Positions 1 through 39,835 of a DNA stretch of 39,835 nt are shown piece after piece. Numbering within the stretch: the first letter of the stretch is position 1; each line of letters begins with the position of its first letter. Position numbers and translations under genes: made by a program. The stretch is from the NCBI GenBank assembly GCA_020444275.1, contig JAHLLG010000010.1:1-39835 (forward strand), written 5' to 3'. The DNA is from Bacteroidota bacterium (GTDB lineage: Bacteria > Bacteroidota > Bacteroidia > Bacteroidales > UBA12077). The notes under the pieces were generated by a model. The model was not told where the DNA came from. It saw nothing but the letters and a program-made list of their open reading frames with translations, and ran no database searches.

Positions 1-605
1 GTTTCAGGGTCACCCGTTGACCCTGAACACAAATATAACAAAAATTGTCAAACCGCTACTACAACCCGTATGCTTTGAGACCCGATGTTATAAAACTGTG
101 CCGCAAAACGTTTCAGTTTAGTAGAAACCAATCAGAATGCAATTCATTATCACTGGCAAGAAAAATCGGTGTCGACCCGTAGCTACCGGTCACCCGTTAA
201 AAAAGCTAACTAGAACGGACGACCAAAAAATTGCTTGTCAGATAGCTATTGACAAAACACTGGTAAACCAATCTAAGAACTACAAACATTAAAGTTTGGA
301 ACGGAGTGGGGTAGCCCTGCGGAGTTTTTAACAAACTAGTCAAACTGATTGGATTAAGAACAGGATTAAAAAGTCAGACCGAAAAAACGTAAACATACTT
401 ACTTAAAATATCAGATTTAATTTACTTATCAGAATTGAAAAAACTTATCACTTAAAAAAACGAAGCCCGGGTTGGGTTACCTCAGAAAATATCGGCATGT
501 TTTTATAACTTGTTTTTAAACGTACAATATAAAGTTAACCAAAATCCAGAAACTTTTAAACATATATCGTTGTTTGAAATTACTTAAATCTCACATAACA
601 CTAAC
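1..605. other. Non-coding left flank with small repeats
   Basis: No convincing gene is visible in these 605 bases, which lie downstream of the leftward AddB-like gene. The stretch contains a 10-bp hairpin at 3-27. The 11-mer GGTCACCCGTT occurs at 8-18 and again at 188-198. AAACCAATC occurs twice, near 125 and 263, and its inverse CTGATTGG occurs near 344. Around 300-330 there is a GC-richer patch. No transposase, tRNA or attC structure could be supported. It may be a degraded mobile element or the edge of a structured RNA that begins outside the window. Confidence 0.5.
3..27. repeat. Perfect 10-bp hairpin
   Basis: TTCAGGGTCA (3-12) is the exact reverse complement of TGACCCTGAA (18-27), with the loop CCCGT. 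There is no T-tract on either side, so it is not a standard intrinsic terminator. Part of the left arm plus loop is repeated at 188-198 without the pairing arm. Confidence 0.7.
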
Positions 606-3488
606 CTACCTGTGACAAATCTTTCGATATGGACAATAATCACAATTCTTGAGTTCTTCGGTTTGTGTAAATGGTGTATTGCGATTATAAATTTCTTCCA
701 CAAGTTTTGTTAAGTTCTCTACATATTCGTCCCGAATGGTTTCATAGTCGGTAATGACTGTTTCCTTGCGGTTTTCTTTTTGTTTTATTCGGTAATCAAA
801 GTTTTTGTCGAAAAGTTTGCGAACAGAGTAAACTCCGGGTGTAATGGTGCTTTCGGTTTTGTTGAGTTGTTTGTAGAATTCGGAATATAAAAAGGTTTGG
901 AAAACAGCACTCTGCTGATCGTCTTTTTTGTCTGAAAAAAGTGCTTCAATATTTTTAAACTCTAACTTATCACCTCCGGTTTTATAATCGATAATCCGAA
1001 TGTGGTCACCGAGTTTATCCACACGGTCAATTTTACCACCCAGCTTAACTTTAAAAGTCTCTTTACCGGAATTTACAGGAATTTCCAAATGATAAGTGTC
1101 TTCAAGTGAGATCAAATCAAAAGGAGCATAGTGCTCATCCAATGCTAAAATGCGGGAAATATATTTTTCAATAATATTGCGTATGACAATATTCTTACCG
1201 CTGTATTCCGGGCTTTTATCACTCTTAAAATACTCTTCCTTAAATGCACGGTCGATGCATTGTGCAATCCTGTTTTTGTTTACAGCCAGTGCTTTAAAAT
1301 CATCGGGCTGCATGTTTTTTCCCGTGTAATCTGAGTAGAGGTAAAACATGGCCTGATGAAGGATATTTCCAAAAAGTGGTGCATCAATCTCTTCGGTTAG
1401 TTCGTCTTGTTCACGTAATCCGGCAATATACCGGAAATAGAATTGTAAACGACAACGCAAATAGGCACTCAGTGCACTTGGCGATAAATATTTCGATTCA
1501 TCAGATGTGGATAGGAATTTCTCCAATTTTTGATACACTTCATCGGTTTTTTCAATTTCAATTGCTTTGGGTTGTGTACTGCTAATATCGTATTTCAGAC
1601 TTTTTTCGTTAATCTGTTGCTGTGAATCGAATTTCAACTGGTACAAAAAGCGACTCATTTCACCGGTTTGCAATCCATCGGTATTAGAGTTGTATATGAG
1701 CGTGATATTCTTAGCGCGTTGCACCAGACGATAGAAATAATAGGCATAAATTGCATCCTGGTGCTCAATGGTAGGCAAACCAAATCCGCGTCGCAAGTTA
1801 TAAGGAACAAAAGAGAGTGCGGCTTCTGTTTTCGGGAAAACACCCTCGTTCATAGAGCTGATATATACATTTTCAAAATCGAGCAATCGCGTTTCAAGAA
1901 TTCCCATAATCTGCAATCCCGACAACGGCTCACCAGTGAAAGGGATGCGCAGGTTACGAATTATTTTTCGCAGCAAACGGATATAGGTTTCGGTTTTAAT
2001 TTCTATGCTTTGTGTTTGTAGTACATCTTTTAATCGGTTTATGGCCAAATAAATATGATAGATGTATTCCTTCTCGAGTGAGGTGGTATGAATGGAGTTT
2101 TCTTGCTTGTCTTTTTTCAGCGAATTGTAAATATGATGTAAAATATCGAGAAGATATTCTGAAAGTGCCGTGTAACTTTCTATTTTGGTAAATAGCACTG
2201 AAAAGAAATCGCACTGCGCCAGCTCATTGGCTGTAATCACAATTTTGTTTTTTTCTTTGATTTCTTGTAACAGCTTGTTAGCCTGTTTTATAAAGGGAGT
2301 ATGAATATACTGATGATTCAGTATGGCAACCACATTTTTATGGTAGAATGTAGTTTTTGATTTGGTTTGCTTTGCATTTTTTTGCAAATCGATAATGTGC
2401 TCCAGTAAACTAAACACAGGTGTATTGCTCACGGGATATCCCATGGTGATATTTACTTGTTCAACGTGGTTGGGAACGGCATGTAAAACCGGAATAAGCA
2501 GTTCTTCATCGGCCAGCACAATGGCTGTTTTATTTGGTGATGAATCAATTTTCTCACTCGATTCGTTTAGTTTTTTTGTAATTACTTTTGCTTGCCCAAC
2601 ATCGGAGGGAACCGAAACAATTTCAACATTCTTTGGTTGTTTAAACGATTTGAAAATATCGCGATTTGAAATACTTATGGGTTGCTTGTATTCCTGCAGA
2701 TTTTCGCGTAAAAAGAAACCTGCTTCGTGATCTATATGGTTGATGTAGCTTTCATCGTAATCCCAGTAAAAATCGGCCAGTTTGTTGTATCTCAGGTAAT
2801 TGAATAGTTTTTTCTCGCAGTTATTCAGGGCATTAAATCCTGCAAAAACATATTTAATATGAGGCAGTTCAATGGTTTCTTTGCCTTTAATTTTGTTTGC
2901 AACTGAACGATAGATCATTCCTTCGTAAGCAATTCCCAAATCAGCGAGTTTGGTATTAAACTGCTTGTAAATATCCAGTAAAACATTCCAGATACTGATG
3001 AAATCTTTCTGGTGATTAGAGTATTTATCCGGATCGAAACTTTGCCAGAACTTCTTAATAGCTTCAACCTGCTCATCGGTTAAATAGGTAAACTGATCCT
3101 GAATAGATTTTAGCGATTTCAGATTTTTAAATAAATCTTCGGGATTAACCAGGTATTTATCAATATCATCGAAATCATTCAACATCATTTCGCCCCAAAA
3201 GTAGAAATCATCAAATGTTTCCTCAGATTTTTTCACCTGCTTGTAAATGCGATAGAGTTCAAAAAGTAGTTTAATGTTATCGGCAACAGTTAATCCTGCA
3301 ATTTCTTGCATTAATTCGTTAATGGTAGTGGCGTTAGGCGACCAGATCGGCTGATCGGTTAATTCGGAGAGATATTGTTTAAAATAGAGACCAGCCCTGC
3401 GGTTGGGGAAAACAATGCAAAGATTAGATATGTCATTTCCATACCTTTGATATAAGTCTGTCGCTATATTTTTTAGGAATGCGTCCAT
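606..3488 (-). CDS. AddB-like subunit of a helicase-nuclease (PD-(D/E)XK)
   Basis: This is the probable second subunit of a RecBCD/AddAB-type double-strand-break resection enzyme, acting in the cytoplasm with the AddA-like protein at 4813-8067. The C-terminal part (about residues 665-960) has the PD-(D/E)XK nuclease signature: SPSALSAYLRCRLQFYF, then GNILHQAM, then RVDKL..IRIIDYKTGG. It also has the four cysteines of the AddB iron-sulfur staple: C679 and the terminal C949, C952 and C958. The N-terminal region (LCIVFPNRRAGLYFKQYL) is helicase-like but has no Walker A GKT, so it is probably not an active ATPase. At 960 aa it is shorter than Firmicutes AddB. The start is ATG at 3488. It is probably transcribed with yhcC and the AddA-like gene, although gaps of 167 and 206 bases separate them. 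Confidence 0.85.
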   Translation of the reverse strand: MDAFLKNIATDLYQRYGNDISNLCIVFPNRRAGLYFKQYLSELTDQPIWSPNATTINELMQEIAGLTVADNIKLLFELYRIYKQVKKSEETFDDFYFWGEMMLNDFDDIDKYLVNPEDLFKNLKSLKSIQDQFTYLTDEQVEAIKKFWQSFDPDKYSNHQKDFISIWNVLLDIYKQFNTKLADLGIAYEGMIYRSVANKIKGKETIELPHIKYVFAGFNALNNCEKKLFNYLRYNKLADFYWDYDESYINHIDHEAGFFLRENLQEYKQPISISNRDIFKSFKQPKNVEIVSVPSDVGQAKVITKKLNESSEKIDSSPNKTAIVLADEELLIPVLHAVPNHVEQVNITMGYPVSNTPVFSLLEHIIDLQKNAKQTKSKTTFYHKNVVAILNHQYIHTPFIKQANKLLQEIKEKNKIVITANELAQCDFFSVLFTKIESYTALSEYLLDILHHIYNSLKKDKQENSIHTTSLEKEYIYHIYLAINRLKDVLQTQSIEIKTETYIRLLRKIIRNLRIPFTGEPLSGLQIMGILETRLLDFENVYISSMNEGVFPKTEAALSFVPYNLRRGFGLPTIEHQDAIYAYYFYRLVQRAKNITLIYNSNTDGLQTGEMSRFLYQLKFDSQQQINEKSLKYDISSTQPKAIEIEKTDEVYQKLEKFLSTSDESKYLSPSALSAYLRCRLQFYFRYIAGLREQDELTEEIDAPLFGNILHQAMFYLYSDYTGKNMQPDDFKALAVNKNRIAQCIDRAFKEEYFKSDKSPEYSGKNIVIRNIIEKYISRILALDEHYAPFDLISLEDTYHLEIPVNSGKETFKVKLGGKIDRVDKLGDHIRIIDYKTGGDKLEFKNIEALFSDKKDDQQSAVFQTFLYSEFYKQLNKTESTITPGVYSVRKLFDKNFDYRIKQKENRKETVITDYETIRDEYVENLTKLVEEIYNRNTPFTQTEELKNCDYCPYRKICHR

Positions 3489-3514
3489 TTAATTAATATT
3501 TTAATTTCTTTTTC

Positions 3515-3602
3515 TCGCAAAGCCGCAAAGTCGCTAAGTTTCTGATTGTTGATGCCAAGTTATCTTCGTGTTTCTTAGTGCTTTTTGTGACTTAGTGGTT
3601 AG
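3515..3602. repeat. Interspersed CGCAAAG / CTTAGTG repeat remnant
   Basis: Between the AddB-like gene and yhcC lie three near-identical units at 8-base spacing: CGCAAAG (3516), CGCAAAG (3524) and CGCTAAG (3532). A complementary set follows at the other end: CTTAGTG (3574), TTTTTGTG and CTTAGTG (3591). The two ends are therefore imperfect inverted copies around a core of about 35 bases. Similar AAAGTCGCTAAG-type intergenic elements recur in many Bacteroidota genomes, to my knowledge. No coding capacity. Confidence 0.5.
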
Positions 3603-3655
3603 ATTGTTTTCATGTTCATTTTCTCTGTCTTAATAAAATCGAACAGACATGCAAT

Positions 3656-4606
3656 TTATGGTCCATCATATAAACGCCCCTGCCAGGTATTTAATTCTTC
3701 CAATCGTTTTTCAAATTTATTCAGAATCTGATCATTCCGGATGAGACCCCAACCCGGTCCGGCTAAAAATCTTGGAGGTACTTCACCAGCAAAGCGTTCA
3801 ACCACAAAATCCGGATTGAGTCGTTCCAAAAACTGAATAAAAAACTCGATATATTCTGGTAATTCAAAGAATGTAAACATTTCGGGATTTTTTTTATACT
3901 CGGCTTCCATTATGGTTCCTTTAATAATCTGCAACTGATGAAACTTCACCGTATCGAGTGGTAGCGAGGATATGGTCTCCGCCTCCTTAATCAGGTACTC
4001 TTTGGTTTCTCCGGGTAAACCGAAAATGAAATGAGCACCGGTTTTTATTCCATACTTTTTGGTTTTTTCCAGTGCCTGTACTGCATCTTCAAATGTATGT
4101 CCCCGGTTAATAAGTTTCAGGGTGTTGTTATTGCACGATTCAATGCCATACTCCAGAATAATGTAATACTTTTCGGATAACTGCTGGAAGTATTCTAGTT
4201 TTTCGTCATCAATGCAGTCGGGGCGGGTGCCAATTACCAAGCCTGCAATCCCATCTATAGCTAATGCTTCATCGTAAATCTTTTTGAGCTTATCTAATGG
4301 AGCATATGTGTTCGAGTACGCCTGGAAATAAGCCAGAAATTTACTGGCCCGTCGATAGCGCTTTTCATGAAACTCAATACCTTCGTTTATTTGTTGTGTA
4401 ATAGATTTGTCGGGTGTGCAGTACGAAGGATTAAATGCGTCGTTATTACAATACGTGCAACCGCCAATCCCTTTAGTTCCGTCTCGATTCGGACAGGTAA
4501 AACCAGCATCAATGGTTACCTTCTGCACACGTTCACCAAACGTTCTTTTAAAGTAATTGCTGTACGCGTTAAATCTTCTGTTATGTCCCCAGGGGAATTT
4601 TGTCAT
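3656..4606 (-). CDS. yhcC: Radical SAM protein, YhcC/TIGR01212 family
   Basis: This is a radical SAM enzyme of the YhcC family (TIGR01212), whose reaction is unsettled. The 316-aa length fits the family. The N-terminus WGHNRRFNAYSNYFKRTFG followed by GFTCPNRDG..GIGGCTYCNN is diagnostic. The cluster cysteines are C38, C50 and C53, an unusual CX11CX2C spacing. Further matches are the YFQAYSNTYAPL segment and VIGTRPDCIDDEKL. The downstream segments YGIESCNNNTLKLINRGH and GAHFIFGLPGET are typical of the barrel. The ATG at 4606 is preferred because the FPWGHNRR motif starts directly after it. It lies between the two nuclease subunits, which may be only positional. Confidence 0.9.
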   Translation of the reverse strand: MTKFPWGHNRRFNAYSNYFKRTFGERVQKVTIDAGFTCPNRDGTKGIGGCTYCNNDAFNPSYCTPDKSITQQINEGIEFHEKRYRRASKFLAYFQAYSNTYAPLDKLKKIYDEALAIDGIAGLVIGTRPDCIDDEKLEYFQQLSEKYYIILEYGIESCNNNTLKLINRGHTFEDAVQALEKTKKYGIKTGAHFIFGLPGETKEYLIKEAETISSLPLDTVKFHQLQIIKGTIMEAEYKKNPEMFTFFELPEYIEFFIQFLERLNPDFVVERFAGEVPPRFLAGPGWGLIRNDQILNKFEKRLEELNTWQGRLYDGP

Positions 4607-4812
4607 TATTGTTCTCTTTGCTTTGTTATTATTTAACCAAATTAAATGTCTTGTACTTTACTTTTAGATGTTTCTAGTTTCAGATTTTAAACTAACAAGA
4701 AACAAGCAACCAGAAACCATTTTATAAATTTTCTAATGTTGCTAATTTACCCATAAACTATTTTACTACTAACTTAAATTTAAACTCATAGCTGATAGCT
4801 ACTAAATCAGAA

Positions 4813-7800
4813 CTATTCAACTCTAATAACCTTGCCTAAATCAACATACCACAAATAACCTTCTACAGTTTTAGCTTCCATTTTTTGTAATGTTTCCATA
4901 TAAATTTTTACCTGCTTATTATGCTTGGGTTCTTCCAGTTCACCAAATTTGTAATCGATTACAATTGTTTCTTCATTATTGCTTATTACTCTGTCGGGCC
5001 GAATGGTTTTTCCATTGGGTAGTATAATTTCTGCTTCGGTTTTTACCTGCCACTGCTTACTAAACCACATTTTAATCTGCTCATTTTCCAGCGTTTTAAT
5101 TATTTTTTGAATTAGCTCAGACTTTTCGTTTTCAGCAACTTTCCCTTCAAAAATTAACTGATTAACAGCAGTTGGAATGTCATCTTCGGTTTGAATATTT
5201 TCAAATACTTCATGCATCACTTTTCCATGATTAATTTTTTCAAACGGTGCATTTTTCTCTCCTGTAAAAAATGAGTTGTCGTGCATTTTTAACCGAAGTT
5301 TGTTTTTTATATCGTACGATTGAAATTCTGTTAGTTCAAACTCTTCGGGTAAAACTTTTTTCTCCTTTTCAGCTGGATTTATTGTGCCAAATTCAAATCT
5401 ATTTTCGTCGGGATTCCAATATCTTCCCAGATCAAGTAATGTGTTTTCTGATGGAAAATCTGCATACTTTTCGTACACTGAAAGCAACAGGTTGCCCACA
5501 TTAGAAATTTTATTGACCTTATCTTTTCTTGGTGAAAAACAGAACAGGTTTTCTGCTGCTCGTGTAAATGCAACATACAATAAATTCAGGTTATCGACAT
5601 ATGCATGAAATTTCTCGTTGAGGTAATCTTCTTTGAATACCGTTTCCGTCAAATTACTTACATATTTTAAGGGAATAGGCTCTAACTTACTAAATGGCTC
5701 TTCAGATGTTGTGCACCACAAAATATTATTCTGATTCGATCTGTGATCAACGGGCCAGTTACAAAATGGTATAATAACATTCTTAAATTCCAGTCCTTTT
5801 GATTTATGAATAGTAATAATCCGAATGGCATTCTGATTCTCACTAACAGAAAGAGTTTTCTTAATTCCTTCTTCGTTCCACCAGTTCAAAAAGCTATGAA
5901 TATCCGATGTTGATGTTTTGCTAAAGTGTAGGATGATATCCAGGAAAGCTTTTATATACGGTATTTCTGCTTTAATCGTGTTTAGCTCAAAGATTCGAAT
6001 CAATTTATCAATTAATTCATACAAAGGCAGCTGTTTTATTTGCCCGATTTGTTCAATAAATTCCTTAGGAAACAAATGTCTTAACTCCTGATTGTCTTCA
6101 TCGGTCAGATGGTTTTTTAACAGGTTGTGCAGTCTGTTTTGGTCCATTTTCCCGGCTTGCAGATATTGGTTATATTCATACGCAATAAAGGACAAATTGA
6201 TTTCATCTTCAGGGTTCAATATGTACTCGAGCAGGGCAATTAAAAAACGGATTACAGAAGAATTAGCCAGATAGAGAGAATCGTTGGAGATAAAATCGAA
6301 GGCAGATGTGCTGTTTTCTTTTTTATGCTCAATAAGTGTATTGGCAATTTCCTGGCCTTCTTTACCACTTCGAACCAGGATTGCTATATCTTTTAATTGA
6401 TGTCCATTTTTCTGTAGATTTTCAATAATATTTGGCAACCGTGTTTTTACTTCATCTTTCCACGAATCATACTCTTTTTCATTTAAAAAGGTATGCTTAA
6501 TATAACCAACTTCCTGATTACTTTGTGAAGGTACTTGCTGAAATACATCTTTGTAGGCTTCAGTTATTTTTTCTTTATACGGATTATTGGAACTGTTTTG
6601 ATCTTCAAATACACCATTGAAGCTGTTTTGTAAAATCTGCGACGAATAACAAAAAATGGCATTGTTATAATCCACAATATTTTTAGTGCTTCGCCAGTTG
6701 GTGTTAAGCGATTGTTCTTCAGGATGATATTGAGAGAATTCATTCTGAATATGTTCTGCAAGAATTTTCCAGTCGCTATTTCTCCAACGATAAATCGATT
6801 GTTTAATATCGCCAACTACCAGGTTTCTGCTACCTTGTGCAAGGCTATTCCCGATTAATGGCCTAAAGTTATGCCATTGAATTTTTGATGTATCCTGGAA
6901 CTCATCAATCATGAAATGCCGGTAAATACTTCCGGTTTTTTCGTAAATAAAAGGAGAATCATTCTGATCAATAATCACCTGTAACAACTCTGCAGCATCG
7001 GATATGAGAAAGATATTATGTTCTTCGCAGTATGCTCTAAGTTTATTGGAAATATCTGTTAATATGCCCAGTGAATGAATGTGTTTTAAAATTTCAACTG
7101 AAGTATAGTAAGCAATCTTGTTGTTTTCATAATAGGCATAAATTTCCTGCGAAAGAATTAATAATCCATGGTTAAGTAATGTTTCAATTGCATCTTTTTG
7201 ATCAGATGATTTGGTATACCACTTAGCACTTTCCTCTTTGGCATCTATAAAAAGTTTTCCAGGCGCAAATTCGCCCTTTTCGGTAATTTTATAAAAGTAA
7301 CCAGCCGGACCACCTTTCTTTCTGCTGAAATCGTCAATAGTTAATCCATGTTGCTGAATTAACTCAATAGCTTCGCCGGCTTTCGTTTGCATAAAATTTT
7401 CAAATGTTGCTTTAATCTTTTGCAGCTTGCCAATATACTCTTTCAAAAAATTTTTATCGTTAATTTTTTTATTGAGTGGCAGTTTAAAACTTTTATAACT
7501 TTCTTTAAAGATTTCTGATGCCAGTTTTAAGATATCTTCTTTAAAATCCCATTTATTACCTTGCTCAATGCTGTCGGAAGCTAAATCCGAAATCCATTTT
7601 AGCAGGCTTTTGTTTTCATCCAGTTCAACCAGCAACTCATCAATTACTTTAGATAACACTTCGTTTTGATTTAATTCAATAGTATATCCAGGCTGAATAC
7701 CCATTTCACGAGTGAAAGAACGGATGATTTTTTGGAAAAATGTATCGATGGTACTTACTGAAAATTTAGAAAAATCATGAAGTAAACTGGACAATATTTT

Positions 7801-8067
7801 TGCAGCTTTAGCTTGTATTTCAGATTCTGATAAACCATATGCTTCCTTTAATTCTTGCAAATAATCGGATTCACCTCTCTTACCTAGTTTATACAACTCA
7901 CTTAGTATTCGCGATTTCATTTCGGCAGTAGCCTTATTGGTGAAGGTTACTGCTAGTATTCTTCGGTAATTCCTTGGATATTTGAACAATAACATCAGAT
8001 ATTCACCGGTAAGTTTGAATGTTTTACCTGATCCTGCAGAGGCTTTATATATAGCGAGTTGTGACAT
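4813..8067 (-). CDS. AddA-like UvrD/Rep helicase-nuclease
   Basis: This is an SF1 helicase with a C-terminal nuclease domain, the probable motor subunit of an AddAB-type recombination nuclease. Motifs in order: Walker A ASAGSGKT (residues 9-16), motif Ia VTFTNKATAEM, Walker B MIDEFQDTS (about 390), GDIKQSIYRWRNSD, the LNTNWRS motif, ITIHKSKGLEF and LLYVAFTRA. The C-terminal PD-(D/E)XK motif is IRPDRVIS....VIDYKFGE (about 1020-1045). The start is set at ATG 8067, giving 1084 aa with MSQLAIYKASAGSGKT at the N-terminus. The longer reading frame from 8073 would use TTG. The gene is divergent from mnmA across 141 bases. No Chi-recognition claim can be made from sequence. Confidence 0.9.
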   Translation of the reverse strand: MSQLAIYKASAGSGKTFKLTGEYLMLLFKYPRNYRRILAVTFTNKATAEMKSRILSELYKLGKRGESDYLQELKEAYGLSESEIQAKAAKILSSLLHDFSKFSVSTIDTFFQKIIRSFTREMGIQPGYTIELNQNEVLSKVIDELLVELDENKSLLKWISDLASDSIEQGNKWDFKEDILKLASEIFKESYKSFKLPLNKKINDKNFLKEYIGKLQKIKATFENFMQTKAGEAIELIQQHGLTIDDFSRKKGGPAGYFYKITEKGEFAPGKLFIDAKEESAKWYTKSSDQKDAIETLLNHGLLILSQEIYAYYENNKIAYYTSVEILKHIHSLGILTDISNKLRAYCEEHNIFLISDAAELLQVIIDQNDSPFIYEKTGSIYRHFMIDEFQDTSKIQWHNFRPLIGNSLAQGSRNLVVGDIKQSIYRWRNSDWKILAEHIQNEFSQYHPEEQSLNTNWRSTKNIVDYNNAIFCYSSQILQNSFNGVFEDQNSSNNPYKEKITEAYKDVFQQVPSQSNQEVGYIKHTFLNEKEYDSWKDEVKTRLPNIIENLQKNGHQLKDIAILVRSGKEGQEIANTLIEHKKENSTSAFDFISNDSLYLANSSVIRFLIALLEYILNPEDEINLSFIAYEYNQYLQAGKMDQNRLHNLLKNHLTDEDNQELRHLFPKEFIEQIGQIKQLPLYELIDKLIRIFELNTIKAEIPYIKAFLDIILHFSKTSTSDIHSFLNWWNEEGIKKTLSVSENQNAIRIITIHKSKGLEFKNVIIPFCNWPVDHRSNQNNILWCTTSEEPFSKLEPIPLKYVSNLTETVFKEDYLNEKFHAYVDNLNLLYVAFTRAAENLFCFSPRKDKVNKISNVGNLLLSVYEKYADFPSENTLLDLGRYWNPDENRFEFGTINPAEKEKKVLPEEFELTEFQSYDIKNKLRLKMHDNSFFTGEKNAPFEKINHGKVMHEVFENIQTEDDIPTAVNQLIFEGKVAENEKSELIQKIIKTLENEQIKMWFSKQWQVKTEAEIILPNGKTIRPDRVISNNEETIVIDYKFGELEEPKHNKQVKIYMETLQKMEAKTVEGYLWYVDLGKVIRVE

Positions 8068-8165
8068 TGGCAAATCCTGTTTGGTTTTATAAAATTAGTG
8101 AAAATAATTTCTAATTATGAATTAACTTATTAACAGCTTTTACTCATATTTTAAAGATTTAATAA

Positions 8166-8200
8166 TAAATTTGCAGCTCAATAAGTTAAGAATTTAGGAG
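8166..8200 (+). promoter_or_regulatory. mnmA -7 box and Shine-Dalgarno
   Basis: TAAATTTG at 8166-8173 matches the Bacteroidota -7 consensus TAnnTTTG. No clear TTTG lies at the expected upstream distance. A strong AGGAG (8196-8200) lies 8 bases before the mnmA ATG and supports that start. Confidence 0.45.
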
Positions 8201-8208
8201 ATTTTGGG

Positions 8209-9375
8209 ATGGCAAAAGTTGTAATTGGAATGTCAGGTGGAGTTGATTCAAGTGTTGCTGCATATCTTTTAAAGCAGCAAGGGCATGAAGTGATTGGTTT
8301 ATTTATGAAAAACTGGGACGATGCTTCGGTTACATTAACCAGCAGTTGTACATGGGAAGATGATATTATGTTTGCCGAAATGGTTTCTAAAAAGCTGGAT
8401 ATTCCTTTGCATTCGGTTGATTTAAGCGATCAGTATAGAAAAAGGGTAGTGGAATATATGTTTTCTGAATATGAGCGCGGAAGAACACCAAACCCGGATG
8501 TTTTATGTAATCGCGAGATTAAGTTCGATATTTTTATTGATGAATGCCTTAAATTAGGTGCAGAGTATGTGGCTACGGGGCATTATTGTAGGAAAGAAAC
8601 AGTAGTAGTTGATGGCAAAGAAACACATCGTTTGTTAGCAGGTGCCGATCCCAATAAAGATCAAAGTTACTTTTTATGCCAGCTGAGCCAGGAACAAATC
8701 TCAAGAGCACTATTTCCAATTGGTGAGCTGTTGAAACCAGATGTTCGTAGAATTGCAGAAGAACAAGGTTTGGCAACTGCAGCAAGAAAAGATTCACAGG
8801 GAATATGTTTTGTAGGAAAGGTTGATTTACCAACATTCCTGCAACAGAAACTGGAAGCTAAAAAAGGTGATATCATTGAAATTCCTGCCAGTTATTACGA
8901 AGAACTGCAAACTTCAGATGATCTTGAAGATATTTCTAAAGCATATCGATATAAACGAGAAGATGGCAAGGTTTTAGGTGAACATCGCGGTGCACATTTT
9001 TATACTATTGGTCAACGTAAAGGATTAAATATTGGAGGTACAGGCAAACCGATGTATGTTATCGCCATTGATGTAGAGGAAAATATTGTGTATGTGGGCA
9101 GGGGAGATGACCATCCCGGATTATACCGAAAGGCTTTGTTTATTTCAAATGATGAAATGCATTGGGTGCGCCCTGATTTAAAATTAGACATAGGTGAATC
9201 TAAGGATTTTTTAGCCCGTATTCGATATCGCCAACCTTTGCAAGAAGCAACTTTAATTGCTAAATCTGAAGGATGCTATATCCGTTTTAGAAAACCACAA
9301 AGAGGTATAGCTGCCGGGCAATTTGCAGCCTGGTATACAAATGATGAGTTAATTGGGTCGGGTGTTATAAACTAA
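8209..9375 (+). CDS. mnmA: tRNA-specific 2-thiouridylase MnmA
   Basis: MnmA transfers sulfur to U34 of tRNA-Glu, -Gln and -Lys, using ATP to adenylate the base. The PP-loop SGGVDSS is at residues 9-15. The two catalytic cysteines are visible: C100 in NPDVLCNREIKF and C200 in DSQGICFVG. Other family motifs are ATGHYCR, DQSYFLCQL and FYTIGQRKGLNIGG. At 388 aa it is slightly longer than E. coli MnmA because of an insertion (about residues 225-255, YYEELQTSDDLEDISKAYRY). The gene appears monocistronic, with a hairpin terminator directly after the stop codon. Confidence 0.97.
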   Translation: MAKVVIGMSGGVDSSVAAYLLKQQGHEVIGLFMKNWDDASVTLTSSCTWEDDIMFAEMVSKKLDIPLHSVDLSDQYRKRVVEYMFSEYERGRTPNPDVLCNREIKFDIFIDECLKLGAEYVATGHYCRKETVVVDGKETHRLLAGADPNKDQSYFLCQLSQEQISRALFPIGELLKPDVRRIAEEQGLATAARKDSQGICFVGKVDLPTFLQQKLEAKKGDIIEIPASYYEELQTSDDLEDISKAYRYKREDGKVLGEHRGAHFYTIGQRKGLNIGGTGKPMYVIAIDVEENIVYVGRGDDHPGLYRKALFISNDEMHWVRPDLKLDIGESKDFLARIRYRQPLQEATLIAKSEGCYIRFRKPQRGIAAGQFAAWYTNDELIGSGVIN

Positions 9376-9402
9376 AAAAGCTGCCTTAAAAAGACAGCTT
9401 TT
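9376..9402. terminator. Bidirectional terminator between mnmA and the Sus locus
   Basis: AAAAGCTG (9376-9383) pairs with CAGCTTTT (9395-9402), and inner CTT/AAG pairs extend the stem past one mismatch. A-rich and T-rich flanks allow it to act for mnmA (plus) and for the convergent lipoprotein gene (minus). Confidence 0.75.
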
Positions 9403-9421
9403 ATTATTTGGTGTGATTCAA

Positions 9422-10279
9422 TTATTCGTCCAGTTTTATTTCTATCTCGGATGACTCATTACCACCATCGGTAAAATCGGCATCGTCCCAGTGGAGCTCA
9501 AAATGTAATTTCATACTGTTTCCTCCAACCCACGATCCGCTTCCAACATACCAGTATGCATAATCGGCATCAGTAACACCCCAGAACTGGCCCGTTTCAA
9601 TGGTTATATCACCATTCGTTAAGTTTATAATTAATTCAATATCGCCTTCCAATCCATAACCTGTTATAAAAGTTTCTCCCCACGATTCGAATATTTCACT
9701 CATAAAACCTGGGATGCCGCTATCTGCTTTTACTATCAGTGTTGTGGCATCTTTTTGTTCAATGGTAATACCGCTAATATCATCAGTGAACTCATACGCA
9801 GGATAGTATTCAGTACCAGACCATGTTCCAACGAAATCGGTAATCTGAGCTGGTTTAAATTTAGTAACTTCAATTACATATTCATCAGATCCACCATAAC
9901 CAGCCTGAAGATATTTATCTGTAAACCTGAGTGTATAGGTAAACGTCTGATCGATAACTAAATTATCATGATCAATAGATGCAGTAATTATTACCGTATC
10001 GCTAACACTAAAGTCTACCATTGTTTTATCCAGTGATATTGCATTTAGAGGTGAACCATCTGAAGCAACCAATTCTATCTCGGCCTTGCCGTCTTCATTA
10101 ATGCTGCGATGTGTTACCGCAATTTCAAGAGTCAAATCTTCGGTTGCACTTTTAAAAATTCCGCTACCGATGAAAGCAGCTCCATCGGTATATTTTGTCA
10201 TGATGTGCTCTTCCTCGCATGCAGCGAACATTATAATAAAGCACATTAAAATGATATATATAAATCCTTTTGTTTTCAT
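9422..10279 (-). CDS. Surface lipoprotein of the SusCD locus (unknown fold)
   Basis: This 285-aa protein is the third gene after susC and susD, in the position of SusE/SusF-type accessory lipoproteins. The signal peptide ends in FAAC with lipidated C21. It is followed at once by EEE, an acidic lipoprotein export signal typical of surface-exposed Bacteroidota lipoproteins. The body is rich in short beta strands with acidic loops. The region from about residue 150 (FVGTWSGTEYYPAYEF) reads like a small beta-sandwich or barrel domain. The first half resembles DUF-type adhesion-like repeats (LEIAVTHRS, FTYTLRF). I do not recognise a named family. A role in glycan or other ligand capture is inferred only from the neighbours. 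Confidence 0.75.
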   Translation of the reverse strand: MKTKGFIYIILMCFIIMFAACEEEHIMTKYTDGAAFIGSGIFKSATEDLTLEIAVTHRSINEDGKAEIELVASDGSPLNAISLDKTMVDFSVSDTVIITASIDHDNLVIDQTFTYTLRFTDKYLQAGYGGSDEYVIEVTKFKPAQITDFVGTWSGTEYYPAYEFTDDISGITIEQKDATTLIVKADSGIPGFMSEIFESWGETFITGYGLEGDIELIINLTNGDITIETGQFWGVTDADYAYWYVGSGSWVGGNSMKLHFELHWDDADFTDGGNESSEIEIKLDE

Positions 10280-10303
10280 ATCGTTAAAGTTTTTAAGTTA
10301 AAA

Positions 10304-11845
10304 TTAAGGATTTTGATCCGTTGCAGCGTCCATATTAATATTTCCATCAAATTCTTTTTGAGGAATCATCATAATCCATTCCCACGATTCAGGATCGGTA
10401 ATGGTTAACTGTACAGAGTGATTAGAACCTGCATAAGCTCTATCAAATCCTGTTTTTAATCGTTCAATATCAAAAACTCTAAATCCTTCGCCCCAAAGTT
10501 CAATTCTTCGTTGTAAGATAATGAAATCCAATAGGTTGTTAACAGGACCAGCCGTTCCTAACGAGAGTGTGTTTCCGTCAGGAATTGCAGACAGTGTGGT
10601 TGCAAAGTCAGAATCTTTATATCCAACAACATCAGTTAGCAGGTTTCGTGATGTGGTGTAATTTGTTTGCATACACTCAGCTTCGGCTTGAATGAGATAC
10701 ATCTCTGCCAATCGCATATAAACTAAATCTGACGACCAGCTTCCGGGCTGTTCAATTGTAAATTTTTGCTGATTATACCTAAAGTCAGGTCCGGTTGAGT
10801 TATCGGCAGAAGTAGCCGGATCAACAAACCAGTTTTTTCGAGCGTCATTGGTTCCAATTTGCTCATATAACCAACGCGAAACGCACTTCCTTGAATCATC
10901 AGCATATCCACCAGCTCCTGCATCCATATGGCTCCAGAATGAGGTCCACGATAATGTTTGTTCATCATTAATTTCCGATGCCCACATCCATTCAGGATTC
11001 GACACAGAGTTGAAACCACCATTAACGTCAGGAACAGACATTAAGGAAGCGGAAGCGTTAGTTATTGCCAGTGCTGCATTGGTTGCAGCAGTATTCCAAA
11101 GCTCCTGTGTTAAAGCAACCCGGGCTTTTAAGCCATATGCCACTGATAAATCAATATGAGAAATGTGTCGGCGTGGCGAAGCATCTTGAAATAGCGTAAT
11201 GGCTTCGTCTAAATCATTATTGATTTGAGTATATACGTTTTCAACGGTACCTCTGCCTTTTCCCTCAGTTTCTTTCGTTGTTGGTTCTGTATATAAGGGA
11301 ACACCGGGATCATTTTGATGACCAACATAAGTTCTTTGATATAATCGAATCAGATTAAAATAGGCATAAGCTCTTAACGCATAGGCCTGTGCTTTTATAT
11401 TATTTCTGTCGGCATCATCTCCAACAGCATCATCAATATTGGCTAATATAAAGTTTGCATTATTCACAAATTGGTAATGCATATTCCACCATGCATAAGG
11501 TCGGTCGCCGGTACTATTCACTTCACTGCGAACCCAGTAGTGATAATCATACCAGAACCATGCTGATCCAGCTTCATTTTGAACCATGTCATCGCCAAAC
11601 AGATCGGCAGCTAATCCCAATGCTGCAATTCCGGAGTTTTCATCTTCGTAGTATTCAACCCATTCGTTTCCGTAAACATAGAAAGCCCTGTACATGCCAT
11701 TTATTGCTGTGTAAGCATTTTCTACTGTTTCAAAAACGGTTTCTTCACTTGCCTTATTGGTTGGCAAGGTTTCTAATGTATCTTCACTACACGAATAGAG
11801 AGCGAAGATAAATAATGCTATATATATAATAATTTTTATTTTCAT
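10304..11845 (-). CDS. SusD/RagB family outer-membrane lipoprotein
   Basis: This is a SusD-like lid and ligand-binding lipoprotein that pairs with the SusC-like transporter encoded 11 bases upstream. It has a lipoprotein signal with lipobox LYSC (C19) followed by the acidic SED. The SusD N-terminal region is visible in LETLPTNKASEETVFETVENAYTAINGMY (start, middle and end checked), and the helical TPR-like segment in IKAQAYALRAYAYFNLIRLY. The C-terminal features are VYMRLAEMYLIQAEAE and IILQRRIELWGEGFRVFDIERLK. At 513 aa it is typical in size. The ligand cannot be predicted, because no hydrolase or sulfatase lies beside the locus. Confidence 0.95.
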   Translation of the reverse strand: MKIKIIIYIALFIFALYSCSEDTLETLPTNKASEETVFETVENAYTAINGMYRAFYVYGNEWVEYYEDENSGIAALGLAADLFGDDMVQNEAGSAWFWYDYHYWVRSEVNSTGDRPYAWWNMHYQFVNNANFILANIDDAVGDDADRNNIKAQAYALRAYAYFNLIRLYQRTYVGHQNDPGVPLYTEPTTKETEGKGRGTVENVYTQINNDLDEAITLFQDASPRRHISHIDLSVAYGLKARVALTQELWNTAATNAALAITNASASLMSVPDVNGGFNSVSNPEWMWASEINDEQTLSWTSFWSHMDAGAGGYADDSRKCVSRWLYEQIGTNDARKNWFVDPATSADNSTGPDFRYNQQKFTIEQPGSWSSDLVYMRLAEMYLIQAEAECMQTNYTTSRNLLTDVVGYKDSDFATTLSAIPDGNTLSLGTAGPVNNLLDFIILQRRIELWGEGFRVFDIERLKTGFDRAYAGSNHSVQLTITDPESWEWIMMIPQKEFDGNINMDAATDQNP

Positions 11846-11856
11846 GATTTTGAATT

Positions 11857-14800
11857 TTAGAATTTAAGATCAATACCAGCAGATAATGTTTTAAGCGGAA
11901 TATATTCATAGTTTTGATCTCCCGCAAAACTGTACTGAGGGTCCATTCCTTTTAGTTTAGTAAATAAAGCCAGGTTATCTGCCGAAACGAATATTCTGCA
12001 CGATTTTAACTTAGCTCTGTCCACTATGTTTTTTGGAAGATTATATCCCAAAGTGATATTTTTAATACTTAAATAAGAGGCATCGATTAGCCTGTCATTT
12101 GTGGTGTAATTGACCTGACCATGCACCAGTCGAGGAACATCTGTTATATCGCCTTCTTCCTGCCATCTTCTCTGCACATCAACATGGAAATTATCACCGG
12201 CATTACGTGTTGAGAATAAGCTGCTATACACTCCGTCGAGCACATATCCGCCAACAGAATAGGTTAGAAGAATTGATAAATCAAATCCTTTGTAGCTTAA
12301 GTTATTACTAATGCTACCATAAAAGTCAGGAATTCTGTTACCATGAATCTCCTTATTGGCAGCAGCTTCATTATAACTGTTTGTAATATGTTCTCCAATG
12401 ATATTTCCATCTTCATCTCTATCCTTTATCAAGTAAAGTTGCTCACCTGTTAGTGGGTCAATTCCTGCAGATGTAGGCAAATAGAATGAGTTTATAGTTT
12501 CACCTTCTTTAATGATAAAACTACCACTAACAATTTCTTGTCCATCGGTTACAAGTTCAGTTACTTCGTTTCGAACAAAGCTTAGTTGTCCGCCAAACGT
12601 CCATTTTAAATCTCCAGTAAGAATATGTGCGGTTAGATCGAAATCCATACCTTTGTTTACCATTTCTCCCACATTGTCCCAGTAACCATTAAATCCGGTT
12701 GATGTAGCAAGTGGTCTGAAAAGTAACAGATCCGAAGTTGTTTTTTGGAAATATTCTGCACTGAATGAAACTTTATCGAACAGGATAGTTTCTAATCCAA
12801 TATTAAAGTTTTTATTCTTTTCCCATTCTACCTCTTTATTTTCAAGAGATTCTAACCAAACTCCACCGTTGTTGGAATTGGCGTAATCCAATGAGTAAAA
12901 ACTTTGCCATACATAATAATTCGATGGGCTGTCTATATAGTTTTGTGAACCATCATCAATATACAAAATATCGTCGTTACCCTGATATCCATAACTGGCT
13001 TTTAATGTCATATTCGTTAACCAATCGAAAGTTTGCATAAAGGATTCTTGACTCACACGCCATGAGGCTCCTGCAGACCAAAACTGCCCCCATCTGTAGT
13101 CTTTATTGAATCGTGAAGAACCATCCGTTCTCCAGCTAAACGACAGATAGTATCTATCAGAGTAGTCGTAATTTAACCTGCTTAAATAGGATTCAACTTT
13201 GTAATAATGCGTATAAGAACTTGCACCGGTTGTTGTGGCCGCACCATCCAGCTCGGTTATACCTTCGAACAGATAGCTTTGCTTTTCGGCATAAAACCTG
13301 GAATATTTGTAGTCATAATACTCGTGTCCTCCCAGTAAATCAAAGGTATGTTCACCAAAAGATTTATTATAATTTAGTAGCTGGTTAAATGTATAACTAA
13401 GTGTTCTGTAATTAGTTTTATATCCTGCACCATGCACTGCAGCAGCATCGCCATGAAGAGGGTTGTTGTACAGTAATCGGTCGCCACCGTTATAATCAAA
13501 ACCAAAATTAACAGTGAATTTCAGATCCTGAATAACCGGAATCTCTCTTTCTGTATCAAAATCGAGGAATATTCTACTGCTTAAGTTATCAAAATTCAAT
13601 GTTCTTGAATCATCGAACAGGGTTGCAATACTGTTAAAGTTGTTTGCATAAGGTCTGGTTTCGCCATAATCGTAAACCTTATTTCCTTCAGCATCTAAAA
13701 CAAAACTTCCATCTGTATTTCTCTCGTAAACAGGATAAATAGGAGCTATGGCAAGTGTAGAAAACCATACGTTATTATAAGATGTACCACTGTTTGTCAG
13801 ATAGTTCTGTTCTGTTAAGGAGTAGTTCGTATTCATACCCATTTTTATCCATTCCTTAACTTTTGAATCAAGGTTTAATCTGGCTGAATATCGATTAAAT
13901 TCAGAATTAACTACAATACCTTTATCATTTAAATAACCCAAAGAAATAAGATATTGGTTTCGTTCGTTACCTCCGTTGATACTTAACTGATATTCCTGAC
14001 GAAGGTTATCTTCTCGTAAGGTCTCATCAAACCAGTCATCATGGTATTTTAATGTTGCATTATCAACAACTTTACCAGTAGAAGGATTGATAAGTGACTC
14101 TGAACTTACATTAAATGGATTATATACTTCGCCTCCAAGAGCTTCCATATAGCTTTGTGTGGTCGCATTACCATTAAGAGCTAATTGTATAGCGTCTGTT
14201 TCACTCAGGCCATCTTCAACTATGAATGAATTTTTATAGGACTCGAAAAATAGCTCCATATAGATTCTTTCATCAACGGTTTCGTAATTATCAACAGATG
14301 GTGAAGTTGTTCCAAATGTAGCTTTAAAGTTAATTTCAGGTTCGCCTTCCGAGCCTTTTTTCGTGGTTATGATAACCACACCGTTGGCACCTCGTGCACC
14401 GTATAGTGCCGAAGCAGAAGCATCTTTCAATACCGACATGGATTTAATATCGTTTGGATTGATACTGTTGATATTTCCATCGTACGGAATTCCATCAACC
14501 ACATATAATGGTTCGTTGGAAGCATTAATTGAACCAAAACCTCGAATTCGAATATTAAGACCTGCACCAGGTTGTCCTCCACCGGATGTAGTTTGAACTC
14601 CCGGAATAACACCTTCTAATGCTTTGGTTGCCGAAGATACGGTTCTTTTTTCAATAAGATCATCGTCTATCATTTTGGCAGAACCTGTAAAAGATTCTTT
14701 TTTACTTGTACCGTATGCAACAACGATAACTTCGTCCATTTCTAAAATATCGGGTTCAAGAATAACATCTATAGTTGATCGCCCGTTAATGATTTCTTCT

Positions 14801-15042
14801 TTGGTAATCATGCCGACAAAGCTGAACACCAAGATTTCAGCGTTACTTGGCACAGTAAGCGTGTATTTACCATCAAAATCTGTAGTAGTTCCAATCGTAG
14901 GGTTGTTTTTAACAACAACCGAAACACCAGGTACCGACAAGCCGTCTTCTGCACTTGTTACCTGACCTGTAATTTGCATTTGTGCTGTAGCCTGAAATCC
15001 AACAAACAGCAGAAATGCCAGAAAGGTTGATAATTTTTTCAT
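11857..15042 (-). CDS. SusC/RagA TonB-dependent outer-membrane transporter
   Basis: This is an active importer across the outer membrane, powered by TonB. The order is: signal peptide (about residues 1-20, ending FQATAQ), a CarboxypepD-regulatory-like domain (ITGQVTSAEDGLSVPGVSV, FDGKYTL), a TonB box DEVIVVAYGTSKKESFTGS near residue 103, then the plug (RIRGFGSINASNEPLYVVDG and VLKDASASALYGARGANGVV), then a barrel to the C-terminal aromatic end. At 1061 aa it is a full-length SusC family member. It heads the three-gene operon susC-susD-lipoprotein. No ECF sigma/anti-sigma pair, hybrid two-component regulator or degradative enzyme is encoded alongside, so regulation is probably not by the usual linked regulators. 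Confidence 0.95.
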   Translation of the reverse strand: MKKLSTFLAFLLFVGFQATAQMQITGQVTSAEDGLSVPGVSVVVKNNPTIGTTTDFDGKYTLTVPSNAEILVFSFVGMITKEEIINGRSTIDVILEPDILEMDEVIVVAYGTSKKESFTGSAKMIDDDLIEKRTVSSATKALEGVIPGVQTTSGGGQPGAGLNIRIRGFGSINASNEPLYVVDGIPYDGNINSINPNDIKSMSVLKDASASALYGARGANGVVIITTKKGSEGEPEINFKATFGTTSPSVDNYETVDERIYMELFFESYKNSFIVEDGLSETDAIQLALNGNATTQSYMEALGGEVYNPFNVSSESLINPSTGKVVDNATLKYHDDWFDETLREDNLRQEYQLSINGGNERNQYLISLGYLNDKGIVVNSEFNRYSARLNLDSKVKEWIKMGMNTNYSLTEQNYLTNSGTSYNNVWFSTLAIAPIYPVYERNTDGSFVLDAEGNKVYDYGETRPYANNFNSIATLFDDSRTLNFDNLSSRIFLDFDTEREIPVIQDLKFTVNFGFDYNGGDRLLYNNPLHGDAAAVHGAGYKTNYRTLSYTFNQLLNYNKSFGEHTFDLLGGHEYYDYKYSRFYAEKQSYLFEGITELDGAATTTGASSYTHYYKVESYLSRLNYDYSDRYYLSFSWRTDGSSRFNKDYRWGQFWSAGASWRVSQESFMQTFDWLTNMTLKASYGYQGNDDILYIDDGSQNYIDSPSNYYVWQSFYSLDYANSNNGGVWLESLENKEVEWEKNKNFNIGLETILFDKVSFSAEYFQKTTSDLLLFRPLATSTGFNGYWDNVGEMVNKGMDFDLTAHILTGDLKWTFGGQLSFVRNEVTELVTDGQEIVSGSFIIKEGETINSFYLPTSAGIDPLTGEQLYLIKDRDEDGNIIGEHITNSYNEAAANKEIHGNRIPDFYGSISNNLSYKGFDLSILLTYSVGGYVLDGVYSSLFSTRNAGDNFHVDVQRRWQEEGDITDVPRLVHGQVNYTTNDRLIDASYLSIKNITLGYNLPKNIVDRAKLKSCRIFVSADNLALFTKLKGMDPQYSFAGDQNYEYIPLKTLSAGIDLKF

Positions 15043-15404
15043 ATTAAAAATTTTAGGTTAATAATAGGATACTGACAACATATGGTCAGAGTTGAATGTC
15101 TGTAGGTATTCATATCATAGTTACTTAATTTTAGGTAACCACAATTAATTAGTAAAACAATTTTACTAATTAGTAACCTGATTGGTTCGAAAAATAGGTT
15201 CAATAATGGTTAAGGTTATTCAATACTTAGATTAATAAATCAGGAATTACCCTAATACAATCTAATAATTAATGCAAAATATGAAAAAAACAGATTATTA
15301 TCAAATAGTTGTGTATGTTGTTAAATAAGTATTTGTGAAAGTGCAACCATCCTAACAAAGGTTTTAAATATGTAGCCAAACCATGTATTATAAGTTTTTA
15401 AATG
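15043..15404. other. Upstream region of susC with a dyad
   Basis: This 362-base AT-rich stretch separates susC from the chemoreceptor gene and should contain the susC promoter and leader. No perfect TAnnTTTG box was found on the minus strand. The one clear structure is the 12-bp dyad at 15146-15172, described separately. The stretch shows no coding signal. Confidence 0.5.
15146..15172. promoter_or_regulatory. 12-bp perfect inverted repeat in the susC leader
   Basis: TAATTAGTAAAA (15146-15157) is exactly complementary to TTTTACTAATTA (15161-15172), with the 3-base centre CAA. It lies about 105 bases upstream of the susC start. It could be an operator for a dimeric regulator or a 5'-UTR stem. 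The loop is too short for an invertible promoter. Confidence 0.5.
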
Positions 15405-16523
15405 TTAAATTTTGAAAAATGAAATTAAATCGGTTAATGTTTTTGATTTTGACGTAAGCTCTTCGGCACTTGAAGCTAACTCCTCGGCTGATGCGGCATT
15501 TTGCTGTGTTACACTATTGAGTTGCTGAACAGCTTCGTTCACCTGTTCCGATCCGGATTTTTGCTCAATGGTAGCTGCAGAAATCTCCTGAATCAGATCA
15601 GAAGTTCTCTTTATTTCGGGTAAGTTTGTATTCATAAGTTCTCGTGCTTTTTCAGATATTTCAGCTCCTTTTTGCGAAACTGCAATTATCTCGTTAGCTG
15701 CATTTCGGCTTCGTTCAGCTAATCGCCTTACTTCGGCAGCAACAACAGCAAATCCTTTCCCCTGTTCTCCGGCACGGGCTGCTTCAACTGCAGCATTTAA
15801 GGCTAACAGGTTTGTTTGAAAAGCAATATCATTAATAATGGTTATCTTTTCCGCAATTTCTTTCATTGAATCCAGTGCAACATTGGTTGATTCGTTTCCT
15901 TCCTGAATACTTTTGTTTGTGGTAACAGCAATTTTTTCTGTTTGCTTTGAATTATCTGCATTCATTTGTATACTGGAAACTATTTGTTGCATAGTAGAAG
16001 AAATTTCTTCCAATGAAGAAGCCTGTTCGTTAGCAGCATTTGAAAGCTGCACAGAACTTGAACTGAGCTGATCTCCCGTACTTTCAATTTCATCGGCTGC
16101 CACTGCGATACTTTCAATAACCTCTTTAAACTTGTTTGTTAAACTTTGTATACTTTCTGTAAGTATACCCAATTCATTATTTTGACCAATGTAATCTTTG
16201 TTGACTTTGACATTAAGATTTCCTTTGGCCAGTTCCTGAAGTGCTTTAATGGAATCATCCAATGGCCTTCGAACTTCTTTTGCCGTTCTCCAGAAAAAAT
16301 AGATAAATACTGGTAAGCCGATAATTATTACAAAGTATGTTGGAAAAGTTTCGGGATATGAGCTATTTAAATTTGCCAGTGCATCAAGAATAGAGAGCGT
16401 AATAACCCAGTAAGCAGTTATTCTAAATAATATCGATCCTTTAAAGAAAAATCTTATGGTTAAAATACCAATGGGCGGTCCTATAAGTAATGGAACAATT
16501 ACTTCAAGTAGTTCTTTTGACAT
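15405..16523 (-). CDS. Methyl-accepting chemotaxis protein lacking a periplasmic sensor domain
   Basis: This is a chemoreceptor-type signal transducer of 372 aa. The N-terminal 78 residues are almost entirely hydrophobic with about three membrane segments (near 8-26, 32-50 and 60-78) and no room for a periplasmic ligand domain. A HAMP-like linker follows (about 78-135, [30 protein letters not shown]). The signalling helical hairpin has the classic tip [20 protein letters not shown] (233-252) and [18 protein letters not shown]. There is no CheR-docking NWETF-like tail. No che genes are in the window, so it is an orphan receptor. It may sense membrane state or energy through its transmembrane helices. 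It is divergent from the padR operon. Confidence 0.93.
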
Positions 16524-16679
16524 GATGTTTAGGTTTTGTTGTTGATATTTTTTACGAAAAATTTCATAAAAGGTTGAGCTAATGCTATTCAGTTCTCAAC
16601 TCATGTATTATTTTAAATGATTTTGAAGATAATGAGCAATATTAATTTTCTATATATAAATAAAAATTATTATTATATA

Positions 16680-16711
16680 TTTGTTATATATAAGAAACTT
16701 ATATATATTTG
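16680..16711 (+). promoter_or_regulatory. padR promoter with embedded palindromic operator
   Basis: TTTG (16680-16683), a 20-base spacer and TATATTTG (16704-16711) form a full match to the Bacteroidota -33/-7 promoter. The spacer contains most of a perfect palindrome, TATATATAAG (16685-16694), AAA, CTTATATATA (16698-16707), which runs into the -7 box. A dimeric repressor bound here would block sigma binding, so autoregulation by PadR is the simplest reading. The -7 box ends only 4 bases before the padR ATG, which predicts a leaderless or nearly leaderless mRNA. A second TATATTTG at 16676-16683 could serve as an alternative -7 box. Confidence 0.6.
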
Positions 16712-16715
16712 TAAT

Positions 16716-17060
16716 ATGATATCAAAAGATTTACTTAAAGGATCATTAAAGTCAATTATTTTAAAATTATTGGCTGAGAATGGTAAAATGTATGGTTATG
16801 AAATAACACAGAGAGTTTCTGAACTTTCAAGCGGTAAGATAAAACTTACCTATGGTGCACTTTATCCGATACTTCATAAGTTAGAAAATGATGGTATTGT
16901 AAAAACAGAATCAGAAGTAGTAAATAATCGTAACAGAATTTACTACGATCTTACACCAAAGGGCAACAGTTTTGCTACGGAGAAAATTAAAGAACTCGAA
17001 GAATTTATTGAAACCATGGGGATTTTTCTCAAACCGAATTTAGGTTTAAATTATGTATGA
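16716..17060 (+). CDS. PadR family transcriptional regulator
   Basis: This is a small winged-helix dimeric repressor of 114 aa. The core matches PadR: DLLKGSLKSIILKLLAENG, then MYGYEITQRV, then LTYGALYPILHKLENDGIV with the recognition helix, and NRNRIYYDLTPKG in the wing. The start is ATG 16716. The open frame continues upstream to 16617, but conserved PadR sequence begins at MISKDLLKG. Its 3' end overlaps the next gene by 8 bases (ATGTATGA), indicating translational coupling. PadR genes coupled to a membrane protein with an N-terminal HAAS-like domain are a known one-component signalling arrangement. The likely targets are its own promoter and this operon. Confidence 0.93.
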   Translation: MISKDLLKGSLKSIILKLLAENGKMYGYEITQRVSELSSGKIKLTYGALYPILHKLENDGIVKTESEVVNNRNRIYYDLTPKGNSFATEKIKELEEFIETMGIFLKPNLGLNYV

Positions 17061-18513
17061 GTTAACTCAGGAGCAATTACTAACCGTTAATGAACTGGTT
17101 AGCGATTCTCAGATTACGTATTCGCATCTGCCGGATGATTTAATGGATCATATTTGTTGTGATATTGAATCAGAAATGTCTGTAGGTTTATCATTTAATA
17201 AAGCATTGGAAAGGGTACAATGTAAGTTTGGTGATTCCGGATTACAAAAAATCCAGGAGGATACCATTTTATTAATCGATCAAAAATACAGATTTATGAA
17301 AACAACTATGAAAATTTTTGGCAATGTATCCTTAGCGTTGGTAGGGATCGGAACCATTTTTAAAATCTTTCACTGGCCGGGAGCCTCGATCGGGTTAACG
17401 TTGGGGTTTGTTTTATTAGCGTTAATTTTTTATCCGGCTACGATTTTAGCGAGTTACAGAAAAAATGGACGAAAGAATCTAATTCTGCATCTTATGGCTA
17501 TTGTTGGCGGTATGGCTGTAATCTTAGGCATTCTATTTAAATTCCAACACTGGCCTGGTGGTGGAATGATATTAACCGGAGGTTGGATTACCTTAATTCT
17601 AATTTTTCTTCCAATTTGGTTAATTATGTATTCTATTCAAAATAAAGGTAAGCAAGAGACTAGAATTTATGCAATAGGTGTTACCGGATTGATTGTATTT
17701 AATCTGGGAACGCTTTTTAAATTTCAACACTGGCCAGGAGCTTCTGTATTTCTTATTGTGGGAGCCATAATCATTGGAACCATTTTTTTGCCGATTTATG
17801 CTAAATATCTATATGATAGGCATCAACATATAAATATCAGATTTATTTATTTAGTAATTATCATATCATTTTTCATTTTATTTGGAACACTTACAAACCT
17901 GAATTTAGAAAAAAACTTATTTGATAGTATCTCTAAAACTGATTATTATGCAAGGGTAGAATCAGGTTACTATAAAGCAGAAAATCAACGCATTATAGAA
18001 AATGTATTATTTTCAGATTCAGAAATAAGCAATAAAGCAGAAATCATAAGTACTCGGGCAGATAGTCTTTGTAATCTTATTTATAATATAAAAGGAGAGT
18101 TATTGCTTAAATCAATAGGTGTGGATAAACCTTACCTGAATAAGTATATAGAAAATATTGCGTTAATTCCTGAAAAGGGTAACTGGATACTAGTAGATCA
18201 AATCTTTTTTGGTAATCAGAATGACGGATATGCCAATCTGTTAAAAAATGGATTAAAAGACTATGAACAGCTTATTATGCAAGAAGTTGATAATGACCCG
18301 GTGCTTGGTAAGCAGTTAAATGAACTCTTTTCTCTTAAAGATATTTCGTCTTATGGGTTTTATAAAACATGGGAATACAGAATGTTTAAGCGCAATTTAA
18401 TGTACTTGTCTATAACGCAACTAACTAACATTGAGCGTGATATTCGATTAGCCGAAAGTCTAATATACAACTACTATGCGGAGAAGTTAGATATGAAAGA
18501 TTCTGAATTGTAA
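17053..18513 (+). CDS. HAAS-like domain + three GldL-like hairpins + GldM-like segment
   Basis: This 486-aa membrane protein has an unusual architecture. Residues 1-80 resemble the PadR-associated HAAS-like cytoplasmic domain (LPDDLMDHICCDIESEMSVG, ALERVQCKFG). Three 60-residue modules follow, each a helical hairpin: FKIFHWPGAS (103-112), FKFQHWPGGG (162-171) and FKFQHWPGAS (222-231). In each, F(L/Y)P ends exactly 21 residues after the histidine (P128, P187, P247). The FK-x-x-H motif matches GldL. A seventh membrane helix (264-283) runs into LTNLNLEKNLFD, resembling the GldM junction LNVSKEVLD. The last 200 residues should be periplasmic. Cytoplasmic loops are basic (YRKNGRKN, NKGKQETR). None of the hairpins has an acidic residue between HWPG and FLP. 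I know of no description of this fusion. Function is inferred as a PadR-linked membrane sensor. Confidence 0.8.
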   Translation: MYELTQEQLLTVNELVSDSQITYSHLPDDLMDHICCDIESEMSVGLSFNKALERVQCKFGDSGLQKIQEDTILLIDQKYRFMKTTMKIFGNVSLALVGIGTIFKIFHWPGASIGLTLGFVLLALIFYPATILASYRKNGRKNLILHLMAIVGGMAVILGILFKFQHWPGGGMILTGGWITLILIFLPIWLIMYSIQNKGKQETRIYAIGVTGLIVFNLGTLFKFQHWPGASVFLIVGAIIIGTIFLPIYAKYLYDRHQHINIRFIYLVIIISFFILFGTLTNLNLEKNLFDSISKTDYYARVESGYYKAENQRIIENVLFSDSEISNKAEIISTRADSLCNLIYNIKGELLLKSIGVDKPYLNKYIENIALIPEKGNWILVDQIFFGNQNDGYANLLKNGLKDYEQLIMQEVDNDPVLGKQLNELFSLKDISSYGFYKTWEYRMFKRNLMYLSITQLTNIERDIRLAESLIYNYYAEKLDMKDSEL

Positions 18514-18533
18514 AATTTAAAGAAGAGAAAACA

Positions 18534-19556
18534 ATGAAAAAATCAATATATATATCAGGAATATTTACAACTAATCTTTTACTTATAGGTTGTATATTTA
18601 AAATAAATCACTGGCCGGGCGCCGGAGTAGCATTAACTTTATCACTTTTATTTTTGAGTTTTTGGTTTTTACCAACAGCTTTACTTCATCATTATAAAAG
18701 AAACGATCATAAACATAAAAAATGGTTATATATAACTGCCTTTATAAGTTTCTTTATCATGTTTATAGCTGCTTTATTTAAAATACAGCATTGGACTGGA
18801 GCCAGCTTTCTATTAATGATAGCAATACCTATTCCGTTTGTGCTGTTTTTGCCGGTATATATCTACCATTCTGCAAAAGATAAGCAGCAGTCGTCTCTTT
18901 ATTTTACTGCAGTAATTTTAGGTCTTATTTTTATAGCTGTTTACAGTGGATTATTAAACTTAAATGTTAGTAAAAATGTATTGGATCATGGTGTATTGTT
19001 AATCAAGAGCAATGAAAAAACCATTGATTACTACGAGAATAATATAAAATCCGCAATAACTGCTAAATCATCCAGTACGAGTAACATTGATGATATCATC
19101 AGTAAAAGTGATTTGATTTGTTCTACAATTCATTCAGCAAAACAGGATTTATTAAAATTTACAGAAAATAGTCATCTCAGTACAGATTTTGGTCAACATG
19201 ATTTTTTTGTAAATAACATAAATAACATGGATTCGCGTAACGCAGTTCACTACATACTTTTTTGGAAGGATGATGCCACTATTCCAAAACTCTATGAGGA
19301 AATGGTAGCATATAAATCTTTTCTAACTAGTTTAGAACTAAAAGATGAAACTAAAAAAGCTATTCAGTTGATGTATAATTTAGAAGATGCTGAACTGCAT
19401 GGTGAAAGATACCCTTGGACGGAGCGGGAGTTTTCATCAGATTATCTGATCTTTGCGTTAGAGTCACTATCGCGATGGGAAAAAAATGTCAGGTTTACTG
19501 AAAATTTAATTATTCAGGAGCTAGTTAATAAATCTGAAGATAATACTATTTTATAA
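18534..19556 (+). CDS. Two GldL-like hairpins + GldM-like segment (paralogue of the preceding gene)
   Basis: This 340-aa paralogue of the preceding protein lacks the HAAS-like domain and one hairpin. The modules are FKINHWPGAG (22-31, FLP ending at 47) and FKIQHWTGAS (82-91, FLP ending at 107). They have the same 60-residue period and 21-residue H-to-P spacing. A fifth helix (about 122-140) leads into LLNLNVSKNVLD, close to GldM LNVSKEVLD. The periplasmic parts of the two proteins align weakly: IISTRADSLCNLIYNIKGEL with IISKSDLICSTIHSAKQDL, and IERDIRLAESLI with WEKNVRFTENLI. The gene starts 20 bases after the preceding stop with a purine-rich AGAAGAG upstream of its ATG. A hairpin terminator follows. 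The pair probably forms a heteromeric membrane complex. Confidence 0.8.
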   Translation: MKKSIYISGIFTTNLLLIGCIFKINHWPGAGVALTLSLLFLSFWFLPTALLHHYKRNDHKHKKWLYITAFISFFIMFIAALFKIQHWTGASFLLMIAIPIPFVLFLPVYIYHSAKDKQQSSLYFTAVILGLIFIAVYSGLLNLNVSKNVLDHGVLLIKSNEKTIDYYENNIKSAITAKSSSTSNIDDIISKSDLICSTIHSAKQDLLKFTENSHLSTDFGQHDFFVNNINNMDSRNAVHYILFWKDDATIPKLYEEMVAYKSFLTSLELKDETKKAIQLMYNLEDAELHGERYPWTEREFSSDYLIFALESLSRWEKNVRFTENLIIQELVNKSEDNTIL

Positions 19557-19627
19557 TCGAGACCCTTTCATGCTTATTAATAAAAATAGAAGAACAATTT
19601 GTTTTTTTATTTTGATAAAGCCGAAAT

Positions 19628-19653
19628 AAGAAGTTGCCGCATGGCAGCTTCTT
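19628..19653. terminator. Bidirectional terminator after the padR operon
   Basis: AAGAAGTTGCC (19628-19638) pairs over 11 positions (one G-U) with GGCAGCTTCTT (19643-19653) around the loop GCAT, followed by TTAAT. It separates the padR operon from the convergent gene whose stop begins at 19656. Confidence 0.75.
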
Positions 19654-20442
19654 TTAATATCCGGTTTTTCGTCCGGAGTGTTCGCGTAGCATTTTAAATC
19701 GGCGGAATCCCATTTGATAATATTTATCTATATCAAAATCTTTTACACCATGAAGTTTGCGTGGTTTTATTTTATGCATACACCATTTATTATTTAGTAC
19801 AAACGAGAAATAATAGTATATGTATCGGAAAACTTTATTAGTACTGCCTAACACTTTATTTTTTCTTGATATATATTCATAACATATTCTATTTGGGCAG
19901 GTTAAGGCACATCCTGCATTTCCAAACAAAGTGATTCTGTCTTTCTGATCAATTTGCTCCAACAGTTTTAAGTTATTGTTCACATTCATTGGAAGTACAA
20001 TCGTATCATAAGTTTTTAACGCTTCATCAATTTTTTCCAATGAATCAATATCTTTTAAGATGCTGGCTTCAATTTTATATAATGGAAAATCTTTTCTAAT
20101 CCAACCAACAAGTTCGTCATTTGTAATAATCAAAGAATTACCTTTCTGATGATATTTCTCGAATAATGGAAGAAACTCTTCGTATTCGAATCTGGAAACA
20201 TAGTGATTGGTAAAAGGAATTCGGATACCAATGTTATGATCCTGTAAAAATTTATAGTCATTATCAGAAAGTTGAGTGTGCATAAATGGCCTGCCACTAT
20301 ACAACGTTGATTTCTCAACAAAACCAAAAAGGCTATCGATCTTAGTTAGCGGAATGTTTGGAAAAAACTTATGAAGATAGTCTTTTACAGGTTGATTTGG
20401 TTTTTTGCCTCGTGCCGAAATCGTATATATTGTATTATCCAT
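19654..20442 (-). CDS. Conserved protein with four-cysteine cluster, possibly U32-like
   Basis: This 262-aa soluble protein has no clearly recognised family. The pattern of alternating strands and helices (GIRIPFTNHYVS, SLIITNDELVGWI, YDTIVLPMNVNNN, DRITLFGNAGCAL) suggests a barrel. The cysteines C178, C182 and C187 (GCALTCPNRIC) plus C221 could bind an iron-sulfur cluster, recalling the four cysteines of U32-family proteins such as UbiU/UbiV. That link is weak and from memory. The C-terminus is basic (KWCMHKIKPRKLHG, FRRFKMLREHSGRK). It is encoded 27 bases downstream of a radical SAM gene, so the two are probably co-transcribed and may act together. Confidence 0.6.
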   Translation of the reverse strand: MDNTIYTISARGKKPNQPVKDYLHKFFPNIPLTKIDSLFGFVEKSTLYSGRPFMHTQLSDNDYKFLQDHNIGIRIPFTNHYVSRFEYEEFLPLFEKYHQKGNSLIITNDELVGWIRKDFPLYKIEASILKDIDSLEKIDEALKTYDTIVLPMNVNNNLKLLEQIDQKDRITLFGNAGCALTCPNRICYEYISRKNKVLGSTNKVFRYIYYYFSFVLNNKWCMHKIKPRKLHGVKDFDIDKYYQMGFRRFKMLREHSGRKTGY

Positions 20443-20469
20443 TGGATGGTATTTAATTTTTGACAGCTT

Positions 20470-21405
20470 TTACTGTTTTAGTTTATAAAATATTCCGCGC
20501 TCCTGTCTGTAAGTCTCTATTTTTCCTTCGCTATCCAATATATCAAGGTATTTATTTATTTCATTAATATGCAATCCTAAGATATCTTTTAAATCTTCTA
20601 AAGTACAAGGTCTTCTCGAAATGGTTTCCATTACGGTGTTTTCCAGATCTTTTCGAAACGATTTGCTATCTTTTCTTTTCGCTGATGAAGCGATAATTTC
20701 AACATTTGGTATATTCCAGAGATCAATGATATTTTGTAATTCAAGTCGTGTGGCAGCTCTTATTTTATCTATTACACCTGGTCGGTCCAGGGTGTTCAAC
20801 TGAACTTTTTCCGGATTAATTTTTAATATTGCTTCTTTTAAGCCATGGAGGTTTTCCAGATCATCGTTAAAGCCTGGCAGAATCATAACTTCTAGCCAGA
20901 TGGTACCTTTGAAATTTTTTCTGAAATCGATTAATCCTTGGATATAACTTTCAATGCTTAAGTTTTTATTTGGCCGGTCAATTTTCTTAAAAGCTTTTTC
21001 AGTTGCAGCATCTAAGGAAGGTAGAATAAGATCGGCTTTTAACAATTCATTTCTTACCTGCTTATCACTGAAAAGGCTACCATTAGTTAATACCGCAATA
21101 GGAATATCAGGATAATAACTTTTGATAAATGTAATTACTTTCCCAATTTGAATATTAAGAGTTGGTTCTCCTGCTCCTGAAAAGGTAATATAGTCGGGTT
21201 TTTCGTTATTGGAGAAAAATTCTTTTAGTTCATCAATAATCTCATCATATAAAACATATTCTTTTCTTTCAACGGTATGATTTGTGGTTGCACCACATTC
21301 GCAGTAAATACAGTTTAAAGTGCATACCTTATGTGGAACCAAATCTACACCTAACGACATGCCTAATCGCCTTGATGGTACAGGACCAAATAAATGTTTA
21401 TACAT
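20470..21405 (-). CDS. Radical SAM protein (COG0731 type) with C-terminal winged helix
   Basis: This 311-aa radical SAM enzyme begins with the highly conserved FGPVPSRRLGMSLGVDLVP. The cluster motif CTLNCIYCECG gives C28, C32 and C35, with a fourth cysteine at 37. SAM-binding features are FSGAGEPTLN and AVLTNGSLF. The barrel continues through LPSLDAATEKAFKKIDRP and WLEVMILPGFND. Residues about 245-311 form a small winged-helix-like domain (RRPCTLEDLKDILGLHINEINKYLDIL). The family (COG0731) is related to wyosine-forming enzymes, but bacterial members have no settled reaction. It is upstream of, and probably in one operon with, the four-cysteine protein. Confidence 0.88.
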   Translation of the reverse strand: MYKHLFGPVPSRRLGMSLGVDLVPHKVCTLNCIYCECGATTNHTVERKEYVLYDEIIDELKEFFSNNEKPDYITFSGAGEPTLNIQIGKVITFIKSYYPDIPIAVLTNGSLFSDKQVRNELLKADLILPSLDAATEKAFKKIDRPNKNLSIESYIQGLIDFRKNFKGTIWLEVMILPGFNDDLENLHGLKEAILKINPEKVQLNTLDRPGVIDKIRAATRLELQNIIDLWNIPNVEIIASSAKRKDSKSFRKDLENTVMETISRRPCTLEDLKDILGLHINEINKYLDILDSEGKIETYRQERGIFYKLKQ

Positions 21406-21510
21406 TGTAAATTTTAATTATTATTTTTAACAAAATTAATCAAACTGTGCAGATTTATTGAGAAATTTGCATTTAATCAAATTGATAATCAAAATAAAAG
21501 TTGTAATCAG

Positions 21511-21885
21511 ATGAGTAATTCTATTGATTATAAGGGAATTGCAGTTAGTATTTTTGACGCAATGAACAGCGGCGAATTTTCAGATTTTCAGAATAATGCA
21601 AAGGAAGATATATGTTTTGATTTTCCTGGAACGGATAGAATAGAAGGAGCAAAGCGGGTAATTCTCTTTTTTAAAGTTTTATTAAGAAAATATAAAAACC
21701 TACATTTTTCGGTAAAGGATGTTTTTGCAGCCGAAGGTAAAGCTTGCGTTGTTTGGACCAATGAAGGAGAATATGGTAATGGAGATAAATATGAGAATAG
21801 TGGAATCACTTTATTCCATTTCGATCATGATAAGATTTCGTTCATAAGCGATTATTTTAAAGATACCTCATTTACAAATTCTTGA
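21511..21885 (+). CDS. SnoaL-like (NTF2-fold) protein
   Basis: This is a 124-aa single-domain protein with the cone-shaped NTF2-like fold. It has an N-terminal helix (IAVSIFDAMNSGEFSDFQNNAKEDI, read in parts), then FDFPGTDRIEGAKRVILFF, then the strands LHFSVKDVFAAEGKACVVW and GITLFHFDHDKISFISDYF. The length and the closing DYF are typical of the SnoaL-like family. Members bind small hydrophobic ligands or act as isomerases or hydrolases, and the substrate cannot be read here. The gene lies 9 bases upstream of a flavin reductase gene, so the two form a small plus-strand operon. Confidence 0.8.
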   Translation: MSNSIDYKGIAVSIFDAMNSGEFSDFQNNAKEDICFDFPGTDRIEGAKRVILFFKVLLRKYKNLHFSVKDVFAAEGKACVVWTNEGEYGNGDKYENSGITLFHFDHDKISFISDYFKDTSFTNS

Positions 21886-21894
21886 TTTCTGATT

Positions 21895-22560
21895 ATGAAA
21901 AAGGTTCTGATTCTGGATGGAAGCACTCGTAAAATGGGTAATACATCAATTTTAATCCAACATTTTACTAAAGGTGCTGAGAAAAATACAACCCAAATTG
22001 AGCATGTACTTGCTAAAAATTTGGATATAAAATATTGTAACGGATGTTTGCGATGTAATTTAATTAAACGATGTTCTATTCGTGGAGACGATTGGGAAGA
22101 GCTGAGCCAAAAAATAAACGAAGCAGATGTACTTGTTTTTGCATCACCCATTTACTTTCATTACGTTACTGCTCCACTAAAAAATATTATCGATCGATTC
22201 AGATCGTTTGTACATGTGCAAATTACCGAAACAGGATTAATTCATACACCTTGGAAAAATTGGAATAAAGATTTTGTTCTGTTACTTTCAATGGGATCGT
22301 CGGACGATTCTGATGCACAACCCGTAATTGATCTTTTTGAATATATGAAAGATGTACTGGGAGATAACAACAGATTGCATGTAATAAAGGGAACACGTTT
22401 AGCGGTTATTAAGCAGGTTCAGAAAACAGAGGATGAGTTAAAGGAATTGTATCCAAAGCTTAGGTTGAATGAGAAATTAGCTGAGGATGATTTTAAGAAA
22501 AATCAGAAGATTTTGAAGAAGTGTTATGAGTTGGGTGAGGCTTTAACTGCCAAAGAATAA
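21895..22560 (+). CDS. NADPH-dependent FMN reductase-like flavoprotein
   Basis: This 221-aa flavodoxin-fold oxidoreductase has the FMN phosphate loop GSTRKMGNTSIL at residues 9-20. The SPIYFHYVTAPLKNIIDRF segment is typical of the FMN_red family. A compact cysteine motif, C48-x2-C51-x2-C54-x5-C60 followed by DD, matches the spacing reported for iron-sulfur flavoproteins (Isf). It is also common in uncharacterised flavodoxin-family reductases, so a cluster is possible but not certain. The gene is coupled to the SnoaL-like gene. Its stop is only 2 bases from the convergent DUF4269 stop. Confidence 0.88.
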   Translation: MKKVLILDGSTRKMGNTSILIQHFTKGAEKNTTQIEHVLAKNLDIKYCNGCLRCNLIKRCSIRGDDWEELSQKINEADVLVFASPIYFHYVTAPLKNIIDRFRSFVHVQITETGLIHTPWKNWNKDFVLLLSMGSSDDSDAQPVIDLFEYMKDVLGDNNRLHVIKGTRLAVIKQVQKTEDELKELYPKLRLNEKLAEDDFKKNQKILKKCYELGEALTAKE

Positions 22561-22562
22561 GA

Positions 22563-23084
22563 TTATCCCAACTTCAATAACTCTGTGTAAGGATCTCCAT
22601 GAAATCCTAATAATTTTGCAAATGCAGGTTCGGTTTTATATCCCTGCTTTTTTAATTCGATAATTTGCTGTTTAAAAAGATCACCTTTTTTCTGGAGGAT
22701 TTTCCACTCAATAAGCATATGCCTGTAAGCTTCCTGTTCATTTACTGGCCGGTTTTGTCCAAAAATTTCTATCTGATAACCTTGATATTTAAACCGGGCA
22801 ATAACTGTTTTTAAATTACGAATTTCTTTTTCATCAATTAGAAAATCATCATGATATTTAAAATGATTGGAAACCTTATTTTTAAACTCTTCTAAATTTT
22901 TACAATAACAGATAATATCCAGATCGCTGCTTTCAATATCAATCTCGATAGGAATAGTGCCAGTTAGGACAGGAGTAAATCTTTTAAGTTTGTCGAATAT
23001 CAGCAGATCGTTAAGAATTTTGAATACTTCCTGTTGTCTTGGATTGCCTTTTTTTAGATATGAGATCGCAGAGAAATCTAGCAT
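22563..23084 (-). CDS. DUF4269 nucleotidyltransferase-fold protein
   Basis: This 173-aa protein matches DUF4269 in length and in its opening YLKKGNPRQQEVFKILNDL. The segment LTGTIPIEIDIESSDLDIIC has the GT..DxD arrangement of a minimal nucleotidyltransferase fold. Further strands carry VIARFKYQGYQIEIFGQNRPV. The substrate is unknown. Its ATG overlaps the stop of the upstream membrane-protein gene by one base (TAATG), so translation is probably coupled. Confidence 0.8.
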   Translation of the reverse strand: MLDFSAISYLKKGNPRQQEVFKILNDLLIFDKLKRFTPVLTGTIPIEIDIESSDLDIICYCKNLEEFKNKVSNHFKYHDDFLIDEKEIRNLKTVIARFKYQGYQIEIFGQNRPVNEQEAYRHMLIEWKILQKKGDLFKQQIIELKKQGYKTEPAFAKLLGFHGDPYTELLKLG

Positions 23085-23419
23085 TAAATAAATTTTCGTA
23101 TGAGTACCAAAATCAAGCCAACCACAAAAATAATAGTGAAAATGGTTTTGTTGTGTTTTGCCAACCAGTTGGGGAGATAAATATCAAAATTATCTTTCGC
23201 TGAATCACTATATTTTCTGGCCACAATGGTTAATGGGCAATACCATTTAAATACTACAAGTACGGTGGATTCCAATAAAACAAAACCAATGGCAATCCAT
23301 GCATAAGTATCCACTTTATTTGAAATTCCGGCATAAAGTGTATAAAAAACCATAGAAGCGAAAAATGCCCAAATAATTGTATGAATTATTTTTATAGCGA
23401 CAAGTTTTGATTTTGACAT
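23084..23419 (-). CDS. Small three-helix membrane protein
   Basis: This 111-aa protein has hydrophobic helices near residues 8-28, 38-58 and 92-109. A conserved-looking loop, VFKWYCPLTIVARKYS, recalls the WYCPLT motif of DUF2784-like proteins, though assignment is uncertain. The segment DNFDIYLPNWLAKHNKTIF lies between helices 2 and 3. It is sandwiched between the HYT-domain protein (12-base gap) and DUF4269 (one-base overlap), so the three are probably one operon. Confidence 0.65.
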   Translation of the reverse strand: MSKSKLVAIKIIHTIIWAFFASMVFYTLYAGISNKVDTYAWIAIGFVLLESTVLVVFKWYCPLTIVARKYSDSAKDNFDIYLPNWLAKHNKTIFTIIFVVGLILVLIRKFI

Positions 23420-23431
23420 GTAGTTTCGTTA

Positions 23432-24151
23432 TTATATTTTACTAAGATTTTTGTCAAATTTAGGAGAGTGGTAATTATAATCGAATGCCGGATTTTTAAC
23501 AATTGTTCCATCCATATAATTAAAATACCCTTTAATAAACTGTTTTGGGAAAACATACACCAGATCTGAGTTCTCGTCGGTATAAGGTTCCTTTTCAGTC
23601 AGAACTTGCTCAACAGAAATATTTTTAGCGTGTTTTTTACTGAGCTCTTCAGAGTAGTGATTGTATTTCTCTTTCGAAATGCAAATTACAATAACATAGT
23701 TACCATATTGCTTGTGTTCATGATGGCGATGTATCAAATACAATTCATCATTATAAATATATTCTGCTGTTTTATAGAAGGAGTTCACAAACCTGAATCC
23801 TTCATTTAGAATAGTATTGGCAACTCTTTCTTTGGCCGTATAGTGTAAAAAGAGCTTAATTTCCTGGTCATTTTCAAAAAGAAAATCTCCAAACTTTTTA
23901 TCTAATAATTTATCTTTAGTAACAATACCTTTATGTTCAGGATTTTTGAGCCTTTCCAAAAAGCTGATTATATCATCTTTATTTTTATACTGGTCTTCTT
24001 TTCCGAATTTTTTAAGATACGATTTAATGATGAAGTTTTTTTTAGACAGCTGTAGATGCAGATATGTTATATACACAAACAGTCCTACAATTATCAGGAA
24101 TTCCAGTGAAATATTAATCCTGGTGGTTGATATAAAGTCTAAAAAGATCAT
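23432..24151 (-). CDS. Membrane-anchored protein with HYT...LNEGF domain
   Basis: This 239-aa protein has a single N-terminal membrane segment (about 16-33) followed by a basic stretch. The soluble domain begins near 98 with LFLHYTAKERVANTILNEGF. It continues through YKTAEYIYNDELYLIHRHH to YGNYVIVICISKEKY. The histidine-tyrosine-threonine plus ILxEGF pattern is common at the start of ADP-ribosyltransferase or KptA-like folds, but catalytic residues cannot be assigned with confidence. The C-terminal part (SDLVYVFPKQFIKGYFNYMDG) looks like later strands of one domain. It is downstream of the Mrp operon (77-base gap) and upstream of the small membrane protein. Confidence 0.55.
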   Translation of the reverse strand: MIFLDFISTTRINISLEFLIIVGLFVYITYLHLQLSKKNFIIKSYLKKFGKEDQYKNKDDIISFLERLKNPEHKGIVTKDKLLDKKFGDFLFENDQEIKLFLHYTAKERVANTILNEGFRFVNSFYKTAEYIYNDELYLIHRHHEHKQYGNYVIVICISKEKYNHYSEELSKKHAKNISVEQVLTEKEPYTDENSDLVYVFPKQFIKGYFNYMDGTIVKNPAFDYNYHSPKFDKNLSKI

Positions 24152-24228
24152 TTTAATTAATTATCGAAATAAAGGTATTGAATTATTCAGATAAATAAAA
24201 CAGTTATTATAAATTGTTTCTCATATGG

Positions 24229-24525
24229 TTACAAGTTATAATCAGAATCTTTTTTAATAAACTGCGAAACTTTGGCTATCATATGTGCGGATATAGGAGA
24301 TAGGAATATTAAAACATGAAAAATGATTAATGTAAGAATGAGTATTTTCCAGTGAAAAAACAGGATATTTAACGCAAGTAACAATAATACAAAAGCAAAC
24401 GAAGATACTTTAGTAATTACATGCATACGGGTGTATAAAGTTTTAAATCTTACAATACCAATTGATGCTATAAAAATAATTACAGCACTTATAACTACCA
24501 ATATACCAACAATAATATCAACCAT
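24229..24525 (-). CDS. mrpG: Mrp antiporter subunit MrpG/MnhG
   Basis: This is the small membrane subunit of the Mrp multisubunit cation/proton antiporter. It has 98 aa with three helices: VDIIVGILVVISAVIIFIASIG, VSSFAFVLLLLALNILFFHW (positions approximate) and ILILTLIIFHVLIFLSPISA. The segment IGIVRFKTLYTRMHVITKVSS is the family hallmark. The ATG at 24525 is chosen because MVDIIVG fits the family start and overlaps the mrpF stop by 8 bases. The longer frame would enter mrpF. It is the last gene of the operon. Confidence 0.9.
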   Translation of the reverse strand: MVDIIVGILVVISAVIIFIASIGIVRFKTLYTRMHVITKVSSFAFVLLLLALNILFFHWKILILTLIIFHVLIFLSPISAHMIAKVSQFIKKDSDYNL

Positions 24526-24811
24526 CTTCGTTTTGTTTTTTATATAAATATCTTGCAATAATCATTGAGCCAAAAACCAGGAGTAGAGAAACTGTTAAAA
24601 CCACATCAAGCAACATGGCATTACGTGTGTAAAAAACATCGCAAATAATAATACCGACAATGATAAACGCAATTTGATCCAGTGCCACAACTCTATCGGG
24701 CAGTGTTGGACCTTTAAAAAGCCTGAAGAGTGGAAATATCAGGCTTATAGCCATAATCCAGAGAGCTGTTAACGATGCATATTCTAAAAATAGTTTTCCG
24801 GTTTCATCCAT
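24518..24811 (-). CDS. mrpF: Mrp antiporter subunit MrpF/MnhF
   Basis: This 97-aa, three-helix subunit has the conserved segments FRLFKGPTLPDRVVALDQIA and NAMLLDVVLTVSLLLVFG. The conserved acid within DRVVALD is present. The length is normal for MrpF. It sits 6 bases after mrpE and overlaps mrpG. Confidence 0.92.
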   Translation of the reverse strand: MDETGKLFLEYASLTALWIMAISLIFPLFRLFKGPTLPDRVVALDQIAFIIVGIIICDVFYTRNAMLLDVVLTVSLLLVFGSMIIARYLYKKQNEDG

Positions 24812-24817
24812 GGTCGT

Positions 24818-25189
24818 TTAATTTTTAGTTTTTGAATTGCCCAGGCTGCGCAATAACATCCTTTCAATTTTTCCGGTTGTTTTGACAAAATCATCCTGAT
24901 CATTACTATTTAGCAAATGCACGTAAATTATATTACGATCTTCTGATAAATCAACACTTAACGATCCGGGTGTCATACTTATTAGGTTGAATAGTAAAAT
25001 AATATGCCACGATTTATCACTTTGCGGTTGGTATTCAATAAGGGTTTCATTTTCACCACGATACCCTTTAACAACAAGCCATGCTACAATCCATCCCGAG
25101 TTGATTACTTTGAAGGTAAAGTAAACAAATAAAATGGTTAAGTTAACTAACCTGAGCGAAAACGCTATGATTGATCTTACTATTTTCAT
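24818..25189 (-). CDS. mrpE: Mrp antiporter subunit MrpE/MnhE
   Basis: This 123-aa subunit has an N-terminal hydrophobic region (ILFVYFTFKVINSGWIVAWLV). A soluble part follows, carrying LISMTPGSLSVDLSEDRNIIYVHLL, the family signature TPGTL-like motif. It is somewhat shorter than Bacillus MrpE, with one N-terminal helix apparently missing. Its ATG overlaps the mrpD stop by 4 bases. Confidence 0.9.
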   Translation of the reverse strand: MKIVRSIIAFSLRLVNLTILFVYFTFKVINSGWIVAWLVVKGYRGENETLIEYQPQSDKSWHIILLFNLISMTPGSLSVDLSEDRNIIYVHLLNSNDQDDFVKTTGKIERMLLRSLGNSKTKN

Positions 25190-26682
25190 CCTAAAACAAA
25201 ATTGATATACTTTTGATTATTAAGCAAATCGGTTGCTGCCGTTTCGCAAAATTCTGCTATTGGTTTTGCCCAAACCCCCATTACAATAATGGATAATGCT
25301 AATATTATAGATGCGGTTATCATATACCTGTATGGTAAACCATTTGATTTTATTCTTTGTTCGCTATCGTTTTTTTCATTCTTGGTGTTTTTCCAGAATA
25401 CTTCAATCCAGATTTTTGTCATGGAAAAGAGTGTAAAAAGTCCTACAAATAGCGCAACCATGGCTACAATTATCTGGTTACTTTCAATACCTGCTTTAAT
25501 AATTAGATATTTTCCTGCAAAACCACTTAATGGAGGAAGTCCGGCTAAACTAAAAGCCGAAATAAAAAATAGTATTCCCCACAATGTATGTTTATTAAAC
25601 ATATCTCCCAGGTCTTTTAAACTTAATGTATTTCTTTCGCGATGCACCCAGCCGGCAACCAGAAATGCATTGGTTTTTGAAAGCATATTGTGTCCTAAGA
25701 AAAATATGGCTGCTGCAAGTCCGGATATAGTATAAAAAGCAAGTCCAATAATAACATAACCAACCTGACTAATAATATGAAATGATAGGATTTTCCTGAA
25801 ATCGAACTGCGATGTTGCAGTTATTACACCAATTACCATGGATAATATTCCCATCCATAAAATGATTGGATTCCAGAAGTAATCATAGTGATGCAAAAAC
25901 AACGTGTAAATTCTTATTAGAGAATAAATTCCAACTTTAGTTAGCAATCCGGCAAAAAGGGCAGAGACTGCCGGTGGCGGAGTATGGTACGATGCCGGCA
26001 ACCAGAAAAAGAACGGGAAAAGTGCTCCTTTTATGGCAAAGCCTACCAGTAATAAAATGAGTGAAGGTTCAAATAAGCTGGGAAAATCGCCAATTCGAGA
26101 GAACTTCAATGCTAAATCGGCAAGGTTTAAACTTCCCATTTTACCATAGAGGATTCCTATTCCGGCAACAAAGAAAAAGGATGATATTAAATTTAATATC
26201 AGGTATTTAATAGATCCTTCGAGCTGTGCTTTTTCTCCTCCAAAACTAATAAGGATAAACGAACTCATGAGCATAACTTCGAACCAAACGTACAGATTAA
26301 AAATATCGCCTGCAATAAAGCTTCCATTTACACCCATTAAGATACCGTAGGTAAACAGAAAGTAATTATTTTTGAGTCTCTCTTTGTCAATTGACTGAAT
26401 AGAGTATAAAGTAACGGCCAAAAACACAATGGCCGAAATAAAGATCATAAAGGCACTAAACCGATCGGCTACTAGCGTTATACCATAAGGTGCAGGCCAC
26501 GAACCCATTTGGGTTTTTAGCATGCCTGCGTTATGAACGATTTTAAGAATATAAAAGGCTAAAGCAAAATTAGTTAATCCTAAAATCAGCGACAGTGCAT
26601 TTTTTATTCTGACATGGTGTATAAACAGTGCCAAAATAATAAATGTAAAAGGAACTATGATCAATAACGGAAGTATGCTCAT
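25186..26682 (-). CDS. mrpD: Mrp antiporter subunit MrpD/MnhD
   Basis: This 498-aa proton-translocating subunit is homologous to the antiporter-like subunits of complex I (NuoM/NuoN). The helix-5 glutamate is E135 (YVWFEVMLMS). The pump lysines are K218 (VGFAIKGALFPFFFWLP) and K249 (LFAGLLTKVGIYSLIR). About 14 membrane helices are apparent. It overlaps mrpC by 4 bases (ATGA). Confidence 0.95.
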   Translation of the reverse strand: MSILPLLIIVPFTFIILALFIHHVRIKNALSLILGLTNFALAFYILKIVHNAGMLKTQMGSWPAPYGITLVADRFSAFMIFISAIVFLAVTLYSIQSIDKERLKNNYFLFTYGILMGVNGSFIAGDIFNLYVWFEVMLMSSFILISFGGEKAQLEGSIKYLILNLISSFFFVAGIGILYGKMGSLNLADLALKFSRIGDFPSLFEPSLILLLVGFAIKGALFPFFFWLPASYHTPPPAVSALFAGLLTKVGIYSLIRIYTLFLHHYDYFWNPIILWMGILSMVIGVITATSQFDFRKILSFHIISQVGYVIIGLAFYTISGLAAAIFFLGHNMLSKTNAFLVAGWVHRERNTLSLKDLGDMFNKHTLWGILFFISAFSLAGLPPLSGFAGKYLIIKAGIESNQIIVAMVALFVGLFTLFSMTKIWIEVFWKNTKNEKNDSEQRIKSNGLPYRYMITASIILALSIIVMGVWAKPIAEFCETAATDLLNNQKYINFVLG

Positions 26683-27032
26683 TTTTGGTCTGTTTTACTA
26701 AGTTGATCTAAATCATGAGTTTCTGTTACTTCGAAATACCTGTATTTTAAGGCAAGTATATAGGCTGCAATACCTAAACTGATAACGATGGCAGTAAGAA
26801 TTAAGGCTTGGGGCAAAGGATCGCTAATGGTAGCAAGATCAACTGTTTCTTTCCCTTCTGCGATAAATGCTTCGCCACTTCGTTTTATTCCGCCTGCTAA
26901 AAATATAATCAGGTTGGTAGCATTGGCCAGTACAAATATTCCAAGTATTACTTTTACGATACTACGCCGCAATACCAGGTAAACACCACCTGCATATAGT
27001 ATTCCGATAAAAATTGCTAATATTAATTCCAT
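26679..27032 (-). CDS. mrpC: Mrp antiporter subunit MrpC/MnhC
   Basis: This 117-aa subunit is homologous to NuoK, with three helices. The segments [22 protein letters not shown] and [20 protein letters not shown] (read in parts) are diagnostic. A soluble loop, [18 protein letters not shown], lies between helices 2 and 3. It overlaps mrpB by 10 bases and mrpD by 4, showing tight coupling. Confidence 0.93.
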
Positions 27033-27463
27033 TTTAACACCTCCATTATACTAATTACAATAGTTAAAATAACACCAATAACAACTGCATAAACTCCTGT
27101 GTCGAAAATCAGTGGTGTACCGGCATGCAAAGTTCCTAAAACCGGAACATCAGCTTTTATCCATAATCCTGTTAACATTTCTGTTGAGAATAAGGTTGGC
27201 AGTAAGGCAGCAACTAAAACTAATAATAATCCAATACCAATAAAAGATTGCGGTTTTATTTTAATGACTTTCTGTAATGAATCCGTTCCAAAAATAATTG
27301 CATAAAAAATAAATCCGGTTGATGCAATGATCCCTCCGATAAAACCACCGCCAGGGTTATTGTGTCCACGAAGTAACAAATAAATAGAAAAGATAACCAT
27401 TACTCGCATAAAAAGGCCCACGATCTTTTCTAATATGATATTTCTTAAACTTCTATTATTCAT
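27023..27463 (-). CDS. mrpB: Mrp antiporter subunit MrpB/MnhB
   Basis: This 146-aa, four-helix subunit matches the MnhB domain. The conserved segment [21 protein letters not shown] is clear, followed by [19 protein letters not shown] near the C-terminus. It starts directly after the mrpA stop with no intervening base. It is a separate polypeptide here, not fused to MrpA. Confidence 0.93.
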
Positions 27464-29791
27464 CTATTTACTTTGTTTTTTAACGGTAAACCTAAATAAA
27501 CTAAACACACCAACTGCAGCCAGAGTTAGCACAGTGATTTCACCAAGTGTGTCCAGTGCTCTAAAATCAACAAGGATCACATTTACAATGTTTCGTCCGT
27601 GTGCTTGCAGATAACTGTTCTCGGCAAAAAAGCTGGAAATCGGCTCATAATTATTAAGCGCCCTGCTATGCAATACAACAATGGTAACTCCGGCACCTAC
27701 AACTAATGATATGATTATATCTCTGATACGCGATCTTTTAGTTGATAAATTTGCAAATTTTGGCAGGTAATAAATAACCATGACAAAAAGAACCATAATT
27801 ACGGTTTCAGCCAGAAATTGCGTAATGGCCAAATCAACTGCACCATATAACAGGAATAATAAACCTATTCCGTATCCCACAACACCCATCGCAAGTATGG
27901 CTGATAATCGCGACATGGAAAATACGGCAAACAGCAATGCCATGGTTGATATAATTAAAAGAATTACGATGTTAAACCGGATATCCGAAAATCCGTTAAT
28001 CGGCACTAATTCCCTAAAGTTCCAGTTTATTTGAAAGCTTAAGATGATTAAAGTTACCACAAAAAATGTCATTAAATAGAAGCGATGATATCCGTGCTGG
28101 ATACGCTGCGTATTTTTTCCGGCAATTCGTAAATATAAATTCATTACAGTCATAAAAATGGTCGGAAGATGATATATATCGAACCATTCAATGGTTTTTT
28201 TAATGAAACGGGTAACCGGTTTGCGGAGAACAAAGATTAAAACACCTAACAGAATTGCAAAAATACTGAGTACTAAAACCTCATTAAATCCATGCCATAG
28301 AAGCAGATGTACATCTTTGATCTGATTTTTTGTTACAAAAAGTGCATTGGCAATCATTTTGTTTAATCCACCTGGGAACAGACCAAGAAATAATCCTGCC
28401 AGGGCTAATACTCCCGGACCAAGAATAAAATACCACGGTAGTTGTTTTTCAGTGTATTTAGCAGGAATTGCCGGCTTTTTACTCTTGTTATAGAATATTT
28501 CTACAAAAACCGTAAGCGATACAGCAACCATCATGATATTTGCTCCAACTCCAAGCGGAAGTATAATCCACGATAATCCGGGGAGTTGTATTTTGGCTAC
28601 ATAAATAAGTTCCTTTCCAACAAAACCAAGCATAGGTGGTAATCCTGCCATGGATATTAATGCCAGCACGGCAAAAATGGTTGTCAAAGGTAAAGGCTTC
28701 CAGAGTTTTGATAGTACGGTTATATCTCTTGTCCCGGTGCTTTTATCAATAATACCTGCAACCATAAATAATCCGCCTTTATACAGTCCATGCACAATAA
28801 AAAACACCAGCGATGCTTCTATGGAAAGTGGGGTTCCTATACCAATCAATAAAACCATGGTTCCCAAAGCACTTATGGTTGTAAAAGCTAATATTCGTTT
28901 CAGATCTTTTTGGCCCATGGAGAAATAAGCACCCAAAAACATGGTGATAACTCCTGACAGAATTAATGAATATTTCCAAATTGGTGTTCCTCCTAGTAAA
29001 GGTTGGATTCTTAAAAGTAAATATATTCCAGCATTTACCATAGTAGCAGAATGCAGGTATGCACTTACCGGAGTAGGTGCCTGCATTGCTCCCGGCAACC
29101 AAAAATGGAATGGAAACTGAGCAGATTTAGTTAATACAGCGATTAATACTAGGATAAAAACTAATGTGTATTGTGGGTGCTCTGTTAATGAAATGCCTTG
29201 TTCAATAATCTTACTGATTTCATAAGTACCTGTAATATTTCCAATAAGAATGGCAGCAAATAACAAACACAAACCGCCAAATCCGGTTATTAATAAGGAT
29301 TGCAATGCTGCTTGCCGCGATTTTTCTAAATGATGATCAAATCCAATGAGTAAAAAGGAGGTCACGCTGGTAAGTTCCCAGAAAATAAATAGTGCCATTA
29401 AATTATCTGAAAATACAAGCCCTGTCATGGCGGCCATAAATAACATCAGGTAGGTAAAAAAATGTGCCTGCCGCGAGTACTTTTTCATATACCATGATGC
29501 ATACAACACCACTAAAAATCCAATACCCGATATTAATAATCCAAAAATAAGGCTTAATCCATCAATGCGGAACGGAAAACTTATATTTTCCAATAGTGAA
29601 AAGTTGGTTGGAAATATTTTGGTTGCTTTGATATCTAAGTCGCCAAGGGTTGAGAATAATAGAACGAATATACCTAGCGGGACTAATGAAAGCAGCCAAC
29701 CCAGACGTTGTTTAAGCAAAGGATACAAAACGCTAACAAGTATACCCGAAATAAATAAAAGTCCTATTAATAAAGGTAAATATTCGCTCAT
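27464..29791 (-). CDS. mrpA: Mrp antiporter subunit MrpA/MnhA
   Basis: This 775-aa subunit is the largest of the Mrp cation/proton antiporter and is homologous to NuoL with extra C-terminal helices. Pump residues visible are E139 (ALFIFWELTSVTSF), K222 (AVLTKSAQFPFHFWLPGAM) and H247 (SAYLHSATMVNAGIY). The C-terminal part carries the DUF4040-like segment (GVVGYGIGLLFLLYGAVDLA, ITQFLAETVIMVLFVMVIYY) and ends with LVDFRALDTLGEITVLTLAA, which is MrpA-specific. As first gene of mrpABCDEFG it sets the operon start. The operon exports Na+ (or other cations) in exchange for protons across the inner membrane. Confidence 0.96.
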   Translation of the reverse strand: MSEYLPLLIGLLFISGILVSVLYPLLKQRLGWLLSLVPLGIFVLLFSTLGDLDIKATKIFPTNFSLLENISFPFRIDGLSLIFGLLISGIGFLVVLYASWYMKKYSRQAHFFTYLMLFMAAMTGLVFSDNLMALFIFWELTSVTSFLLIGFDHHLEKSRQAALQSLLITGFGGLCLLFAAILIGNITGTYEISKIIEQGISLTEHPQYTLVFILVLIAVLTKSAQFPFHFWLPGAMQAPTPVSAYLHSATMVNAGIYLLLRIQPLLGGTPIWKYSLILSGVITMFLGAYFSMGQKDLKRILAFTTISALGTMVLLIGIGTPLSIEASLVFFIVHGLYKGGLFMVAGIIDKSTGTRDITVLSKLWKPLPLTTIFAVLALISMAGLPPMLGFVGKELIYVAKIQLPGLSWIILPLGVGANIMMVAVSLTVFVEIFYNKSKKPAIPAKYTEKQLPWYFILGPGVLALAGLFLGLFPGGLNKMIANALFVTKNQIKDVHLLLWHGFNEVLVLSIFAILLGVLIFVLRKPVTRFIKKTIEWFDIYHLPTIFMTVMNLYLRIAGKNTQRIQHGYHRFYLMTFFVVTLIILSFQINWNFRELVPINGFSDIRFNIVILLIISTMALLFAVFSMSRLSAILAMGVVGYGIGLLFLLYGAVDLAITQFLAETVIMVLFVMVIYYLPKFANLSTKRSRIRDIIISLVVGAGVTIVVLHSRALNNYEPISSFFAENSYLQAHGRNIVNVILVDFRALDTLGEITVLTLAAVGVFSLFRFTVKKQSK

Positions 29792-29831
29792 CTTTACGTA
29801 TCTTGTTTGTTACAATTTTATGCTCTTTATA

Positions 29832-29839
29832 CAAAAATA
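29832..29839 (-). promoter_or_regulatory. Possible -7 box for the mrp operon
   Basis: On the minus strand this reads TATTTTTG, a match to TAnnTTTG, 41 bases upstream of the mrpA ATG. No TTTG or TTG was found at the expected distance, so it is a weak call. Confidence 0.3.
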
Positions 29840-29917
29840 GATAATTTAAACAATTTAGGAACACCAATAATTTAATGATTGTTCAAACTTTTGGTGAATA
29901 AATTAAGCATCAGTATA

Positions 29918-30640
29918 TTAGTTACCCTTTAGATACCTCTCTACAGTTTCTAATTTTTCCGGATTGCCAATATCAAACCAATAATCTGAAGTGTGATTGA
30001 ATCCCTTTATCAACTCTTTTTTTGAAAGTTCTAAGTAGGTATTTACAATTGAAAACTTGACGGTTTCATGGAGATAATTAAATATGTTAGAATTAATAAT
30101 GTGTATTCCGCTAAAAGCATAAGGTTTTAGATTTTTAACTTCCTTTGAAATAACTTTTTCATTGGTTTTGGTGTTTTGCCATCCACACAACTCCATTTGT
30201 TGGTTAAACAGAAAGTATCTGCTCGAAGTTCTTTTTCGCACAGCTAGTGTTGCAAGTGCATTCTCACGCTTATGAAACGTGATCATTTTTTTTAAATCTA
30301 TATTGCTTATGATATCGGTATTATGCAAAATGAACGGTTCATTTTGATTAAAAAAGTCGGTAGCTTTTAACAGGCCACCTCCGGTATCTAATAATTGATC
30401 TGATTCGTCTGAAATCTCAATATGAATCCCAAAATTATTTTTTGTTTTTAAAAACTCAATTATTTGATCTCCTAAGTAGTGAATGTTTATAATGATTTCA
30501 TTAACTCCGGTGTGTATTAGTTTTTTAATTACATGCTCGAGCATTGGTACACCATTTACTTTAACCAAAGCTTTAGGCGTATCATTCGTTAAAGGTTGTA
30601 GCCTGGTTCCTTTACCAGCAGCAAAAATCATTGCTTTCAT
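29918..30640 (-). CDS. MurU-like sugar-1-phosphate nucleotidyltransferase
   Basis: This 240-aa nucleotidyltransferase has the signature AAGKGTRLQPLTNDTPKAL at residues 7-25 and a metal-binding aspartate in ILHNTDIISNIDL. DTGGGLLKA corresponds to the sugar-binding region of MurU/HddC-type enzymes. With an AmgK-like kinase in the same operon, the best reading is N-acetylmuramate-1-phosphate uridylyltransferase (MurU), feeding a peptidoglycan-recycling shortcut to UDP-MurNAc. A different hexose-1-phosphate substrate cannot be excluded. Its ATG overlaps the RapZ-like stop by 4 bases. Confidence 0.85.
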   Translation of the reverse strand: MKAMIFAAGKGTRLQPLTNDTPKALVKVNGVPMLEHVIKKLIHTGVNEIIINIHYLGDQIIEFLKTKNNFGIHIEISDESDQLLDTGGGLLKATDFFNQNEPFILHNTDIISNIDLKKMITFHKRENALATLAVRKRTSSRYFLFNQQMELCGWQNTKTNEKVISKEVKNLKPYAFSGIHIINSNIFNYLHETVKFSIVNTYLELSKKELIKGFNHTSDYWFDIGNPEKLETVERYLKGN

Positions 30641-31044
30641 TGTGCCTGATTTTTTAAGATTTCCTGCTCAATGTGATGTATGGTGATTTCAATATTATAT
30701 TTCGATTTCAGATAGTTAGCCAACTGTTCTGCTGCATATACCGATCGGTGCTGACCACCTGTGCACCCAAAACTAACCATTAAATGCGTAAAGTCTCTTT
30801 CAATATATTTTTTTACCGATTGGTCAACCAGAGCAAAAACATGTTCCAGAAAATCTTTCATTTCCGGTTCTTTCTCTAAAAATTCTATTACTTCTTTATC
30901 TTTACCGGTAAGCTTTTTGTACTGCTCGTACCTTCCGGGATTGTGAATTGAGCGGCAATCGAAAATAAATCCTCCGCCATTGCCAGAACTGTCAATTGGT
31001 AATGATCGTTTATAAGAAAAACTATTAATGGATACTTTTAACAT
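30637..31044 (-). CDS. Free-standing RapZ C-terminal domain protein
   Basis: This 135-aa protein corresponds only to the C-terminal domain of RapZ, with no P-loop kinase-like N-terminal part. Conserved segments are FDCRSIHNPGRYEQYKKLTG, then EMKDFLEHVFALVDQSVKKY, then VSFGCTGGQHRSVYAAEQLA. In E. coli RapZ this domain binds glucosamine-6-phosphate and mediates control of GlmS through small RNAs. Its place between an amino-sugar kinase and a sugar-nucleotide transferase suggests a sensing or regulatory role in amino-sugar metabolism, which is inference. The start is set at ATG 31044 (MLKVSINSFSYK), overlapping the kinase 3' end by 20 bases. Confidence 0.85.
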   Translation of the reverse strand: MLKVSINSFSYKRSLPIDSSGNGGGFIFDCRSIHNPGRYEQYKKLTGKDKEVIEFLEKEPEMKDFLEHVFALVDQSVKKYIERDFTHLMVSFGCTGGQHRSVYAAEQLANYLKSKYNIEITIHHIEQEILKNQAQ

Positions 31045-32062
31045 AGTTCTTTGTATTGATGATTTGTTCAATTAAATTCTGTAAGTCAGGAAGGTTTTCT
31101 AATATGCGAACTTGTTGATTCAGATTTTTCAAGTTTGCAATAGCCAAAGGAATACTTTCAATAAAGTGCTGCTTTTTTTCAATTAACCCACGTAAACCAT
31201 ATGCACCTAAGGTTTGTAAAACCCGAATCATGGCAAATGCAAAAAAATACTCTTTAAATTCTTCCGTATCAATTGGAGTGTATAATCGAGCTACCTGAAT
31301 ATAGTCTTCCAGTAAGTATGTTTTGTATTTTTCAGGAATTTGTGCTTTGGCCTGAAACAGTAGTGATGCCAGATCATATTGCAGCGGTCCCTGTCTTCCT
31401 CCCTGGTAATCGATAAAATAGGGTTCGTTTTGTTTGATTATGATATTCCGTGCCTGAAAATCACGAAACATAAAATATTGATTATCGGCCTGTAACAGGT
31501 AGTTAGCAAAGGTTTCAAAATCAGCTTGAAGCAATTTTCTATTGTATTTTAGTTGCAATGAATCGATAAAATAAGTTTTAAAATAGTTCAAATCATAGAT
31601 GATGGATTCTTTATCGAACTTTGCGTGCTGATGACACCTGGAATAATCAAAATCTTTTCCTGCAATAATCTGCATATGAACTAATTGCCTGATAACCTTT
31701 TTGTATGTATTAAGAACTTCAGAAGAGAAAGCTTCATCTGTTTTTTGCTGAAGCAACCAGGATAAAAGCTGCTGTTCTCCTAAATCTTCAATTAGATATA
31801 TATTATCTTCTAATTTGCTGGTATATAATTGAGGAACATTCACCCTCGAATTGCTTAGTTGACGCGTGAAATCAACAAAAGCCAGATTTTCAGAATAGTT
31901 ATCATTGTAAGCACCTATTGTAGTAGACTTGTCTGCTTTAATTCTATAATATCTTCTACTCGAACCTGAGTGGGGCAGTTCAGTGAGCGATTCTGGTTTT
32001 GAACCATACCACTCTTTAAACAAAAGCTGCAGTTTATTTTCTATTTCTGAGTTTTGATGCAT
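31025..32062 (-). CDS. AmgK-like amino-sugar kinase (APH fold)
   Basis: This 345-aa phosphotransferase has the aminoglycoside-kinase fold. The N-lobe glycine-rich region is LPHSGSSRRYYRI (29-41). The catalytic loop is FRDFQARN (199-206, D201 and N206), with phenylalanine replacing the usual histidine. The metal site is IDYQGGRQGPLQYDLASLL (217-235), close to AmgK. AmgK phosphorylates N-acetylmuramate or N-acetylglucosamine at the anomeric position, which pairs naturally with the MurU-like enzyme downstream. The start is ATG 32062, one base after the DUF554 stop. The longer frame from 32071 would use TTG. Substrate specificity is inferred from the operon. Confidence 0.82.
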   Translation of the reverse strand: MHQNSEIENKLQLLFKEWYGSKPESLTELPHSGSSRRYYRIKADKSTTIGAYNDNYSENLAFVDFTRQLSNSRVNVPQLYTSKLEDNIYLIEDLGEQQLLSWLLQQKTDEAFSSEVLNTYKKVIRQLVHMQIIAGKDFDYSRCHQHAKFDKESIIYDLNYFKTYFIDSLQLKYNRKLLQADFETFANYLLQADNQYFMFRDFQARNIIIKQNEPYFIDYQGGRQGPLQYDLASLLFQAKAQIPEKYKTYLLEDYIQVARLYTPIDTEEFKEYFFAFAMIRVLQTLGAYGLRGLIEKKQHFIESIPLAIANLKNLNQQVRILENLPDLQNLIEQIINTKNYVKSIH

Positions 32063-32063
32063 A

Positions 32064-32741
32064 CTATCCAAAAAAGTAAACTAAAATGAGAATAACAACT
32101 AATGCCGGAAGCATATTCAACACTTTTATTTTTTTAATATCAAGGATATTTAATCCTAAACCGATTAACATTAATCCGCCAATTCCGGTTAGTTCATTGA
32201 TCATATTTTCGGCAAAATAATCGCCAAAATATGCTGCCAAAAGTGTTAATCCACCTTGGTAGATAAGTAAAGGAATTACGGAAAATGCAACGCCAAATCC
32301 GAGTGCAGCTGCTAATGCAATGGACGATACACCATCGAGTACTGATTTTGCCAGTAAAAGATTAGGTTTTCCGCCGAGTCCTTCTTCAATAGCACCTAAA
32401 ATAGTTACTGATCCCATACAAAACAGTAGAAAAGCTGTTACTAATCCTTCCGAGAATTTTGAGTTTTTCGATTTGAATTTCTTTTTCATCGAATCGCCAA
32501 AACGATTAACATACACATCAATATTAATCCATTCGCCAATAATTCCACCGCTTACGATACTAATGGCCATAAGAAAAAAGTTATTCGTTTTTAACGCCAT
32601 ATACATTCCGATGGCAAGTGTGAAAAGCCCGATTGCCTGAAAAACTATTTTAATAAATCGCTCCGGAAGCTTTGTGTTTAGTACTAATCCTAATATACTA
32701 CCAACTATTATTGCTGCTGCATTTATTAAAGTACCCGTCAT
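32064..32741 (-). CDS. DUF554 family membrane protein
   Basis: This 225-aa integral membrane protein matches DUF554 (YdfK/YqgA-like). It starts with TGTLINAAAIIVGSILGLVL. The conserved FCMGSVTILGAIEEGLGG and LDGVSSIALAAALGFGVAFS segments follow, and the C-terminus has GIGGLMLIGLGLNILDIKKI. About seven membrane helices are apparent. The function is unknown; a transporter role is often presumed. It is the first gene of the DUF554-kinase-RapZ-MurU run and is divergent from the small gene at 32877. Confidence 0.9.
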   Translation of the reverse strand: MTGTLINAAAIIVGSILGLVLNTKLPERFIKIVFQAIGLFTLAIGMYMALKTNNFFLMAISIVSGGIIGEWINIDVYVNRFGDSMKKKFKSKNSKFSEGLVTAFLLFCMGSVTILGAIEEGLGGKPNLLLAKSVLDGVSSIALAAALGFGVAFSVIPLLIYQGGLTLLAAYFGDYFAENMINELTGIGGLMLIGLGLNILDIKKIKVLNMLPALVVILILVYFFG

Positions 32742-32876
32742 AATTTTTGTAATTTTCCGATAAAGATAATAAAGTTGTAAGGTTTAACGTTTACGATTTG
32801 TTCAAAATAAATTTTGTTGTTATCCAATATAATTAATAAATTTAGATTCACGTTAAATAGCAAAATAGCATTAGTT

Positions 32877-33332
32877 ATGAGAATCGAATTATTTAGTTCC
32901 GATTATTTAAATATTGTAGAGTTAAACACAACGGGTGATAATGAAAATTATATTAAGGGAGATTCTGAATCGAAATATGTTGAGAGTGAAGTGTTTAATC
33001 TTTTTACAAATTGTTTTGAGAATGCAAATAAGTTGTATGAATTTTTTGGCGCAACAAAATATAACACAAGAAATATTGTTCCATTACGAAATGAGTTACT
33101 AAGTAAGCTGGAAGCATTGGAAGGTATCAAAAGCCTGAATGGTTTTCAAAATCACTTAGATCAGGTTTTTCTGGGACAGGAATTTATCGATGAGTTAACA
33201 GAAGAGGATAAAGACTGGAAAGAAAAGTGGAAATATTACTTGGATAAACTGATTCAGGTTAATAAAGGATTAGTTGCCATTACCGATAAATGTATCGAGG
33301 AGCAAAAAATTCTTTGGGTAATTGGGTATTAA
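32877..33332 (+). CDS. Uncharacterised 151-aa helical protein
   Basis: I do not recognise this protein. It is soluble, acidic in the middle and predicted mostly helical (EVFNLFTNCFENANKLYEFF, RNELLSKLEALEGI, EFIDELTEEDKDWKEKWKYY). There is no signal peptide or membrane segment. The start is taken as ATG 32877 (MRIELFSSDYLN). The frame runs upstream to 32814 without a good initiation site. It stands alone between the divergent DUF554 gene and the small-RNA-like region, and its codon use looks like its neighbours. Confidence 0.65.
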   Translation: MRIELFSSDYLNIVELNTTGDNENYIKGDSESKYVESEVFNLFTNCFENANKLYEFFGATKYNTRNIVPLRNELLSKLEALEGIKSLNGFQNHLDQVFLGQEFIDELTEEDKDWKEKWKYYLDKLIQVNKGLVAITDKCIEEQKILWVIGY

Positions 33333-33407
33333 TTCATTTCAATTTGTTAAAAAATCTTAAAAAAGGGGCAACAAAAGAATTTTTTTATCGTTTTTAAACC
33401 ATTGTTC

Positions 33408-33429
33408 GCAAATATTGTCATATATTTGC
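33408..33429 (+). promoter_or_regulatory. -7 box inside an inverted repeat
   Basis: TATATTTG at 33421-33428 is a perfect TAnnTTTG -7 box. It overlaps the right arm of an 8-bp dyad, GCAAATAT (33408-33415) and ATATTTGC (33422-33429). A TTG at 33402-33404 is 16 bases upstream, closer than the usual 19-21. The dyad suggests a regulated promoter for the candidate RNA at 33434-33521. Confidence 0.45.
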
Positions 33430-33433
33430 ATTG

Positions 33434-33521
33434 TATAAATAAGGCTATTATACCACTTCATCATAATAGCAAGGTTAATAAATTAGAGTGTTAGCATCCC
33501 GGGGGGCCGGGATGTTTTTTT
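33434..33521 (+). ncRNA. Candidate small RNA of about 85-90 nt
   Basis: No open reading frame of note lies here, but RNA-like structure is strong. A -7 box ends at 33428. A perfect 8-bp hairpin, GCTATTAT (33444-33451) with ATAATAGC (33463-33470), follows. The stretch ends in a strong intrinsic terminator at 33495-33521. The simplest reading is a discrete small RNA. A transcription attenuator for the M3 peptidase gene 145 bases downstream is the alternative. I could not match it to a named RNA family. Confidence 0.5.
33495..33521 (+). terminator. GC-rich intrinsic terminator
   Basis: CATCCCGG (33495-33502) pairs perfectly with CCGGGATG (33507-33514) around GGGG and is followed by seven T (33515-33521). 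It is by far the most GC-rich hairpin in this AT-rich intergenic region and points rightward. 33522-33665 downstream shows no further clear structure. Confidence 0.85.
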
Positions 33522-33665
33522 ATGTAATTATTGATTAGAAGGTTTAAACCGAAAGATTATTTTCTAGTCCAATACTTTTAAATTAGGGACACCAGATATG
33601 ACAAAAAAATCATATTTTTAAAATCTTGAAATTATATAATCAATACATAAATCAAATTATTAACT

Positions 33666-35771
33666 ATGAAAAACTTATCATTAATATTAGTTTTAGTCAC
33701 TATGGTAGCCATAAGCTGTACTAACAAATCGGGAACAGAAAAGAGTAATCCGTTTTTGGCGGAATTTGATACTCCTTTCCAGGTTCCACCGTTCGATAAA
33801 ATCGATACAACGCATTTTATTCCTGCATTTAAAGCCGGAATTGAGCAGGAGAAAGCGGAAATTGAAGCAATAATTAATAATCCTGAAGAACCTAACTTCG
33901 AAAATACAATTGTTCCTTTCGATCAGACAGGGGAAATATTAAGAAGAGCAAGAGTGTTTTATACGTTGAATGGAGCAAATACTAATCCAGCTTTGCAAAG
34001 AATTGCCAGAGAATTATCGCCTCTTATGTCGGCTCACTACAATGAAATTAACATGAATCAGCAGTTATTTCAAAAAATAAAAGCTGTCTATGATAAAAGA
34101 GAAGAGTTAGGTTTAGATCAGGAACAACTTCGTGTAGTTGAAAAATATTATCAGGATTTTGAACGTAATGGTGCTGCTTTGCCAGAAGAACAGCGTGAAG
34201 AACTAAAAAAGATCAACGAGGAATTATCGATGTTATCGTTACGATTCGGTGAAAATGAATTAGCAGAAACTAATGATTTTAAACTGGTAATTGATAATGA
34301 AGAAGATCTTGTTGGATTGCCGGAAGGTGTAATTACCGGAGCAGTTGAAGCTGCAAAACAGCATGACATGGAAGGTAAGTGGGTGTTTACATTACACAAG
34401 CCAAGCTGGATTCCTTTCATCACTTATTCTCCTAAGCGGGAATTACGTGAGAAGATCTATAAGGCCATGTACAATAGAGGTAACAATAACAATGATCATG
34501 ATAATAAAGATATCATTAAGCAAACGATAAAACTTCGTGATAGAAAAGCTGAATTGTTAGGTTTTGATAATTATGCCGAATATGTTATTGCAAACAATAT
34601 GGCAAAAACACCTGAGAATGTTTATGACTTTTTACTTAAAGTTTGGAATCCTGCATTAGAGGTTGCTAAAAGCGAGCGCGATGCAATGCAAAAGATTATT
34701 AACAAAGAAGGTGGAAACTTTGATTTGGAATCGTGGGACTGGTGGTATTATGCTGAGAAACTTCGTAAGCAAAAGTACAATTTGGATGAGGAAGAGTTAA
34801 AACCTTATTTTTCATTGGATAATGTACGTGAAGGTATTTTCCATGTATCCAATAAATTGTATGGATTGCAATTCGAAGAGAGAACTGATATTCCGGTTTA
34901 TCACGAAGAGGTTAAGACGTACGAAGTAAAAGAAGCAGACGGATCACATTTAGCAATATTATATATCGACAGTCATCCACGACCTGGTAAAGGTGGTGGA
35001 GCATGGTGTGGTGCAATGCGAAGCGGAGCATATGTTGATGGAGAAAAAGTTTATCCTATTGTATATATTGTAACGAATTTTACAAGACCAACTGGAGATA
35101 AGCCTGCGTTATTAACTTTCGACGAAACATTAACTTTCTTCCACGAGTTTGGTCATGCATTACATAATTTCTTTGCCGATGGTCATTACCGAAGAACTTC
35201 ACGTGATGTTCCTCGCGACTATGTTGAATTACCATCGCAAATAATGGAGCACTGGGCAGCAGAACCAGAAGTATTGAAGGAATATGCAAAACATTACGAA
35301 ACAGGCGAAGCAATACCTGATGAGTTAATCGAAAAGATCAAAAATAGTGGTCATTTTAACCAGGGATTTGCTACAGTAGAATATGTTGCTGCTGCATTAC
35401 TCGATATGGACTGGCATACAACAGAAAATACCGATCAAATTGATGTGAATAAGTTTGAAGAGAATGCTATGGATAACATTGGATTAATTGATGAAATTAT
35501 TCCAAGATACAAGAGTACTTATTTTGGGCACATATTTGATGGTGGTTACTCTGCTGGATATTACGTTTATCTTTGGGCTGAGCAATTAGATTCCGATGCA
35601 TTCAATGCATTTAAGGAGAGTGGAGATCTGTTTAATCAGGAGTTAGCTGCAAAATTCAGAAAATATTGTTTAGCTGAGAATTCGTTAGGTGATGGAATGG
35701 AACAATATTTAAAGTTCCGCGGACAAGAGCCATCTATTGATGCATTGCTGGAAAACAGAGGTTTGAAATAA
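33666..35771 (+). CDS. M3 family metallopeptidase lipoprotein (dipeptidyl carboxypeptidase-like)
   Basis: This 701-aa zinc peptidase of the thimet-oligopeptidase/Dcp family degrades short peptides. The zinc site HEFGHALH is at 493-500, with the downstream ELPSQIMEHW (E521 and E528) supplying the third ligand. The C-terminal Dcp features GGYSAGYYVYLWAEQLDSDAF and LGDGMEQYLKFRGQEPSIDALL are present. It starts with a lipoprotein signal (lipobox AISC, C18), so it is anchored in an envelope membrane and probably acts in the periplasm, unlike cytoplasmic E. coli Dcp. The residues after C18 are not acidic, so surface export is less likely. It appears monocistronic. Confidence 0.95.
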   Translation: MKNLSLILVLVTMVAISCTNKSGTEKSNPFLAEFDTPFQVPPFDKIDTTHFIPAFKAGIEQEKAEIEAIINNPEEPNFENTIVPFDQTGEILRRARVFYTLNGANTNPALQRIARELSPLMSAHYNEINMNQQLFQKIKAVYDKREELGLDQEQLRVVEKYYQDFERNGAALPEEQREELKKINEELSMLSLRFGENELAETNDFKLVIDNEEDLVGLPEGVITGAVEAAKQHDMEGKWVFTLHKPSWIPFITYSPKRELREKIYKAMYNRGNNNNDHDNKDIIKQTIKLRDRKAELLGFDNYAEYVIANNMAKTPENVYDFLLKVWNPALEVAKSERDAMQKIINKEGGNFDLESWDWWYYAEKLRKQKYNLDEEELKPYFSLDNVREGIFHVSNKLYGLQFEERTDIPVYHEEVKTYEVKEADGSHLAILYIDSHPRPGKGGGAWCGAMRSGAYVDGEKVYPIVYIVTNFTRPTGDKPALLTFDETLTFFHEFGHALHNFFADGHYRRTSRDVPRDYVELPSQIMEHWAAEPEVLKEYAKHYETGEAIPDELIEKIKNSGHFNQGFATVEYVAAALLDMDWHTTENTDQIDVNKFEENAMDNIGLIDEIIPRYKSTYFGHIFDGGYSAGYYVYLWAEQLDSDAFNAFKESGDLFNQELAAKFRKYCLAENSLGDGMEQYLKFRGQEPSIDALLENRGLK

Positions 35772-35791
35772 AATAACCCAGAAAGTATAAG

Positions 35792-35819
35792 AAAAGCGCA
35801 GCTGTAAGGTTGCGCTTTT
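35792..35819. terminator. Bidirectional terminator
   Basis: AAAAGCGCA (35792-35800) pairs perfectly with TGCGCTTTT (35811-35819). With A and T flanks on both sides it serves the M3 peptidase gene (plus) and the convergent B12 operon (minus). Confidence 0.85.
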
Positions 35820-35835
35820 GTATTTTCAATGAATT

Positions 35836-36543
35836 TTAATTTTTCAATAGATCACAATACCAAAAACCAACATCTTTACCTGATTTATCATCTGCTTTAT
35901 ATTCTTTATAAATGATTTCTCCTTGCTTGAATTGAACAGGATATTCAAATATTGGTCCGTCGAAAACAAAACTATGGAATTCACCGTTTTCGCCACACGG
36001 ATCTACATTGTCGGGCAAATCATCAATAAACGATTGATCGTAATATCTTCCGGCAAACGATTGGTCTAAATATCTACCATCGACCGAAACAATGATGGCT
36101 TTAAACCCCAACTCGATAAATTCTTGTGCAATATCAACGGTATTTCTTTTCCATAAAGGAAACATTGCGGTAAATCCTTTTTTCTCCAATTGCTTTTCTC
36201 GATATGCTCTTAGATCTTCCAAAAAGATATCACCAAAAATAGAGATGGTAATATCTTGTGATTTTGCTTCTTCGAGCTCTTTGCTGACGATTACTTCGTA
36301 CTCGCTCATGGTGGGAGTTTCCGGCAAATGCAATTTGCGTAGTGGCATCCCGATGGATTTTGCCTGATCATCTAACAAATCTTCAGAAACTCCGTGCATG
36401 GATATTCTTTTATTCTTGCCATTTATTGTGGTTAGCAGGTACTGAATATCGAAACGTTCATCGCGAAGAGAATGATAGAGGCAAAGCGATGAATCTTTGC
36501 CTCCGCTCCAGTTAAATAGTGATTTGTGTTTTAAATGAACCAC
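35836..36543 (-). CDS. Dph6-like ATP pyrophosphatase (MJ0570-related)
   Basis: This 235-aa N-type ATP pyrophosphatase has the PP-loop SGGKDSS at residues 13-19. The C-terminal GENGEFHSFVFDGPIF is the hallmark of the diphthine-ammonia ligase (Dph6/MJ0570) family. Bacteria do not make diphthamide, so the true substrate differs. Its place as last gene in a B12-riboswitch operon suggests a role in handling corrinoids, for example amidation or amide-bond chemistry on an imported precursor. This is inference. The start appears to be GTG at 36543, 5 bases after the btuG-like stop. No nearby ATG fits. Confidence 0.85.
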   Translation of the reverse strand: MVHLKHKSLFNWSGGKDSSLCLYHSLRDERFDIQYLLTTINGKNKRISMHGVSEDLLDDQAKSIGMPLRKLHLPETPTMSEYEVIVSKELEEAKSQDITISIFGDIFLEDLRAYREKQLEKKGFTAMFPLWKRNTVDIAQEFIELGFKAIIVSVDGRYLDQSFAGRYYDQSFIDDLPDNVDPCGENGEFHSFVFDGPIFEYPVQFKQGEIIYKEYKADDKSGKDVGFWYCDLLKN

Positions 36544-36548
36544 AATAA

Positions 36549-37643
36549 TTATCGTTTAGCATTTTTAGTATGTGCACCATTGGGGCCAATACCTACCTCA
36601 TAATTTCCCAGTTCTGTACCATCGGCCTTATATCGGTAAAGCGTTCCATTGGCTGTAAAATATCCTGCATCACAGGCAAAAATATTTCCTGTTTCCGGAT
36701 TAACCGTAAACCCATAAAATGATTTGTCGATTATTGGTGTAGTTGGCACTGAAGTATCTGTAATGCTTAGTTTATAAATACCCTGAAAACCATAACCTCC
36801 ACCATAAAACAGGTTGTTGCCGTTTCTGCTAACTTCTAGTTCTGTTGGGTGATCAGTTTCGCTAATGGTAATAGTTTGCGTTACTTCATTAGTTGACGTG
36901 TTAATGCGGATTAATTTCGATGCAGTTTGTGAAGCAATAGAATAATCTGTGTTATATAAAATCTGTCCATAACACAGTACCCAAAGATCATTATTCGCAT
37001 CTACAGCGAAATCTCTTGGGCTATCGCCTTCAAGGGTAATTGTTTGTATAACTTCGTCGGTAGATGGATCAATAACACTTATCGTATTATCGCTAATATA
37101 ACCACCACTATTTGCAACGTATACGTATCCATTATGATAAATCAGATGTTCGGGACCTGTACCAACCGTTATTGTTTTTGTTACCGTAAGCGTATTCAGA
37201 TCGATTGCTTTTACACTGGTTCCCATGCCATCTCCCCATTCAGAAACATAGCCTTTATTGTTGTTTATGGCAATAAAATGGCGTGGCGAGCTCAAATCGG
37301 AAATTACTCCGTACTCTTTAAAATCGTTACGTGTAACCACTTCAATTTTACCAGAGCCGTTTATAACGATATATGCTTTATTGTTATGTACCGTTAACGA
37401 TTGAGCTACATCGCCTAAAGAACGCATATTAACCGTTTGAAAAATTTCATTACTTACGGTATCACCGGCATAAGCGTAAAAACTTACTGATCCGTTTCCT
37501 GCTCCAAAGTTGCCTTCGTTCGTTATAAATACTCCATCGGAATATATGCCTGAAATAGTTACATCATCATCGTCGCATGCTGCAAAAAAAAGAGCTATGG
37601 ATAAAAACAAGATGAACCATTGTTTAAAAATTATCTTTTTCAT
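36549..37643 (-). CDS. btuG: BtuG-like surface B12-binding beta-propeller lipoprotein
   Basis: This 364-aa lipoprotein of the YncE/cell-surface beta-propeller type has lipobox FAAC (C23) followed by DDDD, a strong surface-export signal. Propeller blades are visible as repeated NGYVYVAN-type strands, for example NNKAYIVINGSGKIEVV, NGYVYVANSGG and NTISVIDPSTDEVIQTI. In Bacteroides, BtuG caps BtuB and binds cobalamin with very high affinity. The adjacent btuB-like gene and B12 riboswitch make this assignment likely. It lies 16 bases after the receptor stop. Confidence 0.85.
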   Translation of the reverse strand: MKKIIFKQWFILFLSIALFFAACDDDDVTISGIYSDGVFITNEGNFGAGNGSVSFYAYAGDTVSNEIFQTVNMRSLGDVAQSLTVHNNKAYIVINGSGKIEVVTRNDFKEYGVISDLSSPRHFIAINNNKGYVSEWGDGMGTSVKAIDLNTLTVTKTITVGTGPEHLIYHNGYVYVANSGGYISDNTISVIDPSTDEVIQTITLEGDSPRDFAVDANNDLWVLCYGQILYNTDYSIASQTASKLIRINTSTNEVTQTITISETDHPTELEVSRNGNNLFYGGGYGFQGIYKLSITDTSVPTTPIIDKSFYGFTVNPETGNIFACDAGYFTANGTLYRYKADGTELGNYEVGIGPNGAHTKNAKR

Positions 37644-37659
37644 TGTTTACATTTAATTT

Positions 37660-39597
37660 TTAGTTAGTGAATTGTTTAGTAAAATTATAAGTTATGCATA
37701 AAGTATAATGTCGTAAAGGCATAGCATAGTTGGACATTACCTCGTAGGTAGTATTCCAAATGTTATTAACCTTGAAAATTATCATCATATCGGAAGATTT
37801 AAACCGAACATTGGCACCAATAGAAGCATCGCCAATTTGGTATGCATCAATAGAATTGGAGTTATCTTTTGTTATAAAGCGCTTGCCTATGTAATTATGC
37901 GTGTATCGTAGTTTAATCCAACGGTACGATACGTTAAGTGTTCCTGATCCTTTATGTTTTGGAATGTACATCAGCTGTTTGCCAATACTTCCGGGGTCAG
38001 CATTTTCAGAATCCTCGTAGGTAGATTTGGTATATTGATACTGCAGTTTGGTTTGCAGGTTTAACTTGCTTAACTGCATTTTATATGATAAGGCCGATTC
38101 CATTCCTCTTGACCATAAGTTTTCAATGTTTTCTGCACTCCAGTTTCCTGAAACTCCTGTAGGTAACCAAATTACATGATTGTTTAGGTTAATGTTGAAA
38201 ACGGATAACTCAGCATTAACTATATGCCGGTTGAATGCTTTTTGAAATGTGATACCCACATCTTCACTCCAGCCAGTTTCTGTGTTTAGATCGGGATTTC
38301 CGCCAGGAACCCAGTATAGATCATTGAAAGAAGGTGTGTTGTAGTTGCGCGATACATTGGCTGATACATTCAGATAATCAGCAATAAAATACCGCGTACT
38401 GTACGAAAAGGTAAAAGGCGACAGATCGTTATCGACCATTTCTTCGCGAATGCTTAAAATAGCTGTGAATGTGTTGGACGTGTTAAAATATTTTAACGAT
38501 GAATAGAGTGCCGTTCTGTTACGGTCTTTGCTGGTTCCGTAGTTCAATGTGCTCACATAATCATAGGTGTGATTTAAACCCGTATTTAGTAGAAAATTAT
38601 TACCTAAAGAGGTTTTATTTTCCACTTCACCAATCAGTACTGAATTATCCATTTCGGATATCAAACTCACGCCTGGATTCTGGTAAATCTGCGACTGAAA
38701 ATTATAGTATAACCGGGTAAACCAGAAACTCCTTGCGCGGTTGTAATTCCATACTACCGATACCCTGGCATTATCCGTTTCCTGGTTTTGCAGGCTGGGA
38801 GACAGGTTAGTCATAATGTTCGGAATTTCGATATATTGATGCTGTAACCAGATATTGGTATGCACCTGATGACTGGAATTGATCCGGAACGCATTCGACT
38901 GCAATAGACCATACTGCAAGGCTGCCGAATTTTTTAAGGTGTCCGTAGGATGACCAAACTGTTGGGTGTTTGTATATTCGTAGTCGTTTTTTCCATACTT
39001 ATGATAAATCCGGGTATTGTTAGCAAATTTTGATGTGCTGAATTTAAACTTGAGTCCTTCGAAATAGTTGTCGTAACTTCCGATACTCTGGCTGTATTGC
39101 AAATCTAAATCGTTGGTAAACGCAAGGTTTGTATTCAGATGAATGGCCCCACCTACAGCACCGCTTCCGAATAATGCACCAGAGCCTCCGTGTTGAATAT
39201 CAATTTCGTCGATAAGAAAGGAGGGAATGGAATTCAGATCGACACCACCATGCATGTTACTTTGAAGGTTCATTCCATTCCACAGTATGGCCGTATGTTT
39301 AGCGCTCATTCCGCGAAGCGCAATATTGCTTACTCCTGCTGCTCCGTAAGCTTTAACAGTAATACCGGTAATTTCCGAAAGCAACGAGGATAGGTTTTCA
39401 TTTTGGTAGTTGTTTATTTCTTTGGCGTTGATTTTTTGAATTTTGGCACCGGCAGTAAAGTAAACTAATCGGTTGGCTGTAATAGCCACTTCGTCTAACG
39501 CAATGGTATCGGTAGGTATATCATCATCGGGACCAGTGGCAAAGGCATAGTTTGCCCATACAGATAATAAAATAAATATGTATTTCAAATAGTTCAT
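37660..39597 (-). CDS. btuB: BtuB-like TonB-dependent cobalamin receptor
   Basis: This 645-aa TonB-dependent outer-membrane receptor has a signal peptide (ending near ANYAFA), then a TonB box region TIALDEVAITANRL. The plug carries LSSLLSEITGITVKAYGAAG, SNIALRGMSAKHTAILWNG and GGSGALFGSGAVGGAIHLNT, and a 22-strand type barrel ends in an aromatic residue-rich C-terminus (YTLCITYNF). The length is like E. coli BtuB. The start is ATG 39597; the frame could extend two codons to a GTG. Expression should be repressed by adenosylcobalamin through the riboswitch upstream. It heads the btuB-btuG-Dph6-like operon. Confidence 0.9.
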   Translation of the reverse strand: MNYLKYIFILLSVWANYAFATGPDDDIPTDTIALDEVAITANRLVYFTAGAKIQKINAKEINNYQNENLSSLLSEITGITVKAYGAAGVSNIALRGMSAKHTAILWNGMNLQSNMHGGVDLNSIPSFLIDEIDIQHGGSGALFGSGAVGGAIHLNTNLAFTNDLDLQYSQSIGSYDNYFEGLKFKFSTSKFANNTRIYHKYGKNDYEYTNTQQFGHPTDTLKNSAALQYGLLQSNAFRINSSHQVHTNIWLQHQYIEIPNIMTNLSPSLQNQETDNARVSVVWNYNRARSFWFTRLYYNFQSQIYQNPGVSLISEMDNSVLIGEVENKTSLGNNFLLNTGLNHTYDYVSTLNYGTSKDRNRTALYSSLKYFNTSNTFTAILSIREEMVDNDLSPFTFSYSTRYFIADYLNVSANVSRNYNTPSFNDLYWVPGGNPDLNTETGWSEDVGITFQKAFNRHIVNAELSVFNINLNNHVIWLPTGVSGNWSAENIENLWSRGMESALSYKMQLSKLNLQTKLQYQYTKSTYEDSENADPGSIGKQLMYIPKHKGSGTLNVSYRWIKLRYTHNYIGKRFITKDNSNSIDAYQIGDASIGANVRFKSSDMMIIFKVNNIWNTTYEVMSNYAMPLRHYTLCITYNFTKQFTN

Positions 39598-39603
39598 TAG
39601 CAC

Positions 39604-39724
39604 AAATAATTAAATCCGATACTCGGTTTAATCATTTATAACTAACAGGATATAAAGGGAATTTTTTGTTGGTGTGGTTTTCTCCGACTACACCTTCGCT
39701 TTTTATCCGAAAGCTACAAATGCA
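39604..39724 (-). other. Leader between B12 aptamer and btuB
   Basis: This is a 121-base leader expected to hold the expression platform. A short CTTTCG/CGAAGG pairing around 39705-39715 is visible on the minus strand. No intrinsic terminator with a U-tract was seen, so control of translation initiation is more likely than termination. Confidence 0.4.
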
Positions 39725-39835
39725 ATGGTTAATGGCAGGTCTTCTGACTTACTCCCTTTTTGCCGGCCTTCCCGTTAACAGTGGCCTGTTCATGGACAAA
39801 AAGTTTGATATGGAGCTTACAGCAGCGGAAACTGT
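39725..39835 (-). promoter_or_regulatory. Cobalamin riboswitch (5' part cut by the window end)
   Basis: Read on the minus strand, the region contains the B12 box AGTCAGAAGACCTGCC at its 3' side, preceded by GGCCACTG and CGGGAAGGC of the central helix. Near the window edge is CCGCTGCTGTAA, corresponding to the conserved core. These elements occur in the correct order and spacing for the cobalamin aptamer. The 5' helices and the promoter lie beyond 39835. It is 128 bases upstream of the btuB start, leaving room for the expression platform. Confidence 0.9.

Follow-up and report, generated by a model that had tools for sequence, protein, structure and literature searches.

A three-gene unit at positions 16716-19556 of the window (the whole stretch of 39,835 nucleotides analysed here, from a Bacteroidota bacterium) encodes a PadR repressor, a 486-aa protein A, and a 340-aa protein B. 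One phylum, the Bacteroidota, appears to have fused both membrane parts of the GldLM motor, dropped the proton residue, and joined the product to a repressor, probably as a membrane sensor. We assign a probability of about 0.58 to the padR-A-B locus being an autoregulated membrane signal transducer built on a disarmed GldLM core.

Organization of the padR-A-B locus

The three genes follow one another on the forward strand:

16716..17060, + strand: padR, 114-aa winged-helix repressor (start by homology; PF03551, 1.3e-20)
17053..18513, + strand: protein A, 486 aa, with an N-terminal PadR-linked domain, three GldL hairpins, a GldM-like helix, and D1
18534..19556, + strand: protein B, 340 aa, with two GldL hairpins, a GldM-like helix, and D1

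The repressor's winged-helix domain passes the PF03551 gathering score (73.6 versus 27 bits). Of 499 confirmed matches to A, the best 79 were taken as related loci (L057-L135, with the repeat contigs L039, L041, L042, L044, and L053 counted once), a choice by which two-gene loci are over-represented. Among these best 79, a PadR ORF lies on the same strand in 74 and overlaps A or sits within 60 bases of it in 71; with starts assigned mechanically, the reading frame of padR overlaps that of A in 54 of the 74. A preliminary description of this DNA had placed the membrane genes in a PadR operon and proposed a survey of gene neighborhoods; Pfam identifies the PadR, and the recurrence of PadR with hairpin genes in 74 of these best 79 matches upholds the placement. 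Canonical gldL and, by sequence and position, gldM are found elsewhere in the same genome.

GldL hairpins and GldM-like tails

The membrane and periplasmic parts of A and B are laid out as follows:

17305..17466, + strand: A GldL hairpin 1, FKIFHWPG (Pfam, motif, predicted helices)
17470..17640, + strand: A GldL hairpin 2, FKFQHWPG (Pfam, motif, AlphaFold2 model)
17650..17823, + strand: A GldL hairpin 3, FKFQHWPG (Pfam, motif, AlphaFold2 model)
17836..17898, + strand: A GldM-like transmembrane helix, with an LNL..K junction at its end (AlphaFold2 model)
17905..18507, + strand: A GldM D1-like periplasmic domain (GldM_1st, 4.2e-8; Foldseek)
18540..18701, + strand: B GldL hairpin 1, FKINHWPG (Pfam, motif)
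18711..18878, + strand: B GldL hairpin 2, FKIQHWTG (Pfam, motif)
18894..18959, + strand: B GldM-like transmembrane helix, with an LNLNVSKNVLD junction at its end
18966..19550, + strand: B GldM D1-like periplasmic domain (GldM_1st, 1.1e-7; Foldseek)

The two proteins are paralogs (BLASTP E 6e-32 to 1e-27, varying with settings) and carry FKxxHW(P/T)G motifs at residues 103, 162, and 222 of A and 22 and 82 of B. In Pfam, GldL_N matches three stretches of A (2.3e-17) and two of B (3.7e-11), and all GldL_N and GldM_1st matches lie above curated cut-offs. Family profiles match solved GldM chains in the PDB at 1.1e-18 (A) and 5.2e-17 (B), and solved GldL chains at 1.6e-5 and 1.8e-5. The NCBIfam equivalog models for GldL and GldM give E-values of 3.3e-10 to 7.8e-4, all under cut-offs: 40.3 (A) and 19.4 (B) of the 68.3 bits needed for GldL, and 33.1 and 27.2 of the 180 bits needed for GldM. 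By Foldseek, the D1 of A reaches a best E of 1.9e-6 (7sau_A) and a best TM-score by target length of 0.84 at 2.1 A (PorM 7sat_B, E 2.6e-3), and the D1 of B matches 7sau_B with an E of 1.9e-4 and a TM-score of 0.76 by target length, the models being single chains with an AlphaFold2 pTM of 0.57 for A. Pfam, PDB profile searches, and the fold match thus concur that, judged by sequence and predicted structure, the hairpins are GldL-derived and the tails GldM-derived. The preliminary description had read the HWPG hairpins as GldL, the last helix and domain as GldM, and the two paralogs as fused and multiplied versions of both, and each of these assignments stands, with three hairpins in A and two in B.

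The density of K/R is 0.006 in predicted periplasmic loops versus 0.221 between hairpins, which puts the N-terminus of A on the cytoplasmic side, where PadR is. The C-terminal end of A is outside the membrane, and the start of B is inside.

Hairpin count and loss of the proton glutamate

Every one of the 49 two-gene loci examined combines three hairpins in A with two in B, as counted with a hairpin HMM trained on motif matches from the same proteins (163 segments); adding one GldM tail per protein gives 5:2, as in the GldLM motor. The fate of D1 is coupled within A/B pairs, with both copies kept in 44, both lost in three, and one lost alone in none; L089 has A and lacks B. It is most likely that A and B work as one complex. 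In a class-wide search, one-gene forms, mostly 2+1, outnumber two-gene ones, so a 5:2 assembly is hypothetical. Both chains stop after GldM_1st, short of the D1-D4 of GldM.

In the cited part of PMC8986121, the TMH2 glutamate (E49 in F. johnsoniae) is essential and strictly conserved in GldL homologs. It is missing from all five hairpins of the window, and, measured as an ungapped offset from the motif, an acidic residue occupies its place in 1 of 302 family hairpins versus 19 of 22 parsed canonical GldL proteins (30 loci given). No acidic residue occurs at offsets 9-27 past the motif in 288 of the 302 hairpins; 14 have one there or at the usual offset, seven of them being hairpin 2 of A. Since 301 of 302 hairpins are without the glutamate, A-B is very probably not a proton motor of the GldL type.

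Two readings bear directly on these data. Composition alone can give short hydrophobic hairpins a score, so the resemblance to GldL and GldM might have come by chance from hydrophobic repeats, but the D1 matches beyond the membrane exceed curated cut-offs, and the 1.1e-18 PDB profile match and the TM-score of 0.84 to PorM already refute the idea. That A-B works as a proton-driven 5:2 motor, a covalent GldLM, is very improbable: fold homology, the 3+2 hairpins and 1+1 GldM tails, and the 14 hairpins with some acidic residue (seven in A hairpin 2) speak for it, whereas the essential glutamate is gone from the window's five hairpins and from nearly the whole family, the GldM part is D1 only, there is no cytoplasmic GldL tail, and D1 is lost as well in three pairs, which brings this reading close to refutation.

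The N-terminal domain of A

Ahead of its hairpins, A carries a further domain with a conserved motif:

17053..17292, + strand: residues 1-80 of A, a cytoplasmic domain of three helices bearing a DHxCC motif (AlphaFold2, profile search)
17149..17160, + strand: HxCC motif (His33, Cys35, Cys36)

In the AlphaFold2 model, three consecutive helices (6-18, 26-43, and 48-75) open this multi-TM protein, as in HAAS proteins. A domain-only search of 395 genomes finds a PadR ORF accompanying the domain in 26 of 30 loci (the window among them), and its carriers are MacB/FtsX-type proteins, proteins of roughly 230 aa, and hairpin proteins. The domain is a member of a PadR-linked Bacteroidota family that is HAAS-like in shape and setting. 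The HxCC motif is present in 36 of 36 two-gene A rows and 25 of 28 one-gene rows; among the 26 rows of the wider PadR-linked set a single one has it, L139, which is a hairpin protein too.

HAAS membership of the A N-terminus is not supported by sequence, as neither Pfam nor profile-profile comparison gives a signal. HAAS (PF22564) is absent among 25 of the 27 Pfam families listed for the 30 domain members at E up to 10, the window's own domain matches no Pfam family whatever at E up to 10, and hhalign against 15 HAAS domains returns a probability of 0.35%. HAAS helix 3 carries a conserved GxP kink, according to the cited part of PMC11237479, and this GxP is absent from the domain family consensus as read by eye. 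Of the HAAS-like, PadR-associated domain previously proposed here, the association with PadR stood and the HAAS identity by sequence did not.

Promoter dyad and probable autoregulation

Two elements lie at the promoter of padR:

16687..16705, + strand: putative PadR operator, perfect dyad TATATAAG-AAA-CTTATATA
16704..16711, + strand: promoter -7 element TATATTTG (read in sequence)

The Bacteroidota -7 promoter consensus is TAnnTTTG. The inverted repeat spans 16685-16694/16698-16707 with 100% identity of its arms, and TAYATAAGNNNCTTATRTA with up to three mismatches, a consensus picked after viewing these same upstream regions, occurs in 61 of 66 padR upstreams versus 17 of 660 shuffles. Of the 61 dyads, 22 overlap a -7 box in the same register as the window's dyad, and for 27 such a box ends at most 6 bases upstream. 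The single-strand fold of this AT-rich region is equaled by 47 of 200 shuffles and is unexceptional, so the support for the dyad is its conservation.

In its own genome, the padR promoter dyad is the sole site with no mismatch, which suggests autoregulation of padR. Thirteen other sites have up to two mismatches, eight of them within ORFs. The lone 1-mismatch site falls within a 595-aa ORF, presumably lepA, and the twelve 2-mismatch sites divide into seven within ORFs of at least 100 aa and five outside; a -7 box positioned as at the window's dyad accompanies one of the twelve, inside an ORF, and is absent at all five non-ORF sites. Up to three mismatches give no regulon signal, with 151 matches per strand against 270 in the reversed control. 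A wider PadR regulon acting through this dyad finds no support, there being no second convincing operator in the genome, and the sensor, if it is one, may therefore control itself only.

Distribution and relatives

Within the Bacteroidota, the operon type is taxonomically broad and patchy. In a tree of the GldM-like part made by a quick method, canonical GldM forms one group (support 97), deep forks are weak (24), and the window's A and B are divergent, with long end branches. That tree requires one change for B, two for A, and four for one-gene rows, with L094 and L103, one-gene rows of three hairpins, labeled A. The GldL-GldM core is also fused to a SpoIIE phosphatase in the window's own genome (L038) and in all six further long proteins scanned (of seven).

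Proposed mechanism and alternatives

We propose that PadR would occupy the predicted operator over its own promoter and repress padR-A-B. By homology and predicted fold, A and B are inner-membrane proteins, each contributing its GldL hairpins, one GldM-like helix, and D1, and the core without glutamate may serve as a passive or strain-sensitive coupler. The paired D1 domains, or the membrane bundle itself, could register an envelope change and relay it to A's N-terminal domain in the cytoplasm; this domain would bind or release PadR and so set operon output, a step modeled on the proposed HAAS-PadR dyad. Two observations lead us to infer sensing and PadR signaling: membrane proteins of several unrelated kinds carry the domain beside a PadR, and SpoIIE outputs are likewise attached to the fused core. 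PMF and GldL alter the conformation of the GldM periplasmic domain (cited part of PMC8986121), so the parent machine already couples membrane state to periplasmic shape. Rather doubtful, as we see it, is the fuller version in which A and B form one complex of exact GldLM 5:2 architecture, stripped of its glutamate, with the HxCC domain controlling the repressor as a motor-turned transmembrane gene switch; five wheel and two axle subunits would then be hard-wired in two chains.

Another account, which we consider unlikely, makes A-B a machine or structural complex (e.g., for envelope repair or exporter support) whose dose is set by PadR with its own ligand; the N-terminal domain of A would then be a feedback brake rather than a signal output. 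The operon itself holds the only perfect operator in the genome, a co-directional TolC-type gene lies downstream in 9 of the best 79 of 499 matches, and PadR repressors of Listeria membrane-protein operons offer a precedent: the cited part of PMC6624303 gives lltR-lmo0600(DUF1700)-lmo0601 as up ~100- to 150-fold in an lltR mutant, most likely, per its authors, through relief of auto-repression. Against dose control, the SpoIIE outputs on the fused core suggest sensing, and membrane proteins unrelated to A and B carry the PadR-linked domain as well. The same nine loci could point to a sensor that responds to envelope or antimicrobial stress by turning on downstream MacAB-TolC-type efflux where present; the whole TolC-MacA-ABC-MacB set occurs in five of them (L076, L079, L086, L088, and L089; the L079 genes checked with Pfam), and L072, L078, L095, and L112 are covered only as far as TolC. 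That role is improbable: within the flanks covered, neither the window nor the other 70 loci have such a neighbor, and a second operator before the efflux genes was rejected, as no dyad at up to two mismatches precedes the TolC genes.

Comparison with known systems

No description of a PadR-linked GldL-GldM fusion system was found in the open-licence literature (PMC), within which the earlier suggestion of a system without a published account is borne out. Beyond the preliminary description, the analysis adds that the hairpins have lost the proton glutamate, that two-gene loci keep a constant 3+2 count, and that the padR promoter carries a dyad and the N-terminal domain of A an HxCC motif. If the autoregulated transducer is real, membrane motors of the 5:2 type can lose their drive and be reused for signal transduction, nature offers a concatenated motor version that allows a direct test of ring stoichiometry, and the Bacteroidota gain a class of membrane signaling, PadR-linked and SpoIIE-linked, that is taxonomically broad and seems not to have been described. 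Four known systems may serve for comparison:

(i) GldLM/PorLM share with A-B the two-helix GldL hairpins with FKxxH, the GldM helix with its LNxS-type junction, and D1. GldL and GldM are separate there, whereas in A-B a single chain holds both, fused and multiplied, without the TMH2 glutamate, D2-D4, or the GldL cytoplasmic tail, and placed in a PadR operon, with canonical gldL/gldM elsewhere in the genome.

(ii) The Listeria LltR-lmo0600-lmo0601 operon has in common a PadR, a membrane protein, a third gene, and apparent autorepression; its proteins are DUF1700 and DUF4097 types, and the cited part of PMC6624303 names no GldL/GldM parts.

(iii) HAAS-PadR dyads, proposed as an alternative to two-component systems (cited part of PMC11237479), likewise combine an N-terminal three-helix domain, a multi-TM protein, and an adjoining stand-alone PadR. 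The N-terminal domain of A, in contrast, has no HAAS match in Pfam or with hhalign, and the sensor part of A is GldL/GldM, which is not a HAAS partner named in that part of the source.

(iv) GldL-GldM-SpoIIE fusions (L038 and others) have two GldL-type hairpins and GldM_1st followed by a signaling output, which is a SpoIIE phosphatase in the same chain, whereas A carries the PadR-linked domain instead.

Fusion of GldL and GldM parts in A and B

The unit consists of three consecutive genes behind a predicted operator:

16687-16705: putative operator, a perfect dyad TATATAAG-AAA-CTTATATA that overlaps TATATTTG
16716-19556 (+): padR, A and B, consecutive
padR (+): 114 aa, with the start set by homology
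A (+): 486 aa, with three GldL-type hairpins
B (+): 340 aa, with two GldL-type hairpins

padR shares 8 bases with A, A and B are 20 bases apart, and the opposite-strand gene beyond the operon ends at 19654. The window is an entire contig (C6) of a 4.22-Mb genome; it also holds a methyl-accepting chemotaxis-type gene divergent from padR (15405-16523, -; MCPsignal 2.2e-36) and, ~5.6 kb downstream, Mrp/Mbh-type cation antiporter genes (25186-29791, -).

By Pfam, GldL_N covers three stretches of A (2.3e-17 overall) and two of B (3.7e-11), and each tail matches GldM_1st (4.2e-8 and 1.1e-7, respectively), every hit scoring above its curated cut-off. The GldM match is stronger in some relatives (8e-22 in L044, 5.5e-23 in L051), while L053 and L132 are among those with no GldM_1st match in Pfam; in one-gene relatives, GldM_1st reaches 1e-3 in 10 of 28 rows versus 27 of 28 for GldL_N. 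Profiles built from 36 A rows and 42 B rows match solved GldM chains (1.1e-18 and 5.2e-17, respectively) and solved GldL chains (1.6e-5 and 1.8e-5), in PDB entries such as 7sau and 7sat that contain five GldL and two GldM chains. Single-chain AlphaFold2 models (pLDDT 86.4 and pTM 0.57 for A; 87.3 and 0.73 for B) resemble GldM/PorM in Foldseek, with a best E of 1.9e-6 and a best TM-score by target length of 0.84 (2.1 Å) for A, and a best E of 1.1e-4 and a TM-score of 0.76 to 7sau_B for B. Pfam, PDB profiles and Foldseek therefore bear out the central claim made earlier, that A and B are GldL-GldM fusions.

The models have seven membrane helices in A and five in B. Among hairpins of the best 79 of 499 confirmed matches to A (L057-L135), the loop that follows the motif lysine has a Lys/Arg density of 0.006, versus 0.221 for the segments between hairpins. 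This places the FKxxHWPG turns and the last domain on the outer side and the N-terminus on the inner side, the orientation that GldL and GldM have.

Loss of the proton glutamate

Passages of PMC8986121 describe E49, the TMH2 glutamate, as strictly conserved among GldL homologs, report that SprB secretion depends on it, and state that the proton motive force and GldL alter the periplasmic conformation of GldM. The canonical GldL of the same genome carries its TMH2 glutamate 19 residues past the motif phenylalanine, as do 19 of 22 canonical GldL proteins parsed from 30 loci; of the other three, a short insertion displaces the glutamate in L185, and the parse of L201 and L203 landed on the wrong position. 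The hairpin family, in contrast, has lost this residue: an acidic residue lies anywhere in offsets 9-27 in 14 of 302 hairpins, and at the glutamate offset in just one, on which ground we rejected a proton motor reading of A-B.

A conserved but patchy operon

The best 79 of the 499 A loci comprise 44 with both genes, 32 with one hairpin gene and three others: L119, which a contig end interrupts, and L127 and L128, which have additional hairpin genes. All are from Bacteroidota. The proposed neighbourhood survey reveals a conserved operon: a same-strand PadR ORF is present in 74 of these 79. With mechanically called starts, 54 of these ORFs overlap A, 17 are no more than 60 bases from it and three are more distant. 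Four of the five loci without it start at most 195 bases from the end of the stored locus, and in the fifth, L100, A is truncated. Across whole genomes, the operon type is patchy. padR, N-terminal domain and hairpins co-occur in no fewer than 16 of 149 order-level genomes, with the own genome among them (20 stretches examined), a congeneric genome yields no match, and the domain is paired with hairpins in only 5 of 395 genomes of a phylum-wide sample, own included.

The dyad is conserved as well. Its consensus TAYATAAGNNNCTTATRTA, picked on the same upstream data in which it was counted, occurs with at most three mismatches upstream of padR in 61 of 66 cases, versus 17 of 660 shuffled upstream regions; a TAnnTTTG box overlaps 22 of the 61 dyads in the window's register and ends at most 6 bases upstream in 27. 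Apart from the window site, the genome has no perfect copy of the dyad and its weaker sites have no operator-like appearance, and 47 of 200 shuffles fold as well as the single-stranded dyad region. This conserved dyad at the padR promoter, unique in its perfect form, points to autorepression through the predicted operator. Many relatives likewise have 10 bases between dyad and start. Within 16704-16718, just 4 bases separate the end of a -7-like box from the start codon of padR, whose message may therefore lack a leader.

The N-terminal domain of A

Residues 1-80 form three helices in the AlphaFold2 model and carry a DHxCC motif. The domain profile matches 29 of 395 genomes, and 26 of the 30 loci fetched, the window among them, have a PadR ORF beside it; its partners are ~230-aa membrane proteins (often tandem), permeases of the MacB/FtsX type and hairpin proteins. 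With E values as high as 10 allowed, Pfam returns no family for the window's domain and any one family for at most two of 30 members; compared by hhalign with 15 HAAS domains from Bacteroidota, the domain reaches a probability of 0.35%. The domain is therefore a PadR-linked module that is HAAS-like in place and shape, as suggested earlier, but not a demonstrated HAAS by sequence. The 99.8% match between two sets of the domain is built in, because the second was found with the first.

HxCC is found in every one of the 36 A rows, in 25 of the 28 one-gene rows, and in one of 26 members of the wider PadR-linked set (L139, itself a hairpin protein); L140 and L142, other hairpin proteins there, lack the second cysteine. 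This predicted cytosolic motif (17149-17160) is nearly invariant in hairpin proteins and absent from the non-hairpin PadR-linked proteins examined. Tandem arrays of ~220-235-aa proteins with the same DH-type domain occur in Bacteroidota (e.g., L149, L150, L152, L157, L161), and two such proteins (from L149 and L143) have no Pfam match at 0.01.

Hairpin count and pairing

GldLM is reported as a 5:2 assembly (in the part of PMC9389320 drawn on here), and A plus B likewise total 3+2 hairpins and 1+1 GldM-like tails. The hairpin HMM finds 3+2 in 44 of 44 two-gene loci of the best 79 of 499 (with B of L076 broken, and A of L100 and L112 cut at the start), and in 49 of 49 once the window and L040, L043, L047 and L052 are included; these last four lie on further contigs that were recovered by searching at order level with B (B of L052 runs off its contig). 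Since the GldM-like part ends outside, two units cannot form one simple chain, which would explain the two genes. The one-gene form, which as a dimer would give 4:2, stands against a strict 5:2 rule. It dominates the best 30 loci of a class-level B-profile search: 25 have the N-terminal domain and two hairpins (PadR within the fetched flank in 23), two are 3+2 pairs (the window, and one on a contig equal in length to that of L066) and three lack the domain. The 32 one-gene loci within the best 79 of 499 have two hairpins in 27 and three in five; of these five, L075 and L098 run off contigs, L094 and L103 stand alone, and L089, an A without B before a TolC gene, also speaks against the rule. 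Single-hairpin forms (L140, L142) and a tail-less three-hairpin form (L054) occur too. We consider strict 5:2 stoichiometry doubtful, at about one chance in three.

By tail length, the periplasmic domain is present in both proteins of 44 pairs, in one alone in none, and in neither of three (L043, L047, L099, whose A proteins lack a GldM_1st match), leaving aside L076 (broken B) and L052 (B cut by the contig end). This joint loss or retention (Fisher p 6e-5, ignoring shared ancestry) suggests that the two tails work as a pair.

Other outputs of the core

L038:5489-7702 = C7:73488-75701: own-genome 737-aa protein in which two GldL-type hairpins and GldM_1st are fused to a SpoIIE phosphatase domain
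L072, L076, L078, L079, L086, L088, L089, L095, L112: loci with a downstream TolC-type gene

Pfam scores the 737-aa protein at 22.1 bits for GldL_N (just below cut-off), 3.4e-20 for GldM_1st and 1.6e-17 for SpoIIE. Seven more long proteins from other genomes have two hairpins each by the hairpin HMM, and all six scanned (L278, L279, L281, L282, L283, L285) carry GldM_1st and SpoIIE; in L058, a hairpin-SpoIIE protein adjoins the padR operon on the opposite strand. The TolC-type genes lie in the same direction in 9 of the best 79 of 499 A loci, five of which have a full TolC-MacA-ABC-MacB set where the stored stretch is long enough (L079 by Pfam). L260 and L262 hold a fused GldL-GldM protein that stands alone and lacks the PadR-linked domain, beside a gene that by eye resembles a PorP/SprF-type outer membrane protein.

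Overall reading and known systems

We favour padR-A-B as a sensor or transducer, at a probability of roughly 0.6. A and B would form one complex, the N-terminal domain of A would act on PadR, and we infer that the signal is envelope or membrane state. The earlier statement that no description of such a system was known agrees with our finding none of a fused GldL-GldM/PadR system in the open-licence papers searched. HAAS-PadR dyads have been proposed as alternatives to two-component systems with several membrane partners, and GldL and GldM are not among the partners named in the portion of PMC11237479 drawn on here. The likeness to Listeria LltR lies in autorepression, proposed for that regulator in the corresponding passage of PMC6624303.
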